Both the position numbers and the translations under genes were made by a program. 64,000 nt of DNA. It comes from Corynebacterium renale (GTDB lineage: Bacteria; Actinomycetota; Actinomycetes; Mycobacteriales; Mycobacteriaceae). This document shows positions 1 through 64,000 of this stretch, in pieces (within the stretch, counting starts at the first letter, position 1; each line of letters starts with the position of its first letter). Location: positions 1,116,001-1,180,000 of the forward strand of contig NZ_PDJF01000001.1 in assembly GCF_002563965.1 (NCBI RefSeq), read 5' to 3'. The notes beneath the pieces were generated by a model. It made no database searches and had not been told where the DNA came from. It was given only the letters and a program-made list of their open reading frames with translations.

Positions 1-1619
1 CTTCGCTGATCATCGCTTTCGCCGCGGTCATGGATGCGTTTGGCGTCGCTGACTTCCGCGCTGAGGTCAAGACTCCAACGTGGCAGTTCATCGACGCGAT
101 GTGGCGTTCCGTCTTCTACTTCCTGCCCGTCTTCGTGGCGTATAACGCCGGCAAGAAGCTCGACATTGACCCCTGGGTTCCAGCCACCGTGATCTTCGCG
201 CTCATGACGCCCGAATTCATGGGCCTCATGGACAATCCGGCCGTGACCACCGAAGTCAACGAGCTGCTGGGTACGGAGACGCACTCCGTGACCGTCTTCG
301 GACTGTCGATGCTGCTCAACGATTACGGCGGGAACGTCTTCGTCCCGCTGATCATGGCACCTGTGGCGGCCCTGGTGTACAAGGGGCTGCAGAAGGTTAT
401 CCCTTCCTCAGTGCACATGGTCTTCGTGCCGTTCCTTACCTTGGCCGTCATGATTCCGGTCACGGCATTCCTCATCGGGCCGTTCGGCATTTGGCTGGGC
501 AACATCATCGGCGTGGGCTTGGCGTGGCTGAACAGTAATGCGCCGTTTGTCTTCGCGATCTTGATCCCGATGCTGTACCCCTTCCTGGTTCCGCTTGGCC
601 TGCACTGGCCGCTGAACGCGCTGATGCTGGTGAACATCAACACGCTGGGCTACGACTTCATCCAGGGCCCGATGGGCGTATGGAACTTTGCGTGCTTCGG
701 CGCTACCGCCGGTGTGCTCGTCCTGTCCATGCGTGACAAGGACCCGGCCATGCGCCAGACGTCTGCATCCGCCCTGGCAGCAGGCCTCTTTGGCGGTATC
801 TCCGAGCCGTCGCTCTACGGCATCCACCTGCGGTACAAGCGCATTTACCCGCGCATGCTGGTCGGTTGCTTCCTCGGTGGTGTAGTTATCGCGATCCTGT
901 CCGCGGGCTCCGGGGGTGTGCAGACCAACGCGTTCGTCTTCACCTCGCTGCTGACCACCGTCGTGTTCAGCCCAATCGTGCCGTACCTCATCGCGATTGC
1001 GGTGTCTTTCTTCACCGCAATGTTCCTGATCATCTTCACCGACTACCGCACCCCGGAGGAGAAGGCAGAGGCACTCGCCCGCGCTGAAGCCGCCCGCGCC
1101 GAAGAATCGCTTAACGACGACGCCCCCGCCCCCACACCTGCACCCGCAGCACACGCTCCGGCAGCTACCGCGCAGGTGCTGGCACCGGTTGCTGGGCAGG
1201 TTGTCGCCCAGGAGTCCATCGCGGACGCTGCGTTTGCCGCCGGTGCTCTCGGCCGCGCAGTCGGCGTAGTCCCGGAGGCTGACGAGGTGCTCGCCCCACT
1301 CTCCGGCACGGTGATCTCCGTGGCTAAGACTGGCCACGCGTACGGCATCAAGACCGACGATGGGGTAGAGGTCTTGGTCCACATCGGTATCGACACTGTG
1401 AAGATGCCGGAAGGGTCGTTTACGGCGAACGTCGCAAAGCGTGACCGCGTGGAAGCCGGCGACCTGCTGGCAACGTTTAGCCGCGCCGACATCACGGCCG
1501 CAGGCCTGGATCCCACGGTCGTGGTATCCGTGGTCAACGCGAAGCAATGCCAAGAAGTAGAAGCCGTGGGCGCCGGTACCGTCGCCGTGGGTGAAGCGCT
1601 CTTCGCCGTCACCCGCTAG
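1..1619 (+). CDS. bglF: PTS beta-glucoside/sucrose-type permease, EIIC-EIIA part (5' end missing)
   Basis: This is the membrane permease and phosphocarrier of a sugar phosphotransferase system, importing and phosphorylating a beta-glucoside or sucrose-like sugar. The reading frame is open from base 3, so the start and an expected EIIB domain lie upstream. The visible 538 residues hold a multi-helix EIIC domain with the conserved GISEPSLYGIHLRYK loop (about residue 270), a charged then Pro/Ala-rich linker, and a C-terminal EIIA(Glc)-type domain. In the EIIA domain the phosphorylated His sits in VLVHIGIDTV. A bglG-type antiterminator follows 10 nt after the stop, as in bgl operons. The sugar specificity cannot be told from sequence alone; ptsS (sucrose) is the alternative. 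Confidence 0.88.
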   Translation, partial: SLIIAFAAVMDAFGVADFRAEVKTPTWQFIDAMWRSVFYFLPVFVAYNAGKKLDIDPWVPATVIFALMTPEFMGLMDNPAVTTEVNELLGTETHSVTVFGLSMLLNDYGGNVFVPLIMAPVAALVYKGLQKVIPSSVHMVFVPFLTLAVMIPVTAFLIGPFGIWLGNIIGVGLAWLNSNAPFVFAILIPMLYPFLVPLGLHWPLNALMLVNINTLGYDFIQGPMGVWNFACFGATAGVLVLSMRDKDPAMRQTSASALAAGLFGGISEPSLYGIHLRYKRIYPRMLVGCFLGGVVIAILSAGSGGVQTNAFVFTSLLTTVVFSPIVPYLIAIAVSFFTAMFLIIFTDYRTPEEKAEALARAEAARAEESLNDDAPAPTPAPAAHAPAATAQVLAPVAGQVVAQESIADAAFAAGALGRAVGVVPEADEVLAPLSGTVISVAKTGHAYGIKTDDGVEVLVHIGIDTVKMPEGSFTANVAKRDRVEAGDLLATFSRADITAAGLDPTVVVSVVNAKQCQEVEAVGAGTVAVGEALFAVTR

Positions 1620-1629
1620 GTTGTAGGGC

Positions 1630-2478
1630 ATGCACATTCTGCGGGTCTTCAACAACAATGTTGTCCTTGCGCGCCGGGGCGATGAGGAAGTCATCGTCAC
1701 CGGGCGCGGCCTGGGTTTTCAGGCGAAATCGGGCGACGAGCTCGACCCGCAGAAAGTACAAAAAGTCTTTGTGCCTAGCGACGGCCGCGACCCCGACCAC
1801 CTGGCCATCATGCTGGCCCAACTGCCGGGCTCGACGATCAGCCTGGTCAACTCGGTCCTAGAGGATGTCGGCGCACCAGATTCCGCGCGCAATTCCATTA
1901 CGTTCGTGGTAGCCGTCGCCGACCACATCGACCAGGCGTTAAGGCGCACCATCCGGGGCGAACACATCTCCTATCCCCTCGAGGCCGAAGTACGTCACCT
2001 CTACCCGGAGGAACTGGAAAGAGCCCGCCAATTCGTCGCCGCGTTCAACGACCGGCAAGAAGCAATGGTCGCCCTGCCCGATTCGGAGGCCATCGCGCTG
2101 GCCCTGCACTTTGTGTCTACCAGCTTCACCACAGGCGACCTTTCGTTTACGTACAAGATGACGGGGCTTATTGAGCAGATTATCGACGTCATTAGCTCCG
2201 AATACGGCGTTGAACTCGACACCGTCAACGTCTCCGTCGCCAGGTTCATCACGCACCTGCGCTACTTATTCGTCCGCATCTCTCAGGAGCAACAGCTGGC
2301 AGACGAGGCCCCACAAATCGCCGCTGCGATCAACGAGGCCTACGCCCGCGAAGCCAGCCTGGCAGGGCGCCTAGCGTTCATGATTGAACTGCGTTTCAAC
2401 ACTGAACTGACCCCCTCAGAAGTGTCTTACCTCACCCTGCACATCGCCCGCATGGCCGGCACCCCAACCGAACTTTAA
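1630..2478 (+). CDS. BglG/LicT-family transcriptional antiterminator
   Basis: This is an RNA-binding antiterminator of 282 residues, the usual length. It has an N-terminal CAT RNA-binding domain (about 1-55, starting MHILRVFNNN) followed by two PRD domains. Candidate phosphorylated histidines lie in DHIDQAL of PRD1 and LHIARM of PRD2. In this family the PTS permease phosphorylates PRD1 when sugar is absent, and HPr acts on PRD2. The ATG lies 10 nt after the permease stop with an AGGG motif just upstream, so the two are co-transcribed. Its RNA target (RAT) would be expected before the permease gene, outside the window. Having the regulator downstream of the permease is less common than bglG-bglF order. 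Confidence 0.9.
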   Translation: MHILRVFNNNVVLARRGDEEVIVTGRGLGFQAKSGDELDPQKVQKVFVPSDGRDPDHLAIMLAQLPGSTISLVNSVLEDVGAPDSARNSITFVVAVADHIDQALRRTIRGEHISYPLEAEVRHLYPEELERARQFVAAFNDRQEAMVALPDSEAIALALHFVSTSFTTGDLSFTYKMTGLIEQIIDVISSEYGVELDTVNVSVARFITHLRYLFVRISQEQQLADEAPQIAAAINEAYAREASLAGRLAFMIELRFNTELTPSEVSYLTLHIARMAGTPTEL

Positions 2479-2493
2479 CTGCTCATTTCGGGG

Positions 2494-2511
2494 TGTTCGC
2501 TACCAGCGTAC
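2494..2511 (+). promoter_or_regulatory. Candidate ClgR operator upstream of clpC
   Basis: TGTTCGCTACCAGCGTAC matches the C. glutamicum ClgR consensus WNNWCGCYNANRGCGWWS, recalled from the literature, at all but one specified position. It lies 147 bp before clpC, a known ClgR target. A TAGAGT -10-like box at 2611-2616 and a perfect GAAGCGCTTC palindrome at 2561-2570 lie between it and the gene. Confidence 0.5.
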
Positions 2512-2657
2512 AGGCGTCGATAAGCGCTGTAAGCTGCGGTTTCTTTAAAATTCTGCGTCCGAAGCGCTTCTTTACGCGCGCGGGCGCATTTTTTCACCTA
2601 TCGCGCGGGTTAGAGTAGGTGACACTGATTTACTAAGAAACTAAAAGGGGTTGCACC

Positions 2658-5285
2658 ATGTTTGAACGGTTTACTGACCGCGCACGGCGCGTCATCGTGC
2701 TTGCTCAAGAAGAAGCACGCATGCTCAACCACAACTACATCGGCACCGAGCACATCCTGCTGGGCCTGATTAGTGAAGGCGAAGGCGTTGCAGCCAAGGC
2801 ACTCGAATCCATGGGGATTTCCCTGGAGGACGTGCGCCGCGAAGTAGAAGAAATTATCGGCCAGGGCACCCAGCCGCACTCCGGCCACATCCCATTTACC
2901 CCGAAGGCTAAGAAGGTCCTGGAGCTCGCGCTCCGTGAGGGCCTGCAGATGGGCCACAAGTACATTGGCACCGAATTCCTGCTGCTGGGCCTCATCCGCG
3001 AAGGCGACGGCGTTGCGGCACAGGTCCTGACCAAGCTCGGCGCGGACCTGCCGCGCGTGCGTCAGCAGGTTATCCAGCTGCTTAGCGGTTACGAAGGCAA
3101 CCCGCAGAACAACCCGGAGGGCCCAGCAGCCGGCCCGGTTGGCGCGGGTGCCGCGTCCGGTCCTGGTGGCGGCGGGGGCCGTCAGGGTGAGCGTTCCAAC
3201 TCCCTGGTCCTAGACCAGTTTGGCCGGAACTTGACCCAGGCTGCGAAGGACGGCAAGCTTGACCCCGTGGTCGGCCGCTCGAAGGAAATTGAGCGGATCA
3301 TGCAGGTGCTTTCGCGCCGTACCAAGAACAACCCAGTCCTGATCGGCGAGCCCGGCGTGGGTAAGACCGCTGTGGTTGAGGGCCTGGCGTTGGACATCGT
3401 CAACGGCAAGGTTCCGGAGACCCTGCGCGATAAGCAGGTGTACTCGCTTGACCTGGGCTCCCTGGTCGCAGGTTCGCGTTACCGTGGTGACTTCGAAGAG
3501 CGCCTGAAGAAGGTGCTCAAGGAGATTAACCAGCGCGGCGACATCATCTTGTTCATCGATGAGATCCACACCCTCGTCGGCGCAGGTGCCGCCGAAGGTG
3601 CTATCGACGCTGCCTCGCTGCTCAAGCCGAAGCTGGCCCGTGGCGAGCTGCAGACCATCGGCGCCACCACGCTTGATGAGTACCGCAAGCACATCGAAAA
3701 GGACGCCGCCCTGGAGCGTCGCTTCCAGCCCGTCCAGGTCGACGAGCCATCCGTCGAGGACACCATCCAGATCCTGAAGGGCCTGCGCGACCGCTACGAG
3801 GCACACCACCGCGTGTCCATCACCGACGGCGCACTGGCTGCCGCGGCCCGCCTGTCCGACCGCTACATCAACGACCGCTTCTTGCCAGACAAGGCCGTCG
3901 ACCTCATCGACGAGGCCGGCGCCCGCATGCGCATCAAGCGCATGACCGCACCAGAGGGCCTGCGCAAGATCGACGACCAGATCCAGGAAGTCCGCAAGGA
4001 AAAGGAAGCCGCGATCGACGCGCAGGACTTCGAGAAGGCGTCCTCCCTGCGGGAAAAGGAGCGCACCCTCAACGAGGAGCGCAAGGAACGCGAAAAGCAG
4101 TGGCAGAACGGCGAGCTGCAGGACATCGCTGAGGTCGGCGAAGACCAGATCGCAGAAGTCCTGGCCAACTGGACCGGCATCCCCGTGTTCAAGCTCTCCG
4201 AGGAAGAATCCACCCGTCTCCTCAAGATGGAAGAGGAGCTGCACAAGCGCATCATCGGACAGGACGATGCGGTCAAGACCGTGTCGCGCGCTATCCGACG
4301 CACCCGTGCCGGCCTGAAGGACCCGAAGCGTCCATCCGGTTCCTTCATCTTCGCCGGCCCCTCCGGTGTGGGTAAGACGGAACTGTCCAAGGCTTTGGCC
4401 GAGTTCCTCTTCGGGGACGAAGACTCGCTCATCCAGATTGACATGAGTGAGTTCCACGACCGCTACACCGCCTCGCGCCTGTTCGGTGCCCCTCCGGGAT
4501 ACGTCGGCTACGAAGAGGGCGGCCAGCTCACCGAGAAGGTACGCCGCAAGCCGTTCTCCGTGGTGCTTTTCGACGAAATCGAGAAGGCACACAAGGAGAT
4601 CTACAACACCTTGCTGCAGGTCCTGGAAGAAGGCCACCTCACCGATGGTCAGGGCCGCGTCGTGGACTTCAAGAACACCATCTTGATCTTCACCTCCAAC
4701 CTGGGTACCCAAGATATTTCCAAGGCTGTGGGCATCGGATTCTCCGGCTCCACCGCCTCGGATGAGGAAGCCCAGTTCAAGCGGATGAAGAACAAGGTGC
4801 ACGACGAGCTGAAGAAGCACTTCCGCCCTGAGTTCTTGAACCGTATCGACGACATCGTGGTCTTCCACCAGCTCAACCAAGAGCAGATTGTGCAGATGGT
4901 CGACCTGCTCATTGGCCGCGTGGAACGTGCCCTCGACGACAAGGACATGGGCATCGAACTCACCGAGAAGGCCAAGAACCTGCTGGCCAAGCGTGGCTTC
5001 GACCCCGTCTTGGGTGCACGTCCGCTGCGTCGCACTATCCAGCGCGAAATCGAAGACGCACTCAGCGAGAAGATCCTCTTCGGCGAAATCGGTGCCGGCG
5101 AAATCATCACCGTGGACGTCGAAGGTTGGGATGGTCAGTCCGAGGACTACAAGGACGCCGAGTTCACCTTCACCCCACGCCCGCGCCCACTGCCGGAGAA
5201 CTTCCACCTGGAAGACGCTGCGGTTGAAGAAGCACAGGAAGACGTGGCAAAGGCAGCCTCCGGCGACGTCCCGGAATCTGAATAA
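2658..5285 (+). CDS. clpC: Clp protease ATP-binding subunit ClpC
   Basis: ClpC is the AAA+ unfoldase that feeds substrates to the ClpP protease and acts in protein quality control in the cytosol. The 875 residues show the Clp_N double repeat (1-145), a Gly-rich linker (about 155-180), AAA module 1 with Walker A GEPGVGKT, and a UVR/coiled-coil middle domain (about 415-470). AAA module 2 has Walker [10 protein letters not shown] and the [11 protein letters not shown]alker B, and a C-terminal D2 domain follows. The ATG has an AAAGGGG Shine-Dalgarno. ClgR-type control is suggested by the site at 2494. The gene ends just before a strong hairpin. Length and architecture are typical of actinobacterial ClpC. 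Confidence 0.97.
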
Positions 5286-5300
5286 AACCGTCTAAACCAG

Positions 5301-5332
5301 TAGCCTCCCGCCCCTCACCGGGCGGGAGGCTA
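5301..5332 (+). terminator. Hairpin terminator after clpC
   Basis: TAGCCTCCCGCCC pairs perfectly with GGGCGGGAGGCTA (13 bp, 6-nt loop) 15 nt after the clpC stop. There is no clean U-tract. The last two bases of the right arm are also the first two of the TACAAT -10 box of the next gene. Confidence 0.7.
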
Positions 5333-5344
5333 CAATCTTGTGCC

Positions 5345-5515
5345 ATGGGTATTTACTTTCGCGACAAGGTTAAGACCGGCAAAAACTCCTGGCTCAACCT
5401 CTCCAAATCCGGGGCCTCAGCCTCCACGAAAATTGGGCCAGTCACCGTCAACTCACGTGGCGGGTTCTGGGTTAATCTCCCCGGCGGCCTGAACTTCCGG
5501 GGCCGCTGGAAGTAA
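5345..5515 (+). CDS. DUF4236-like miniprotein (56 aa)
   Basis: This small ORF encodes MGIYFRDKVKTGKNSWLNLS, then a KSGASASTKIGP stretch and a GGFWVNLPGGLNFRGRWK end. The pattern of R/K-rich start, LNLSKSGASAS, IGP repeat and Gly-rich close is that of DUF4236 proteins, small domains of unknown function often found alone or before membrane segments. A TACAAT -10 box at 5331-5336 lies 8 nt before the ATG with no Shine-Dalgarno, so the mRNA is probably leaderless. The gene converges on mutY with a 3-nt gap. The function is unknown. It is too short for many gene finders, but the family pattern and promoter support it. Confidence 0.75.
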   Translation: MGIYFRDKVKTGKNSWLNLSKSGASASTKIGPVTVNSRGGFWVNLPGGLNFRGRWK

Positions 5516-5518
5516 AAA

Positions 5519-6391
5519 CTACGGCAGGCTGAAACCGGCTGCGTTGTGGTCGGCGAGGCCGTCGTCGAGAAGCGAATGCAGGCATCGGGAAACCTGCGCA
5601 CCATCGGGCCACACCGCAAAAATCTGCTCCTCGGACACCGGTTCCTCCGCCGAGCGCAGTAGGGCCATAATTTTGCCGCGCACCTGACGGTCGGTGCCGG
5701 CAAATTTTTGTACCCGACCCTTTGCTTTTGCCAGTTCTTCCTCGGTGGGGCTGGGTTGGCCGAGCGCCACCCAGGTGCAAAGGTCTTCGATGGGGCAGCG
5801 CTCGCAGTACGCGACACGCGCGGTGCAGATGAGGGCGCCCAATTCCATGATTCCGGCGGAGTAGGTGGGGCCTTCGTCGTCGGGAAGCAGGGCAGCGGCG
5901 TGCGCCAGTTCTTTCTTTGACGCGGGCGGGGTGAGGTAGTGGCCGTCGTGGGCGCGGGCGATGACGCGGCGGACGTTGATGTCTACGACCGGCACATTGT
6001 GGCCGAAGGCGAAGCATGCGACCGCGCGCGCCGTGTAATCCCCAATCCCGGGGAGAGCCAGCAGCTCCGGGACGGTGTCCGGCACCTTTCCGCCGTGGAC
6101 TTCCACGATGCGGCGGGCACACTCCTGGAGACGCAGCGCACGCCGCGGATACCCCAGGGTGGACCAGGCGCGCAGCACGTCCGCGGTGGGGGCGGCGGCA
6201 AGGTCGGCGGGGGTAGGCCAGCGGTCCATCCACTGCCGCCAGATAGGTTCCACGCGCGCGACCGGGGTCTGCTGGCTCATGACTTCGCTGAGCAAGATTG
6301 CCCACGGCGTTGTGCCCGGTTCCCGCCAGGGGAGGGGCCGGGCGTTGGCTTTGAACCAGTCGATGATGCGGCGCGCGGTGGGGGTAGACAT
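5519..6391 (-). CDS. mutY: A/G-specific adenine glycosylase
   Basis: MutY removes adenine mispaired with 8-oxoguanine in base-excision repair. The 290 residues contain SEVMSQQTPV with the catalytic Glu, the helix-hairpin-helix LPGIGDYTARA, and the catalytic Asp in VVDINVRRV. An iron-sulfur cluster motif C-X6-C-X2-C-X5-C follows near residues 190-206 (CTARVAYCERCPIEDLC). The C-terminal part after the cluster is short, so the 8-oxoG-recognising NUDIX-like domain is reduced compared with E. coli MutY, as in other actinobacteria. On the minus strand a TAGACT -10 box (6400-6405) lies 8 nt before the ATG, which suggests a leaderless transcript. Confidence 0.94.
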   Translation of the reverse strand: MSTPTARRIIDWFKANARPLPWREPGTTPWAILLSEVMSQQTPVARVEPIWRQWMDRWPTPADLAAAPTADVLRAWSTLGYPRRALRLQECARRIVEVHGGKVPDTVPELLALPGIGDYTARAVACFAFGHNVPVVDINVRRVIARAHDGHYLTPPASKKELAHAAALLPDDEGPTYSAGIMELGALICTARVAYCERCPIEDLCTWVALGQPSPTEEELAKAKGRVQKFAGTDRQVRGKIMALLRSAEEPVSEEQIFAVWPDGAQVSRCLHSLLDDGLADHNAAGFSLP

Positions 6392-6438
6392 AGGGGACCA
6401 GTCTAAACGTTGGCCGGAAAAGTGCCAGAATGTGACCT

Positions 6439-7065
6439 ATGGCATTTTCCTCAGTAACTCCTCAGAATCCGCAGGGCGTGTGGGACGTCCTCAAGGCTGG
6501 CAACGCTCGTTTCGCGCAGGAACGCGCTGAGCACCCGCATTCCGACATTGCGCGCCGCGTGCAGTTGAGCTCCGGCCAGGCGCCACGCGCCGTCGTTTTG
6601 TCGTGCTCGGATTCGCGTGTTCCCGTTGAGCTGGTCTTTGACGTCGGCCTCGGGGACATCTTCGTAGTGCGTACCGCCGGCCACATTTTGGATATGGCAG
6701 TTTTGGGTTCCCTCGAGTTTGCTATCGACGGCCTCGGCGTGGACCTGGTCGTGGTCATGGGCCACGAGTCCTGCGGTGCTGTCGCTGCGACGGTCGCGGC
6801 CCTCGACGGCGGGGACATCCCCGATGGCCTGCAGCGCACCCTCGTGGAGAAGGTCGCGCCTTCGGTGTTGGTGTCGCGGCGCAACGGATCCGCGGACACG
6901 GCTTCGGCTGAGCGCACTCACGTTGAGGAAACCATCGACCAGCTTTACCAGCGCCTTCCGTCCTTGCGCAGCAAGATTGAGGATGGACGTTGCGGGCTGG
7001 TGGGCTTGCGCTATTTGCTTGACGACGGCCACGTGGAGGTCCTCGACACCCACGGCGTGAAATAA
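6439..7065 (+). CDS. Beta-class carbonic anhydrase
   Basis: It interconverts CO2 and bicarbonate in the cytosol, supplying bicarbonate for carboxylations. The 208 residues carry the beta-class zinc ligands: Cys and Asp/Arg in CSDSRVP (about residue 55), and His and Cys in GHESCGAV (about residue 113). Length is normal. The start ATG is 7 nt after a CAGAAT -10-like box at 6426-6431 and lacks a Shine-Dalgarno, so leaderless expression is possible. It diverges from mutY. Confidence 0.93.
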   Translation: MAFSSVTPQNPQGVWDVLKAGNARFAQERAEHPHSDIARRVQLSSGQAPRAVVLSCSDSRVPVELVFDVGLGDIFVVRTAGHILDMAVLGSLEFAIDGLGVDLVVVMGHESCGAVAATVAALDGGDIPDGLQRTLVEKVAPSVLVSRRNGSADTASAERTHVEETIDQLYQRLPSLRSKIEDGRCGLVGLRYLLDDGHVEVLDTHGVK

Positions 7066-7101
7066 CACCACAGGCGCCCAAAAGCGCTTATGGTTAGGGG
7101 T

Positions 7102-7785
7102 GTGACCTCCCAAGAACCGCAGCGTTTACCGCAAGAGATTTACGTGCGCCGTCGTGTTGCGGCGGCAGCTGTGCTCGTTGTCCTCCTTGTCTTTTTGGCG
7201 TGGCTGGGCAGCGTCCTGCTCGGGGGCGACGATTCGGAGAACCCGGATTCGGCCGCCGTGACCACGACGTCGGAGACGACTTCTTCCACCCCGGCTGAGA
7301 CAACCACCGCGACGACGACCGAAACGTCGACGGCTGTCACCTCGTCTGAGGAGAAACCGACCGAATCGACGCAGGCTGCGGCTGCGAAAACCACGTGCGA
7401 ACTTGGCGACTTAGAGCTTGCCGTGCGCGTCACTCCGACCACTGTGACGGGTAACCAGCAGCCGGAGTTTTTCGTGGACGTGAAGAATCCGACGAAGGCC
7501 GATTGCGTGATTGATACGTCGGAGGAGCCGTTGCGTTTTGAGGTCTATGACCTGAACACGAATCAGCGCCTGTGGTCGGATATTGACTGCAACCGTGCGA
7601 TGCTGACGGGCGAGGAAACCTTCAAGGCTGGGGAGACCCGCCACTTCAACGCGGTGTGGTCCCGCACCACGAGCGCACCTGGCGCGTGCGAGGCGCGTCA
7701 ACCCGTCCCTGCTGGTGGATACTTCCTCCACGGGGTCATCGGCAATAATGCCTCGCCCGCGGAGACTTTTAACGTCCGCTCTTAA
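7102..7785 (+). CDS. Membrane-anchored extracytoplasmic protein, function unknown
   Basis: The protein has a short cytosolic N-terminus (QEIYVRRR), one transmembrane helix (about residues 20-40, AAAAVLVVLLVFLAWLGSVL), a long Thr/Ser/Glu-rich low-complexity linker, and an external domain of about 130 residues with Cys residues that could pair. I chose GTG 7102 over ATG 7090 because it gives a natural signal-anchor N-terminus. A TATGGT box at 7089-7094 lies 7 nt upstream of it. The last 17 bases overlap the 3' end of radA on the other strand. I do not recognise the outer domain. An immunoglobulin-like beta domain is a guess from its spacing of hydrophobics. Confidence 0.75.
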   Translation: MTSQEPQRLPQEIYVRRRVAAAAVLVVLLVFLAWLGSVLLGGDDSENPDSAAVTTTSETTSSTPAETTTATTTETSTAVTSSEEKPTESTQAAAAKTTCELGDLELAVRVTPTTVTGNQQPEFFVDVKNPTKADCVIDTSEEPLRFEVYDLNTNQRLWSDIDCNRAMLTGEETFKAGETRHFNAVWSRTTSAPGACEARQPVPAGGYFLHGVIGNNASPAETFNVRS

Positions 7786-9154
7786 AAGTCACCCCGATTG
7801 CCTCTTTGACCGTGGCGACTTCACGCACACTAATTCCTTTGACGGGTTTTTCTACCGTCCCCTTCGGCACGATGGCGTGACTGAATCCCAGGCGCGACGC
7901 TTCTTGGAGGCGGCGAACCACGTTCGGCACGCGACGCACTTCTCCGGCTAACCCCACTTCCCCGATGACTACGGTCCCGGCGGGAAGTGGGGTTTCGCGC
8001 AAGGTGGACACTGTGGCCAGGGCACATGCGAGGTCGGTTGCTGGTTCGCTGATGCGCACGCCACCGACGGTTGCCACGTACACGTCTTTGTCTTGGGTGG
8101 GTAGGCCAGCGCGGGCGGCCAGCACGGCAAGGACCATCGGGACGCGGTTCGAGTCCAAGCCGGTGACTACGCGGCGCGGGTTCTTCGCACCGGTCTGGAC
8201 GGCCAGGGCTTGGACTTCGGCAAGCATGGGGCGCACGCCATCCATGGCCACGGTGACGGCAGAGCCGTCGGGGGTGGAGTCTCGGTGTGAGAGGAATAAC
8301 CCGGAGGGGTCGGGGACTTCGCGGATGCCGTCGGATGTTTGCTCGAAGCAACCGACCTCATCGGTAGCGCCGAAGCGGTTCTTGATTCCGCGCAGCATGC
8401 GCAAGGAGGAATGGCGGTCCCCCTCAAAATTCAGGACGACGTCCACGAGGTGCTCCAGGACGCGCGGCCCGGCTACGTTTCCATCCTTTGTCACGTGGCC
8501 CACCAGGAGGATCGGGATCCCCGTGGTTTTCGCCAGCGAAGTCAGCGCCGCAGTGACTGCGCGCGATTGGGCCACGCCACCGGCCACGCCCTCCACGCCC
8601 GAGGCCTGCATGGTCTGCACGGAGTCCACAATCAACAGGGAAGGGGAGACCTGCTGCACATGTCCAAAGACCACATCTAACTGGGATTCTGCGGCCAAGT
8701 ACAAGGTGTCCTTGACCGCACCGGTGCGTTCCGCGCGCAGGCGCACCTGGCCTGCAGACTCTTCAGCCGTCACGTATAAGGCCTTACGCCCCTGGCCCGC
8801 CCAGCGCGCCGCGACCTCGAGCAGGAGCGTGGATTTACCCACGCCCGGTTCGCCGGCCATGAGTACAACAGAACCCGGGACGATGCCGCTTCCCAGCACA
8901 CGGTCGAGCTCACCAATGCCGGTGGTTTGGGTTTCGGCAGCATTGGCGTCGATGCGTGTGATCGGGGTTGCGGCCGTCGTCGGCGTGAGTGCCTGCACCG
9001 TGCCCTTCGCTCCGCCAGGCGACGCAGCGGCGGCGACTGGCGCCTGCTCGGTCATAGACCCCCACGATCCGCATTCGGGACAGCGGCCCAACCATTTGGG
9101 GGAGCTGTAACCACACTCGGAGCACACGTGTTGTGGACGTTGTTTCTTAGCCAT
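7769..9154 (-). CDS. radA: DNA repair protein RadA
   Basis: RadA is a RecA-like ATPase/branch-migration helicase in recombinational repair. The 461 residues show an N-terminal four-Cys zinc finger (CSECGYSSPKWLGRCPECGS), Walker A GEPGVGKST (about residue 100), the RadA signature KNRFG, and a C-terminal Lon-protease-like domain. The minus-strand TACACT -10 box at 9163-9168 is 8 nt before the ATG, indicating a leaderless mRNA. In mycobacteria radA also neighbours lpqE and carD. The 3' end overlaps the convergent membrane-protein gene by 17 bp. Confidence 0.96.
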   Translation of the reverse strand: MAKKQRPQHVCSECGYSSPKWLGRCPECGSWGSMTEQAPVAAAASPGGAKGTVQALTPTTAATPITRIDANAAETQTTGIGELDRVLGSGIVPGSVVLMAGEPGVGKSTLLLEVAARWAGQGRKALYVTAEESAGQVRLRAERTGAVKDTLYLAAESQLDVVFGHVQQVSPSLLIVDSVQTMQASGVEGVAGGVAQSRAVTAALTSLAKTTGIPILLVGHVTKDGNVAGPRVLEHLVDVVLNFEGDRHSSLRMLRGIKNRFGATDEVGCFEQTSDGIREVPDPSGLFLSHRDSTPDGSAVTVAMDGVRPMLAEVQALAVQTGAKNPRRVVTGLDSNRVPMVLAVLAARAGLPTQDKDVYVATVGGVRISEPATDLACALATVSTLRETPLPAGTVVIGEVGLAGEVRRVPNVVRRLQEASRLGFSHAIVPKGTVEKPVKGISVREVATVKEAIGVTFKSGR

Positions 9155-9226
9155 GGTGCGTTAGTGTAGCCAGCACCCCAGACACGCCTCGCCAACTCGT
9201 GTTCGAACACCCCCTGATATGCGAAA

Positions 9227-9255
9227 ACGCCGGCCACCGTGGCGGTAACCGGCGT
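9227..9255 (-). terminator. Intrinsic terminator of the lpqE transcript
   Basis: On the minus strand ACGCCGG pairs with CCGGCGT (9227-9233 with 9249-9255), plus an inner ACCG/CGGT pair around a TGG loop, followed by TTTTC. It lies 16 nt after the lpqE stop. Confidence 0.75.
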
Positions 9256-9270
9256 GTAAAGAAAGCCTGA

Positions 9271-9825
9271 TTAGTGGGCTGCGCGATCGTCGAACTCGCG
9301 GTGGAATTCGCCGGACACTGGGGTCGGTGCAGCGATCGTTGCGGTGACCTCGACGGTGCCGGAATCGAAGGTGAAGACAACGTCAGCGTTGCCACCAATT
9401 GCGAAGTCATCGTTGGTCAGCGAGGTCGCGGTGTATTCCGTGCACGCAGCGCCCTCATCCTGCGGGTGGCGCTCGATGCCCTCGTCGGAATCGGCAACCA
9501 AGGTGCAGGTTGGCTTCAGCGGAGGAACAGCATCAAACGTGACTGGCTTGCCGTCAACGCTGATCGACTGCAGACGGTGGGTTTTCGCGTCCTGGCCCTT
9601 CTCCTGGTTGATGGCAACGAACTTCAGTGCGGAAGTGCCATCGGGGTTCACCAGTACGGTCACATCACGCAGTGCGATGGAACCGGATTCGGAGTCTTTT
9701 TCAGCACCATCGACGGCTGCGACCTGGGTTGCCGTCTGGGATACCTGGCCTGCCGAGCATGCGGACAGGCCGAGAGCAGAAACAGCGGCGACCGCGATCA
9801 GGGCGGCAGACTTCAGCGGCTTCAC
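9271..9825 (-). CDS. lpqE: LpqE-like secreted lipoprotein
   Basis: The 184-residue protein has a lipoprotein signal: basic start MKPLK, hydrophobic core and lipobox LSAC with the lipidated Cys near residue 23. The mature part is beta-rich with two further Cys (in PTCTLV and AACTEY) that may pair. The GTG start has a GGAGG Shine-Dalgarno 7 nt upstream. Position between radA and carD matches lpqE of Mycobacterium tuberculosis, so the symbol rests mainly on synteny. LpqE-type proteins resemble PCu(A)C copper chaperones, but I do not see a clear Met/His copper motif here. The function is therefore unproven. Confidence 0.75.
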   Translation of the reverse strand: MKPLKSAALIAVAAVSALGLSACSAGQVSQTATQVAAVDGAEKDSESGSIALRDVTVLVNPDGTSALKFVAINQEKGQDAKTHRLQSISVDGKPVTFDAVPPLKPTCTLVADSDEGIERHPQDEGAACTEYTATSLTNDDFAIGGNADVVFTFDSGTVEVTATIAAPTPVSGEFHREFDDRAAH

Positions 9826-10014
9826 GTATGGCCTCCAATAAGTAGGGTGTAAAAAGTCAATTCTGCCGACAACCTTAGTGCCCAGGTGAGGTTGACGGTA
9901 TTTTGCCAGGTTCTTTGAGACTGTTCGGGGTTATCCTTTCGATTGACCAGCCTGGGTGGTCCGGAGGGGCGTCGAGAAGCACTGGCTGAAAGGGCGCCAA
10001 ATTTCTGGCCGTGG

Positions 10015-10020
10015 TAGAAT
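10015..10020 (+). promoter_or_regulatory. carD promoter -10 box
   Basis: TAGAAT is a near-perfect corynebacterial -10. It gives a start near 10027 and a 5' UTR of about 55 nt containing an AGGAG Shine-Dalgarno at 10073-10077. The rest of the 257-bp lpqE-carD gap shows no other feature I can support. Confidence 0.5.
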
Positions 10021-10082
10021 CGGCGGTCTACGTGTGACTTTTATGCCACTGTGCAACACCAGGGCAGGGACAAGGAGTGGGA

Positions 10083-10676
10083 ATGGATTTTAAGGTCGGG
10101 GATGTTGTGGTGTACCCACACCACGGCGCAGCGCACATCAAGGATATTGAAACCCGTGAAATTGGCGGGGAAAAGCTGGAGTACCTCGTTCTTGCCATTA
10201 ACCAGTCTGACCTCGTGGTTCGTGTTCCCATCAAGAATGCGGAAATGGTCGGCGTCCGCGACGTCGTAGGTGATGAAGGCCTGAAGACCATCTTCGGCAT
10301 GCTGCGCATGACCGACGTCGAAGAAGCAGGCAACTGGTCCCGCCGCTACAAGGCTAACCAGGAGCGTCTCGCTTCGGGCGATGTCACCAAGGTCGCCGAG
10401 GTAGTCCGCGACCTGTGGCGCCGCGACCAAGGTAAGGGTCTTTCGGCAGGTGAGAAGCGCATGCTCACCAAGGCGCGCCAAATCATCGTCGGCGAAATCG
10501 CCCTCGCGGACACTGAAGACAAGGCCAAGACCGACGCCTTCCTCAAGGACATGGAAGAAATGATTGAGCGCCAGGCGCGCGCTGCTGGCGACATCACCAC
10601 CGACGCAGAGGTCAAGCCTGGCGACGTCGACGTGGACCTCGATGACCTGAGCTTCGATGATGAGGATGACTTCTAA
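10083..10676 (+). CDS. carD: RNA polymerase-binding transcription factor CarD
   Basis: CarD binds the RNAP beta subunit and stabilises open complexes, notably at rRNA promoters. The N-terminal Tudor-like RNAP-interaction domain starts [15 protein letters not shown]. The helical DNA-binding domain follows, with the wedge Trp in NWSRRYK. I chose ATG 10083 because AGGAG sits 5 nt upstream; an in-frame GTG at 10077 is less likely. At 197 residues it is longer than mycobacterial CarD (about 162), because of a C-terminal extension ending in an acidic [17 protein letters not shown] tail. The 3' end overlaps ispD by about 11-20 bp, so the two may be translationally coupled. Confidence 0.95.
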
Positions 10677-11472
10677 AGACCGCCCGCAGTCTTCTGGTAG
10701 GCGCGTCGTCGCACTCGTCGCCGCCGCGGGTTCAGGAACCCGCCTCGGCGCCGAGGTGCCCAAGGCGTACGTGCAGCTCCGTGGACGCACCCTACTTGAG
10801 CGGTCCGTCACCGCCATGATTAATGCGGAAGTTGTGGACCACATCATCGTCCTCATCTCCCCGGACATGGAAGACTACGCCGATCGCATCCTGGCCCGCG
10901 CAGGTCTCCGCGACCAGGTCCACCTAGTGCACGGGGGCGGGGAGCGCGCTGATTCCGTGTGGGCCGGCCTGCAAGCTATCACCGGTGATACGTGCCCTGA
11001 CGTGGATGAGGACAACGCCGTTGTCCTCATCCATGACTGCGCCCGCGCTCTCACACCCCCGGGGATGATTGCGCGCGTGGCCCACACCGTGCTCGCGGGC
11101 GCGCCCGCAGCAATCCCGGTTGTCCCGGTCGCGGACACCATTAAGACCGTGCGCCCCGCCGGCACCGGCGAGCAGGCGTACGAGGAAGTCGTGGCCACCC
11201 CGGATCGTTCTCACTTGCGCGCGGTTCAGACCCCGCAGGGCTTCGACCTGGCCACCCTCATCGCCGCAAATAAGGCCTACTACGAGCAGAAACCCGATTT
11301 CGTAGCCACCGACGACGCCTCCCTCATGGAATGGTTCGGCACCCCAGTGCGCACCGTGCAGGGCGACCCAATGGCATTTAAAGTGACCACCCCCATCGAC
11401 ATGACGCTGGCCACCGCAATCACGGACGAAGCCGAGCCCACCATCTTCGAAGTCCCCGATTCCCGCAGCTAG
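10657..11472 (+). CDS. ispD: 2-C-methyl-D-erythritol 4-phosphate cytidylyltransferase
   Basis: IspD makes CDP-methylerythritol in the non-mevalonate isoprenoid pathway. The nucleotide-binding motif is [19 protein letters not shown] near the N-terminus, with the catalytic Arg and Lys in it. HDCARAL and the RAVQTPQGF motif follow. Three in-frame ATGs (10657, 10660, 10666) overlap the carD end, and none has an ideal Shine-Dalgarno. The length of 268-271 residues is slightly above the family average of about 230-250. ispF follows 7 nt later. Confidence 0.93.
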
Positions 11473-11479
11473 GAGCACT

Positions 11480-11956
11480 ATGATCATCCCGCAGGTCGGC
11501 ATCGCCACCGACGCTCACCAAATCGAAGAAGGAAAACCATGCTGGCTGGCTGGCTTGCTGTTTAACGACGCCTCCGGCTGCGAAGGCCACTCCGACGGAG
11601 ATGTCGTAGCGCACGCTCTCGTCGACGCCATCCTTTCCGCCGCCCAGCTCGGGGACTTAGGATCCCTGGTTGGCGTGGACCGCCCCGAATACGCGGGAGT
11701 CACCGGTGCCCAATTGTTGCGTGAAGCTGTCGCCCTGTTGGATGAGCACGGTTACGCTGTTGGCAATGCTTCTGCCCAGCTCATCGCCCAAACCCCCCGG
11801 TTTGCGGCCCGGCGTGAAGAAGCGCAGCAGGCCTTGAGCGAAGCCGTTGGCGCACCCGTGAGCGTCACCGCGACGACCACAGACCGCATGGGTTTCACCG
11901 GCCGTGAGGAAGGCCGGGCGGCCGTCGCAACTGCACTTGTGTATAAGCGTCCCTAG
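11480..11956 (+). CDS. ispF: 2-C-methyl-D-erythritol 2,4-cyclodiphosphate synthase
   Basis: IspF forms the cyclic diphosphate after IspD/IspE in the MEP isoprenoid pathway. The 158 residues match the family length. Metal ligands are visible as D-A-H in [10 protein letters not shown] and His in [12 protein letters not shown]. The C-terminal [14 protein letters not shown] segment is also typical. The gene is 7 nt after ispD and forms an operon with it. Confidence 0.95.
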
Positions 11957-11980
11957 TATGGGGCGCTAAACTCGGTGAGC

Positions 11981-12739
11981 ATGGACATTATCATTCGAGA
12001 AACGCCTGCAGAAGTCGCCACCGTCGCCGCTGACCACATCGCCCAATTCGTCCGTCCCGGCGGAGTCCTAGGCCTTGCAACCGGATCCACCCCCGAGGCC
12101 ACCTACCAGGAGCTCATCCGCAGGCACCGCGCCGGCGAACTCAGCTTCGCAGGGATGAAGGCGTTCCTCCTCGACGAATACATGTCCGTCCCCAAGGACG
12201 ACCCCCAAAGCTACTACGCCACAATCCGGCGCGTCTTCACCTCCGACATCGACATCAACGACGCCGACGTCCACTCCCTGGACGGCATGACCAACGACCC
12301 CGCCGGCACCGCCGCCGCGTACGAAAAAGCAATTGCCGACGCCGGCGGCGTGGACATCCAACTCCTGGGCATCGGCACAAACGGCCACATTGGCTTCAAC
12401 GAACCAGGGTCCCCGCTGCGTTCCCGAACCCGCCGCGAAATCCTGCACCCGCAGACCGTCGAAGACAATGCCCGCTTCTTCGAATCAGAGGACGAGGTCC
12501 CGCGTGTGGTCCTCACCCAAGGCCTGGGGACTATCAGCGAGGCAAAGAACATCCTGCTCATCGCGACAGGCTTCGGTAAGGCTGAAGCTGTTGCTGCCCT
12601 GGCAGAAGGGCCGCTGAGCGCACAATGCCCGGGTTCCGTGCTGCAGCTACACAACAACGTCACGGTGGTCATCGACGAAGCCGCCTCCACCCGCCTGGTG
12701 CATTCCGAGTACTACCGCTACAAAGATCAGTACCGGTAG
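11981..12739 (+). CDS. nagB: Glucosamine-6-phosphate deaminase
   Basis: NagB converts glucosamine-6-phosphate to fructose-6-phosphate and ammonium in amino-sugar catabolism. The 252 residues include the phosphate loop GLATGSTPEATY, the LLDEYMSV motif with the catalytic Asp, and IGTNGHIGFNEPGS with the ring-opening His. A TAAACT -10 box at 11967-11972 is 8 nt upstream of the ATG, suggesting a leaderless transcript independent of ispF. No nagA is adjacent. After it come about 260 bp before cysS that are GC-rich with short inverted repeats and no gene I can support. Confidence 0.93.
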   Translation: MDIIIRETPAEVATVAADHIAQFVRPGGVLGLATGSTPEATYQELIRRHRAGELSFAGMKAFLLDEYMSVPKDDPQSYYATIRRVFTSDIDINDADVHSLDGMTNDPAGTAAAYEKAIADAGGVDIQLLGIGTNGHIGFNEPGSPLRSRTRREILHPQTVEDNARFFESEDEVPRVVLTQGLGTISEAKNILLIATGFGKAEAVAALAEGPLSAQCPGSVLQLHNNVTVVIDEAASTRLVHSEYYRYKDQYR

Positions 12740-12987
12740 GTAGCGCGCTGGCGCGGGTTGCGTGGCGTTCGCGCGGCAGGCGTCGGCGTCGGCGCGTGAA
12801 TAATTATTGGCTGGGCTTAATATGCCTGGTCGCGCGTGCCTGACGCCTCCGCCGCCACCTGGGATGTTAATTCTGGCTCGTAAGTATGCGCTGGCGCTTA
12901 TGTTTCGCGCCCCGCGCCACCCGCACCGCCCGGCGCCACCCGCGCCCCAGGCCCCGCGCCCGTTCACCAGCGCCTAGGCGGGAACGG

Positions 12988-12993
12988 TAGGCT
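12988..12993 (+). promoter_or_regulatory. cysS leaderless promoter -10 box
   Basis: TAGGCT ends 7 nt before the GTG start of cysS, with no Shine-Dalgarno in between. Transcription would begin at or next to the start codon. Confidence 0.55.
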
Positions 12994-13000
12994 AAGTGCT

Positions 13001-14389
13001 GTGACTTTCCGTATTTATGACACAGCGTCCAAGCAGTTGCGAGATTTCGAGCCCGTCCGGCAGGGGCATGCGTCGATTTACCTGTGTGGCGCGACTCCAC
13101 AGTCGCAGCCGCATATCGGGCATGTGCGCAGTGGCGTGGCTTTCGATATTTTGCGTCGCTGGCTCCTGGCGCAGGGCTATGACGTGGCGTTTGTGCGCAA
13201 TGTTACGGACATCGACGACAAGATCCTGAACAAGGCACAAGAAAACGGTCGCCCCTGGTGGGAGTGGGTTTCCACTTATGAGCGCGAGTTCACCAAGGCG
13301 TATGACACCTTGCACGTGCTGCCCCCTTCTGTGGAGCCGCGCGCGACCGGGCATGTGACCCAGATGGTGGAGTACATGCAGCGGCTTATCGACGCCGGTT
13401 TCGCCTACGCTGCCGACGGCTCCGTCTATTTTGACGTGGCTGCCTGGAACGCTGCGGAAGGTTCGGATTACGGTCGGATTTCTGGCAACCGCGTCGATGA
13501 CATGGAGCAGGGCGAGCCCGAGTCGCGAGGGAAGCGTTCTGCGCTGGACTTCGCGTTGTGGAAGGCAGCGAAGCCGGGGGAGCCGTCGTGGCCTACGCCG
13601 TGGGGTGATGGCCGCCCGGGCTGGCATCTGGAATGCTCGGCGATGGCGACGTTCTATTTGGGGGAGACCTTCGATATCCACTGCGGTGGCCTCGACTTGC
13701 AGTTCCCGCACCACGAGAATGAGAATGCGCAGTCGCATGCTGCCGGTGACGGTTTTGCCCGGTATTGGATGCACAACCATTGGGTAACCATGGCGGGGGA
13801 GAAGATGTCGAAGTCTCTGGGCAATGTGCTGTCCGTCCCGCACATTTTGACGTTGGTGCGCCCGGTGGAGCTGCGCTACTATCTTGGGTCTGCGCATTAC
13901 CGCAGCGTGCTGGAGTATTCGGAGCAAGCTCTCTTGGAGGCAGCCGCCGGTTATCAGCGCATCGAGGCTTTCCTGAAGCGGGTCGGTGAGGTCGATCTCG
14001 GCGAGCGGCTCCCGGCGTTCGATGAGGCGCTTAACGACGACCTCTCGGTCCCTAAGGCCCTTGCCGTCATTCACGATCATGTGCGTGCAGGCAACTCGGC
14101 TCTGGCGGCCGGGGAGCAGGAGAAAGCCCAGGCCATTGCGTCTGAGGTGCGTGCGATGATGAGTGTTTTGGGTGTGGACCCGTATGATTGGACCGATTCA
14201 GCAGCGTCGGGTTCCGATTCGCAGGCGCATGCGTTGGAAGTTTTGGTCGAGGCCGAGTTGGAGCGTCGGGCGCAGGCCCGCGCGGAGAAGGATTGGGCTA
14301 CTGCGGATGCGGTGCGTGATCGTCTGGCTGCGGCAGGTATTGAGGTCGCGGATTCGGCTACGGGTGCGACCTGGAAGTTAGCAAAGTAG
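13001..14389 (+). CDS. cysS: Cysteinyl-tRNA synthetase
   Basis: It charges tRNA-Cys with cysteine. The 462 residues show the zinc Cys in [10 protein letters not shown], the HIGH motif PHIGHVRSG, the second zinc site HLECSAM with downstream HHENE, and KMSKS in [10 protein letters not shown]. The C-terminal DALR/anticodon region is present. The paralogue MshC (mycothiol ligase) is shorter, about 410 residues. Length, the complete C-terminal domain and the position between ispF and rlmB favour cysS. The GTG start follows a TAGGCT -10 by 7 nt. Confidence 0.93.
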
Positions 14390-14399
14390 GGAAATAAGT

Positions 14400-15356
14400 A
14401 TGGCAGGTAACGATAAGCGCCACGGCGGTGTGCGCAAGACGTCGAAGAAGGGGCCAACCAAGGGCTCTGGCGGTAAGGGCCGTCGCAGCCTGGCGGGTAA
14501 GGGGCCGACCCCGAAGGCCGAGGATCGCACGTACCATTCCGCGCATAAGCGCAAGCTGGAGCGTCAACGTCGCGAACAGGGGCGCCACGTGAAGGAACTG
14601 CCGGACATGGTCGTCGGCCGTAATCCGATCATCGAGTGCCTGCATGCGAAGGTGCCGGCAGCGCAGCTTGTCGTGGCGTACGGGACGGGCCACGACGACC
14701 GCCTGTCTGAGGCCGTCGCAATGGCGAATACTCGCGGGATTCCGGTCATTGAGGTGCCGCGCGCCGAGTTGGACAAGATGACCGGCAACGGCATGCACCA
14801 GGGCATTGGCCTGCAGATTCCGCCGTACAAGTACATCGACCACCACGAACTGATTCAGCGCGCCAAGGATTCTGGCGAGCCGGGCATGGTCGTGATCTTG
14901 GATAACATCACCGACCCACGAAACCTGGGTGCCGTGATTCGTTCGGTGGCTGCTTTCGGTGGCCACGGCGTGGTGATTCCGGAGCGTCGCTCTGCATCCG
15001 TGACAGGTGTGGCGTGGCGTACCTCGGCGGGCACGGCGGCACGCCTGCCGGTGGCGCGTGCCACGAACGTGACCCGTGCGGTCCAAGACTTCCAGAAGGC
15101 TGGCTACCAGGTCGTGGGCCTCGAGGCCGGCGGCCAGCACACCCTGGATTCTTATGATGGCGGCACGGATAACGTGTGCATCGTCGTCGGGTCTGAGGGC
15201 AAGGGCATTTCGCGCCTAGTGCGGGAGAACTGCGACGTTCTCATGAGCATCCCCATGGAATCGTGGGTGGAATCCCTCAACGCGTCGGTTGCGGCGGGCG
15301 TGGTGCTCAGTGAGTTTGCGCGCCAGCGGCGTGCGCAAAAAACTGCCCAACAATAG
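14400..15356 (+). CDS. rlmB: 23S rRNA (guanosine-2'-O)-methyltransferase RlmB (SpoU/TrmH family)
   Basis: This SPOUT enzyme 2'-O-methylates a guanosine in 23S rRNA. The 318 residues have a Lys/Arg/Gly-rich N-terminal tail (1-60), a substrate-binding domain starting [13 protein letters not shown], and the catalytic SpoU domain. SpoU motifs seen are [30 protein letters not shown] and the knot-forming [19 protein letters not shown]. Immediately downstream of cysS (10-nt gap), as in mycobacteria. Its last 50 bp overlap the 3' end of the convergent esterase gene. Confidence 0.92.
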
Positions 15357-16014
15357 CTCCGGCATCCACGTCTGGGGCGTGGGCGCCTAGCGTCGATAAG
15401 CTGGGGCGCGTACCGCCGATGACGTGCCCGGCCCCTGCCATCGTGTAGACGGTGACGGGGGCTTTCGCATTATTCCATGCGGCGACGGTTGCGGCGGTCT
15501 CGCCAACCGAAAGGACCGTGCCCCGGGTGTGTGCCCGTCCGCCGGAGTAGGGGACGATGGGGTCGGCGTCACCGTGCATAATCAGCACCGGGGTCGGTTC
15601 CCAGCCCGCGCCGGGCAGGAGGTTGTCCGCGGTCGCAAGGGGCGCGGAGAGGACGGCGGCGGCGGTGGCGAAGCCGGGGGCGTCGCGAAGCACCCTCCAG
15701 ACCATGTGCCCGCCGTTAGAGAAGCCGACCAAGAAGACGCGGCGCGCGCCAAAGTGGGTGGCGAGCCCTTGGAGAAACCCCACATCGTCGGTCTCGGCCG
15801 CGCGCGTGGCCTCGGGGAGGGTGGCGCGGCAATCATTCCAATGGTTCTCCACTCCGTCGGGGTAGACGGTGCGCACACCCGGGTATTCGAAGTGACGGCC
15901 GGTGAACACCCGCATCGACGGGCCCGACTGCTTCGAGCCGTGCAGCACGATGATCAGGGTGTCGGATTCTTCCCCGGCGACGAGCACGCGCCGCCCCGCG
16001 ATGGTGGCAAACAT
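15307..16014 (-). CDS. Alpha/beta-hydrolase, PHB-depolymerase/LpqC-like esterase
   Basis: The 235-residue alpha/beta hydrolase has an oxyanion loop VLHGSKQSG, nucleophile elbow GFSNGG (Ser near residue 98), an Asp in [11 protein letters not shown] and a late His in AGAGHVIGG. These are the features of the polyhydroxybutyrate depolymerase / feruloyl-esterase-like family. No signal peptide is seen, so it is probably cytosolic, unlike LpqC. It starts 3 nt after the zinc permease stop, so it is the last gene of that operon. It overlaps rlmB by 50 bp tail to tail. The substrate is unknown. Confidence 0.75.
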
Positions 16015-16017
16015 GTC

Positions 16018-16839
16018 TTAGAGCCTAATGCGGCGGTCGCGTGCCCAGGCGTAGGCCCGGCAGAGCAGGTAGATAAGGAAGCTTATCGACGTCACAAACA
16101 CCGACACCGGCAGCCCCGGAGCAAGCGATGCAACCAGGCCACCGACGGCCGCTATTTCAGCGAAAACCACAGCCAGGACGACCGCCAGTTTGGGGTTCGC
16201 AGTCACGTGCAATGCTGCCGCGCCGGGGGTAATGAGCAGCGCCATGACCAACAGCGCTCCCACGATCTGCACCGACTGCGCTGCCGCGAGGCCGAGGAGC
16301 ATGGAAAAGCCGATCGCGATCGCCTTGATCGGAACACCACTGGCGGCGGCCATGACGGGGTCCACGCTGGCGAAAAGCAGCGGGCGCCAGAAGAGCGCAA
16401 TTACGCCGACCACAATCGCGCACACGATAATCAGCGACCAAATCGAAGCGGAACTCACGCCCACGATCTGCCCGGTCAGCAGGGAGAACGCGGCCTTAGA
16501 GTTGCCGGGATACAGGTAGATAAAGAGCACGGAGAGTCCGAGCCCGAAGCTCATGACCACGCCAATCGTGGCGTCCTGGGTGCGCTGTTTGAGGCCCAGG
16601 ACCGCCAACAGGACGGCCGCCGCGACCGCCCCCACGACGGCGCCCACGCTCACGGATACCCCTAGCAGCAGCGCCGCCGACGCACCCATGAGCGCAAGCT
16701 CAGAGGTTGCGTGCACGCTAAAGGACATAGAGCGCAACACCACAAGCGGTGCAATGAAGCCGGACAACAAGCCCAGCAGCGCAGAAGCGATGACGGCTTG
16801 TTGGACGAAGTCCACGCTGAGCAGTTCCCACGTCGTCAT
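16018..16839 (-). CDS. znuB: Zinc/manganese ABC transporter permease
   Basis: This ABC-3 family integral membrane protein (273 residues, about 8 hydrophobic segments) forms the channel of a metal uptake ABC transporter. The Ala/Gly/Leu-rich helices and the motif around GAASALLLGVSVSVGA fit ZnuB/MntB proteins. Its ATG directly abuts the stop codon of the ATPase gene (TAAATG), so translation is coupled. Zinc is inferred from the His-rich binding protein at the operon start; manganese is the alternative. Confidence 0.88.
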   Translation of the reverse strand: MTTWELLSVDFVQQAVIASALLGLLSGFIAPLVVLRSMSFSVHATSELALMGASAALLLGVSVSVGAVVGAVAAAVLLAVLGLKQRTQDATIGVVMSFGLGLSVLFIYLYPGNSKAAFSLLTGQIVGVSSASIWSLIIVCAIVVGVIALFWRPLLFASVDPVMAAASGVPIKAIAIGFSMLLGLAAAQSVQIVGALLVMALLITPGAAALHVTANPKLAVVLAVVFAEIAAVGGLVASLAPGLPVSVFVTSISFLIYLLCRAYAWARDRRIRL

Positions 16840-17541
16840 TTAGAGCACCACCTTCCGGCCGTCGACGTCCGCGACGGTCACTGGGGTGCCGTACAGAGCG
16901 GTTAACACTTCGCTGGTCATTACTTCGGACACTGGGCCGAAACGGTGGCCGTTCGGACCCAAGTACAAGACCTTGTCCGTGGCCTGGAGGACTGGGTTGA
17001 TGGAGTGCGTTACGCAGAGCACGGCCACGCCTGGCCGGCGCCGGAGCTCATCCAAGCGGGCCACCGTCTGTGCGGCCACGGCCGGGTCGAGGGAGAGCAG
17101 GGGTTCGTCCGCAAGGATGAGGTTCGGGTTATGGGCCAAAGCTTGGGCCTGCCGAACTAACTGCTGCTGGCCCCCGGATAACGTGCCGACGCGGCGGTGC
17201 GCCAGGTGGAGGGCGCCTACGTCGGAAAGCAACTGCTCGACCCGCTCTTGCGGAGCGCGGTGCAGGGGGCGTGGCTCGACAGCCAGGGCCACCACATCGT
17301 AGGCGCGGACCGGAAGGTCGCGGGGGAACATGCGTTGCTGTGGGATAAAACCGATGCGGCCACTGACTTCAGCTGCACCGGAGGTGAAATCCTGCACGCC
17401 CATAATCGCGCGCAGGAGGGTGGATTTGCCCACCCCGTTGGGCCCGAGCACCGCCACGAACTCGCCCGGTTCCACCGTGACGTTGAGGTCTCGGAACAGG
17501 GGGTCGATGGCGGCGCGCTCGAGCCGCAACACAGGCGGCAC
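16840..17541 (-). CDS. znuC: Zinc/manganese ABC transporter ATP-binding protein
   Basis: The ATPase subunit powers the adjacent permease. The 233 residues have Walker A GPNGVGKST, the ABC signature LSGGQQQ, Walker B LILADEP and the switch His in CVTHS. The GTG start directly follows the stop of the AspT-type gene (TAAGTG). The subunit is therefore separated from its binding protein by an unrelated transporter gene but remains translationally coupled to it. Confidence 0.9.
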   Translation of the reverse strand: MPPVLRLERAAIDPLFRDLNVTVEPGEFVAVLGPNGVGKSTLLRAIMGVQDFTSGAAEVSGRIGFIPQQRMFPRDLPVRAYDVVALAVEPRPLHRAPQERVEQLLSDVGALHLAHRRVGTLSGGQQQLVRQAQALAHNPNLILADEPLLSLDPAVAAQTVARLDELRRRPGVAVLCVTHSINPVLQATDKVLYLGPNGHRFGPVSEVMTSEVLTALYGTPVTVADVDGRKVVL

Positions 17542-19119
17542 TTAGACCACCAACATGAACGGGATGATGATGATCTTGAAGATCAACGCCAACGCTGTCG
17601 TGGCGTTGTAGCCACTCATGATGCGCGAGTCCGATGAGTTTTCCATCGCATACTGCAACACAGCTGGCTGGAGCAGGATACCTGCCATACCACCGTTTGC
17701 ACGTGGCGCGGACTGGCCGATGAGGTAGGCGATGAGCAGGAAGCCACCACACCCGGCCAGCGCCGTTGCTGCGGACAGCACAATAGTCTTCAGACCACCC
17801 ATGGTGAAGGCCGTCTCGACGAATGCCGGGCCGGAAGCCACACCGACGGCAGCAAGGAAGATCATGAGGCCGAACTGGCGCATCGTGTAGTTCGCAGTAC
17901 GTGGCAGCTGCCAAGCGACGCGACCGGTGCGCTGCAGGGAACCCAGAATCAGGCCGGTGAACAGTGGGCCGGCTGCCGAACCCAGGGCGAACGAAGAACC
18001 GCCAGGAAGTGGGATCTCGACCAGGGCCATGAGGAAGCCGATAGCCAAGCCACCTGCGGTAGCAATCCAGTCCAGTTCGGAGAAAGACTGGATGGAGTCA
18101 CCGAAGTACGCCTTGACGTCTTCTGCGCGGGAAGACGGGACGATCACCTGGACGGTATCGCCCAGCTCAACGTGGGTGTCGTCGGTAGCCAAGATCATGT
18201 CGTCACCACGGCGGATACGCAGTACCTGTGCGCGGTGATTCTTGTACAGCGGCAGGTTGCCCAGACGCTGGCCCGCAATGCTCTGGTTGGAGACGCTGAA
18301 TTCCTGGACGGTCAGGTGGTTCGAGGTGCGCGCAGACATGGGGCCCAAGCGGCGGCCCACGTTCTTGATCAGCTTCGGCAGGGCAGCCTTGGTGGCGATG
18401 ACCATGATGCGGTCACCCTTTTTCACCTTCGGATTATCGTTGACGATGCGGATCTCTTCGCCGCGCTGAATGGTGGCGACGCGGAACTGGTCGTCGAGTT
18501 CGTCGAGAAGCTTCTCCAGGTCGACGTCCTTGGTCACCGCCAGGCGGACCAGGCGCATGATCTTCTCGTCCGGGTTCTCCTGGTCGCGCTTTGCCTTCCA
18601 GTTGCGGCCGACGGTGAAAGCGACCAACAGGATCGCCACGAACACGCCGGTGGGGTAACCGATGGAGTAGCCGACGGCAGGGACATCAGAGCCGGTCTGC
18701 TCAGCAGCCAGCGACAGTGATGGGGTCGAGGTCAGCGCACCGGAGAACGCGCCCACTGCCAGTTCGCGGGACAATCCCAGGGGAACAGCCACAACGATCG
18801 CGGCGACTGCACCCATGACGATGGCAACCAGGGAACCGAGCATGAGGTCCCACTGTTCCTTGAAGTCTCTGATGAGGTTCTCGCCGGCTTCGAGGCCGAC
18901 CATGTACACGAAGAGACCCAGGCCTAAGTCCTGGAGGAGGGGTAGGTAGTCGCCGGGGACTTCCACGAAGGCGCCGACGAAGAGGCCCATGAACAAGGCG
19001 CCGGCGGCACCGAACTTCACAGGCCCAAAAGGTATAGCACCGAAGATGGTGCCAATGGTGATGACGAGGAACATCACCAGGATGGTGTTCCCGTCAAGGA
19101 GATTGATTATTGCATCCAC
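17542..19119 (-). CDS. AspT/YidE-family carboxylate transporter (SucE-like exporter)
   Basis: The 525-residue membrane protein has two blocks of 5-6 helices flanking a central cytosolic region with two TrkA-C/RCK_C domains (about residues 190-335, recognisable by KKGDRIMVIA and ELGDTVQVIV). This is the aspartate:alanine-exchanger family. C. glutamicum SucE, a succinate exporter of about 540 residues, is the closest known function, so dicarboxylate export is the inference. It sits inside the zinc operon, between the binding-protein gene (47-nt gap) and the ATPase gene (zero gap). The start is GTG. Confidence 0.8.
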   Translation of the reverse strand: MDAIINLLDGNTILVMFLVITIGTIFGAIPFGPVKFGAAGALFMGLFVGAFVEVPGDYLPLLQDLGLGLFVYMVGLEAGENLIRDFKEQWDLMLGSLVAIVMGAVAAIVVAVPLGLSRELAVGAFSGALTSTPSLSLAAEQTGSDVPAVGYSIGYPTGVFVAILLVAFTVGRNWKAKRDQENPDEKIMRLVRLAVTKDVDLEKLLDELDDQFRVATIQRGEEIRIVNDNPKVKKGDRIMVIATKAALPKLIKNVGRRLGPMSARTSNHLTVQEFSVSNQSIAGQRLGNLPLYKNHRAQVLRIRRGDDMILATDDTHVELGDTVQVIVPSSRAEDVKAYFGDSIQSFSELDWIATAGGLAIGFLMALVEIPLPGGSSFALGSAAGPLFTGLILGSLQRTGRVAWQLPRTANYTMRQFGLMIFLAAVGVASGPAFVETAFTMGGLKTIVLSAATALAGCGGFLLIAYLIGQSAPRANGGMAGILLQPAVLQYAMENSSDSRIMSGYNATTALALIFKIIIIPFMLVV

Positions 19120-19166
19120 TATGCGCTCTATCTAGGAAAGGTCAGATAAGTACGAACGCATAAATT

Positions 19167-20081
19167 CTAGTCGCGGGCTGCAACGGCCTCAAAAGATGAG
19201 ACGGCTTGTCCCAAGAACTCGGTGTAGGACACTCCCTCCTGCGGGGTTTCCGTAATGTCTACAACGGGGATGCCTTTGGCCCGGGCCGCGTCAGCGATTT
19301 TCTTGGTCACATCGGTTGCTGTCTGCGAGTTGTCGATGAGCACGTCAATCTCGCCGGCCTCGATGGCTGCTAAAAATGCGGCGATGCTTGCGGCGGTCGG
19401 CTCGGCCTCCTTGAGAGACTGCTCACGGTACGCATCTGGTGTGGATTCCACCATAGACGAGGCGCTGACCAGGTAATCCGCGATGGTGTGGGTCTGCGCT
19501 ACCCGCAGCGCAGGCAGTGCAGCCAGGCGCTCCTTGATCTTTTCAAGCTTCTCGACGATCGCTGCCGCATCCGCCGCGCCACCTTTCTCGGTGACCGTGG
19601 ACTCGATCTGGCGGGCGATGTCCTGTGCGGTGTCTGGGTCGTACCAGATGTGCTCGTTGACGATCTCGCCGTGCCCGTGGTCGTGGCTGTGCCCGTGGTC
19701 GTGTTCCCCGCCGTGCTCGTGCTCGTGGTCATGTTCGGTGAGGGGAAGCGGGTGGATGACGGTAGCGCCTTCTTCGAGTGAATCGTAGAGCCAGGCGTCG
19801 TAGCCACCGCCGTTGGCGAGGACGATGTCCGCCGCCCGCGCTTTCGCAATGTCGGTTGCGGACGGTTCAAAATGGTGCGGGTCGACTGAGCGGTCCGCGA
19901 TAATGCTTTCAGTGTCCACGGTTTCGGGGTCCACGACTTCGTCGGCAAGCAATGCCCACGTTGCGGTGGAGGCGACGAGTGAGGGTGTGCCGTCGTTGGC
20001 AGTTTCTTGCGACGCGGAGCTGCAGGCGGTCAGCGTGAGGGACGCGGCGGCGAGGGTGGCTAGAGTGGTGCGGATTTTCAT
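19167..20081 (-). CDS. znuA: Zinc ABC transporter substrate-binding lipoprotein
   Basis: This cluster A-I metal-binding protein is tethered outside the membrane. I place the start at MKIRTTLATL rather than at an upstream in-frame codon, because it gives a proper lipoprotein signal with lipobox LTAC. A His/Asp/Glu-rich loop near residues 118-142 (EHDHEHEHGG then EHDHGHSHDHGHGE) is the hallmark of zinc-specific ZnuA/AztC proteins. Metal-ligand His residues lie in DPHHFEPS and NEHIWYD. With this start the protein has 304 residues. A -35/-10 pair ends 7 nt before the ATG. Confidence 0.88.
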   Translation of the reverse strand: MKIRTTLATLAAASLTLTACSSASQETANDGTPSLVASTATWALLADEVVDPETVDTESIIADRSVDPHHFEPSATDIAKARAADIVLANGGGYDAWLYDSLEEGATVIHPLPLTEHDHEHEHGGEHDHGHSHDHGHGEIVNEHIWYDPDTAQDIARQIESTVTEKGGAADAAAIVEKLEKIKERLAALPALRVAQTHTIADYLVSASSMVESTPDAYREQSLKEAEPTAASIAAFLAAIEAGEIDVLIDNSQTATDVTKKIADAARAKGIPVVDITETPQEGVSYTEFLGQAVSSFEAVAARD

Positions 20082-20088
20082 GAGGCCA

Positions 20089-20117
20089 AGCAAAGCACTA
20101 ATGAAAACTCGTGTCAA
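20089..20117 (-). promoter_or_regulatory. znuA promoter
   Basis: On the minus strand a perfect -35 TTGACA (20117-20112) is followed by 17 bp and TTTGCT (20094-20089), 7 nt before the znuA ATG. Two ATGAAAA direct repeats (20101 and 20119) flank the -35 and could be part of a Zur site, though I cannot see a full Zur palindrome. Confidence 0.5.
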
Positions 20118-20151
20118 TATGAAAAGGTGTTGAAAACGCTATGCTGGGCCC

Positions 20152-21219
20152 ATGCCCACGCCCCGCCCGCAGCGCACCACGCTCGCTGACCTCGCCCAAG
20201 CCCTGGGCGTTTCGCGCACGACGGTCTCCAACGCCTACAACCACCCCGACCAACTGAGCCCGGCGCTGCGAAAAAAAATCCTCGCCGAGGCTGCGCGCCG
20301 GGGCTACTCGGGGCCGGACCCCATGGCACGGTCGCTGCGGCAGGGCCGTACGGAATCCGTTGGTGTCGTGCTGACCGAGCATCTTTCCTACGCCTTCGAA
20401 GACGTGGCATCCGTGGATTTCATGGCCGGGCTCGCGGAATCCTCGCTGGGCACGGACCTGACCCTGACAATGATTCCGGTCGGCCCTGAGATGCCTGGCC
20501 GTAATCGCTCCGAGCTCATCGCGCGCGCCGCGGTGGACGGGTACATCGTGTACTCCGTGGCAGATGATGACCCAAACCTGGTCTCCGTACGTGAGCGCCA
20601 CCTGCCCACGGTCATTTGTGGGCAGCCGAAAAATGTTCCTGACCTCCCTTTCGTGGGCATCGATGACTACCAGGCGATCCAGCCCGCAGCTCGCGCGCTC
20701 ATCGACGCCGGCCACCGGAAGATCGGGATCCTTGCCATCCGCGTGGATACTGGAATGTCCTCGGGCTTCGTTGACCGCGCCTCCCTCGAGGCGGCGACCC
20801 TGCACATTCAGCGCGACCGGATCCAAGGCTGCCTCGACGTCTTCGCGGAAGCGGGCGTGCAAGACGTGCCGATCGTGACCCGCCGTATCAACGATCCCGC
20901 CAACGCTCGCGCCGCCGCTGCCGAGCTCCTCGAAGCACACCCCGACCTCACCGCGGTCGCGTGCACCACCGACTCCATGGCCTTCGGCGTGTTGACGTAC
21001 GCGCGCGAGCACGGCTTACGCGTCCCCGAAGACCTGGCGATAACCGGTTTCGACGGCACTGCCCCCGCACTGGCTGCGGGGCTGACCACGATCATCCAGC
21101 CCAACCGCCGCAAGGGAGCGGTGGTGGGCAAGATGTTGGCTGGCCTGCTCCGGGGCGAAGAGCCGCAGAGCCGACACGTCCTCCTGCCGACCACGTTCCA
21201 CGCCGGGCAGACCGTCTAG
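20152..21219 (+). CDS. ipsA: LacI-family transcriptional regulator, IpsA-like
   Basis: The 355-residue LacI-type regulator has an N-terminal helix-turn-helix (TTLADLAQALGVSRTTVSNA) with the YNHPDQLSPALR hinge region, then a periplasmic-binding-like effector domain. It diverges from the zinc operon and lies near otsAB. In C. glutamicum, as I recall it, the gene in this position is ipsA, an inositol-sensing regulator of cell-wall lipid synthesis. The symbol is a synteny-based inference. A TATGCT -10 (20140-20145) is 6 nt before the ATG, so the mRNA is probably leaderless. Confidence 0.7.
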   Translation: MPTPRPQRTTLADLAQALGVSRTTVSNAYNHPDQLSPALRKKILAEAARRGYSGPDPMARSLRQGRTESVGVVLTEHLSYAFEDVASVDFMAGLAESSLGTDLTLTMIPVGPEMPGRNRSELIARAAVDGYIVYSVADDDPNLVSVRERHLPTVICGQPKNVPDLPFVGIDDYQAIQPAARALIDAGHRKIGILAIRVDTGMSSGFVDRASLEAATLHIQRDRIQGCLDVFAEAGVQDVPIVTRRINDPANARAAAAELLEAHPDLTAVACTTDSMAFGVLTYAREHGLRVPEDLAITGFDGTAPALAAGLTTIIQPNRRKGAVVGKMLAGLLRGEEPQSRHVLLPTTFHAGQTV

Positions 21220-21267
21220 TCTATTCACGCAAGACCGTCCGGTCCGCGCGTGCTAGCATCGGGGCCC

Positions 21268-22485
21268 ATGACGCAGACAAACATCATTGACCTCCTCGCC
21301 GAAACTCCAGACGACCTCGCCCAGCTCCGCCGCCAGCGCCCCGACGCGACGGCCAACGCCGAACGCAGCTTCGCCGCGCTCTTTGAACCCGAGGACCCCA
21401 AGGACCTGCCCGTCGCGTGGCGTTATGGCATCGCCCTGTTCGTCGCCGGTATTTCCTACCAGGACCGTGCAGCCGCGTTTTACGCAGATGTGCTTTCCGA
21501 CGAAGCCTCCGACGACTTCATCGCCGGCGTCAAAACAGCCATCGCACGTGGTGCCTCCCGCGGGCCGTACGCTTCCGGCGACTTCGTCACCTTCGCCGAG
21601 CTGGGCGCCGAGCATGGCTTCGCGGATGCGTTTATCGCAGCCCTCGACTTTGCCCACCTGCTGACCTTCCACCCCAAGGACGCGACCCCTGCTGCCATCG
21701 GCCACCTCCAGGAATCTGGCCTTAGCGACGACGCCATCGTCAGCCTCGCACAACTTATTTCCTTCCTGGCTTTCCAGCTGCGCGTCGTCCACGGGTTGCG
21801 GGTCCTCGCAGGGCACGCGCCAGAGACGCCTGCAGCGCAGCGGGCGGGCGGCGCCGCCGACCCGGGCTGGAAGCCGGGGCCGCGTACCCTGCAGCCGGAG
21901 GTCGTGCACCCAGGTAAGTTTGTGAACCACTCGCTGGGTTGGAAGCCGTGGCTCGCGGACCTACCGAAGGAGGAATTCACCGACGTCCACCGCGACGCCC
22001 TCATCAAAGAAGAGCGCATCGGCAGCGAATACTTCCGCCTCCTAGCGCGCGACCCCGCCGCCCTGAAGGCGCGCACCTTGACCGACCTGGATATTTTCTA
22101 CAACACCGACGGCGGGTTGGGCCGCGCGGAACGCGAACTCGCCGCCACCGTTGTGTCCCGGTACAACGGGTGCGAATACTGCGCCTCCGTGCACCAGGCC
22201 CGCACGAAGGAAGAAGGCGGCGACGCCACAATCGTGGACACTCTCCTCGAGGAAGGCGTGGCCGCGGATTTGGGCTCCCCGCTCTGGAACGCGCTTCGCG
22301 ACGCCGCTCTCGCCCTGACCAGCACTCCCTTCGAATTTGGCGCCCACCACGTGGACGCCTTGCGGGGTGCCGGAGTCAGCGAGCTCGGCATTATTGACGC
22401 GATCAACTCTTCTGCGTTCTTCAACTGGGCCAACCGCCTGATGCTGACGCTGGGCACCCCCGATGTGCCCAAGCGCTTCCGCTAA
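21268..22485 (+). CDS. CMD/AhpD-like alkylhydroperoxidase double-domain protein
   Basis: The 405-residue protein fuses two carboxymuconolactone-decarboxylase-like helical domains. The second has the redox motif CEYCASVH (Cys-X2-Cys...His) of AhpD-type peroxidases. The first lacks a CxxC, so only one active site is expected. Similar two-part proteins or gene pairs are described as the Avi_7169/Avi_7170 alkylhydroperoxidase families. ATG 21268 is chosen over GTG 21250 because a TAGCAT -10 at 21254-21259 is 8 nt upstream (leaderless). It probably defends against organic peroxides or acts in a related redox reaction; the substrate is unknown. The end overlaps otsB by 4 bp. Confidence 0.75.
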   Translation: MTQTNIIDLLAETPDDLAQLRRQRPDATANAERSFAALFEPEDPKDLPVAWRYGIALFVAGISYQDRAAAFYADVLSDEASDDFIAGVKTAIARGASRGPYASGDFVTFAELGAEHGFADAFIAALDFAHLLTFHPKDATPAAIGHLQESGLSDDAIVSLAQLISFLAFQLRVVHGLRVLAGHAPETPAAQRAGGAADPGWKPGPRTLQPEVVHPGKFVNHSLGWKPWLADLPKEEFTDVHRDALIKEERIGSEYFRLLARDPAALKARTLTDLDIFYNTDGGLGRAERELAATVVSRYNGCEYCASVHQARTKEEGGDATIVDTLLEEGVAADLGSPLWNALRDAALALTSTPFEFGAHHVDALRGAGVSELGIIDAINSSAFFNWANRLMLTLGTPDVPKRFR

Positions 22486-23249
22486 ACGCGGGTTGCGTTA
22501 AACCGCGCTTCGGCCAGGTATTCCAAAGCGTGGCCGACCTCGGAAATTCCTGCCACCGTACGGTTCGCGGCCGTTTCCGCGCGGCCTACCTTGACGCCAA
22601 TATTCGGTTCGGCAAGTACGGCGAAGGCGGTTTCGTCGGTGGTGTCGTCGCCGAGGAAAAGCGTTGCATCGGGCGTAGTCGCGGCCATAAACTCCCGCAA
22701 CCACGATCCCTTAGTGGCGGTGGCCACGGACAGTTCGATGACGGCCTTGCCCTCGTGGACTCCGATACCCGGAATCTGGGCGCCGGCAGTCAGCGCGGCG
22801 TTGGCCATATCTGCGGCGAGTGCCCGGTCGCCGACCGCGCGCGTGTGTAGCACCCGCTGGAACGGTTTCCGCTCCACGAAGGAACCCTCCGCGCGGGCAG
22901 CAATCCTGGTGAGCTCGTCGTCGGCGGCGTCGAGGGCGGCGCGTTGGGCGTCGTTAAGCAAGATGGGCGCACCCTCGGGCTCAGCGCCGTGCGAGCCCAC
23001 GCGCAATACGGGGGAGCGCAGCGGGCAGACCACGTCTAACTGCTCCAGTGAGCGGCCGGAGAGAATGCCGGCCGTCGTACGCGGGAGTGTGGCCAGCCTG
23101 CCCAGGGCCTGCACGCCGGCCTCGTTGACGGGCACATTCATCGGTTCGGTGCTGAAACCGGCGAGGGTGCCGTCGAAATCGGAAATCACCAGCAGGTTAT
23201 CCACCTGGGCGAGTGCGTCAAGATCGGCGTGCGTCAACGGGCTGGGCAT
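22482..23249 (-). CDS. otsB: Trehalose-6-phosphate phosphatase
   Basis: OtsB dephosphorylates trehalose-6-phosphate made by OtsA. It is a HAD-family enzyme of 255 residues with motif I DFDGTLAGF (nucleophile Asp), ILSGRSL (motif II region) and GDDTTDETAF (motif IV). The start MPSPLTHADL is preferred over an upstream in-frame codon because AGGAG precedes it by 5 nt. It begins 10 nt after the malic enzyme stop, so it is co-transcribed with malE and not directly with otsA. Confidence 0.92.
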   Translation of the reverse strand: MPSPLTHADLDALAQVDNLLVISDFDGTLAGFSTEPMNVPVNEAGVQALGRLATLPRTTAGILSGRSLEQLDVVCPLRSPVLRVGSHGAEPEGAPILLNDAQRAALDAADDELTRIAARAEGSFVERKPFQRVLHTRAVGDRALAADMANAALTAGAQIPGIGVHEGKAVIELSVATATKGSWLREFMAATTPDATLFLGDDTTDETAFAVLAEPNIGVKVGRAETAANRTVAGISEVGHALEYLAEARFNATRV

Positions 23250-23259
23250 GCGGCTCCTC

Positions 23260-24396
23260 TTATTTGTCTTCGGTGATGACCGCCGCGATAGCCGGGACCA
23301 GCGCCTCATTGAACACCGACGGGATGATCTCTTCCGCCGAAGGCGTAGTCACCGCAGCCGCGACGACCTCTGCAGCAGCAATCTTATGTGCATCCGTAAT
23401 CATGCGCACCCGATTATCCAAGGCGCCACGGAAAATACCCGGGAAGACGATCGCGTTATTGACCTGGTTCGGGAAGTCGCTGCGTCCCGTCGCAACAACG
23501 GCAGCCCCGGCCGCGTGCGCCTCATCCGGCATGATCTCCGGGGTCGGGTTCGCCAGCGCAAACACGATCGGGTCCTGTGCCATCGAACGAATCATGTCCT
23601 GGGTCAGCAGGCCAGGGCGCGAAATCCCGATCACCGCGTCGGCACCATTGAGGGCCTCCTCCAGAGTGCGCGCATCCGAGTTGTGGAGCCCGGCCAACTC
23701 CTGCTTCACCGGCGACAGCCCCTCGCGACCCTCGTGGATCACGCCACGCGAGTCCACCACGATGATTTCCGGCGCAGCGTATTTGTGGATCAGCTTCGCG
23801 ATGGCCGTACCCGCCGCCCCCGCGCCAATCAAAACGATGCGCATGTTACCCATATCGCGCCCGGTCAGCTTCGCGGCATTAATCAGACCCGCCAACGCAA
23901 CAACAGCGGTCCCGTGCTGGTCATCGTGGAACACGGGAATGTCCAGCTTTTCCTTCAGGCGTTCCTCCACCTCAAAGCACAGTGGCGCAGCAATATCCTC
24001 TAAGTTGATGGCCCCAAAACTTGGCGCGATCGCGGTCACTGCGTCCACGATTTCGTCGGCAGTGTGCACATCTAGGACGATGGGGACGGCATCCACGTTC
24101 GCGAAGTGCTTAAACAGCAGCCCCTTGCCCTCCATGACGGGCATCGCCGCACGCGGGCCAACGTTGCCCAGGCCCAGCACCGCCGAACCATCGCTGACCA
24201 CACCGACCAGGTTGTTGACCCAGGTGTAATCGCGCATCTTCTCCGGGTGGGCGGCAATCTCATTGCTCACCGCGGCCACACCAGGCGAGTAGTAATAGGT
24301 GAGCTTCTCGACGCCCAAGTCCGGGTCACGAACCTCCGTGCGTAGCTTGCCACCAAACTTTTGGTGTAATTCCAGTGCATGTTTCGTATAAGTCAT
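23260..24396 (-). CDS. malE: Malic enzyme
   Basis: It oxidatively decarboxylates malate to pyruvate and yields NAD(P)H. The 378 residues are the short bacterial form. They include the catalytic Tyr region LTYYYSPGVAAV, the Lys/Asp site NLEDIAAPLCFEVE, the HDDQHGT motif and a GAGAAGTAIAKL dinucleotide fold. Cofactor choice (NAD or NADP) cannot be fixed by eye. A minus-strand TACTGT -10 (24408-24403) is 6 nt before the ATG. Its location between otsA and otsB is unlike C. glutamicum, where I recall malE elsewhere in the genome. Confidence 0.92.
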   Translation of the reverse strand: MTYTKHALELHQKFGGKLRTEVRDPDLGVEKLTYYYSPGVAAVSNEIAAHPEKMRDYTWVNNLVGVVSDGSAVLGLGNVGPRAAMPVMEGKGLLFKHFANVDAVPIVLDVHTADEIVDAVTAIAPSFGAINLEDIAAPLCFEVEERLKEKLDIPVFHDDQHGTAVVALAGLINAAKLTGRDMGNMRIVLIGAGAAGTAIAKLIHKYAAPEIIVVDSRGVIHEGREGLSPVKQELAGLHNSDARTLEEALNGADAVIGISRPGLLTQDMIRSMAQDPIVFALANPTPEIMPDEAHAAGAAVVATGRSDFPNQVNNAIVFPGIFRGALDNRVRMITDAHKIAAAEVVAAAVTTPSAEEIIPSVFNEALVPAIAAVITEDK

Positions 24397-24472
24397 AGAG
24401 GAACAGTAGCACGGGGAAACAACGCTTCGCCGACCTTTGGGATAGTATGAACGTACTGTTTGACCTGCGTGT

Positions 24473-24934
24473 TTAGGAAACCAAGCGAATTATTGGAGAA
24501 TCAACCGACCCGTCATCGCGGATCAGGGAGAGTTCTGTGTCCGAGACGTGTCGCATCCGGTAGGGGCCGTCGAGAAGCGTGGAAAGCTGCCCGTGCACAT
24601 AGGCACGCCCGCCCTCGCACGGTTCCGTTTCGGTGATGGTGACCTGCTCAAAGGTCACACTATCCGCGTTCTTGGCGGTGGCGGATTGTCCATCCCGGCT
24701 AAATGTCACCGAGCCCTGGATTGGCCCGCACCCCGAGTCGCCTGACACGGTGCCGTCGCCGAATGCGAGCACTGCCCGGCCCGCCGCGTCGCGGGGGAGC
24801 GCGCCGGGTTCATCAGCGGACATGAAGATGCCTGCCACTTGCCAGGTAGGGCCCGAAACGGGGGTAGTTTCGGGGGTGGCGCATCCGGCAATGAGGAGTG
24901 CGCCGGCAGCGCAGAGTGTAAATAGTGGGCGCAC
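24473..24934 (-). CDS. Small lipoprotein with META/HslJ-like domain
   Basis: The reading frame extends upstream, but GTG 24934 gives a 153-residue lipoprotein starting VRPLFTLCAAGALLIAGCAT with lipobox IAGC. The mature part has W-X-V, LAFGDGTVSGDSGCGPI and a conserved-looking second Cys (EPCEGG), resembling the META fold. The start is 1 nt after the otsA stop (TAACGTG), so it is coupled to otsA. A hypothetical gene between otsA and otsB is also what I recall for C. glutamicum. The function is unknown; a role near the cell envelope is likely. Confidence 0.75.
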   Translation of the reverse strand: MRPLFTLCAAGALLIAGCATPETTPVSGPTWQVAGIFMSADEPGALPRDAAGRAVLAFGDGTVSGDSGCGPIQGSVTFSRDGQSATAKNADSVTFEQVTITETEPCEGGRAYVHGQLSTLLDGPYRMRHVSDTELSLIRDDGSVDSPIIRLVS

Positions 24935-24935
24935 G

Positions 24936-26363
24936 TTAAGCCTTCCGAAGCGCGGTGAGGAACGCGTCGGCCCACCGGTTAACATCATGTTCCTGGACCT
25001 GATTGTGCATCGTGAGCATGCGCTCCTTTGCCTCCTCAGGGTTGTGGTGAACGTCCATGACCGCCTGTCGCAGACTGCGTTTCAAACCCTCCAGGTCGAA
25101 CGGGTTGCACAGGTAAGCCTGGTTAAGTTCCACGGCAGCGCCCGCGAATTCGGAAAGCACCAGGGCACCGCTTCCCGACGGGTGCGCCGCCACATATTCC
25201 TTAGCCACCAAATTCATGCCGTCCTTCAGTGGTGTGACCAACATGATGTCGGCGGCCTTGTACATGACGGCGAGCGCATTCTTGGGGAAGGAGCGGTGGA
25301 AATACTCCACCACCGGGCGGCCAAGCTCAGCGAACTTACCGTTGATCCGGCCCACAGCCTGTTCCACCTCAGCGCGAGTCTCGCGGTAATTGTCAATGCG
25401 CTCCCGCGAAGGCGTCGCCACCTGTAGGAGGACAGTGCGCCCCGGCAAGGCGTCGGAGGCAAGCAGCTCCTCGTACGCGCGCAGGCGCTGCAAAATGCCC
25501 TTCGTGTAATCCAGGCGGTCCACGCCCAAAATGAGGGTGTCCGGGTTGCCGAGCTTCTTGCGCAGGTGCTTGACGTCCTCGGGTGATGGCAGGGATACGG
25601 AATCAACGTCGATAGAAATCGGGAAGGCGCCTACCCCGACCTCGTGCCCGTCCGGGCAAATAATCTTCGCCGACGATTCACGCACACTGACCGCGCCCTC
25701 AACCTCAGTATCTTTCAGGCTGGCGGCGACGTCGAGGAAGTTCGTGGCGTCCTGCTCCAAATGGAAGCCGATGAGGTCGGCGCCCAAGAGGCCACGGGTC
25801 AGTTCGTCACGCCACGGTAGCTGGCGGTAGAGGTCCCCCGATGGGAACGGGATGTGCAAGAAGAAGCCGATTGTCAGGTCCGGGCGCAGTTGCCGCAAAA
25901 TACCGGGCACCAGCTGTAACTGGTAATCCTGCACCCACACCGTGGCGCCTTCGGCGGCCACGTGGGCGACAGTCTCCGCAAACTTTAAGTTCACTTCGCG
26001 GTACATCGCCCACCACTCGCGGCGATACGTCGGCGTGACGATCAGGTCGTGGTAGAGGGGCCACAGGGTGGCGTTGGAAAAGCCTTCATAGAAGTTCTCG
26101 TATTCCGCCGCCGTGAGCTCGATCGGGTACAACAAAACCCCCTCATCCGTGCGGAACGAATCAAGGGGTTGATCGGCGATACCCGGCCAGCCAACCCAGC
26201 AACCCTGCTGGGATTCCAACACGGGAGAAAGGGCGGTAACCAAACCGCCCGGGCTGGGTTCCATGGTGATGTTGCCATCAGGTTCGGTGTGCACATCAAC
26301 CGGAAGCCGGTTGGCCACCACGATGAAATTGTTTTGAGTGTGATCAGCCGATGTGGAAACCAT
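24936..26363 (-). CDS. otsA: Trehalose-6-phosphate synthase
   Basis: OtsA (GT20) joins UDP-glucose or another NDP-glucose with glucose-6-phosphate. The 475 residues include VVANRLPV and the SPGGLVTAL glucose-6-phosphate loop, WVQDYQLQLVPGILR, GVDRLDYTKGI and the C-terminal DGMNLVAKEYV/LVLSEFAGAA nucleotide-sugar site. Trehalose in corynebacteria is needed for trehalose mycolates as well as osmoprotection. It starts 9 nt after the Lys-rich gene and is followed by the small lipoprotein in one operon. Confidence 0.96.
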   Translation of the reverse strand: MVSTSADHTQNNFIVVANRLPVDVHTEPDGNITMEPSPGGLVTALSPVLESQQGCWVGWPGIADQPLDSFRTDEGVLLYPIELTAAEYENFYEGFSNATLWPLYHDLIVTPTYRREWWAMYREVNLKFAETVAHVAAEGATVWVQDYQLQLVPGILRQLRPDLTIGFFLHIPFPSGDLYRQLPWRDELTRGLLGADLIGFHLEQDATNFLDVAASLKDTEVEGAVSVRESSAKIICPDGHEVGVGAFPISIDVDSVSLPSPEDVKHLRKKLGNPDTLILGVDRLDYTKGILQRLRAYEELLASDALPGRTVLLQVATPSRERIDNYRETRAEVEQAVGRINGKFAELGRPVVEYFHRSFPKNALAVMYKAADIMLVTPLKDGMNLVAKEYVAAHPSGSGALVLSEFAGAAVELNQAYLCNPFDLEGLKRSLRQAVMDVHHNPEEAKERMLTMHNQVQEHDVNRWADAFLTALRKA

Positions 26364-26372
26364 GCCTCTAGT

Positions 26373-26744
26373 CTAGCTAGATTTCTTGATGGTTTTCTTT
26401 GTTGACTTCTTCGTGGACTTCTTGGTGGCTTTCTTTGTCGACTTCTTCGTAGCCTTCTTGGTGGTCTTCTTCGTAGACTTTTTGGTTGACTTCTTGGTCG
26501 ACTTCTTTGTGGTCTTCTTCGCCGGCTTCTTTGGTGTGCCGTCAGGTTCCACATCGAATTCTTCAGCAACGCGGCTAAAGACTAAGCCCTCCGGCTCCAC
26601 GCCCAGCATGGACATCAGAATGGCGCCGTCGAGCTGGTCCTCTGCGTAGGTAGCCACAATCCGGCGAGCAGCGTGGGCGGTTTCGGCCTCGAGCTGTTGA
26701 ATGGTCTCCGGGCTTGGGCGGGATTCAGAGATCTTGGGCGGCAC
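26373..26744 (-). CDS. Histone-like protein with Lys-rich repeat tail
   Basis: The 123-residue protein has an acidic-neutral N-terminal part (1-70) and a C-terminal tail (72-123) made almost only of KKSTKK/KKTTKK/KKATKK units. Such tails are seen on histone H1-like and HU-type (HupB) nucleoid proteins, so DNA or other polyanion binding is inferred. I do not recognise the N-terminal domain. The GTG start has a perfect AGGAGG Shine-Dalgarno, and TATAAT (26800-26795) gives a promoter overlapping the thrE 3' end. It leads the otsA operon. Codons are nearly uniform (AAG), as expected for a repeat. Confidence 0.8.
   Translation of the reverse strand: MPPKISESRPSPETIQQLEAETAHAARRIVATYAEDQLDGAILMSMLGVEPEGLVFSRVAEEFDVEPDGTPKKPAKKTTKKSTKKSTKKSTKKTTKKATKKSTKKATKKSTKKSTKKTIKKSS
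26376..26531 (-). repeat. 12-bp tandem coding repeat (KKST units)
   Basis: About a dozen imperfect copies of a 12-nt unit encoding Lys-Lys-Ser/Thr/Ala-Thr, in frame. It is prone to length change by slippage in steps of four residues. Confidence 0.85.
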
Positions 26745-26795
26745 AAATCCTCCTGGAACGTAAACCTAAAATGAAAAGACAGTACAGGCCAAATA

Positions 26796-28271
26796 TTATA
26801 CGCCACTACCAGGTTTCCGGTTGCGGCGGCTCTTAGCGCGCAAGAAGCTGAAGCTTGCTCGGTTCGTAGAACGGAAGGTGCGGTACGGATTGAAACGTTG
26901 TGGTCTGCGCAGGCGCCGGGCGGTCCATTCGCCAAGCACCACGCCCGCAGCGAGCCCACAGGCAATGGCCAGCGCGGTGGCGATGTTGGTAAAACCCAGC
27001 AGCATCTGCTCTGACAGTGCGGCGTACATGCCGCGGTATACGGACAGGCCAGGTAGCAGTGGGGTAATGCCGGAAATCGCGGTAATCAGCGGCGGGATCT
27101 TGAAGCGACGGGAGAGCAGACCGCCGGTGATACCAATCATGATGGCGGCCAGCGTCGACGCCAGCACCGGGCCGATGCCCAGGGAATTGACGGTCCAGTA
27201 GTACACCAGCGCGCCACCTGTTGCTGCCACGCCAGAGAGCAGGATCGCGGGACGTTCTGCGTACGACGCAAACGCGAAGCCCATCGTGGCAATCGAACCG
27301 AAGAGCACACGCATCGCAATCGTTGCATTGTTTGGGCCAGCCACACTTTCTAGCGGTGGCATGGTGATTCCCATGAGCTCAGACATCTGTAGGCCGATAC
27401 CTACGCCGGCCACGATCGCGCCGGTAAACAGGATGGTCTCAAAGAAGTGGGCACTCGCCGTCACGGGCGCACCCATGATTCCGTCCTGCAATGACTGGAC
27501 CAACGTCAACCCTGCGAGCAGGACGACGATGCACGACGCCACAATCTGGCTCGGTCTGATCTCCACTGACAGATTCATGGCACCCAGATACGCCAGAGCG
27601 GCAGGGATTGTCGCGATGATCCCGCCAAACACGGCCTGGTAGAAGTAGGGCAACCCGTTGCGGGAGAGGAAAATGTTTACGCCCATAATCATCATGGCCG
27701 TCGTGAAAGCAATAATTCCCATCAGCCACGTGCCACCAAGCATGATGGCAACCGCGCCGCCCATGATTCCCCACCCCCAGATCGCGGTGCGGGCCCGGTA
27801 CAGGGGAGGGGAAATCTCCAGCTTATTCAGCTCCCGCTCGGCTTCTGCCGGCGACGTTTCACCCGACTGAATCGAACGAATCAGCCGGTCCACGCGCGCG
27901 AGTCGGGAGAAGTCGGTGGTCATGCTGTTCACCACACGAAAGACCGTCACCGGATGCCGTGATTGCGTTCCGACGTGCGCAAACAGCGTGATGTTGTTGA
28001 CAGTAATATCCACGTGACACCACACCAACCCATAGGCCGCGGTCACGGCATGGATCTGAGTGCGTGTATCCCTATTCGACGTTCCCGACGAGAGCAGGAT
28101 GTCTCCAATCCGAGCGGCAATATCCATCACGCCCAACACCTGCGCAGGGTCGGTGAGATCCACCGGCGCGAATGGTGACGGCGGCGGGGCTGCCTGCGCG
28201 GCGTCAATTGTGGCAATGTGCTCTGGGTTTGTGCGCCACTGTCTAAACCGCTCGAGGAGGGAGAACTTCAC
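26796..28271 (-). CDS. thrE: Threonine/serine exporter ThrE
   Basis: ThrE exports threonine and serine using the proton motive force. The 491 residues match C. glutamicum ThrE closely in the stretches I remember: AAPPPSP, ARIGDILLSSGTSN, LTLVQSLQDGI-GAPVTASA, ITP-LPGL-IYRGMYA and GEW-ARRLRRP-RFNPYR. An N-terminal cytosolic ThrE domain is followed by about 10 helices and a basic tail. The GTG start is 8 nt after a minus-strand TAAAGT -10 (28285-28280), so the mRNA is probably leaderless. Confidence 0.96.
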   Translation of the reverse strand: MKFSLLERFRQWRTNPEHIATIDAAQAAPPPSPFAPVDLTDPAQVLGVMDIAARIGDILLSSGTSNRDTRTQIHAVTAAYGLVWCHVDITVNNITLFAHVGTQSRHPVTVFRVVNSMTTDFSRLARVDRLIRSIQSGETSPAEAERELNKLEISPPLYRARTAIWGWGIMGGAVAIMLGGTWLMGIIAFTTAMMIMGVNIFLSRNGLPYFYQAVFGGIIATIPAALAYLGAMNLSVEIRPSQIVASCIVVLLAGLTLVQSLQDGIMGAPVTASAHFFETILFTGAIVAGVGIGLQMSELMGITMPPLESVAGPNNATIAMRVLFGSIATMGFAFASYAERPAILLSGVAATGGALVYYWTVNSLGIGPVLASTLAAIMIGITGGLLSRRFKIPPLITAISGITPLLPGLSVYRGMYAALSEQMLLGFTNIATALAIACGLAAGVVLGEWTARRLRRPQRFNPYRTFRSTNRASFSFLRAKSRRNRKPGSGV

Positions 28272-28293
28272 GCCGGGCTACTTTAGCCCCCTT

Positions 28294-28324
28294 TTGGTAA
28301 AAATGCAGAAGAGTACTGTACTAT
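28294..28324 (+). promoter_or_regulatory. tRNA-Thr promoter
   Basis: TTGGTA (28294-28299), a 19-bp spacer and TACTAT (28319-28324) precede the tRNA by 11 nt. This promoter diverges from the thrE promoter at 28280. Confidence 0.5.
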
Positions 28325-28335
28325 GAGAACCCGTT

Positions 28336-28408
28336 GCTGGAGTGGCGCAATTGGTAGCGCAACGCACTTGTAATGCGTAGGTTGCGAGTTCAAGTCTCGT
28401 CTCCAGCC
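28336..28408 (+). tRNA. tRNA-Thr (anticodon TGT)
   Basis: The cloverleaf is complete: acceptor GCTGGAG/CTCCAGC, D arm GCGC/GCGC with AATTGGTA loop, anticodon stem GCACT... loop CTTGTAA (28367-28373) with anticodon TGT at 28369-28371, and T arm with GTTCAAGTC. Discriminator C at 28408. CCA is not encoded. It diverges from thrE. Confidence 0.95.
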
Positions 28409-28412
28409 CCAA

Positions 28413-28452
28413 AACCCCAGGTAGTGAGGTTAAAGCCCCACCGCCTGGGGTT
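28413..28452 (+). terminator. Terminator after tRNA-Thr
   Basis: AACCCCAGG pairs with CCTGGGGTT (28413-28421, 28444-28452), with an inner GTG.GG/CC.CAC pair, and is followed by AAATTTT. Confidence 0.7.
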
Positions 28453-28603
28453 AAATTTTGGCCAAAGTCAACGGGTTAGGGTTAAGTAAAGAAAAAGTGT
28501 TCCTCCACTCCTAGTTTTCCCGGCCTTACAAGCTCAAAATAGGTGTCTATAGTTCCCAGTCGGCTAAAAACGATTCACATCTTGGCGCCGGTGATCGTAC
28601 ACT

Positions 28604-28718
28604 GCGCACCCTCGGAAGGCGTAGGGGATTGGCAGTGATATGAAAAAGACATTCTGTGGCCGTCCGGAAAAATTCACCTGGGGGTTTAAGGTAGGCTAAC
28701 TGGCAAAATGTCTTTTTT
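28604..28718 (+). ncRNA. Possible small RNA ending in a T-run hairpin
   Basis: A TACACT -10-like box (28598-28603) would start a transcript near 28610. An 11-bp stem AAAAAGACATT/AATGTCTTTTT with six T's at 28713-28718 could end it after about 108 nt. The hairpin also reads as a terminator on the other strand. No family resemblance is recognised, so this is a weak inference. Confidence 0.22.
28686..28704 (+). promoter_or_regulatory. DtxR-like box (weak)
   Basis: TTAAGGTAGGCTAACTGGC matches the DtxR consensus TTAGGTTAGSCTAACCTAA at 13 of 19 positions, with the core AGGCTAAC intact. No iron gene is near; the closest gene downstream is pqo, 470 bp away. Confidence 0.3.
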
Positions 28719-29172
28719 GTGTCACTCGCTGCAATCTACATATAGCCGAGATGCGCCTGCGTGACGATCACATGGAAAAGCCAGTTCGCAAGACAAATCC
28801 CACTGTGGTCGGATGCGCTTTTCTTTGCTTAACTCAAATGGGTCGCCAAAAACAGTCGCCTAAGTAGACCAAAAACGGTGTGACGGTTCCGGGGTAGCGG
28901 TGTAAAAAACCGATCGCACGCACCGTGTCTTGTGTGGCACTCTGATATCCCTGGTTGATGGTGCGGAAAGTCGGGGAAGCATGGAAATCAAGGATTTTAA
29001 ACACACGTCTTGGCGCGTGGCGGTTTCGTCCCTGCTCCACGAAAGGCGAGTATGGGGCGCGCTGCAGCACGGCAAAAGTGTGATTTCACCGGCAATATCG
29101 GATGGTTGTCCCGTTTTGGGCGTATAAGTGGATGATAAGACCTTTAACGATACGCACCAGAAAGGTGGAGAC

Positions 29173-30921
29173 ATGGCGCAGACATTTGCGGAAGTCCTCA
29201 TCAAGAAACTCGAAAAGCAAGGCGTCAAGCGCATTTACGGCGTAGTTGGCGACTCGCTGAACCCCATTACCGACGCCCTGCGTGACTCCTCTATTGAGTG
29301 GGTCCACGTTCGCAACGAAGAAGCCGCGGCTTTTGCAGCAGGCGCAGAATCCCTAATTACCGGTGAACTGGCAGTGTGTGCAGCATCCTGTGGCCCGGGC
29401 AACACGCACCTGATTCAGGGCCTCTACGATTCGCACCGCAACGGCGCGAAGGTGCTTGCGATTGCTAGCCACATCCCGGCAAACCAGATCGGTTCCAACT
29501 TCTTCCAGGAAACCCACCCGGAGAAGATTTTCCAGGAGTGCTCCGGCTACTGCGAAATGGCTAACTCCGGTGACCAGGGCGTGGCTATTTTGCACCACGC
29601 CCTGCAGTCCACGCTTTCCGGCCATGGCGTATCTGTCCTGGTTATCCCAGGCGACGTTTCCCAGCAGGAAGTCAGCTCCGACCTGTTCGTCGACTCCGTC
29701 ATCGCTGCTGGCAAGCCGGTCGTTTACCCGGATCCAACCGAGGCTGCACGCTTGGCGCAGGCTATTAACGACGCCAAGACCGTCACCCTCTTCTGCGGCG
29801 CGGGCGTCAAGAATGCTCGCGAGCAGGTGCTCGCATTAGCGGAGAAGATTAAGTCGCCCATCGGCCACGCCTTCGGTGGCAAGATGTACATCCAGTACGA
29901 CAATCCCTTTGACGTCGGCATGTCCGGGCTCCTGGGTTACGGTGCGTGCTCGAACGCGATGCGTGATGCGGACCTACTCATCCTCATCGGCACGGACTTC
30001 CCGTACACGGACTTCCTGCCGTCTGGCAACGTCGCACAGATCGATATTGACGGTTCGCGCATCGGCCACCACACCACGATCCACTACCCAGTCATCGGCG
30101 ACGCGGCTGCGGTGATTGAAAATATCCTCCCCGCGGTGGAGGAGAAGAAGGATCGCTCCTTCCTGGACAAGCAGCTGAAGGACCACGCTGACCTGCTGGA
30201 AAACGTCGTCGAGTCCTACACCACCGGTGTGGAAAACAAGACTCCGATTCACCCGGAATACGCGGCATCGGTCATCGACAACCTGGCTGCCGACGACGCC
30301 ATCTTCACCGTCGACACCGGCATGTGCAACGTGTGGGCAGCCCGCTACATCACTCCGAACGGCAAGCGTGAGGAAATTGGTTCCTTCCGCCACGGCACCA
30401 TGGCAAACGCCCTGCCCCACGCAATTGGCGCGCAGGCTGCCGCACCGGACCGCCAGGTCATCTCCTTCAACGGCGACGGCGGGCTGGGCATGCTGCTGGG
30501 CGAGTTACTCACCGTGAAGCTGCACCAGCTGCCGGTCAAGATGATGGTGTTCAACAACTCTTCGCTGGGCATGGTCAAGCTGGAGATGCTGGTTGCGGGT
30601 ATGCCGGAATTTGGCACCGATCACGAGCACGTCAACTTTGCCGCGATCGCGGAGGCTATCGGGATCAAGGCAATCCGTATTGAGGACCCGAAGGATGTCA
30701 AGAGCGGCATCGCTGAGGCTTTGGCGTACGACGGCCCCGTGCTCGTCGACATCGTCACCGACCCGAACGCGCTGTCCATCCCGCCAGAAATCACCTGGGA
30801 GATGCTGATTGGCTTCTCGAAGGCCGCGACGCGCACCGTCTTCGGCGGCGGCATCGGCAACATGATCAACCTGGCTCGGGCTAACCTCCGCAACATCCCG
30901 ACCAGCACCAAGCAGTTCTAG
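29173..30921 (+). CDS. pqo: Pyruvate:quinone oxidoreductase
   Basis: This membrane-peripheral ThDP/FAD enzyme oxidises pyruvate to acetate and CO2 and passes electrons to quinone. The 582 residues show the ThDP Glu in VHVRNEEAAAFAAGAE, the FAD region VTLFCGAGVKNAREQVLALA, and the ThDP-Mg motif FNGDGGLGMLLGELLT...NNSSLGM. ATG 29173 has an AGGTGGAG Shine-Dalgarno; an upstream in-frame GTG at 29128 is unlikely. C. glutamicum Pqo is about 579 residues and also lies next to phoRS. The C-terminal lipid-binding peptide is present. Confidence 0.94.
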   Translation: MAQTFAEVLIKKLEKQGVKRIYGVVGDSLNPITDALRDSSIEWVHVRNEEAAAFAAGAESLITGELAVCAASCGPGNTHLIQGLYDSHRNGAKVLAIASHIPANQIGSNFFQETHPEKIFQECSGYCEMANSGDQGVAILHHALQSTLSGHGVSVLVIPGDVSQQEVSSDLFVDSVIAAGKPVVYPDPTEAARLAQAINDAKTVTLFCGAGVKNAREQVLALAEKIKSPIGHAFGGKMYIQYDNPFDVGMSGLLGYGACSNAMRDADLLILIGTDFPYTDFLPSGNVAQIDIDGSRIGHHTTIHYPVIGDAAAVIENILPAVEEKKDRSFLDKQLKDHADLLENVVESYTTGVENKTPIHPEYAASVIDNLAADDAIFTVDTGMCNVWAARYITPNGKREEIGSFRHGTMANALPHAIGAQAAAPDRQVISFNGDGGLGMLLGELLTVKLHQLPVKMMVFNNSSLGMVKLEMLVAGMPEFGTDHEHVNFAAIAEAIGIKAIRIEDPKDVKSGIAEALAYDGPVLVDIVTDPNALSIPPEITWEMLIGFSKAATRTVFGGGIGNMINLARANLRNIPTSTKQF

Positions 30922-31034
30922 ACACTCTCACAGGATTCGTTCAGTAAAGGTAGAGTGAATCTCCAGAGCGGGCGGGCACAGTAGGAATAAATATACGTAG
31001 CCTGCTAGCGCCTACCCGGCGAGGAGAAAAGGAA

Positions 31035-31751
31035 ATGGACACCGTGAACGAATCCAGCAACGCAATCAAGGTTCTTGTCGTCGATGACGAACCTAACATC
31101 GTAGAACTGCTGGTCGTCGGACTGAAATTCCAGGGCTTCGACGTGCGCTCCGCCACCAACGGCGAAGAGGGCCTCGAGGTTGCCCGTGAATTTCAGCCCG
31201 ACGCTTTTATCCTCGACGTCATGACGCCAGGTATGGATGGCTTTGAACTCCTGCCTAAGTTGCGTGCCGAGGGCCTCTCCGGCCCCGTGCTCTACCTCAC
31301 CGCCAAGGATGCGGTGGACAACCGCATTCACGGCCTGACCATTGGCGCCGACGATTACGTCACCAAGCCGTTCTCCCTCGAAGAAGTCATTACCCGCCTG
31401 CGCGTTATCCTGCGCCGCGGTCACGTCGACGATTCGAAGCCTTCGGATCCCACCATCACGTACGCGGATCTGACGCTTAACGACGACACCCACGAGGTCA
31501 CCAAAGCAGGCCAGATTGTGGACCTCTCTCCCACGGAGTTCAACCTGCTGCGTTACCTCATGCTCAACGCTGAGGTGGTGCTCTCGAAGGCGAAGATTCT
31601 GGACAACGTGTGGCACTACGACTTCGGCGGCGACGGAAACGTCGTCGAGTCCTACATTTCTTACCTGCGCCGCAAGGTAGACACCGGCGAGCAGCCACTT
31701 ATCCACACTGTTCGTGGTGTGGGTTACGTACTGCGCACGCCACGCCAGTAA
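31035..31751 (+). CDS. phoR: Response regulator PhoR (OmpR family)
   Basis: This is a DNA-binding response regulator of 238 residues. The receiver domain has the acidic pair VDDEPN, phosphorylated Asp in FILDVMTPG, and KPFS. The OmpR winged-helix domain ends in VVESYISYLRRKVDTGE and HTVRGVGYVLR. The neighbours pqo and a histidine kinase match C. glutamicum phoRS, which controls the phosphate-starvation response; the symbol rests on that synteny. The Shine-Dalgarno GGAGAAAAGGA precedes the ATG, and TAGAGT (30951-30956) is a candidate -10. Confidence 0.85.
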   Translation: MDTVNESSNAIKVLVVDDEPNIVELLVVGLKFQGFDVRSATNGEEGLEVAREFQPDAFILDVMTPGMDGFELLPKLRAEGLSGPVLYLTAKDAVDNRIHGLTIGADDYVTKPFSLEEVITRLRVILRRGHVDDSKPSDPTITYADLTLNDDTHEVTKAGQIVDLSPTEFNLLRYLMLNAEVVLSKAKILDNVWHYDFGGDGNVVESYISYLRRKVDTGEQPLIHTVRGVGYVLRTPRQ

Positions 31752-31758
31752 CGGCCTT

Positions 31759-33195
31759 ATGAATAACGGCAATTCGTGGGGGCTAGCACCCCAAACCACC
31801 TGGGTCAGGGGCGTGCCACTGCGCGTGTGGCTGGTCTTTGTCATGGTGGTTATGTCCGGCCTGGGTCTGGTTGTCTCCTCTGTCGCGGTTGCTTCCGTGA
31901 TGCGCGAAGTGGTGTACAGCCGTGTGGATACCGAGCTGAAAAATTCCCTCGACGGCTGGGCAAGTAGTTCGGAACTCTTCCGCAACAACGCACAGGGGTC
32001 GCGCCCGCCCAAAGACTATGTGGTCATTAAAGAGTTTGCCGACGGTTCTGCCGCAGTATTTAACGGTGGGGAGGGGCTGCCTGATGCCCAGGAGATTGGG
32101 CTGGACGGCCAACTTCACACTGTCCCCTCCGACCCGGAGAGTGAAAATCCGACACAACGCTGGCGAGCCATTGGTGTGCAGAACGAAGGCACCACAACAA
32201 TCGTGGCCAAGTCCCTGTCCCGGGAGGACGGCATTCTCAACCAGCTGCACGCCATGCAGATGGTGATCTCACTCATTGTGCTCGTGCTGCTGGGCCTGTG
32301 CGCATACTTTTTTATCTACCAGGCACTGCGCCCCCTGCGTGAGGTGGAACATACCGCCGGCGTTATCGCTAAAGGTGACCTCAACCGGCGCGTCCCGCAA
32401 TGGCCCATCAACACTGAGGTCGGGCAGTTGGCCTATGCCGTCAATTCCATGATTACCCGCCTGCAGGGCAGCATCGAGGAGTCGCAGCGCAAGGAGGAGC
32501 AGATGCGACGCTTCGTCGGTGACGCATCGCACGAGCTGCGCACCCCGCTGACCAGCATTAGCGGTTATACCGAGTTGTATCGGTCCGGGGCAACCCAAGA
32601 CGCCGAATGGGTCTTCGGGAAAATCACCGCCGAATCTAAACGCATGAACCTGCTCGTGGAAGACCTGCTTGCGCTCACGCGCGCTGAAGGCCAGCGGTTG
32701 GAATGGAAGCACGTTGACATGCTAGAAACCACGCTGTCCGTGGTTGCCTCGGCGAAGGCCGCGTTCGCGGACCGCCAGATTGAAGTGCAGAACGACACGG
32801 ACGATCTGCCCATGGTCAAAGGCGACGTGGCACGGTTGCACCAAGTACTCCTGAACTTAGTAACCAATGCGTTCCGGCACGCCGGCCCGGATGCTAAAGT
32901 CACGCTGCGGCTGAGCTTCTACCAGCCGTCGATTAGCTTGAATAATGACAAGCCGGACCAGGTCATCATCGAGGTTATTGACGATGGAATCGGTATGTCC
33001 GCCCAGGATGCTTCTCACATTTTTGAACGCTTCTACCGCGCCGATACATCCCGTTCGCGTGAATCCGGTGGTTCGGGCTTGGGTCTGGCCATCGTGAAGT
33101 CCCTGGTTGAGCAGCACGGAGGAACCATCGAGGTTGCCACTGCGCCGGGGGAGGGGTCCACGTTTAGGATCGCGTTGCCGCGAGTAAGCGGGTAA
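31759..33195 (+). CDS. phoS: Sensor histidine kinase PhoS
   Basis: This is the partner kinase of PhoR. With ATG 31759 (7 nt after phoR) it has 478 residues: a first transmembrane helix near 25-50, an external sensor of about 125 residues, a second helix (LIVLVLLGLCAYFFIYQAL), a HAMP linker, HisKA with FVGDASHELRTPLTSISGYTEL (His autophosphorylated), and HATPase with N (LLNLVTNAFRH), DDGIGMSA and GGSGLGLAIVK. The 3' end overlaps the convergent hydrolase by 32 bp. Confidence 0.87.
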   Translation: MNNGNSWGLAPQTTWVRGVPLRVWLVFVMVVMSGLGLVVSSVAVASVMREVVYSRVDTELKNSLDGWASSSELFRNNAQGSRPPKDYVVIKEFADGSAAVFNGGEGLPDAQEIGLDGQLHTVPSDPESENPTQRWRAIGVQNEGTTTIVAKSLSREDGILNQLHAMQMVISLIVLVLLGLCAYFFIYQALRPLREVEHTAGVIAKGDLNRRVPQWPINTEVGQLAYAVNSMITRLQGSIEESQRKEEQMRRFVGDASHELRTPLTSISGYTELYRSGATQDAEWVFGKITAESKRMNLLVEDLLALTRAEGQRLEWKHVDMLETTLSVVASAKAAFADRQIEVQNDTDDLPMVKGDVARLHQVLLNLVTNAFRHAGPDAKVTLRLSFYQPSISLNNDKPDQVIIEVIDDGIGMSAQDASHIFERFYRADTSRSRESGGSGLGLAIVKSLVEQHGGTIEVATAPGEGSTFRIALPRVSG

Positions 33196-33760
33196 TCAAC
33201 CGGGTTTGCAGGGTGAGTTGCTCGTGACGCACACCCCGAATCCGGATGAGTTCGCAGCGGTCGCCCAACTCCGGGCGTAAGTCCGAGGACCAGGCGGGCA
33301 CGATAAAGTCGGCGCTACTGACTACGGAGAGGACGTCGACGTCGGGGGCAAAAGCGTACGGTTCGTCGCCGAGTATGCCCGTCATGGCCGGGCCCACCAT
33401 CCGTGCCATCAGCGGTCGTAACCGGCGCAACGTGGAGCGGCCCTTAAAACACGCGCCCAGGCCGATGATGTGCGCCACCGGGAGGTCCATGGCCGCGCGA
33501 ACGGCGAACAGGCCGCCCAAAGAGTGAGCCACAATATCAATATCGCCGGTCGGGGAGTCCGCCACCGCGTCCTCGAGGGTTGGGCGCAGCTCAGTGTAGG
33601 AAGCCGGGATGAGATTCGTGCCCCGATTCCCGTAGGCGGGGGCGTAGACGGTGCGGTCGTGGGCGTCGGCAAGCACAGAAAGGGTGCGGGAAAAATTGCC
33701 CGGATCGCCCCACACCCCGTGGAGGAAGACGACGGGGCGCACGCCCGTGGTCAGAGACAC
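33164..33760 (-). CDS. Alpha/beta-fold lipase-like hydrolase
   Basis: The 198-residue protein has VVFLHGVWGDPGNF (oxyanion), nucleophile elbow AHSLGG (Ser near residue 78), an Asp candidate around SSADFIVPAWSSD and a His in VRHEQLT. It resembles triacylglycerol lipase/PGAP1-like esterases. No signal peptide is seen. The GTG at 33760 is the best start available, but a GTG seven codons in is also possible. Its 3' end overlaps phoS by 32 bp. The substrate is unknown. Confidence 0.7.
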   Translation of the reverse strand: MSLTTGVRPVVFLHGVWGDPGNFSRTLSVLADAHDRTVYAPAYGNRGTNLIPASYTELRPTLEDAVADSPTGDIDIVAHSLGGLFAVRAAMDLPVAHIIGLGACFKGRSTLRRLRPLMARMVGPAMTGILGDEPYAFAPDVDVLSVVSSADFIVPAWSSDLRPELGDRCELIRIRGVRHEQLTLQTRLITRLLAATRS

Positions 33761-33816
33761 GTCCGGCCCGGGCAGTACGGGGACTGCGCCGAGCCGGGGA
33801 ATAAGCCGTGGGGGTA

Positions 33817-34242
33817 TCAGAGGGGGTAGCCATCCTCGTTGGTTCCCAGGGCCTCGCGGATCAGGCGGGCGGCCTCATCCATCTTCTCCGGGTCGGTGCT
33901 ATCCGCGGCCATGGCGGTGGACAGGTTGTAGCCCGACATGTCGTGGGCGGGGAAGATGTGAATGTGGGTGTGGGGGACCTCAAAACCGGCGATGAGGTAG
34001 CCGGCACGTGGGGCGTCGAAAGCACTGGTCACGGCGCGGCCCACGGCCTGAGCGACCTCGTTGAGCGCCACCCAAATCTCTGGGTCCAGCTCCGTCCACT
34101 TATCTACCTCTGCGACGGGAACCACCAAAACGTGGCCGTATGCGACGGGTTCGATGGACAAGAAAGCCACCACGTCCTCATCGCGGTACACGAATCGGCC
34201 CGGCAATTCGCCCTGAATAATCTTGGTAAAGACGCTACTCAT
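33817..34242 (-). CDS. HIT-family nucleotide-binding hydrolase
   Basis: This histidine-triad protein of 141 residues has the active-site motif HTHIHIFPA (H-X-H-X-H) near its C-terminal third. Such proteins hydrolyse nucleoside phosphoramidates or dinucleotides such as AppppA. I start it at MSSVFTKII, because a minus-strand TAAGGT -10 (34255-34250) lies 7 nt before that ATG; an upstream extension is unsupported. It diverges from purD over only 36 bp. Confidence 0.88.
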
Positions 34243-34249
34243 GGTGTCT

Positions 34250-34271
34250 ACCTTAGCCCGTGTTCTATCAT
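34250..34271. promoter_or_regulatory. Divergent leaderless promoter pair, HIT gene / purD
   Basis: Minus-strand TAAGGT (34255-34250) and plus-strand TATCAT (34266-34271) are -10 boxes only 10 bp apart. Each ends 7 nt before its start codon. Two polymerases could not bind at once, so the promoters should exclude each other. Confidence 0.55.
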
Positions 34272-34278
34272 CATTGCT

Positions 34279-35541
34279 ATGCGAATTCTGGTGGTCGGCG
34301 CCGGCGGGCGCGAACATGCCCTTTTATTAGCTTTGAGTCACGATACGTCGGTCACGGAATTACACGTGGCCCCCGGAAACCCCGGCATGGCAGGCATCGC
34401 CACCGTGCACCCGGTTGCCGTCGATGACCTGGATGGCCAAGTTGCCCTGGCCCGCGAGGTCGCGGATCTTGTGGTCATCGGCCCTGAAATTCCCCTGGTC
34501 TTGGGGCTTGCGGACAAGCTTCGTCAGGCCGGTATTGCGGTGTTTGGGCCGTCGGCAAGCGCAGCCCAGTTGGAGGGCTCGAAGGAGTTTGCCAAGGACA
34601 TCATGGCCGCTGCGGGGGTGCGCACGGCGCGCGCTTCGGTGGTGCAGCCGGGCGGGGACCCCGAGGAGATTATCGACGATTTCGGCCCCACCTGGGTCGT
34701 GAAAGATGATGGCCTGGCCGCAGGTAAGGGCGTGGTGGTCACCCCCGACCGCGCCGCTGCCCTCGAGCACGCGCGCGCAGTCTTGGCCTCCGGGAATCCG
34801 GTGCTCTTCGAGGAATTCCTGCCCGGACCGGAGGTCTCCCTCTTCGCTCTTGTCGACGGCGAAACCGTGGTCCCCCTCATCCCCGCGCAAGATCATAAGC
34901 GCGTGGGCGACGGCGATTCCGGGCCGAACACCGGCGGTATGGGCGCGTACGCGCCGCTGCCGTGGCTGGACGAACTAGACCCAGACGCCGTGGCCCGCAT
35001 CGTGCGCGAGGTCTGCGAACCCGTCGCCACAGAGATGGCACGCCGCGGCAACCCGTACTCCGGTCTGATGTACGCCGGCCTGGCGTGGGGCCCCGACGGG
35101 CCTGCGGTTATTGAGTTCAACGCCCGCTTTGGCGATCCGGAAACCCAGGCCGTGCTTGCTTTGCTGGAATCCCCGCTAGGCCAGACGCTGGCCGCGGTGG
35201 CCAACGGCACGCTGGCAGAGCTTCCGCCCCTGAAGTGGAAGCAGGGGGCCGCAATCACGGTCGTGCTGGCAGCCGCCGGCTACCCGGGCACCGTCAACCA
35301 GGGCGATCCGATCACGGGTATCCCGGAATACCACGAAGGTGCGGACGCGTACGTCCTCCATGCAGGCACCGGCGCGCACCCTGACGGCACGTTCGTCTCC
35401 GCAGGCGGGCGCGTGCTCAACGTGGTCGGCGTCGGGGCAGACCTCCACGAGGCCCGCGCGAAAGCCTACGAACTACTCGAACAGATTGAACTGGAAGGCT
35501 CCCACTACCGCACCGACATCGGTGCACAGGGCCTGAAGTAA
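34279..35541 (+). CDS. purD: Phosphoribosylamine-glycine ligase
   Basis: PurD makes GAR in purine synthesis, an ATP-grasp enzyme. The 420 residues start [15 protein letters not shown]. They carry the ATP-grasp loop [37 protein letters not shown] and [11 protein letters not shown]. The ATG at 34279 is preceded by TATCAT with a 7-nt gap (leaderless). An in-frame upstream extension crosses the HIT gene and is a shadow. purB follows after a short hairpin. Confidence 0.96.
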
Positions 35542-35549
35542 AAGAACAT

Positions 35550-35576
35550 GCACGCCTGGCACCGCGCCTGGCGTGC
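35550..35576 (+). terminator. Hairpin between purD and purB
   Basis: GCACGCC (35550-35556) pairs with GGCGTGC (35570-35576) followed by GCTTTA. It is a weak terminator or an attenuator before purB. Confidence 0.4.
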
Positions 35577-35618
35577 GCTTTACGTTTTCATCCCGCTATT
35601 GCTCAAAGAGGTACTTTT

Positions 35619-37046
35619 ATGAACAAGCCACAGATCGCCAACGTCCTAGCCTCGCGCTACGCATCACCTGAGATCGCCACCATTTGGGACGCACAGCACA
35701 AGATCGTCGCCGAACGCCAGCTCTGGATCGCCGTCATGCAGGCTCAGAAAGACCTGGGCGTGGACATCCCCGCAGAGGCAATCAGTGCCTACGAAGCTGT
35801 GGTGGACCAGGTGGACCTGGAGTCGATTGCGCGTCGTGAAGCAGTGACCCGACACGACGTGAAGGCCCGCATCGAGGAATTCAATGCGCTAGCCGGCTAC
35901 GAACACATTCACAAGGGTATGACCAGCCGCGACCTCACCGAAAACGTCGAGCAGCTGCAGATTTACCGCTCCCTGGAAATCGTGCGCGACAAGGCAATCG
36001 CCGTCGCCGTCCAGATCGGCCGCCGTGCTGAGCAGTACCGCAACCAGGTCATGGCGGGCCGCTCCCACAACGTGGCCGCGCAGGCCACCACGCTGGGCAA
36101 GCGCTTCGCCTCGGCCGGTGACGAACTGCTGGTCGCCATCGAGCGCGCCACCGAACTGCTCGGACGCTACCCACTACGCGGCATCAAGGGCCCGATGGGA
36201 ACCTCCCAGGACATGCTCGACCTGCTCGGCGGCGACCCCCAGAAACTGGCGTCCCTGGAGCACCGCGTCGCCGAATACTTGGGCTTTGGCCGCATCTTCG
36301 ACTCCGTCGGCCAGGTCTACCCACGCTCCCTGGACTTCGACGCGCTCTCCGCGCTGGTGCAGCTCGGCGCCGGGCCTTCTTCCTTAGCGACGACCATCCG
36401 GCTCATGGCCGGCAACGAGACCGTCACCGAAGGCTTCAAGGAGGGCCAGGTTGGTTCTTCGGCTATGCCGCACAAGATGAACGCGCGCTCCTGCGAGCGC
36501 GTCGGCGGCTTCCAAGTTATCCTGCGTGGCTACCTGACCATGGCCGCTGACCTGTCCGGCCAGCAATGGAACGAAGGCGACGTCTTCTGTTCCGTGGTCC
36601 GGCGCGTAGCCTTGCCGGATGCGTTCTTTGCTATCGACGGCATGCTGGAAACCATGCTGACTGTACTCAAGGAGTTCGGCGCATTCCCCGCAATGCTGGA
36701 CCGCGAACTGGAACGCTACCTGCCATTCCTGGCGACCACCCGCATCCTCATGGCGGCCGTGCGCGCCGGGGTGGGCCGCGAGACCGCACACGAGGTCATC
36801 AAGGAAAACGCGGTGGCCATGGCCCTGGATATGCGCGAAAACGGCGCGGAGCAGAACCTGGTCGAGCGCCTGGCTGCCGACGACCGCCTGCCACTAGATA
36901 AGGCTGCCCTGGAAGAGGCGCTCGCGGACCGTCACGCCTTCATCGGCGCTGCCGGCGACCAGGTAGACCGCGTGCTGGCGCGCATCAGCGAACTTGCCGA
37001 CGCACGCTCCGAAGCCGCGGCCTACACGGGTCAGGAAATCCTGTAA
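35619..37046 (+). CDS. purB: Adenylosuccinate lyase
   Basis: PurB cleaves SAICAR to AICAR and adenylosuccinate to AMP, releasing fumarate. The 475 residues belong to the fumarase/aspartase superfamily: AGRSHNVAAQATTLGKR (catalytic His region) and the signature GSSAMPHKMNARSCERVGG. AAAGAGG precedes the ATG by 8 nt. It converges with the siderophore ATPase gene (16-bp overlap). purC lies 3 kb further on, beyond the siderophore operon. Confidence 0.95.
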   Translation: MNKPQIANVLASRYASPEIATIWDAQHKIVAERQLWIAVMQAQKDLGVDIPAEAISAYEAVVDQVDLESIARREAVTRHDVKARIEEFNALAGYEHIHKGMTSRDLTENVEQLQIYRSLEIVRDKAIAVAVQIGRRAEQYRNQVMAGRSHNVAAQATTLGKRFASAGDELLVAIERATELLGRYPLRGIKGPMGTSQDMLDLLGGDPQKLASLEHRVAEYLGFGRIFDSVGQVYPRSLDFDALSALVQLGAGPSSLATTIRLMAGNETVTEGFKEGQVGSSAMPHKMNARSCERVGGFQVILRGYLTMAADLSGQQWNEGDVFCSVVRRVALPDAFFAIDGMLETMLTVLKEFGAFPAMLDRELERYLPFLATTRILMAAVRAGVGRETAHEVIKENAVAMALDMRENGAEQNLVERLAADDRLPLDKAALEEALADRHAFIGAAGDQVDRVLARISELADARSEAAAYTGQEIL

Positions 37047-37789
37047 GGGGAGTGGGCCACGATTACTGGGACACCGCGGTGTTCCAGTACTTCGCTTTCC
37101 ACCTGGTAGACCTCTCGCAGGGTCTCCGGGGTAAGAACATCGCGAGGATGTCCTGAGCACGTGACCGCCCCGCCATGCATCACGATGAGCGAATCGCAAA
37201 AACGGGCCGCCAAGTTCATGTCGTGCAACGACACCATAGCCACGGAGCCCTCTGCGTGGACGCGCTCCCGGATTTTCTCCAGGATGAACAACTGCCGGTG
37301 CAGGTCCAGGGCCGAGGTGGGTTCGTCGAGAAGCATGAGCTTCGGGCGGCCCACCAGCATCTGCGCCACAGCAATAATCTGGCGCTGTCCACCAGACAAC
37401 TCGCCCAGATAACGCTGGGCAACGTGCCCCACGCCCAACTCGGTGAGCGTGCGCGCGGTGGCCTCCAGGGGGTCGCCATCCACGGCACGGCGGGCTGACA
37501 CCAGCACCGTTTCCAACGCCGTCAGCGACGCCGTGCCCGGCAACTCCTGGGGCACGTACCCAATGTCGGTGCGGGCGGTGATCGGATGGCCGTCGGCAAG
37601 CACCGAGAAACTCCCGGAGATTGCCGGCAACACGCCAGCCAGAGTTTTGAGCAACGTGGTCTTGCCGGAGCCGTTCGGGCCCAGCAGCCCGACGCAGCCG
37701 GAGAGGCCCGAAGCGGTCAGGCTTTCGACGATCGTACGGGAACCATAACCGGTGCTCAGGCCCTCTAAGTTGAGCTCAACGCTTACCAC
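37031..37789 (-). CDS. Siderophore ABC transporter ATP-binding protein (FecE/FhuC type)
   Basis: This ATPase of an iron-siderophore importer has 252 residues, Walker A GPNGSGKTT, signature LSGGQRQI, Walker B LMLLDEP and switch VSLHD. It overlaps the permease by 7 bp, so the binding protein, permease and ATPase form one minus-strand operon under the DtxR box at 40096. The 3' end overlaps purB by 16 bp. Confidence 0.9.
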   Translation of the reverse strand: MVSVELNLEGLSTGYGSRTIVESLTASGLSGCVGLLGPNGSGKTTLLKTLAGVLPAISGSFSVLADGHPITARTDIGYVPQELPGTASLTALETVLVSARRAVDGDPLEATARTLTELGVGHVAQRYLGELSGGQRQIIAVAQMLVGRPKLMLLDEPTSALDLHRQLFILEKIRERVHAEGSVAMVSLHDMNLAARFCDSLIVMHGGAVTCSGHPRDVLTPETLREVYQVESEVLEHRGVPVIVAHSPYRIS

Positions 37790-38841
37790 AGCGCCCTCCT
37801 CTTAGTCAGGATGACGCCGATAAAGAACGGCACGCCCACGATTGCCGTGACGATGCCGATGGGGATCGCGATCCCGGGGCGAATCATCAGGCTGACAGCG
37901 TGCGAACAACACACCATCACCGCGCCGGCCGCCATCGAGGCGGGCAGGAAGAACCGCTGATCCTCACCCACTAACATGCGCGCCACGTGCGGACCCACCA
38001 GGCCAACGAAACCGATGATTCCGCAAAATGCGACCGTCGTCGCCGCGACGATCGACACCACGATGAGAACCACGATGCGCAACCGGTTGACGTTGACGCC
38101 CAAGGCGGCGGCGCGGGCGTCGCCAAGCCTTAAAGCCGTCAAGCGCCAGGACAAGGCAACGAACACGGGGACCGACGCGGCAATCACCGCTGCCAGGATC
38201 GCGTTCGCCATCCAGTTCGCGCGGGTCAGCGAGCCCATCGACCAGAACACAATCTGGCTGAGCGCCTCGGTGGACGCCCGGTACTTCATGAGCGCAAGGA
38301 GTGCCTGGAACAGAAAGACCAGCGCGATCCCCAAAAGGATCATGGTCTCCGCACTGGCGCCCCGGAAGACTGACGCGCCGACGATAACTGCGGTGGCAAT
38401 CATCGCGGACAGCCACGCCATCAACGCGATGTTCGCCTGCGGATTAGGCAGAAAGTCCCACCCGGCCACAATCGATGCCGCACTACCGAATGCTGCCGCG
38501 GCGGACACGCCCAGTGTAAAAGGCTCCGCCAGCGGGTTGGACAGGATGGTTTGCATCTGCGCGCCAGCAAGGGCCAAACCCATGCCGATGAGAACCGCCA
38601 TCACCGCCATCGGGAGGCGCAGATCCCACAGTACGACCCGCGTTTCAGCATCAAGTGTGCTGGGGCGGATGAGACCCATGAGGACGTCGCCAAGCGGAAT
38701 GGTGATCGCGCCGACTGCAGCGGCGACCAGGAAGGACAGCACAGCGGCGACGATCAGCACGGCAATGATGAGCAGCCGCTTGCGGACTACCGTGCGGTGG
38801 CCGGCAATAAGATCGGCTACTTGCTGCTGGTTACCCGACAT
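37783..38841 (-). CDS. Siderophore ABC transporter permease (FecCD family)
   Basis: This 352-residue FecCD permease has about 9-10 helices. Typical motifs are WDLRLPMAVMAVLIGMGLALAG near the start, NPLAEPFTLGVSAAAAFGSA, and CGIIGFVGLVGPHVARMLVG with the ATPase-contact loop. Only one permease gene is present, so it should work as a homodimer. The start codon overlaps the binding-protein stop by 1 nt. Confidence 0.9.
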   Translation of the reverse strand: MSGNQQQVADLIAGHRTVVRKRLLIIAVLIVAAVLSFLVAAAVGAITIPLGDVLMGLIRPSTLDAETRVVLWDLRLPMAVMAVLIGMGLALAGAQMQTILSNPLAEPFTLGVSAAAAFGSAASIVAGWDFLPNPQANIALMAWLSAMIATAVIVGASVFRGASAETMILLGIALVFLFQALLALMKYRASTEALSQIVFWSMGSLTRANWMANAILAAVIAASVPVFVALSWRLTALRLGDARAAALGVNVNRLRIVVLIVVSIVAATTVAFCGIIGFVGLVGPHVARMLVGEDQRFFLPASMAAGAVMVCCSHAVSLMIRPGIAIPIGIVTAIVGVPFFIGVILTKRRALW

Positions 38842-40028
38842 TATTTGGTGTACGTGGCAAAGAAGGAGCCATCAGGTTCGATAGGAACCCACTTATCGTG
38901 GGCATCCTTCCACAGGGCCTCAACATCCAGGTCAGCGAATTCCTCAGGGTGCAGCCACTGCGCGATCTGAGCCATCGCGATGTAGTTCAGCGGGGAATTG
39001 TAGAACTGGTGCCAGATGGCGTGGAGGTTGCCATCCTTCGGAGCATTGAGCAACTCAAAACCGGGCTGGTGGGTGACCAATTCACCCAACGATGCCTCGG
39101 AGGCAGCCGCGTCTACGCCGTAGCCCATAGCGGCAAACATGGGGGTCTTGCCGTCTTTGCCCTTCTTGTTGCCCCACTGGCCACCAGTCACGATGATCTG
39201 GTCAGGCTGGGCTTCAATGACCTGCTCCGGGGTGAGGTCACCAGATTCGCCCTGGACGAACATGTCGCCTACGTTCTCGCCGCCGGCTGCGTTGACCAGC
39301 TCAGAGATGTTGGAATCGTTCCAGGTGCTGCAGCAGTCCTTGAGCCCGGCAGCACGCCATACAAACGTCTTGGGCTTTGTGGATGCGTTGGCCGTGCGCT
39401 TTTGAATGTCGTTGACGGTCTTTGTCCACGTGTCGTTGAATTCCTTGGCCTTGGCCTCCTTGCCGAAGACCTTGCCGAACACCTCCATGGAGACGGTGGT
39501 GTTTTCCAGTGGCTTGGCACGGAAGTCGGTGACCACGTATTTGATGCCTGCCGCGTCCATGCTGTCGGTAAGGCCGCCGGACTGTGCTGCCTTGTACTGG
39601 TCCCCGGAGATGATAACTACGTCCGGCTTTTGGGCGACGAGGTTTTCTACGGTGACGTCGCCCTTTTTAATCGAGCCGATCTCTGGGATCTCGGTCACCT
39701 TGGGCTGGAGTGGCTTGAAGCGCTCCCAGTAATCCCCGACGGAAGACTGGAGGTCCGTGCCTATGCCGACAACCTTGTCCAGTGGGTTGTCTTTGTCCAG
39801 GATGGAGGTGGCAAAGATGGAGCGTGATTCGCCCAGGATGACGCGCTCTGGCGCGTGGTCGAGGGTGACGGTGCGCCCGGCGACGTCGGTAATTTCTAGT
39901 GCACCGGAAGCGCTTTTACTGCTCGACGGTGTTGCCTCATTCTCTGAGGAAGAAGAGCACCCGGTGAGAACCAGGGTGGAGGAGACTGCACAAGCCCCGA
40001 TAATGCGCATAGTGCCGCGAAGGCGCAT
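38841..40028 (-). CDS. Iron-siderophore ABC transporter substrate-binding lipoprotein
   Basis: This class III binding protein is anchored by a lipid (signal with lipobox LTGC, Cys near residue 23). At 395 residues it is long for the family. APERVILGESRSIFATSIL and the PDQIIVTGGQW region are typical. It likely binds a Fe-siderophore or haem-like ligand; the ligand is unknown. AAAGG precedes the ATG. The leader holds a GC-rich hairpin (40052-40074), and the promoter region holds a strong DtxR box, so iron repression is expected. Confidence 0.88.
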   Translation of the reverse strand: MRLRGTMRIIGACAVSSTLVLTGCSSSSENEATPSSSKSASGALEITDVAGRTVTLDHAPERVILGESRSIFATSILDKDNPLDKVVGIGTDLQSSVGDYWERFKPLQPKVTEIPEIGSIKKGDVTVENLVAQKPDVVIISGDQYKAAQSGGLTDSMDAAGIKYVVTDFRAKPLENTTVSMEVFGKVFGKEAKAKEFNDTWTKTVNDIQKRTANASTKPKTFVWRAAGLKDCCSTWNDSNISELVNAAGGENVGDMFVQGESGDLTPEQVIEAQPDQIIVTGGQWGNKKGKDGKTPMFAAMGYGVDAAASEASLGELVTHQPGFELLNAPKDGNLHAIWHQFYNSPLNYIAMAQIAQWLHPEEFADLDVEALWKDAHDKWVPIEPDGSFFATYTK

Positions 40029-40051
40029 GGCTTTGCCTTTCTGTATCTCAG

Positions 40052-40074
40052 CGCCCGGGTACCTTGCCCGGGCG
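40052..40074 (-). promoter_or_regulatory. Leader hairpin before the siderophore operon
   Basis: CGCCCGGG (40052-40059) pairs with CCCGGGCG (40067-40074) across a 7-nt loop, between the promoter and the Shine-Dalgarno of the binding-protein gene. Without a T-run it is not a plain terminator; a stability or attenuation role is possible. Confidence 0.4.
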
Positions 40075-40095
40075 GAACGCCTACACCTTTTAGGG

Positions 40096-40114
40096 TTAGG
40101 GTAGGCTCACCAAA
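40096..40114 (-). promoter_or_regulatory. DtxR iron box
   Basis: TTAGGGTAGGCTCACCAAA matches the DtxR consensus TTAGGTTAGSCTAACCTAA at 16 of 19 positions. It lies 68 bp before the siderophore-binding protein and overlaps a plausible -10 (TACCCT on the minus strand). Iron-loaded DtxR would repress the operon. Confidence 0.75.
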
Positions 40115-40187
40115 ACATACTCTCTTTAATTCAGGAACACAACGGGCGAACAGACATTAATGTTTGGGCGGAGTAAGATACCTGTTC

Positions 40188-41081
40188 ATGCGTCCAGAGC
40201 TTTCTGACTACGAACACATTTCTGCTGGTAAAGTCCGCGAAATTTATGCAATCGACGACGAGCACCTGCTGCTGGTTGCCACGGACCGTATTTCGGCGTA
40301 CGACTATGTCCTGGATACCCCCATCCCAGACAAGGGCCGCATCCTCACGGCGATGAGCTTCTTCTGGTTCGACCACCTGGACATTCCGAACCACCTGGCC
40401 GGCCCCGCCGACGACCCCCGCATCCCCGAAAAGGTGCTCGGCCGCGCGATGGTTGTGCGCCGCCTCAACATGCTGCCGTTCGAATGCGTGGCCCGCGGTT
40501 ACATCACGGGCTCGGCATTAGCGGAGTACAAGCAGGATGGCACGGTCTGCGGTATCCCGCTTATCGACGGCCTCACGGAATCTGACCAGCTACCCGAGCC
40601 CATTTTCACTCCTGCCACGAAGGCGGAGTTGGGTGACCATGATGAAAACGTATCCTTCGATCGGGTTGTCGCAGACCTGGGCAAGGATCGTGCGGAGCAG
40701 TTGCGTGCTGCAACGTTGTCCACCTACGAAGCCGCCGCAATCCATGCGCGGGAACGTGGTGTGATCGTGGCGGACACCAAGTTCGAGTTCGGCCTCGACG
40801 AGTCCGGTGAGCTGGTGCTCGGCGACGAAGTCCTGACCCCCGATTCCTCCCGCTTCTGGCCAGCCGACGAATACCAGCCCGGCCAGATTCAGGCTAGCTT
40901 TGACAAGCAGTATGTGCGCGACTGGCTGACCGGCCCGAAGTCCGGCTGGGATCGCGGTAGTGGGGAGCACCCGCCAGCACTTCCTGGTTCGGTGGTGGAA
41001 GCGACCCGTGAGCGTTACGTCGAAGCGTACGAGAAGATCTCCGGTCTGCGTTTCGCGGACTGGGTTGGCGACTGCGTCTAA
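40188..41081 (+). CDS. purC: SAICAR synthase
   Basis: PurC adds aspartate to CAIR in purine synthesis. The 297 residues show [12 protein letters not shown] (ATP loop), [38 protein letters not shown] and [14 protein letters not shown] -10 (40174-40179) is 8 nt before ATG 40188, so the mRNA is likely leaderless; an upstream in-frame start is unsupported. It diverges from the siderophore operon and ends before a good terminator. Confidence 0.96.
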
Positions 41082-41096
41082 GGCTTCCTGAGCTAG

Positions 41097-41131
41097 TTCC
41101 CGGTTACTCCCTGATGTGGAGTGGCCGGGAA
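41097..41131 (+). terminator. Terminator after purC
   Basis: TTCCCGG/CCGGGAA (41097-41103, 41125-41131) encloses an inner ACTCC/GGAGT stem, followed by a weak AT tract ATAGTTTG. Confidence 0.7.
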
Positions 41132-41187
41132 ATAGTTTGTAATAAGTTGGTTGTTATGGGGCTCCGGGATGCGGTGAAAAGCTGGGG

Positions 41188-41616
41188 CTATTGACAGATG
41201 CACCCATCAATCTCATGGCCTGTTCGACTGACTATAATGCCTCGTGTGCGACTAGGGAATCGGGCCGGAATACCTTCTTCAAAATCAATCTGCAGTTTCT
41301 GTCCCACGACATAAACGCTGTCATACTCCGTGTCCGGGGTGTGGGGGACATCAACAATTGTGATGAAGGTGAATGCGGAATATTTTTGCTCCTCATCGCT
41401 GTTGATTTTCTCCCCTGGCGGGATGATTTCGGAGAGTAGAAGCCCAAAAATTGGTTCACTGTGGCCGTTGTTATAAGCCTGCTCGGAAGAAAAATGTACG
41501 GTGTTCGTCTCCCGAAGAACGTCGACACACCTTTGGTGACGTGCTTTTGCTTGATCAAGCTGGTCGTAACGGCATACAAACACGGTTAAAAAACACCAAG
41601 TATTGATCTCGTTCAC
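41188..41616 (-). CDS. Hypothetical protein, third gene of the AT-rich small-protein operon
   Basis: The 142-residue protein has no clear signal peptide. It starts at GTG 41616 with an AAAGGA Shine-Dalgarno 7 nt upstream and lies 23 nt after the preceding secreted-protein gene. It has five Cys residues (three within the first 30 residues and a CIC near the C-terminus), a charged middle and a beta-rich second half. I do not recognise it. Base composition is more AT-rich than the flanking pur genes, which suggests acquisition. It may act in the cytosol for the two secreted partners, but this is only inference. Confidence 0.6.
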   Translation of the reverse strand: MNEINTWCFLTVFVCRYDQLDQAKARHQRCVDVLRETNTVHFSSEQAYNNGHSEPIFGLLLSEIIPPGEKINSDEEQKYSAFTFITIVDVPHTPDTEYDSVYVVGQKLQIDFEEGIPARFPSRTRGIIVSRTGHEIDGCICQ

Positions 41617-41639
41617 GCTAAATCCTTTCTGAAGCCGCG

Positions 41640-42005
41640 TTAGATCGGATTCATGGCTGTTGTGTAAGCGCCCCTAGGTAAGTATTTTCGCTGGGTTTTG
41701 CAATGGCGCTTTGAATGGTGGGGTCCGAACTTTGACACGAACAAATTAGCATCACTCTCAGCTGCATGCGGATCGGAGGAGTGACTTCCGATTACAATCC
41801 CGACTACTGGATTGCCGGGAGCATTCTTGTGTACCTGGCATTTTACAGTGTAGGTCCCGATATTATCTCTATACAGTGGGTCGCTTTTCCCCAATGCGTT
41901 TGCTGAGGGTGTGAAAAAGAGTAAAAAGATGATGGCGGCTATCGCTGTTCGCAGAGTTTGCTGGTATGCCCAGATCATTCTTCTTCTTGTGTTCGTCTTT
42001 AGCAT
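41640..42005 (-). CDS. Small secreted protein, unknown family
   Basis: ATG 42005 gives 121 residues: a basic start (MLKTNTRRR), a hydrophobic helix AAIIFLLFFTPSANA ending in a signal-peptidase site, and a mature part of about 85 residues with two Cys (TVKCQVH and RHCKTQ) and a His/Lys-rich end. The start lies within the last codons of the upstream gene, so it is translationally coupled. The AAESDANLFVSKFGPHHSKR segment looks like a conserved helix before the second Cys. I do not recognise the family. The upstream reading-frame extension lacks a signal and is rejected. Confidence 0.6.
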   Translation of the reverse strand: MLKTNTRRRMIWAYQQTLRTAIAAIIFLLFFTPSANALGKSDPLYRDNIGTYTVKCQVHKNAPGNPVVGIVIGSHSSDPHAAESDANLFVSKFGPHHSKRHCKTQRKYLPRGAYTTAMNPI

Positions 42006-42430
42006 AAGTAGACTCCATCGATGCGTCCTAACGCGGGTCCGACATTTGTGCGAGTGCCGGGTTGTACAGATTTGCATTCTGTGTCTGGAGCGAACGCTAG
42101 TGCTACTTTGATGCGTTGTGGTTCTGTTCCACCACAATTGTTATAAACCTGGATGAACATTTTTTCCACTTGCACAACAATGCAGTTTGGAGCCGTCGCT
42201 GATCTGGTGGTTCTCAATTGCTTGTGACTTTCCTGTTTGTCCTGGATGAGCTCAATGGAGGCTATATCGCCTTTTTGGAACAGGACACTCTCGCCCGGTT
42301 TAAGCTCAACTTCTGTCGCTGCATTTGTCGAGAGCATGGCCGAGGTTTCGGTGGCATGTGCGTTCGATGAAGTACAAATTAAGATTGCAAGGATTGCGGG
42401 GACTGCAAGGGGTGGCCAACATTTGTGCAC
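41999..42430 (-). CDS. Secreted tendamistat-like small protein
   Basis: The 143-residue protein has a signal peptide (AVPAILAILICTSSNAHA) and four Cys in the mature part. From the first Cys on, it follows the alpha-amylase inhibitor tendamistat as I remember it: C-X15-C, then IKV, DTE, C, V-PG, NVG and YL-C, with Cys spacing 15/19/23 against 15/17/27. The inhibitory Trp-Arg-Tyr triad is replaced by Lys-Met-Phe, so amylase inhibition is not expected. About 60 extra residues precede the domain. The GTG start has GGAG 7 nt upstream. It is first in a three-gene minus-strand operon. Confidence 0.65.
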   Translation of the reverse strand: MHKCWPPLAVPAILAILICTSSNAHATETSAMLSTNAATEVELKPGESVLFQKGDIASIELIQDKQESHKQLRTTRSATAPNCIVVQVEKMFIQVYNNCGGTEPQRIKVALAFAPDTECKSVQPGTRTNVGPALGRIDGVYLC

Positions 42431-42504
42431 TTTCTATCTCCTGTGGCTTATATCCATTTTTTGATGGTGTGGTTTTGAGATAGGGAGTGAAGTGAGTGAC
42501 TTTA

Positions 42505-42534
42505 AGTGTAGCATATAAAATTAACCTAGGTTAA
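42505..42534 (-). promoter_or_regulatory. Promoter and 14-bp palindrome of the small-protein operon
   Basis: TTAACCTAGGTTAA (42521-42534) is a perfect palindrome. On the minus strand its first six bases serve as a -35 (TTAACC), with TACACT as -10 after an 18-bp spacer. A dimeric regulator bound here would block the promoter. The regulator is not identified. Confidence 0.5.
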
Positions 42535-42570
42535 CTTTATTTCTAATTGGACTCTTGCGTGCGAAGAGAG

Positions 42571-42599
42571 TTGCACGTTGCCCCATTTGTGGATACGAT
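42571..42599 (+). promoter_or_regulatory. Promoter of the lyase-transporter-LacI operon
   Basis: -35 TTGCAC (42571-42576), exactly 17 bp, and -10 TACGAT (42594-42599). Transcription should start near 42606, giving a leader of about 50 nt with an AAGGAG ribosome site. Confidence 0.65.
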
Positions 42600-42626
42600 T
42601 CCATAGTGAAGGTGGAAACGATTCCA
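42590..42626 (+). promoter_or_regulatory. Two LacI-type operators
   Basis: TGGATACGATTCCA (42590-42603) and TGGAAACGATTCCA (42613-42626) are near-identical imperfect palindromes with a central CG, 23 bp apart. The first covers the -10 box and the second lies just after the start point. The LacI-type regulator encoded by the third gene of the operon is the obvious candidate to bind them. Confidence 0.7.
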
Positions 42627-42656
42627 CACACGCCATCCACATTCCAAGGAGTTGCA

Positions 42657-44015
42657 ATGTTCCCTACCGATAAAGCACCGTTCTCCATGCTCTGGCAGTT
42701 CGCCGGCAATGATGACCAGCTGGACATCTTCTCATCAGATGCATCTATCCAGGCTTGGTTGGACACTGAATCCGCACTTGCGCAGGCGCAGGCGAAACAC
42801 GGTGTCATCACCCAGGAAGACGCGGACGCTATCTCCGCAGCGTGCACCCTGGACAATATCGACCGCGACCGCCTGTGGAAGGACGCCAAGAACGTCGGAT
42901 ACCCGATCCTGGGCCTGGTCCGCCAAATCTCTGAAGCCTTGCCGGAAGGCCCCAACGGCCGCGTTCACTACGGTGCCACCACCCAGGACATCATGGACAC
43001 TGGCCTTGCTCTGCAGATGACGCGTTCGCTGGAGGCCGTCGATAAGCAGATGGTTCGCCTGGGGGATGCGCTGGCACAGCGCGCCGAGGAGTACAAGGAC
43101 GCCGTCATGCCCGGCCGTACCCACGCCCAGCAGGCAATCCCCACGACCTTCGGTGCAACCCTGGCAACCCTGCTTGAGCAGTTGCGACGCCAGCGCGAAC
43201 GCCTGGCTCAGGCCCTGGAGCGCGTGCGCGTGATCTCGCTATTCGGTGCGGGCGGCAACAACGCGGCGCAGGGTGAGACCGCCCCGGCTGTCCGCAAGGA
43301 CATGGCAGAGGCCCTGGGTCTCAAGGATCCGCAGATTTCCTGGCACGTCGAGCGCGATGTACTCGCCGAATATGGCTGGGTGTGCGCAACGGTGTGCGGT
43401 ACCGTCGCAAAGCTGGGCCGCAACATCGTGGATCTCTCCCGCACTGAGGTCGGCGAGGTTTTCGAGCCGTACAACTCGCACCGCGGCGCATCGTCGACGA
43501 TGCCGCAGAAGGTCAACCCGATTTCTTCGGAGCTGATGATTGGCATTTCCACCATCGCGGGCGCCCTGACCAGTGCTTTGACCCGCATCCAGGAGTCTGG
43601 CCACGAGCGGGCGGCTGGCGAGTGGCAGGGCGAGTGGCTGCTCATCCCAACCATGGGCAATCTGGCGGGTGCTGCGCTGGATGAGGCGATCGTCGTCGCC
43701 GAAGGCATGCGCGTGGATACCGACCGCATGAAGGAAAACCTCAACCTGGACGGCGGACTGATCATGGCGGAGGCACAGATGATTCAGCTGGCCCCTGCGA
43801 TGGGCCGCGAGAAGGCACACGACTTGGTCTACGAGGCAGCCACCAAGTCCCGTGAGACCAAGACGCACTTCCAGGAGGAACTGCCGATCATCGCGAAGGA
43901 ACACGGTAAGGAAGACCTGCTTCCAGAGAAGTTCGTCGAGCCTGCTGACTACGTCGGCGAAGCACAGGCCATGGTCAAGGAAGCTGTGGCCCGCTTCAAG
44001 GACATGCCCCGCTAA
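42657..44015 (+). CDS. Fumarase/aspartase-superfamily lyase, PcaB-like
   Basis: The 452-residue lyase has the superfamily signature GASSTMPQKVNPISSE (catalytic Ser loop), VHYGATTQDIMDTG, and MPGRTHAQQAIPTTFG (His region). It is closest to 3-carboxy-cis,cis-muconate cycloisomerase (PcaB) proteins, a group that also contains EDDS and iminodisuccinate lyases. No protocatechuate genes are near. The neighbouring dicarboxylate transporter suggests that it cleaves an imported fumarate- or aspartate-derived compound. Start ATG 42657 has AAGGAG 7 nt upstream; the longer upstream frame would run through the operators and is rejected. Confidence 0.8.
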   Translation: MFPTDKAPFSMLWQFAGNDDQLDIFSSDASIQAWLDTESALAQAQAKHGVITQEDADAISAACTLDNIDRDRLWKDAKNVGYPILGLVRQISEALPEGPNGRVHYGATTQDIMDTGLALQMTRSLEAVDKQMVRLGDALAQRAEEYKDAVMPGRTHAQQAIPTTFGATLATLLEQLRRQRERLAQALERVRVISLFGAGGNNAAQGETAPAVRKDMAEALGLKDPQISWHVERDVLAEYGWVCATVCGTVAKLGRNIVDLSRTEVGEVFEPYNSHRGASSTMPQKVNPISSELMIGISTIAGALTSALTRIQESGHERAAGEWQGEWLLIPTMGNLAGAALDEAIVVAEGMRVDTDRMKENLNLDGGLIMAEAQMIQLAPAMGREKAHDLVYEAATKSRETKTHFQEELPIIAKEHGKEDLLPEKFVEPADYVGEAQAMVKEAVARFKDMPR

Positions 44016-44049
44016 CCTGCACCCCCGCTCAACCTGAAGGAAAATTACT

Positions 44050-45543
44050 ATGTCAAGCGCTGCACCCACTACCAACCGTTTCGAGGGGGTGCACGCGCCT
44101 GCGCCTTCCTTCTGGAAAGAATCCGCCTGGCGGTTCGGAATCCCCCTCGTGCTGTTCGCTGCACTGTGGTTTAGCCCTCACCCCGAGGCGCTATCCGACG
44201 AAGCCTGGCGGATGTTTGGCCTGTTCGTTGCCACGATTCTGGCAATTATTCTCAAGCCCATGCCGATGGGCGCGGTCACCATCATCTTCATGATCATCGG
44301 TGTACTCACCGGGATTATCCCGCTGACCGCACCGAAGGATGACCCCGGTAGTGCCTACGCCTTGATGGGTTTTGGTAACGGCACCATCTGGCTGATCGTC
44401 ATGGCCTTCCTCATCTCCCGTGGCTTCGTGAAGACGGGTCTCGGGCGGCGTATTGCCTTGTACTTCGTGTCCAAGGTCGGTGGCAAGATGCTCGGTGTCT
44501 CGTATGGCCTGGCGATGGCTGACTTCGTCCTCTCGCCTGCGATCCCTTCGGCGACCGCCCGCGGCGGTGGCATCATGGCGCCGATTATGAAGTCGGTTGC
44601 CCAGACTTACGACTCTGAACCCGGACCAACCCGGCGTCGTGCCGGCGCCTTCCTGGCGCTCAACGTGGGCCAGGTCAACGCGATTACCTGCGCGATGTTC
44701 CTCACTGCGATGGCCGGTAACCCGCTCATTGCCTCGTTGGCTGGTCAGTTCGACGTGGAGATTACCTGGACGAACTGGGCCCTGGGTGCGATTGTTCCTG
44801 GGCTGTGCGCCTTGATCATCGTGCCGTACGTGGTCTACCTGATTTACCCGCCGGAGTTGAAGGAGACCCCGGAGGCTAAGGCGATGGCTGCCCGCCAGGT
44901 CAAGGATCTCGGTCCGCTGACCTATGGGGAGAAGATGCTGGCCGCAACCTTCGTTGTCCTGCTGCTCCTGTGGACGGTCGGCGACCTGGTGCTGGGGATC
45001 TCTGCGACGACGACCGCCTTCGTTGGCGTGATTATCCTGCTGGTCACCAACGTTCTGACGTGGGAAGACGTCATCAGCGAGAAAGCTGCGTGGGACACCA
45101 TGGTGTGGTTCGCAGTCCTCTACATGATGGCAACAGCGTTGTCCCAATACGGTTTCATCGGCTGGATCTCCCAGGCTATCGCTGACGGCCTTGGCGGCAT
45201 GAACTGGGTCTTAGCACTGGTGCTGCTGGTGATCATCTACTTCTTCAGCCATTACCTGTTCGCGTCCGCGACGGCGCACATCTCCGCAATGTACGTGGCC
45301 TTCCTGGGTGCTGCAATCGCCCTGGGCGCACCGCCACTGATGGCGGCCCTGGTCCTGGCGTACACCTCGAACATCTTCACCTCGCTGACGCAGTACGCCG
45401 GTGGTGCATCCCCGACACTGTTCGGCATGAAGTACATCACGGTGGGCGAGTGGTGGCGCACCGCAGCCATTGCCGGCATGGTCAGCCTGACCATCTGGAT
45501 TGTGATTGGTGGCATGTGGATGAAGCTCATCGGCTTCTGGTAA
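44050..45543 (+). CDS. DASS-family (SLC13/CitT) anion transporter
   Basis: The 497-residue membrane protein has about 12-13 helices and belongs to the divalent-anion:sodium symporter family. DASS-like segments include the substrate loop AIPSATARGGGI (SNT-type motif), GFGNGTIWLIVMAF, and the second half loop LTQYAGGASPTLFG. Members carry succinate, malate, citrate, oxoglutarate or tartrate. AAGGAA lies before the ATG, 34 nt after the lyase gene, so both share the operator-controlled promoter. Likely it imports the lyase substrate. Confidence 0.85.
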   Translation: MSSAAPTTNRFEGVHAPAPSFWKESAWRFGIPLVLFAALWFSPHPEALSDEAWRMFGLFVATILAIILKPMPMGAVTIIFMIIGVLTGIIPLTAPKDDPGSAYALMGFGNGTIWLIVMAFLISRGFVKTGLGRRIALYFVSKVGGKMLGVSYGLAMADFVLSPAIPSATARGGGIMAPIMKSVAQTYDSEPGPTRRRAGAFLALNVGQVNAITCAMFLTAMAGNPLIASLAGQFDVEITWTNWALGAIVPGLCALIIVPYVVYLIYPPELKETPEAKAMAARQVKDLGPLTYGEKMLAATFVVLLLLWTVGDLVLGISATTTAFVGVIILLVTNVLTWEDVISEKAAWDTMVWFAVLYMMATALSQYGFIGWISQAIADGLGGMNWVLALVLLVIIYFFSHYLFASATAHISAMYVAFLGAAIALGAPPLMAALVLAYTSNIFTSLTQYAGGASPTLFGMKYITVGEWWRTAAIAGMVSLTIWIVIGGMWMKLIGFW

Positions 45544-45568
45544 ACCACCTGAACTAAGATTTACCGGC

Positions 45569-46531
45569 ATGGCTCCCACAACCCCTTCCCTTCGCGACGT
45601 CGCCGAAGCCGCTGGCGTCGGCTACGGCACAGCTTCACGCGCGCTCACTGGGAAGGGGTACGTGTCTCCAGAGACTAAACAGAAGGTCCTCGACGCGGCC
45701 CACAAGCTCAATTACCGGCCGAATTACCTGGCTAAGGCGCTGCGCGAGGACCGCACGAACCTCGTCGGCGTGATTCTTCCCGACCTGATCAACGAGTTCT
45801 ACTCCGACGCCACGCAGGTCATCCAGGACCGCCTGGCAGAGGCTGGCTATCAGATGCTGGTCATCGCAGCCCCGGACGCTCACGCCCAGGACCGGGCCGT
45901 GCAGACCCTGCTGGACCACCGGGTGGCCGGCATTATTACTGTCCCAGTCTCCGGGGTGGAACCCGTCTCCCAGGTGCCGGCGGTCCAGCTCAACCGCGCG
46001 CAGGTGCCCGGAATCCCGGCCGTCATCAGCAACGACCACGCCGGCTTCGCCGCCCTAGGCAAGCGCTTCTTCCGCCCCGGCATGCGCGTGACCGCCATCG
46101 TCGGCGACCCCGGTTTAAGCACCACGCGCAACCGTGTCCAGGGGCTTCGCGAATCCGCCGCGGACACCGGCGCCGAACTCACCGTCTTAAGCGGCACGTA
46201 TTCCTCCGAATCCGGCTACAACCTCACCGCGCAGGCCTGCGCCGAAGGCGTGCCAGACCTGCTCATCGTCTGCTCGCCACGCCTCATGGCTGGCGCCGTG
46301 GTGCAACTGCGCGAGCAAGGTCTCAACTGGCCGGACGATATTCGCGTCGTTGGTTACGACGACCCCGAGTGGTATTCCATGGTCGGCATGAGTGCTGTGC
46401 TTCCCCCGCATAAAGAAATGGGGCGCGCGGCCGTCGATACGCTTCTTGCGCTTTTCGACGGCCGCGACACCCCAGAACTACAGGAACTTATGCCACACTA
46501 CGTTGATCGTGGCTCACTGGATCAACTTTAG
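45569..46531 (+). CDS. LacI-family regulator of the lyase/transporter operon
   Basis: The 320-residue regulator has the helix-turn-helix LRDVAEAAGVGYGTASRAL, hinge YRPNYLAKALR and a ligand-binding domain. It follows the transporter by 25 nt. TAAGAT (45555-45560) sits 8 nt before the ATG, so it can also be made from its own leaderless promoter. The two LacI operators ahead of the lyase are its probable sites, with the lyase substrate or product as inducer. The 3' end overlaps the convergent MMPL gene by 44 bp. Confidence 0.87.
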   Translation: MAPTTPSLRDVAEAAGVGYGTASRALTGKGYVSPETKQKVLDAAHKLNYRPNYLAKALREDRTNLVGVILPDLINEFYSDATQVIQDRLAEAGYQMLVIAAPDAHAQDRAVQTLLDHRVAGIITVPVSGVEPVSQVPAVQLNRAQVPGIPAVISNDHAGFAALGKRFFRPGMRVTAIVGDPGLSTTRNRVQGLRESAADTGAELTVLSGTYSSESGYNLTAQACAEGVPDLLIVCSPRLMAGAVVQLREQGLNWPDDIRVVGYDDPEWYSMVGMSAVLPPHKEMGRAAVDTLLALFDGRDTPELQELMPHYVDRGSLDQL

Positions 46532-48431
46532 CCGGCCACCAGAACTTCTCCCCGAGCAACTGGACCACCGACGGCACCACAAGCGTGCGCACAATCAACG
46601 TGTCCAACAGCACGCCGAGGCAAATGATCACGCCAATCTGCGCAAGCACCACGAGCGGCAGCACACCGAGCGCCGCGAAGACTGCCGCGAGCAGGATGCC
46701 GGCGGAGGTGATGACGGAGCCGGTCGTCGACAAGCTGGTTAAGATCGCCTGGCGGGTTCCCTCCGTGGTGGCGGCCTCGCGGGTGCGGGTGACCAGGAAG
46801 ATCGTGTAGTCGATGCCCAACGCCACCAAGAAGACGAAAGCATAGAGCGGGGTGGTGGAATCGAAGCGTTCGAAGCCCAGCAGGTAGTGGGAGACCCACC
46901 ACCCCACACCCAGGGCAGCAACGTTGGTGAGCAGCACGGATGCCACCATAATCAGCGGAGCAACCAGGCTGCGCAGCAGCGCGATCAGGGCGACAAACAC
47001 CAGAATCAGGACGAGCGGGAAGATAATCGCGCGGTCGCGCTCTGCGGCCTGCTCCGTGTCGTACAACTCCGCGTCCGGGCCGCCGACCAGCGCGCCCGTG
47101 CCCTCTAGGGTCTGGCGCAGTTCCTCGGTCGTGCCGCCGGAGACGGTGAGGAAACCGTCGGCTTCGGTGACCGAATACCCGCCGGCCTCGAGGGCCTCGC
47201 GCGCGCCGGGCTCCGCGGTCACGGTCGCAGGTGTTGCGGACATGTTCGGGAAGGCCTCAGATAGTTCCTGAGCTGCTGTGATGGATTCGGGCTTCTCGAT
47301 GAACTGGTCCGACTGCGTCAGCCCGGTGGAAATCTGCAGCGCGCCCAAGCACATCACGCCCAGCGCAGCGAGCGCCCCGACCGTAATGGCCTTTGGATGC
47401 TTCTCGACGGTCCGGCCGACCGCATCGAATACCTTGTGTTCAGTCTTTTCGCCAACCTGTGGGCGCTTGGGCCAGAATACCCAGCGGCCAAAAATCACTA
47501 GCACGCCAGGCGAGACGAAGGCACCGAAGAGGAACGCGATGGTCACGCCAATCGCGGCGGCTGCGCCAAGCGCGCGGGTCGTTGGCGTAAGTGACGCCAA
47601 CAGGCAGAGCACGCCGATGACCACGGTGGCCGCGGACGCCAGAATCGTGGTGACCGTGGGTTTCCACGCGCGTGCCATGGCCTCGAAGCGATTCTCGGTG
47701 AGATGGAGTTCGTCGCGGTAGCGGGAAATCAGGAGCAAGGCGTAGTTGGTGCCGGCGCCGAACACCAGCACGGAAAGAATGCCAGCGGTGGACTCGTTCC
47801 AATGCATGCCCAGAGGCTCGAGGACCCACGTGAATACCGTGGCGACCAAACGGTCAGCGATACCGATGACCAGCAGCGGGATAATCCACAGGATGGGGGA
47901 GCGGTAGGTTGCGATAAGCAGGATTGCCACGATGATGCCCGTGACCGCCAGCAGCTTGAAGTTCGCCCCGGAGAACACGCCGGATAGGTCGGCTTCGATG
48001 GCCGCCGGTCCGGTGACCTGGGCAGTGACGCCTTCAGGGGCGGCGTCGGAGACGTCGGCGCGCAGTTCTTCGACCTTGTCCAGGTTGCCGGTCAGCGACT
48101 CGGACTCAATCTGGACAGGCACGATTGCTGAGGTTGCGTCCTCGTTCGGGATCAGGGGACCGCCAAGGTCTTCGGCGATGCGCCCGAGCCCGGGTAGGGT
48201 TTCAGGCGATACCCCGGAGAAGAAGACGATGGCCGATTGGCCGGCGTCCTCGCCGGTTTGGGCTTCGGCCTGAGCTTTCAGTTCCGCGACGGTGGCGGAG
48301 TCGGTGCCGTCGGCAAGCATTGCGGTGGCCGATTGCTCAGCTTCCTTCGGGCCGATGGACATAAGTGCCACGGCTAATCCGATGAGTACCAGCGATACCC
48401 AGCGCATTTGTGACATCGTTTTAGAATTCAC
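46488..48431 (-). CDS. MMPL-family RND exporter
   Basis: The 647-residue inner-membrane RND protein has two copies of helix plus periplasmic loop plus five helices. The MMPL motifs GTNYALLLISRYRDEL and GIDYTIFLVTRTREA contain the proton-relay residues. It resembles ActII-3/YdfJ-type drug or lipid exporters more than the large mycobacterial MmpL proteins. I use GTG 48431 as start, because AAAGGA lies 7 nt upstream. A TetR-type palindrome sits in its promoter. It overlaps the LacI gene by 44 bp. Confidence 0.88.
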   Translation of the reverse strand: MNSKTMSQMRWVSLVLIGLAVALMSIGPKEAEQSATAMLADGTDSATVAELKAQAEAQTGEDAGQSAIVFFSGVSPETLPGLGRIAEDLGGPLIPNEDATSAIVPVQIESESLTGNLDKVEELRADVSDAAPEGVTAQVTGPAAIEADLSGVFSGANFKLLAVTGIIVAILLIATYRSPILWIIPLLVIGIADRLVATVFTWVLEPLGMHWNESTAGILSVLVFGAGTNYALLLISRYRDELHLTENRFEAMARAWKPTVTTILASAATVVIGVLCLLASLTPTTRALGAAAAIGVTIAFLFGAFVSPGVLVIFGRWVFWPKRPQVGEKTEHKVFDAVGRTVEKHPKAITVGALAALGVMCLGALQISTGLTQSDQFIEKPESITAAQELSEAFPNMSATPATVTAEPGAREALEAGGYSVTEADGFLTVSGGTTEELRQTLEGTGALVGGPDAELYDTEQAAERDRAIIFPLVLILVFVALIALLRSLVAPLIMVASVLLTNVAALGVGWWVSHYLLGFERFDSTTPLYAFVFLVALGIDYTIFLVTRTREAATTEGTRQAILTSLSTTGSVITSAGILLAAVFAALGVLPLVVLAQIGVIICLGVLLDTLIVRTLVVPSVVQLLGEKFWWPAKVDPVSHDQRSVA

Positions 48432-48458
48432 GGATGGTCCTTTCACAAGTGTTCTTCA

Positions 48459-48487
48459 AAAGTACGCGCGTTTTGCACTAAGTGCAA
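48459..48487 (-). promoter_or_regulatory. MMPL promoter with embedded palindrome
   Basis: On the minus strand, -35 TTGCAC (48487-48482), 17 bp and -10 TACTTT (48464-48459). The perfect 15-bp palindrome TTGCACTAAGTGCAA (48473-48487) covers the -35 and half of the spacer, so a repressor bound there would block RNA polymerase. No TetR gene is adjacent. Confidence 0.65.
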
Positions 48488-48537
48488 TTTTCGAATGCTT
48501 GGGTCGGTGTCTGGGGTTCCGGCTACCATCGTGGGTT

Positions 48538-50679
48538 ATGAATTCACAGACTCCGCTGACCCCGCCCGTCGCGCCCATTCACCCCGTGGTGCGCAGCCAT
48601 CATGGCCACGATTTCGTGGACGATTACGAGTGGCTACGGCAGAAAGACTCCCCGGAAACCGTCGCCTACCTCGAGGCTGAAAACGCCTACATGGAACAGG
48701 AAACCGCGCACCTTGGGGAGCTGAAAGGCCAGATTTACCAGGAGATTAAGTCCCGAACTCAGCAGACCGATATGTCCGTGCCGTCGCGCATCGGCGATTA
48801 TTGGTACTACGCCCGCACGGTCGAAGGGCAAGATTATCCGCTCTCGTGCCGCGTTGCCGCCGACCCAACCGCCGCGAACCCGTGGCTTCCGCCCGAGGTT
48901 CCCGAAGAGGGTGCGATGTCCGGCGAGGAGATTCTGCTGGATTTGAATGAGCTCGCCGCAGGCCACGAATTCTTCTCGCTCGGCGCAAACTCACTGTCCG
49001 GCTCCTACCGCTACCTCGCCTACTCCACGGACACCGCCGGCGACGAACGCTTCGACCTGGTCATCAAAGACCTGGCCACCGGTGAGCTTCTCGACGACCG
49101 CCTGGAAGGCATCTTTTACGGGGCAACCTGGGCAGGGGATGACTACATCTTCTACTCCACCGTCGATGACGCCTGGCGCCCCGACGCGATCTGGCGCCAC
49201 AAGGTGGGCACCGCACAATCCGAGGACCAGCTGGTCTACCGGGAAGAGGACGCGCTGTTCTCCGTGGGGGTGGGCAAGTCCCGCAGCCAGAAGTACCTGT
49301 TCATCGAGTCGGGTTCAAAGATTACCTCCGAGGTCCGCGTCCTCCTCGCGGATGACCCGACCGGTGAATTTGACGTGCTCTGGCAGCGCGAATCCGGCGT
49401 GGAATACGACATCGACCACGCCATCGTCGCAGGCGAAGACACCTGGATTGTCACGCACAACGCCACCGGCCCGAACTTCGCCGTGGCGCATACCCCGGCG
49501 GTGACCGGCGCGGACCTGCCCGCGCTCACTGACGCGCCCGAACTGGTAACTCACGACGAACAGGTGCGCATCGAGGGCGTGGACACCTACAGCAACTTCA
49601 TGGTTTTGGACTACCGCGCTGGCGGTATTCCGCGTAATTCCGTCATACGTTTGGGCGACGGGTGGGGCCGCTTCACCGAGATCGCCTTCGACGAGGAGCT
49701 CTACTCCATGTCGCTGGGCGGCACCCCGGAATGGGAATCCCCAACCCTGCGCTTGAGCTATGTTTCCTTTACCCAGCCCGCCCAGATTTTTGACTACAAC
49801 GTAGCCACCGGTGAACGCACCTTACTCAAGGAGCAGCAGGTGCTCGGCGGGTACGACGCCTCCGAGTACACCGCGTACCGGCTCTGGGCCACTGCCGACG
49901 ACGGCACCGAAATCCCGGTCTCCGTCATCCACCGAGCAGACCTGGACACCTCCACCCCGAGCCCCACTTTGCTCTACGGGTATGGAGCGTACGAGTCCTC
50001 TGTCGACCCCGGCTTTTCCATCGCGCGCCTGTCCCTCCTTGACCGCGGCATGATCTTTGCGATCGCCCACGTCCGTGGCGGCGGTGAGATGGGCCGTGGC
50101 TGGTACGACCACGGCAAGATGCTCGAAAAGAAGAACACATTCACCGACTTCATTGCCGTCGCCGACCACCTCGTGGAGCAAGGCTTGACCAGCTACGAGC
50201 ACATGGTCGCCGAAGGTGGTTCGGCCGGCGGCATGTTAGTTGGCGCGGTGGCGAATATGGCGCCTGAGAAGTTCGCCGGTATCCAGGCCGTCGTGCCCTT
50301 CGTGGATTCCCTGACCTCAATGCTCATGCCCGAATTGCCGCTGACCATCGGGGAGTGGGAAGAGTGGGGCGACCCGCTGCATGACCCGCGCGTCTACGAA
50401 TACATGGCCTCCTACTCCGCGTACGAGAATGTGGAGGACAAGGAATACCCGGACATCTTCGCGATTACCTCGATTAACGACACCCGTGTGCTCTACGTCG
50501 AACCCGCCAAATGGGTGGCGCGCCTGCGCGCCACGGCCCAGGGCCACGTCCTGCTCAAGACCGAGATGGCCGCCGGCCACGGCGGTGTGTCTGGCCGCTA
50601 CGCCAAGTGGGAACAAACCGCGCTGGAATACGCGTGGACCCTGGATACTGCGACGAACGGGCGCAAGGCTCGCCGCTAA
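48538..50679 (+). CDS. ptrB: Oligopeptidase B (S9A serine peptidase)
   Basis: This cytosolic peptidase cuts short peptides after Arg/Lys. The 713 residues begin with HGHDFVDDYEWLR, typical of S9A. They form a beta-propeller (about 70-420) and a C-terminal hydrolase domain. The triad is Ser in EGGSAGGML, Asp in SINDTRV and His in AAGHGGVSG. A TACCAT -10 (48524-48529) is 8 nt before ATG 48538, so it is leaderless; the upstream reading-frame extension into the MMPL gene is a shadow. Confidence 0.93.
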   Translation: MNSQTPLTPPVAPIHPVVRSHHGHDFVDDYEWLRQKDSPETVAYLEAENAYMEQETAHLGELKGQIYQEIKSRTQQTDMSVPSRIGDYWYYARTVEGQDYPLSCRVAADPTAANPWLPPEVPEEGAMSGEEILLDLNELAAGHEFFSLGANSLSGSYRYLAYSTDTAGDERFDLVIKDLATGELLDDRLEGIFYGATWAGDDYIFYSTVDDAWRPDAIWRHKVGTAQSEDQLVYREEDALFSVGVGKSRSQKYLFIESGSKITSEVRVLLADDPTGEFDVLWQRESGVEYDIDHAIVAGEDTWIVTHNATGPNFAVAHTPAVTGADLPALTDAPELVTHDEQVRIEGVDTYSNFMVLDYRAGGIPRNSVIRLGDGWGRFTEIAFDEELYSMSLGGTPEWESPTLRLSYVSFTQPAQIFDYNVATGERTLLKEQQVLGGYDASEYTAYRLWATADDGTEIPVSVIHRADLDTSTPSPTLLYGYGAYESSVDPGFSIARLSLLDRGMIFAIAHVRGGGEMGRGWYDHGKMLEKKNTFTDFIAVADHLVEQGLTSYEHMVAEGGSAGGMLVGAVANMAPEKFAGIQAVVPFVDSLTSMLMPELPLTIGEWEEWGDPLHDPRVYEYMASYSAYENVEDKEYPDIFAITSINDTRVLYVEPAKWVARLRATAQGHVLLKTEMAAGHGGVSGRYAKWEQTALEYAWTLDTATNGRKARR

Positions 50680-50688
50680 AACGCAGAA

Positions 50689-50712
50689 AGCCCGCGCAGG
50701 GGTGCGCGGGCT
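50689..50712. terminator. Bidirectional terminator between ptrB and the methyltransferase
   Basis: AGCCCGCGCA (50689-50698) pairs perfectly with TGCGCGGGCT (50703-50712) around a GGGG loop. On the minus strand it is followed by TTCTGCGTTTT. It serves both convergent genes. Confidence 0.75.
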
Positions 50713-50726
50713 TGCGGGGCGGGTGC

Positions 50727-51464
50727 TTAACGGTTCACCGCAGTAATCGCGAAGTTCGGCTTCGAATCATGCCCCGGTGCCAGGCCGAACTCGCGGTCCA
50801 ATTCCTGGACCTCCGGCAGCCAGTGGATCTCCACATCGCTGAAACCAGCGGCGCGGAAGACATCTGCGTACTCCTCGGGCGAGGAGGCAGTAGCTAGCGG
50901 GAGGTCGGCCATGACCGAATCGTCATACGCCTTGACAAAGGAATCCGGGGATTCTTCGCACTCGACCTCAATGTCCTGCGGGATGCCGTCGGTGTACCAG
51001 TTCGCGTCCGCGGCAACAACCAGGCCGCCGGGGCGCAGCACCTGCTTCCAGGCACGTGCGGCAACCTCCGGATTCCGCAGCGTCCATAGCAGGTAACGGC
51101 TAGTTACCACATCGAAGGTGCCTAAGTCGGCTGAGATTTCCGTGACGTCCGCGCGCGCGAATGTGGCCTTCGGAGCGCCGTGGCTGGCGCGATGTGCGGC
51201 CTCCGCCTCGGCTTGGCGAATCATACCGGGCGCGCCGTCTAGGCCGATAACCGTGTGGCCTAAGTCCGCGAGGATGTGTGCTACGTAGCCGGGGCCTGTT
51301 CCTACGTCGAGGATGTCCAGCTCGTGGCCGGGGATGAGGCGGGCGAAAATCTCGGTCCAGAGTTTACGGTCTGCGGTTGCGCGCTCTGAGATGACGTGGT
51401 GGTCGTGGTAGGCCTTGGCGCGCTGCGACCAGTAGGCATCGAGGACTGCTTGAGTTTTCGACAT
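50727..51464 (-). CDS. Class I SAM-dependent methyltransferase
   Basis: The 245-residue methyltransferase has SAM motif I ILDVGTGPGYVAHIL, acidic motif II (VIGLDGAPGMI), FARADVTEI and LRPGGLVVAADANWY. It is UbiE/arsenite-methyltransferase-like; the substrate is unknown. ATG 51464 gives MSKTQAVLDAYW. Its Shine-Dalgarno (AGGGG) lies inside the right arm of a strong hairpin. It is the last gene of a FecBCD-type ABC operon, so it may modify a metallophore or corrinoid-like ligand; this is inference. Confidence 0.82.
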   Translation of the reverse strand: MSKTQAVLDAYWSQRAKAYHDHHVISERATADRKLWTEIFARLIPGHELDILDVGTGPGYVAHILADLGHTVIGLDGAPGMIRQAEAEAAHRASHGAPKATFARADVTEISADLGTFDVVTSRYLLWTLRNPEVAARAWKQVLRPGGLVVAADANWYTDGIPQDIEVECEESPDSFVKAYDDSVMADLPLATASSPEEYADVFRAAGFSDVEIHWLPEVQELDREFGLAPGHDSKPNFAITAVNR

Positions 51465-51469
51465 AGAAA

Positions 51470-51522
51470 AGCCCCTATACATTCGAAAATGATAATCAAT
51501 CTTTCGAGTGAGTATAGGGGCT
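51470..51522 (-). promoter_or_regulatory. Hairpin with Zur/Fur-like site before the methyltransferase
   Basis: AGCCCCTATAC (51470-51480) pairs perfectly with GTATAGGGGCT (51512-51522), with an inner CGAAA/TTTCG stem (51484-51488, 51502-51506). Read on the minus strand, the hairpin ends in CTTTTC and holds the AGGGG ribosome site of the methyltransferase. The loop contains TGATTATCATTTTCG (minus strand, 51498-51484), 12 of 15 matches to the Fur/Zur palindrome TGATAATCATTATCA. Confidence 0.6.
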
Positions 51523-51539
51523 AATTCTCAAACGGTCAA

Positions 51540-52352
51540 TTAAACCGATAAGTGTTGGTGGTAGCGTACCTCCGGAAGGTTCGCCAGGAACTCCTCATCA
51601 GCTTTCCGGAACGTCAAAATGAAGCCGTCACCAGTATCAATGCGCTCCACAGGGAGGCGGTATACCGGCTCGAGCACTTCTGGGACCAGCACGTCGGAGG
51701 TCGGGCCCTCGATGACCACCTTGCCGTCGTGGAAGACCATCAGGTCGTCGCAGTAGCGGGCGGCCAGGTTGAGGTCGTGCAAGACCACAACCGCCGCGCC
51801 GGGAAGGTGGGCGATGAGGTCCATGATGTCGTACTGGAAGCGGATGTCCAGGTGGTTCGTCGGCTCATCCAGCAGGATGTGTTGCGCCTGCTGGGTCAGG
51901 CCACGCGCAATCAGGGAACGCTGCTTCTCGCCGCCGGAGAGTTGGGAAAAGTCCCGGGTAGCCAGGTGGATGGCACCGACATCGCGGAGCGACTGATCAA
52001 CGATCTCCTCATCTTCTTCCGTCGGCCGACCCGTCAACCCCAGGTAGGGAAGGCGGCCGAGCATGACCAGTTCGGCGATGCTGACAGGCATGTCCGATTC
52101 GTGTTCCTGGGTCACCACGGACAACTTGTGCGCCAGTGTTTTCTTGTCCAGGTCTTTCAGCGGGGTGCCGTCGATAAGCACCTGACCAGAATCGGGGTGC
52201 AGTGAACCGAAGAGGCAGCGCAGAAGGGTGGTCTTGCCGGAGCCGTTCGGCCCGACGAGGCCCATGGTGCGCCCATCCTTGATCGTGATGTTCACGTCTT
52301 CGAGGATGGTGCGCGAACCGCGCGTGAATGTGATGCCGGTGCCTTCAATCAC
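51540..52352 (-). CDS. ABC transporter ATP-binding protein (FecE/BtuD type)
   Basis: The 270-residue ATPase has Walker A GPNGSGKTT, signature LSGGEKQR, Walker B HILLDEP and switch VVLHD. It overlaps the binding-protein gene by 1 nt. It belongs to the siderophore/cobalamin importer class. Operon order is permease, binding protein, ATPase, methyltransferase. Confidence 0.9.
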   Translation of the reverse strand: MIEGTGITFTRGSRTILEDVNITIKDGRTMGLVGPNGSGKTTLLRCLFGSLHPDSGQVLIDGTPLKDLDKKTLAHKLSVVTQEHESDMPVSIAELVMLGRLPYLGLTGRPTEEDEEIVDQSLRDVGAIHLATRDFSQLSGGEKQRSLIARGLTQQAQHILLDEPTNHLDIRFQYDIMDLIAHLPGAAVVVLHDLNLAARYCDDLMVFHDGKVVIEGPTSDVLVPEVLEPVYRLPVERIDTGDGFILTFRKADEEFLANLPEVRYHQHLSV

Positions 52353-53380
52353 TAGCGGTTCTCCAGGTATTCGTTGACCATTTCCAGACCGTCGATGGAC
52401 AGGCCTGATGGTGGCTCAGCGAAGTACAGCAGCATTGGGAGGATTGCGCCCTCTTTGCCGGCGGTGGTTTCGTTGATACCGGTGATGGCCTTGACGCCGT
52501 CGATAGCCTGCTGCTTGTTCTCCTCGCCGCCGGCGGAGTAGAGGGAAATGATCACGTCAGGGTTGCGGGCGATGATTTCCTCAGCGGTGACCTCGAAGAC
52601 GCGGTCCTTGACGTCGCCGAAGACGTTCTCCATGCCAGCGGACTCAACGATCGGGTGGGACATGGAGCCGGTGCCGTACGCGTAGTTCACGGAACCGTCG
52701 GTCGATGGGTAGAGCACGGCAACCTTGAGGCCTTCGCCCGGCTTCTTCTCTTCAGCCTTGGCCAGGCGTTCCTTGGTTTCCTCGATGTACTTCGTGGCCT
52801 GCTCATCAGCCTGGAAGAGGTTGCCGTAGAAGTTGATGTGATCCCAGACGGCATCCCACGAAGCGTCGCCCTTGAGCGCGCCACAGAAGCCTGGCTCCTC
52901 GATGATGGGGACGCCGGTGCCTTCCATGGCGTTGTAGTCCACGTTGCCGGCGTAGCCGATGATGAAGTCGGAACCGGTGCCCACGACCTCTTCCTTGGAG
53001 ATCTGCAGGTGGCCGCCACCGTCAAGCTTTTGGGTCAGGTTCTTGATGCCGGCAAGCTTCGCGTTGACCTCGTCGGTGAAGTACTCATCAGGGAACGCGC
53101 CAGCAAGCATGTGCACGTTGTCCAGCCCGCCCACTGCGTTGAGGGTCGGAACAACGCCCGCGCGGTTAACCAGCATAACCTTCTCTGGAACGGAGTCCAG
53201 GGCGTAGTCATGGCCGCAGTTCTGGAAGGTGATTTGCTTGCCGTCGCTAGCAGCTGCACTGCTTGACGACGCCGTCGTGGAGCTCGCATTCGTGGACTCG
53301 GAAGAATCCGAGCACGCTGCAAGCGAGAGGGACAGGGTAGCGGCGGCGATGAGCGCCAGGCCGCGGCGATGGAGGGACAT
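52352..53380 (-). CDS. ABC transporter substrate-binding lipoprotein (siderophore/metallophore type)
   Basis: The 342-residue lipoprotein has lipobox LAAC (Cys near 23) and a Ser/Thr/Ala-rich spacer. The class III binding fold shows VPEKVMLVNRAGVVPTL, IIGYAGN and ARNPDVIISLYS. Two Cys (FQNCGHDY and PGFCGAL) may form a disulfide. The ligand is unknown: a Fe-siderophore, another metallophore, a corrinoid or an F420-0-like compound are all possible for this subfamily. Confidence 0.85.
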   Translation of the reverse strand: MSLHRRGLALIAAATLSLSLAACSDSSESTNASSTTASSSSAAASDGKQITFQNCGHDYALDSVPEKVMLVNRAGVVPTLNAVGGLDNVHMLAGAFPDEYFTDEVNAKLAGIKNLTQKLDGGGHLQISKEEVVGTGSDFIIGYAGNVDYNAMEGTGVPIIEEPGFCGALKGDASWDAVWDHINFYGNLFQADEQATKYIEETKERLAKAEEKKPGEGLKVAVLYPSTDGSVNYAYGTGSMSHPIVESAGMENVFGDVKDRVFEVTAEEIIARNPDVIISLYSAGGEENKQQAIDGVKAITGINETTAGKEGAILPMLLYFAEPPSGLSIDGLEMVNEYLENR

Positions 53381-53421
53381 GGGGCGTCCTTTCTTTGTGG
53401 GACTCGGGCGAAACTATGAAA

Positions 53422-54498
53422 TTATCCAGTGGCGCGCATCTTGCGCACCAAGATCAACAGGAATGGGGCGCCAACCAGGGCAGTGATGATGCCGATCGAC
53501 AGCTCGCGTGGCGCTAATAGTGTGCGCGCTCCGACGTCAGCCCACATGAGGAGAACCGCGCCGAGCAGTGCAGCAACGGGCAACATGGTGCGGTGCGAGC
53601 CGCCGACTGCGCGGCGTGCCAGGTGGGGGATGACCAAGCCGACGAAGCTGATGGAACCCGCCATGGCGACGAGCGCGCCGACGAGCAAACATGAGAGAAC
53701 GAGCATGAGGGCGCGGAACCGTTCCGGGTTGATGCCTGCGGTGAGGGCGGTTTCGTCGCCAATGCCTAAAGCGTCTAGGTTGCGGCCCCACACAATAGCG
53801 ATGGCCAGGCACACGAGGACCGTGATGACGCACACCAGCAGGGCGCCGTCCCACTTGGCTAAGCCGAGGGAGCCGAGCAGCCAGAACATGACGGAACGGG
53901 AGCCTTCGGCGTCGTCGGAGGCGAAGATGAGGAACGAGGTGACTGCGGACAGGGCGTAGCCGATGGCCACGCCGGCCATGAGCAGGCGGATCGAGGTGAG
54001 GCGGCCCTGCGAGCGTGCTACCGCGTAGAGCAGGAAGGACGCGGCTAGTGCGCCGAGGAAAGCGGAACCTTGCAGGGCGTAATCACCGAAGGCTGCGCCC
54101 GCTCCGAAGAGGATCGCCAGGGCCGCGCCGGTGGAGGCGCCACCGTTAATGCCGATGATGTACGGGTCGGCGAGCATGTTGCGCACCAAAGTCTGCAGGA
54201 TGGCGCCCGCGATCGACAGGCCGGCACCTACGAAAAGGCCAAGGATCGCGCGTGGGGCGCGGATGTCCCATACGATGGTGTCTTTCAGGGATTCCACCGT
54301 CAGTTCCGTGCCAAATACGTGGTGGGAAATGATATTCCACGTTTCGCCAGCGCTCACCGGGACGGAACCTACGCCGATGTTGATTGTCAGCGTCGCAATA
54401 AGGGCAAGGAAAAGGCCCACCATCCATATCGTTGCTATACGACGATGATGGCGGAAACCGAGAATGTCATCGCTTGTCTTCTGCCTACTTTCAATCAC
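53422..54498 (-). CDS. ABC transporter permease (FecCD family)
   Basis: The 358-residue FecCD permease is the first gene of the operon. WDIRAPRAILGLFVGAGLSIAGAI, ADPYIIGINGGASTGAAL and ISFVGLVIPHLARRAVGG are class motifs. The GTG start is 7 nt after TAATCT (54511-54506), which is 17 bp from TTGACC (54534-54529), so the operon has a near-consensus leaderless promoter. Single-permease systems function as homodimers. Confidence 0.9.
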   Translation of the reverse strand: MIESRQKTSDDILGFRHHRRIATIWMVGLFLALIATLTINIGVGSVPVSAGETWNIISHHVFGTELTVESLKDTIVWDIRAPRAILGLFVGAGLSIAGAILQTLVRNMLADPYIIGINGGASTGAALAILFGAGAAFGDYALQGSAFLGALAASFLLYAVARSQGRLTSIRLLMAGVAIGYALSAVTSFLIFASDDAEGSRSVMFWLLGSLGLAKWDGALLVCVITVLVCLAIAIVWGRNLDALGIGDETALTAGINPERFRALMLVLSCLLVGALVAMAGSISFVGLVIPHLARRAVGGSHRTMLPVAALLGAVLLMWADVGARTLLAPRELSIGIITALVGAPFLLILVRKMRATG

Positions 54499-54505
54499 GT
54501 ACTTG

Positions 54506-54534
54506 AGATTAGAGGCTCATTGTCAAAAGGTCAA
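54506..54534 (-). promoter_or_regulatory. Promoter of the permease-binding protein-ATPase-methyltransferase operon
   Basis: -35 TTGACC (54534-54529), 17-bp spacer, -10 TAATCT (54511-54506), 7 nt before the GTG. I see no DtxR box of good quality here, unlike the other two siderophore operons. Confidence 0.65.
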
Positions 54535-54548
54535 TTGGGCATAAAAAT

Positions 54549-54581
54549 AACCTGGAAGCGGGGTAAACCCGCTCCCAGGTT
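54549..54581 (-). terminator. Intrinsic terminator after the micropeptide gene
   Basis: AACCTGG/CCAGGTT (54549-54555, 54575-54581) and AGCGGG/CCCGCT (54557-54562, 54568-54573) stack into one stem. On the minus strand it is followed by ATTTTTA. It lies 16 nt after the stop of the 36-codon ORF, which supports a real minus-strand transcript there. Confidence 0.75.
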
Positions 54582-54597
54582 GGGGATTTATAGCTTT

Positions 54598-54708
54598 TTA
54601 CAGCCCGGGTATCAGCCGCGCAATCTGTGGCATGAGCTGCTTCACGATTGGCGCCAACAGGGCAGCCAGACCGCCGATAGCGAACAGAATTCCAACCAGT
54701 CCGCCCAC
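54598..54708 (-). CDS. Hydrophobic micropeptide (36 aa)
   Basis: A minus-strand frame from GTG 54708 encodes a Gly/Leu/Ile-rich helix (VGGLVGILFAIGGLAALLAP) followed by an amphipathic IVKQLMPQIARLIPGL. A strong terminator follows at once. There is no ATG and no clear Shine-Dalgarno, so the start is uncertain. It diverges from the AlbA_2 regulator across the CGACGAT repeats. It could be a membrane-active toxin, a small porin-like or PSM-like peptide, or a small regulatory membrane protein. None of these is established. Confidence 0.5.
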   Translation of the reverse strand: MGGLVGILFAIGGLAALLAPIVKQLMPQIARLIPGL

Positions 54709-54758
54709 GCAGGGGGGCCCGCAGCGTGCCGCGTTGGTCTAAAAGGGAATCGCCAGGA

Positions 54759-54830
54759 ATCGTCGTGCGACGATCGCGACGATTCGCGTAATCGTCGCGC
54801 GACGATTACGACGATTGGCTATAATCGTCG
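54759..54830. repeat. Array of CGACGAT/ATCGTCG inverted repeats
   Basis: Three inverted repeats lie in 72 bp: ATCGTCG-TG-CGACGAT (54759-54774), the perfect 20-bp palindrome TAATCGTCGCGCGACGATTA (54789-54808), and CGACGATT-N6-AATCGTCG (54809-54816, 54823-54830) around the TATAAT -10 box. A further single CGACGATT lies at 54777-54784. This looks like a cooperative operator for the downstream regulator. Confidence 0.8.
54820..54825 (+). promoter_or_regulatory. Consensus -10 box of the AlbA_2 regulator gene
   Basis: TATAAT lies 6 nt before the ATG, inside the third inverted repeat. Transcription would be leaderless and blocked by anything bound to the repeats. Confidence 0.65.
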
Positions 54831-54831
54831 T

Positions 54832-56088
54832 ATGTGGCGTGAAACGTGCAACCTAGAATTTAAGCAACAAGTTTCAGATTCATTCCTTAAGACTGTGAGT
54901 GCTTTCGCAAACGGTAGTGGAGGACAAGTACTCTTCGGCATAACTGATGACGGCGTCCGCGTCGGGTTAGCGGATCCACAAGCCGATGCTCTGCTTATCG
55001 AGAACAAAATAAACACCACCCTCGATCCGATTCCCCCGTACAGTATCGATATCGGGGAGGACGCAACGGTGACATTAACAGTGGAACGGGGTCCGTTTAC
55101 CCCATATTTGTACCGTCGTCAGGCGTACCGTAGGGCTGACTCGTCGACTGTTGCAGTAGATCGGTTGGATTTAGGTAGGCTCATTCTGCAGGGCAGTAAT
55201 CAGACATTTGACGGGCTTGTTTATCGGGGAGACGTTAGTTCTTTAACTTTTGATGCGCTCGGCGAAAAAGTGCAGCATGTCCTCGGTGTTAAAGATTTCG
55301 ATCCTGATGTTCTCAAAACTCTGGAACTGATGACACCCACGGGAGAATACACAAACGCTGCTGCGCTCATGGCTGACCATAATGATTTTCCTGGCATCGA
55401 TATTGCTGTATTTGGGAAAAGCATTAATGAGATCCGGGCACGCCACAATCTCGCTGGAACGTCGTTAATTTTGCAGCTGCATGCTGCGGTTGAGATCATG
55501 CAGCAGACCTATCACTATGAGCTTATCGACGGTACACAGCGCCGCATAGTCGCTTCTATTCCGACCGAAGCCTTCCGCGAGGCCGTCGCTAATGCTCTTG
55601 TGCACCGTCAGTGGGATGTGCCAAGCCATATTCGAATCGCGATGTTCCCCGACCGGATAGAAATAACATCTCCCGGTGGCCTTCCTCCGGGGATTACGGA
55701 GGAAGAATATCTACGTGGCCACTTGTCGTTGCCCAGGAATGTGGTCATAGCTGGCCTCTTTTTCCGCCTCGGATATATAGAAAAATTCGGCACCGGGATT
55801 GTCCGGATTAAACATGCTTACCGCAATTCAGTAAAACAGCCGGTTTTTGAGATTGGCAATGTATCAATCACGGTCACGCTCCCCGTGGTAACAGAAGCTA
55901 ACGAAGTGTCTGCGGAAGAGCTGTCAGTTTTGCGGGCTTTGGAAGACGGCGAAAGTAGCCGAAGCGATGTACAAAATTACACAGGCCTGAGCCGTGATGC
56001 CACGATTCGTGCGCTAAATTCGTTGATTGAAGTCGGTGCCATCAAGCGTATGGGTGCTGGTCCGGCAACAAGGTATCGTCGCATCTAG
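54832..56088 (+). CDS. AlbA_2 (Schlafen-type) ATP-binding regulator with winged helix
   Basis: The 418-residue protein has an N-terminal AlbA_2 domain (LEFKQQVSDSFLKTVSAFAN, GSGGQVLFGITDDG), a middle region, and a C-terminal HATPase_c_4 region (EAFREAVANALVHRQWD, then GGLPPGITEEEYLRGH and FRLGYIEKFGTGI). It ends in a winged helix (SSRSDVQNYTGLSRDATIRAL). Such proteins are usually called transcriptional regulators or ATP-binding proteins; some relatives occur in phage-defence or toxin loci. Composition is more AT-rich than its neighbours, suggesting acquisition. ATG 54832 follows TATAAT by 6 nt. Autoregulation through the upstream repeats is inferred. Confidence 0.8.
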   Translation: MWRETCNLEFKQQVSDSFLKTVSAFANGSGGQVLFGITDDGVRVGLADPQADALLIENKINTTLDPIPPYSIDIGEDATVTLTVERGPFTPYLYRRQAYRRADSSTVAVDRLDLGRLILQGSNQTFDGLVYRGDVSSLTFDALGEKVQHVLGVKDFDPDVLKTLELMTPTGEYTNAAALMADHNDFPGIDIAVFGKSINEIRARHNLAGTSLILQLHAAVEIMQQTYHYELIDGTQRRIVASIPTEAFREAVANALVHRQWDVPSHIRIAMFPDRIEITSPGGLPPGITEEEYLRGHLSLPRNVVIAGLFFRLGYIEKFGTGIVRIKHAYRNSVKQPVFEIGNVSITVTLPVVTEANEVSAEELSVLRALEDGESSRSDVQNYTGLSRDATIRALNSLIEVGAIKRMGAGPATRYRRI

Positions 56089-56188
56089 GAGCTGTCGGGG
56101 GTGAAAACTAGGTCGGGGTGAACCTTTGACGCTAGGATGAGTTCCGCATCATATTGGTCCGAATAGCCTTACAAGAATGGGAAGTCTT

Positions 56189-56434
56189 ATGGCCCGAATC
56201 GTTGTCCATGTCATGCCGAAACCAGAGATTCTGGACCCGCAGGGTCAGGCCGTGCAGCGTGCACTTGGCCGTATCGGAATCACTGGTGTTACTGACGTTC
56301 GCCAGGGGAAGCGTTTTGAAATTACCCATGACGGAACTCTCAGTGACGCAGACGTCGAAAAGCTCAGCCGCGAGCTGCTTGCTAATACTGTGATTGAAGA
56401 TTTTGACATCGTCGTTGAAGGCGAGGGCGCCTAG
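56189..56434 (+). CDS. purS: FGAM synthase subunit PurS
   Basis: PurS is the small bridging subunit of the three-part formylglycinamidine synthase. The 81 residues ([19 protein letters not shown], then VRQGKRFEI) are typical. A TAGGAT -10-like box at 56133-56138 gives a leader of about 45 nt with GGGAAG as ribosome site; ATG 56189 is preferred over one four codons upstream. The stop overlaps the purQ start by 1 nt (TAGTG). Confidence 0.94.
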
Positions 56435-57111
56435 TGTCCGCAAAGATTGGGGTAATCACGTTCCCCGGGACGCTTGACGACGTCGACGCTTCCCGCGCAG
56501 CCGCCCGCGCCGGAGCAGAAGTGGTGTCCCTGTGGCACGCTGACGAAGACCTCCGCGGCGTCGACGCAGTGGTCGTACCTGGTGGATTCTCCTACGGCGA
56601 CTACCTGCGTACCGGCGCAATTTCCGCGCTGGCACCCGTCATGCAGTCCGTGATCGACGCTGCCAAGAAGGGCATGCCCGTCCTGGGTATCTGCAACGGT
56701 TTCCAGATCTTGACGGAAGCCCGCCTCCTGCCCGGCGCATTGACCCGTAACCAGGGTCTGAACTTCCACTGCGTGGATACGTACCTTGAGGTAGAAAACG
56801 CGGAAACCGCGTGGACCAACCAGTTCGAAGCTGGCCAGAAGATCTTCATCCCGGCGAAGCACGGTGAGGGCCGCTTCCAGGCAGATGCCGAAACCATTGA
56901 GGCGCTGGAAAAGGAAGGCCGTGTGGTCTTCCGCTACACGGATAACTTCAACGGTTCCATCAACGGTATCGCTGGCGTGACCAGTGAGAATGGCCGTGTT
57001 GTGGGGCTTATGCCGCACCCAGAGCACGCGATTGACACTTTGACTGGCCCATCGACGGATGGTTTGGGGCTGTTTGCTTCCGCCCTTCACCTGCTGTCCA
57101 CCACCGCCTAA
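56434..57111 (+). CDS. purQ: FGAM synthase glutaminase subunit PurQ
   Basis: PurQ releases ammonia from glutamine for PurL. It is a class I glutaminase of 225 residues with nucleophile Cys in [10 protein letters not shown] and His/Glu in MPHPEHA. The GTG start overlaps the purS stop. A hairpin with T-runs spans its stop codon, which may reduce readthrough into purL. Confidence 0.95.
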
Positions 57112-57137
57112 TTGTTTAGCCGCGGTGGGCTTTTTAT
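57101..57137 (+). terminator. Terminator/attenuator between purQ and purL
   Basis: CCACCGC (57101-57107) pairs with GCGGTGG (57122-57128), followed by GCTTTTTATTTTT. The left arm lies in the last purQ codons, so translation of purQ may affect folding. Confidence 0.55.
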
Positions 57138-57178
57138 TTTTACCCGCCGTGAGCACCGTGCATACGAGGAGAACGTAA

Positions 57179-59473
57179 GTGACACACGTGCATAACGACA
57201 CCGTCGCAGAGGCACTGGAGACCCCAGACAAGGAGCAGCCGTACGCTGCGCTCGGGCTTCGCGACGAAGAATATGCTCACATCAAAGAAATCCTGGGCCG
57301 CCGCCCCACCGACGCTGAACTGACGGTGTACTCCGTCATGTGGTCGGAGCACTGCTCCTACAAGTCGTCGAAGGTGCACCTGCGCTACTTCGGTGAGACC
57401 ACCACGGAGGAAATGGCGTCCAAGATTCTGGCCGGTATCGGCGAGAACGCGGGCGTGGTCGACGTGGGAGACGGCAACGCCGTGACTTTCCGCGTGGAGT
57501 CCCATAACCACCCGTCGTACATTGAGCCTCACCAGGGTGCGGCGACCGGCGTGGGCGGCATTGTCCGCGACATCATGGCGATGGGTGCGCGCCCGATTGC
57601 TGTGATGGACCAGCTGCGTTTCGGTCCCGCCGACGCCCCGGACACCCAGCGTGTGCTGCCCGGCGTCGTCGACGGCATTTCCCACTACGGCAACTGCCTG
57701 GGCCTGCCGAACATTGGCGGCGAGACCGTCTTCGACGAATCTTACGCAGGTAACCCGCTGGTCAATGCGCTGTGTGTGGGTACTTTGAAGTCCGATGACC
57801 TGAAACTTGCATTCGCCTCTGGCCGCGGCAACAAGGTGATCCTGTTCGGTTCCCGTACCGGCCTCGACGGCATTGGTGGCGTTTCCGTTCTGGCTTCGGA
57901 TACTTTCGCTGAGGGCGCGGAACGCAAGCTTCCGGCTGTTCAGGTGGGCGACCCCTTCGCGGAGAAGGTCCTTATTGAATGCTGCCTGGACCTCTACCAC
58001 GCTGGTGTGGTCGTGGGCATCCAGGACTTGGGTGGCGCTGGCTTGGCGTGTGCTACCTCTGAGCTGGCGGCATCCGGTGACGGCGGCATGGAAGTCAACC
58101 TGGATAACGTGCCACTGCGCGCGGAAAACATGACTGCGGCTGAGATCTTGGCTTCGGAATCCCAGGAGCGCATGTGTGCGGTTGTGCGCCCTGAGGATGT
58201 GGATCGTTTCAAGGAAATTTGCGCGCACTGGGACGTCACCTGCGCCGTTATCGGCGAAGTCGTGGAGGGCGAAAACCTGGTGATCAAGCACCAGGGTGAA
58301 GTCGTCTTCGACGCCCCGGCGAACACCATCGCCGACGACGCCCCCGTCTACGACCGCCCGTGGGCGCGCCCAGATTGGCAGGACAAGCTGCAAGAACCTG
58401 GCCGCGAAGGTGGGGTGCCACTGCCTTCCGAACCGGCTGAGATCGCAGACGCTATCACCCGCCTGACCGCCAGCCCGGCACTGTGCTCGCGTGCGTACAT
58501 CACCGAACAGTACGACCGCTACGTCCGTGGCAACACGGTCAAGGCGAAGAACTCGGACGCTGGTGTGCTGCGTATCGACGAAACCACCGGCCGCGGCGTC
58601 GCCGTGTCCGCAGATGCGTCGGGCCGCTACACCTACCTGGATCCCAACATGGGCGCACGCTTGGCGCTGGCGGAGGCGTACCGCAACGTCGTCGTCAGTG
58701 GTGGCAGCCCGGTTGCAGTGACCAACTGCCTGAACTTCGGCTCCCCAGAGGATCCGGACGTGATGTGGCAGTTCCGCGAGGCCGTGCATGGGCTTGCCGA
58801 CGGCTCCCTCGAGCTGACCATCCCCGTGTCCGGAGGCAACGTCTCCTTCTACAACCAGACGGGTGACCAGGCGATTCTTCCAACCCCAGTCGTCGGTGTT
58901 CTAGGCGTCATGGACGACGTCGCCAAGGCGCACGGCCACGACCTGGGTAGTGTCGAAGAACCCGAGGTCCTCTTCGTCCTGGGTAAGACGGACGCCGACT
59001 TCGGCGGTTCGATTTGGCAGGAGATTTCCGGCACGCCGTTGCAGGGCCTCCCACCACAGGTGGATCTGGCAGATGAGGAAGCACTTGGTGCATTCTTCGC
59101 ATCCGGCATCCAGGTCACCGCAGCTCACGACCTCTCCGAGGGGGGCCTGATCCAGGGTGTCCTGGAGATGGCGTTCCGATCCGGCCGTGGTGTCGAACTC
59201 GATGTCAGCGAAGTCCACGAGAATCTGTGGACCGCCCTGGCTTCCGAGTCTGCATCGCGTGTGGTCGTTGCTGTGACCGCCGACCACGTGGATGCGCTGT
59301 TGGCTGCCGCCGCTAAGGCAGGAGTCCCAGCGACCCGCATCGGTGCCACCACCGAAGGCCGCGACATTGCCATCAACCACGGTGAGCAGAAGGTCACCTT
59401 AGACCTTGATGAGCTGCACGCCGCATGGGAGGGCACGCTGCCAGGCCTCTTCGGGGTAACGCACACCCAGTAA
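57179..59473 (+). CDS. purL: FGAM synthase subunit PurL
   Basis: PurL uses ATP and ammonia to convert FGAR to FGAM. At 764 residues it is the small PurL that needs PurS and PurQ. It shows the duplicated PurM-like fold: [45 protein letters not shown], and the second half [11 protein letters not shown] and AHDLSEGGL. The GTG start has GAGGAG 8 nt upstream. A strong terminator follows. Confidence 0.97.
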
Positions 59474-59493
59474 AGAAACGTAAACCTGGTAGC

Positions 59494-59531
59494 AAGCTGG
59501 AGGGAATCTTTTCGATCCCCTCCAGCTTTTT
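59494..59531 (+). terminator. Intrinsic terminator after purL
   Basis: AAGCTGGAGGG (59494-59504) pairs perfectly with CCCTCCAGCTT (59518-59528), followed by a T-run to 59531 and TCTT. This is a textbook factor-independent terminator. Confidence 0.92.
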
Positions 59532-59551
59532 CTTGTGCTCTTACAGTACGG

Positions 59552-59631
59552 TTGACCTCTTTTAGGGGGTAAAGCTAAGACCTTTTCTAGAATTAGGCAA
59601 GCCTTTCCACAGTAAGGCAAGGCTTTTCAGG
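59552..59631 (+). promoter_or_regulatory. Promoter region with two tandem DtxR-like boxes
   Basis: A TTGACC -35-like element lies at 59552-59557, and -10 candidates are TAAGAC (59576-59581) and TAGAAT (59588-59593). TTAGGCAAGCCTTTCCACA (59593-59611) matches 13 of 19 DtxR consensus positions, and TAAGGCAAGGCTTTTCAGG (59613-59631) is a second, weaker copy 20 bp further on. Iron repression of the following siderophore operon is likely. Confidence 0.6.
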
Positions 59632-59654
59632 TTTTAGTATTAAAGGAGCTACTG

Positions 59655-60707
59655 ATGTCTCACACTATTTCTGCCCGGGTTTTCGCTGGCGCGTTGGCAG
59701 CAGCGACTGCCCTCAGCGTGGCTGCGTGTTCGTCCTCTGATGAAGCAAGCGTGGAGCAGTCGACAGCAGGGTCGGCAGAGGCCGGTAAGGAGTCTGCGAA
59801 GGAAGCCGCTTTCCCGCGCACCATCGAGACACTTGATGGTCAGGGCAACGCCAAAGAAATCACGATCGAGAAGAAACCGGAGCGCATCGTTTCTGTTTCT
59901 GTCACCTTGACCGGTGCTTTGGTGGCTCTCGACGCTCCCGTGGTCGGATCCGGCGGAGGTAACCCCAAGGCGCCGATGTTCGATGACGAAACCGGCTTTG
60001 GTACCTGGTGGGCTGACACCGCTAAGGAACGTGGCATCACTTCCACGCACACCGCAGGCAACCTGGACGCAGAGGCAGTTTTAGCGCTGGAGCCAGATCT
60101 GGTGATCATGTCGAACGTGGGGCAAGACAAGGGTTCTGACATCTATGATCAGCTTGCAGCGCTTGTGCCTGTCCAGGTCGTGGACTACTCCGACCAGTCG
60201 TGGGAAGAGACCACAAAGGAAGTCGCTCACGCCACTGGTTTGGACGACGCGGCCGACCAGATCATCGCAAACTATGAAAAGTCTGTTGCTGATGCCAAGG
60301 GCAAGCTCAACATCGAAGGGCCCGTGAACATCGTTTCCCTAAGCAAAGATACTGGCATGAACTTCTTCACCGAAGAGTCTGCTCAGGGTCGCATTTTTAC
60401 CGACCTGGGTGTCGAACTTGCACTGCCTAAGGATGAGCTAGTGGGCAAGACCGCGCAGGGGACCGACCGCGGTGATATCAAGGGCGTGAACCCTGAGAAC
60501 ATTCCACTGGCGTTGGAAGGCCAATCCGTATTCGTTCTGAACTTAGGCGGTAAGGAACCTGCTGAACAGCAGGTACGCTCTAACCCAGCCCTAGCTCAGG
60601 CGCCGGCTGTGGCTAACGACCGTGTCTACGGCCTAGACGGCGAATTCTTCCGTATTGATGCCATTAGCGCTCAGGCTCTGGTGGATCACTTGGTAGAAAC
60701 TTTTTAA
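59655..60707 (+). CDS. Iron-siderophore ABC transporter substrate-binding lipoprotein (FepB-like)
   Basis: The 350-residue class III binding protein has lipobox VAAC (Cys near 25), a Glu/Ser/Ala-rich tether, KKPERIVSVSVTLTGALVAL and LEPDLVIMSNVG. The pattern is close to Fe-enterobactin-type FepB proteins, so a catecholate siderophore is a reasonable guess. It is the first gene of a four-gene operon with two different permeases and an ATPase. A GGAG ribosome site precedes the ATG. Confidence 0.88.
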   Translation: MSHTISARVFAGALAAATALSVAACSSSDEASVEQSTAGSAEAGKESAKEAAFPRTIETLDGQGNAKEITIEKKPERIVSVSVTLTGALVALDAPVVGSGGGNPKAPMFDDETGFGTWWADTAKERGITSTHTAGNLDAEAVLALEPDLVIMSNVGQDKGSDIYDQLAALVPVQVVDYSDQSWEETTKEVAHATGLDDAADQIIANYEKSVADAKGKLNIEGPVNIVSLSKDTGMNFFTEESAQGRIFTDLGVELALPKDELVGKTAQGTDRGDIKGVNPENIPLALEGQSVFVLNLGGKEPAEQQVRSNPALAQAPAVANDRVYGLDGEFFRIDAISAQALVDHLVETF

Positions 60708-60710
60708 ACG

Positions 60711-61778
60711 GTGAGTCTTTCACATTCATGTATGTGGGGGCGATGGCTACGTCGATTAGCAATCGTTGTGGTCATTGCCTCCCTTCTTATTCTTGCTTGC
60801 GCAGTGAGCATGGTCGTTGGTGCTCGCGCCACTAGTCCAGGGGAAATCTTCCCTGGGTTGATAGGTGGCCTCCGCTACGCCACCGGCGCAGCTGAACTCA
60901 CGGGTGCTGAAGGCGATCACATCACCATCTTGTTGGGTACACACCGCATTCCGCGTACCTTTCTTGCGCTCATCGCTGGTGTTGCTTTGGGGGCAGCCGG
61001 TGCTCTCATCCAGGGTTTTACCCGTAATCCGCTGGCGGAACCGGGCATTTTGGGCATAGCTGCAGGTGCCGCAGTCGCCATCGCTGGAGGCATTTCCTTG
61101 GGGGCGGTGTCTACTGCCACCGATTTTGTGGTGCCTGCGCTCATCGGGGCGGTGGCCGTGACAGCACTAGTGTTCGTCCTGGCGACTGCAGGGCCCACGG
61201 GTTCTAGCCCTCTGGCCTTCATCTTGTCGGGTATGGCGCTTTCGGCACTGCTCATGGCTATTGTGAACGCACTTGTCATTACCGATGACAGCGTGCTGGA
61301 CGCGCTTCGTACCTGGGCCACTGGCTCCGTGGCAGGCCGAGATTTTAGCGTTGTGCGCGCTGCTCTTCCGTTGTGCATCGTAGGAGGGATCGCCGCCTGT
61401 CTGCTGGGGCCGGCAATGAATATCCTGGCACTTGGTGAAGAGACTGCTCATAGCCTAGGGGCTCCGGTTCAGGCCTACCGTATTTGCGGAGTTATTGTGA
61501 TCGCGGTCCTTTCTGCAGCAGCCGTCGTAGCAGCAGGTCCCGTCAGCTTTGTCGGGCTGGCTGCACCGCACATGGCGCGAGTTATAACGGGTCATGATTA
61601 TCGCGCCCTTATCCCGCTGTCCATGCTGGTCGGCGGATTCTTTACCCTCACCGCCGACATTCTGGGCCGGGTACTCGTAGCGCCCAGTGAGCTTCCCATG
61701 GGCGCTGTCCTCGCGCTGTGCGGCGTGCCAGTGTTCGTAGTCCTCGTTCGGCGGGGCCGTGTAGGAGGATTGATATGA
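60711..61778 (+). CDS. Iron-siderophore ABC transporter permease 1 (FepD-like)
   Basis: The 355-residue FecCD permease starts at GTG 60711, 3 nt after the binding-protein gene. Typical segments are HRIPRTFLALIAGVALGAAG, NPLAEPGILGIAAGAAVA and PVSFVGLAAPHMARVITG. It pairs with the following permease as a heterodimer. Stop and next start overlap (ATGA). Confidence 0.9.
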   Translation: MSLSHSCMWGRWLRRLAIVVVIASLLILACAVSMVVGARATSPGEIFPGLIGGLRYATGAAELTGAEGDHITILLGTHRIPRTFLALIAGVALGAAGALIQGFTRNPLAEPGILGIAAGAAVAIAGGISLGAVSTATDFVVPALIGAVAVTALVFVLATAGPTGSSPLAFILSGMALSALLMAIVNALVITDDSVLDALRTWATGSVAGRDFSVVRAALPLCIVGGIAACLLGPAMNILALGEETAHSLGAPVQAYRICGVIVIAVLSAAAVVAAGPVSFVGLAAPHMARVITGHDYRALIPLSMLVGGFFTLTADILGRVLVAPSELPMGAVLALCGVPVFVVLVRRGRVGGLI

Positions 61779-62863
61779 GCACCACCGCCCAGTATTCACC
61801 GCGCATTCTCCGTGTAGGTGCGTGTGTGGTTCCCTTCAACGTCCGCCTCGTCGTAGGGATCCTTATCACCTTGGTGATTACAGTCCTCGTTGCCGTGTGG
61901 GCTCTGACCCAGGGCAGTTACTCGTTGACCATGGGCCAGGTCGCAGCGGTCTTCACCGGATCGGGAACCCATATCCAGCGCACCGTGGTCCTCGAGATGC
62001 GCCTGGGCCGAGTATTGGTAGCAATTGTTGTAGGTGCAGCTCTGGGATACGCCGGTGCTCTGACCCAGAACGTGGCCCGCAACGCCTTGGCCAGTCCGGA
62101 CATCCTAGGTATCACGCAGGGTGCGTCCTTGGCAGCGGCCAGCACCATCATCTTTGCTGGAGCAGGAACTGGGGGCATTGTGGAAGCGAGTGCCTCTGGG
62201 CTTATGTCCACGGTTGGCGTACCCGGTGCCGCAATTCTGGGCGCAGTAATCACCGCGTTGGTGGTGTGGTTGGTGTCCGGGGCGCCGAAAAGTTCCATGA
62301 TCCACGTGGTTCTCATCGGAGTCGCGGCATCCATCTTCTTCTCAGCGGCAACAACCTGGATTCTGGCGTACGCCCAGCTTGACAGGGCTGCCTCAGCCCG
62401 CATGTGGTTGACTGGCTCTCTCAACGGACGTGACTTTAATCATCTATGGATCCCACTGGCAGTAGTTCTGTGCGCGGTCGCAGCAGCAGGCTGGATTGCG
62501 TTCCAACTCGCGGCACTTACTCTTGGGGAAACTACCGCCACAGTTCTGGGACTTCGAGTCCGCCGGGTGCAACTAGTGCACCTGCTTACCGCAGTCGTTC
62601 TCACCGCAGTGGCTGTAGCTGCCACAGGGCCGATTGGGTTCATCGCTTTTGTTTGCCCACACCTGGCGCGGATGCTGGCGAACACTCCGGCTCCGCCGTT
62701 ACTTTTTTCGGCCGTCCTCGGCGGGTGTGTCCTTCTGATCGCCGATCAAGTCGCACGCGTAGTTCTACCGTGGGAGTTGCCGGTCGGCGTAGTCACATCC
62801 GTGGTGGGGGCGCCCTTCTTGTTGTACATGATTATTCGAACTCGACGATTGGAGTCGATCTAG
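61775..62863 (+). CDS. Iron-siderophore ABC transporter permease 2 (FepG-like)
   Basis: The 362-residue partner permease. RLGRVLVAIVVGAALGYAGAL, NALASPDILGITQGAS and TGPIGFIAFVCPHLARMLA are class motifs. ATG 61775 overlaps the previous stop; a longer upstream frame is a shadow. Its stop overlaps the ATPase start by 1 nt (TAGTG). Confidence 0.9.
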   Translation: MSTTAQYSPRILRVGACVVPFNVRLVVGILITLVITVLVAVWALTQGSYSLTMGQVAAVFTGSGTHIQRTVVLEMRLGRVLVAIVVGAALGYAGALTQNVARNALASPDILGITQGASLAAASTIIFAGAGTGGIVEASASGLMSTVGVPGAAILGAVITALVVWLVSGAPKSSMIHVVLIGVAASIFFSAATTWILAYAQLDRAASARMWLTGSLNGRDFNHLWIPLAVVLCAVAAAGWIAFQLAALTLGETTATVLGLRVRRVQLVHLLTAVVLTAVAVAATGPIGFIAFVCPHLARMLANTPAPPLLFSAVLGGCVLLIADQVARVVLPWELPVGVVTSVVGAPFLLYMIIRTRRLESI

Positions 62864-63639
62864 TGGACGCCCTGTTCAATACCCGGAACTTAAGCGTGGG
62901 GTATGGCAACACCACCATCATCGACCGACTTAACCTCTGTATCGCAACCGGAGAAGTTACTACACTCATTGGGCCCAACGGATGCGGGAAATCTACCCTC
63001 CTCAAAGCGATGAGCGCTCTGCTTGGGCATACCGGCACCCTCGAATTCTTAGGCCGTCCTCTTGAACAGTGGGGCCGCAAAGAACGAGCTCGCGCACTGA
63101 CCTTGCTCCCGCAGTCACCTGTCGCACCTGGTGGATTAACCGTGGCTCAGCTGATTTCTCGTGGCCGCCACCCGTATCAGAATTGGTTAGCCCAATGGTC
63201 TGACCAGGATAGTGACGTGGTCAATCATGCTATGGAGATCACGGGTGTGGGACACCTGGCTAGTCGGCAGCTCGCAGACCTTTCCGGTGGGCAACGCCAG
63301 CGGGTATGGATCGCCATGGCAATCGCCCAAGACACTCCCGCATTGCTTCTCGACGAACCGACCACTTTCCTCGACCTGGCGACCTCAGTGGACGTGCTAC
63401 GTTTGGTCCGTGAACTCTGCGATACGCAGGGCCGTTCTGTAGTCATGGTATTACATGATCTCAACCTGGCGGGCCGGTTCTCCGACCGCCTCATCCTGCT
63501 CAATGCAGAGGGCTCTGTGGCCGCAAGCGGAAAACCAGAAGACGTCCTCACCGAGGAACTCCTTCGCGAAGTGTTCAGCTTGGACGCCATCGTGGTCAAG
63601 GATCCTGTCAGTGGCGGTCCCTTAGTGTTGCCACGTTAG
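62863..63639 (+). CDS. Iron-siderophore ABC transporter ATP-binding protein (FepC-like)
   Basis: The 258-residue ATPase starts at GTG 62863 (VDALFNTRNLSVGYGN). It has Walker A GPNGCGKST, signature LSGGQRQR, Walker B ALLLDEP and switch MVLHD. The long upstream frame inside the permease is a shadow. The last codon overlaps the convergent gene by 4 bp. Confidence 0.92.
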   Translation: MDALFNTRNLSVGYGNTTIIDRLNLCIATGEVTTLIGPNGCGKSTLLKAMSALLGHTGTLEFLGRPLEQWGRKERARALTLLPQSPVAPGGLTVAQLISRGRHPYQNWLAQWSDQDSDVVNHAMEITGVGHLASRQLADLSGGQRQRVWIAMAIAQDTPALLLDEPTTFLDLATSVDVLRLVRELCDTQGRSVVMVLHDLNLAGRFSDRLILLNAEGSVAASGKPEDVLTEELLREVFSLDAIVVKDPVSGGPLVLPR

Positions 63640-64000
63640 AACGGCAGGTGATTCCGCAGCCAGGCGGCTAGGTTAGGGCCGTTATTCTGAACGCCCCAGA
63701 TGATGAGCGCCAGGAGCACACCCACCACGCCTAGACCTGCCACCGCAGCAAGGCCGCCTTCGGAGCTGCCAGGCTCGGCGTCGGGGGCCTCGCCAGCGTC
63801 GTCTGGCTGCTCATCTGGCTGCACCGGCGGCTTCGGTGTGTCGGGTTTCTCCTGCTTGCCAGGCTCCTCGACCTTAGTGTTGCCCTTGGAGATCGTGACT
63901 TTATCCACCACGTATGGGGTGTTCACGTTGTACGTCGTCAGTGTGAGTGAGTCCGCGGTGACCTCAACGTTCGTGAAATCCGGGTTGTAATCCTGACGCC
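63636..64000 (-). CDS. C-terminal part of a secreted, membrane-anchored protein (5' part beyond the window)
   Basis: The frame is open to the window end, so only the last 121 codons are visible. A beta-rich segment (VEVTADSLTLTTYNV, VVDKVTISKG) is followed by a Pro/Glu/Asp-rich wall-spanning linker, one transmembrane helix (LAAVAGLGVVGVLLALIIWGV) and a short tail. The beta segment resembles the C-terminal end of secreted metallophosphoesterases. An HtaA-type haem-binding surface protein is the alternative, given the iron operon next to it. The visible part cannot decide. Confidence 0.6.
   Translation of the reverse strand, partial: RQDYNPDFTNVEVTADSLTLTTYNVNTPYVVDKVTISKGNTKVEEPGKQEKPDTPKPPVQPDEQPDDAGEAPDAEPGSSEGGLAAVAGLGVVGVLLALIIWGVQNNGPNLAAWLRNHLPF

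Follow-up and report, generated by a model that had tools for sequence, protein, structure and literature searches.

The described family of Schlafen-ATPase-wHTH proteins, in the parts of its source paper that are available, is linked to BREX and has the domain order Schlafen, histidine-kinase-like ATPase and wHTH; the strings "operator" and "autoregulat" occur nowhere in that paper. BrxR-type WYL regulators repress themselves through inverted repeats. They control phage-defence genes and, in the available text of their descriptions, are separate WYL regulator proteins, whereas in the locus presented here effector and repressor would share one chain (PMC9122589, PMC9122601). A further point of comparison is the N-domain of mammalian SLFN13, a tRNA/rRNA RNase for which the accessible part of the paper gives the active-site carboxylates (PMC5862951). 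It shares with our protein the fold of one lobe and three carboxylates; however, SLFN13 has two lobes, as far as that text goes, while our protein, a putative RNase, has one Schlafen domain joined to an ATPase and a wing. The structure of DIP2311 (3lmm, from structural genomics with no function given) shows about 20% identity to our protein, and no description of an operator for it was found in the searches made. Searches of the literature, which had most subscription journals and all preprints outside their range, returned no operators for the Schlafen-ATPase-wing family and no account of how such proteins stay quiet.

A Schlafen-ATPase-winged-helix protein beside purS

The window (the whole 64-kb stretch of DNA analyzed here) carries one gene of this build. 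It shares the domain order of the described family as given in the available text but, unlike the BREX-linked members, stands alone beside purS; the neighboring genes examined are iron-type ABC and purine genes. Its features are as follows.

54832..56088, plus strand: Schlafen (AlbA_2)-HATPase_c_4-winged-helix protein, 418 aa (Pfam, family comparison)
54841..55155, plus strand: Schlafen domain, residues 4-108 (Pfam SLFN_AlbA_2, alignment)
54841, 54856 and 54946, plus strand: putative active-site codons E4, E9 and D39 (compared with SLFN13 residues, PMC5862951)
55624..55881, plus strand: HATPase_c_4 (GHKL-like) domain, residues 265-350 (Pfam; weak kinase matches)
55900..56085, plus strand: C-terminal winged helix, residues 357-418, with R377 (55960) and R393 (56008) (alignment, covariation)

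Both SLFN_AlbA_2 and HATPase_c_4 exceed the Pfam cut-offs, the latter with 74.7 bits against a cut-off of 26 (matches to the PDK fold were weak), and the C-terminal winged helix by which the family is recognized is present, which bears out the domain assignment of an earlier note on this DNA. The carboxylates E4, E9 and D39 are invariant in 32 of 32 relatives, and the triad is kept in all 18 relatives of a second set that have that region. From its sequence, the gene is better read as a putative Schlafen RNase-GHKL ATPase-winged-helix protein than as a plain regulator, and RNase and anti-phage activity would be expected by analogy with the described family. PADLOC, run on the 418-aa protein and on the small peptide frame described below, gave partial matches, the best at 2.4e-12 over residues 211-340. 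Proteins of this build are numerous, with 6484 of 7996 scored candidates at E<=1e-20.

A dense operator array over the promoter

The region immediately upstream of the gene contains the following elements.

54758..54831, no strand assigned: operator array with seven CGACGAT half-sites, copies at 54759-54830 (repeat counts, shuffles, same-genus geometry)
54787..54810, no strand assigned: perfect 24-bp palindrome inside the array (inverted-repeat search)
54820..54825, plus strand: TATAAT, probable -10 box (read from the sequence)

The seven copies of CGACGAT are packed into 72 bp in the orientation R F F R F F R, and the last inverted pair encloses the TATAAT at 54820-54825, as had been noticed earlier; the inverted repeats seen at that time also hold up against shuffled sequence, while the palindrome then given as 20 bp measures 24 bp. 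Over the 130 bp upstream of the gene, the most frequent 6-mer is found seven times (shuffle mean of 2.5, with 0 of 100 shuffles reaching 7), and the best inverted repeat scores 14 (shuffle mean of 6.2, none of 200 as high). CGACGAT is commoner than expected across the entire window (34 copies versus 11.9), so that only its clustering counts as evidence. The ATG at 54832 lies 6 nt past the -10 box and, therefore, the message of the gene is probably leaderless, in which case the array would span both the -10 box and the start of the transcript.

The genome was scanned for further sites with ATCGTCGNNCGACGAT, either exact or with two mismatches. The 2.35-Mb genome has two exact copies, which both fall within the array, and two mismatches added four further sites, a number equal to the total of the reversed control. 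An exact palindrome with no second genomic site implies few if any other targets for the protein, and the circuit formed by the array and the protein seems to be private.

Recurrence of promoter repeats among relatives

Within the genus, the array that precedes the relative in genome G196 (ATCGT-N6-ACGAT-N4-ACGAT-N7) has the spacing and the 32-bp period of the window with other spacer letters. The pattern ACGAT-N4-ACGAT-N6..8-ATCGT gave 10 matches in 8 of 242 genomes of the genus, five of them preceding the relative (in G000, G196 and G025) and the other five in genomes without a close relative at E<=1e-30 (G964, G967, G044, G076 and G122); the array of G135 is degenerate and falls outside the pattern. 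The search for arrays beside AlbA_2 genes that the earlier note had proposed recovers the same geometry before the G196 and G025 relatives.

We then compared the 130 bp before each relative with dinucleotide shuffles. The first set comprised 31 loci, including the window, with matches that reach close to the start, L066 and L087 being excluded, and two of them were too short. Inverted repeats reached p<0.05 in 20 of 29 relatives, the other nine missing this value, versus 16 of 150 control genes (Fisher 1.9e-10), the controls being drawn from 201 other genes of these loci and of the purQ loci. Repeated 6-mers were found in 13/29 relatives and 13/150 controls. The second set came from another bacterial family (20 loci, two of them dropped because the match started at residue 86-87), and here inverted repeats passed the same p<0.05 threshold in 17/18 relatives versus 8/37 controls (Fisher 2.3e-7). 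These counts are to be read with the control genes themselves showing repeats at 11-22%, and the loci are not independent given the near copies among them (L068/L069/L072, L085/L086, L114/L116, L121/L122 and L011/L013). A new finding is that most of the relatives tested have inverted repeats at their promoters.

Distant relatives (27 to 32% identity) had repeats in six of nine cases, one of which (L060) lies in a low-complexity stretch. Strong inverted repeats with quite different letters were also seen before the starts of Schlafen-ATPase proteins that belong to the genus but are distant in sequence (L011 to L015, about 27 to 28% identity), suggesting that the operator habit may extend across the wider Schlafen-ATPase family.

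Operator letters follow the wing

To relate operators to protein regions, we used the 22 loci with a clear core, with half-sites and cores picked by eye; 7 of 29 were left out as near copies (L069, L072 and L086), incomplete (L017 and L057) or unclear in their cores (L061 and L084). CG flanks both sides of a 10- or 11-base center in 17 of the 22, a figure in which the eye may have favored the spacing. Half-site similarity tracks the identity of residues 375-398 (rho of 0.49, p 0.0005), with lower values for the whole wing (rho of 0.255, p 0.008) and a weaker relation to the middle of the protein (rho of 0.187, p 0.03). Across the same 22 loci there was no clear link with the ATPase (rho of 0.10, p 0.16) and none with the Schlafen domain (rho of -0.03, p 0.59).

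Testing residues at every position (1977 tests) put Arg377 and Arg393 first, each found in 8/9 loci with GC-class operators and 0/13 other loci (p 2.8e-5 uncorrected, about 0.06 when corrected for the number of tests, with kinship ignored). A prediction was written before the loci of the second family were read, namely that Arg/Arg relatives have GC-class operators. In this blind test (20 loci, by eye), 7 of 11 Arg/Arg loci were GC-class and four were not (L108, L120, L121 and L122), versus none of the four non-Arg loci (L113, L117, L118 and L119); L110, L111 and L112 were ambiguous, and L123 and L124 had no promoter in reach. The blind loci by themselves give about 0.05 one-tailed, calculated by hand, and the addition of L061, L084 and L086, which had been seen earlier, gives 7/4 versus 0/7 (Fisher 0.013). 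With four of 11 Arg/Arg loci failing, the rule that the two arginines suffice for a GC operator was rejected, and since the test held in part, Arg377 and Arg393 look necessary but not sufficient for an operator of this class. Two near-identical relatives with both arginines, L121 and L122, have a palindrome that lacks CG (GATGAGATA) and stand apart in this from the rest of the operators that were read.

In the sister genomes G025 and G135 the Schlafen domain is gone, whereas the array persists and the ATPase-wing part is still an open frame. Both are near-identical at the locus and so represent one deletion event. Their arrangement fits binding by the C-terminal part, and the frames may also represent decay.

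Self-repression and its alternatives

Sequence comparison establishes the domains, the carboxylate triad, the array, its recurrence, the covariation of operator and helix and the one palindrome locus. The arrays at relatives' promoters, the half-sites that track the recognition helix and the single palindrome locus, taken together with the Schlafen-less sister genomes, make self-repression of the gene through the wing the most likely reading, and we consider it probable that the Schlafen RNase-ATPase-wing protein represses its own gene in this way on the CGACGAT array. A single inserted gene would encode, in one chain, an RNase effector of the Schlafen type, an ATPase of the GHKL type and, at the C-terminus, a winged helix. 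The winged helix would bind the array, and the bound protein would cover the -10 box and the transcript start, shutting down almost completely the leaderless gene that encodes it; with several half-sites, binding could be cooperative and the switch steep. The ATPase part might sense a signal, such as phage or translation stress, that loosens binding, raises synthesis and frees the RNase, which presumably acts against tRNA. The harmful part is likely the Schlafen domain of the "regulator" and not the peptide. Promoter operators that track the wing provide a testable answer to how such proteins stay quiet, the operators of these genes may become predictable from sequence, and the locus points to a possible defence effector acting as its own repressor.

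The array, the wing and the covariation require no RNase, and the protein could instead be a dedicated regulator, with a Schlafen (AlbA_2) fold that binds nucleic acid and cuts nothing, repressing itself and perhaps the leftward transcript hinted at by a terminator on the minus strand. We regard this as unlikely, however, in view of the SLFN13 triad being invariant in both sets of relatives and of a palindrome that leaves few if any other targets to regulate. As a long shot, the locus could be a one-protein toxin-antitoxin, in which the array-bound Schlafen RNase would be silent as a gene and inactive as an enzyme, the operator DNA would be the antidote, and release from DNA would activate the enzyme and its synthesis together. 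If that were true, the pairing of wing and array would make private circuits, several of which could coexist in a cell.

Origin of the gene and distribution of relatives

The Schlafen gene has a G+C content of 50.4% (49.4% at third positions) compared to 61.1% for the window and 72.6% at the third positions of purQ. The latter gene was found in 54 of 61 genomes, and 29 relatives' loci were fetched for the purS comparison. The gene, the permease and the peptide were all absent within about 1.2 kb before purS in 29 of 29 of these loci, in agreement with the insertion suggested earlier and with a lineage-specific insert, and the DNA from 54400 to 54840 matches only its own genome among 61 genomes. 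A foreign-looking gene missing from this position would also suit repeats of another origin, either belonging to the mobile element that delivered the gene, as one of its ends or its target, or serving as sites of an unrelated factor; but repeats hold the same promoter position in many genomes with letters that follow the wing, and the far end of the gene has a single CGACGAT copy (56075), which makes this very improbable.

Among 242 genomes of the genus, five match the protein at E<=1e-30. Besides its own, these are G025, G135 and G196, with about 50% identity, and G105, with 35%. Relatives were found in 7/291 and 23/148 genomes of two other samples (both at 1e-80) and in 14/138 of a third (1e-70), and a phylum sample had a close relative in 1 of 296 (1e-60), its own genome. 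The viral-contig scan gave no relative of the protein. Distant relatives were present in 41 records of the phage collection, nine of them covering at least 80%, and in 112 plasmid records, 19 with such coverage. The G196 relative (L008, L016 and L017) is broken up: one piece covers residues 2-200 and is interrupted by one stop, the next, about 1.8 kb away, covers residues 188-407, and a third (residues 120-361), again with one internal stop, is found at another place on the contig. G1041 and G1042 (L114, L116, L119 and L121 to L124) have three or four relatives per genome, and the copies in G1041 (L114, L119 and L122) have differing operators, as private circuits would need.

The leftward frame and its terminator

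On the other side of the array, two elements can be read on the minus strand.

54598..54708, minus strand: 36-codon hydrophobic frame with a GTG start (ORF list; coding status not supported)
54549..54581, minus strand: terminator-like hairpin of a leftward transcript, 14-bp stem and T-rich tail (predicted from sequence)

The frame, the 123-bp gap that separates it from the divergent AlbA_2 gene and its own terminator are all as first described. A frame of at least 36 aa appeared in 787 of 1000 shuffles of the region, making its length ordinary, while its hydrophobicity is unusual (0/1000 shuffles; 1/210 frames of 30 to 45 aa in the window). In 201 genomes of the genus, the only good match to the peptide was in its own genome, and three weak matches (E of 0.004 to 0.01) lie inside frames of 529 to 578 aa and were taken as chance. 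A large protein collection, queried with the 46-residue open frame, contained no relative, and there was no convincing one among plasmids or phages, so the peptide was rejected as a conserved gene. Neither a ribosome-binding site nor a leaderless start is visible for the 36-codon frame, and a divergent small hydrophobic frame was present within 400 bp upstream in 5 of 46 relatives, none alike. Conservation of the peptide in relatives with the same repeats, on which the earlier proposal depended, was not seen as far as tested. A toxin switch in which the 36-residue peptide acts as a membrane toxin under repression by the AlbA_2 protein, with both transcribed from the array, would suit the divergent layout, the terminator and the hydrophobicity, but with a frame of ordinary length, no convincing relatives and no visible start signals it is scarcely credible; what stands of that proposal is a regulator whose own promoter carries a dense operator, and what falls is the toxic partner.

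An RNA element at the terminator was rejected, as its three Rfam matches were all below threshold. The strong minus-strand terminator suggests a short leftward transcript, lying between the array and the ABC permease gene. At the 5' end of the latter, a CGACGAT-bearing stretch (54437-54452) pairs with the last half-site of the array (88% over 16 nt).
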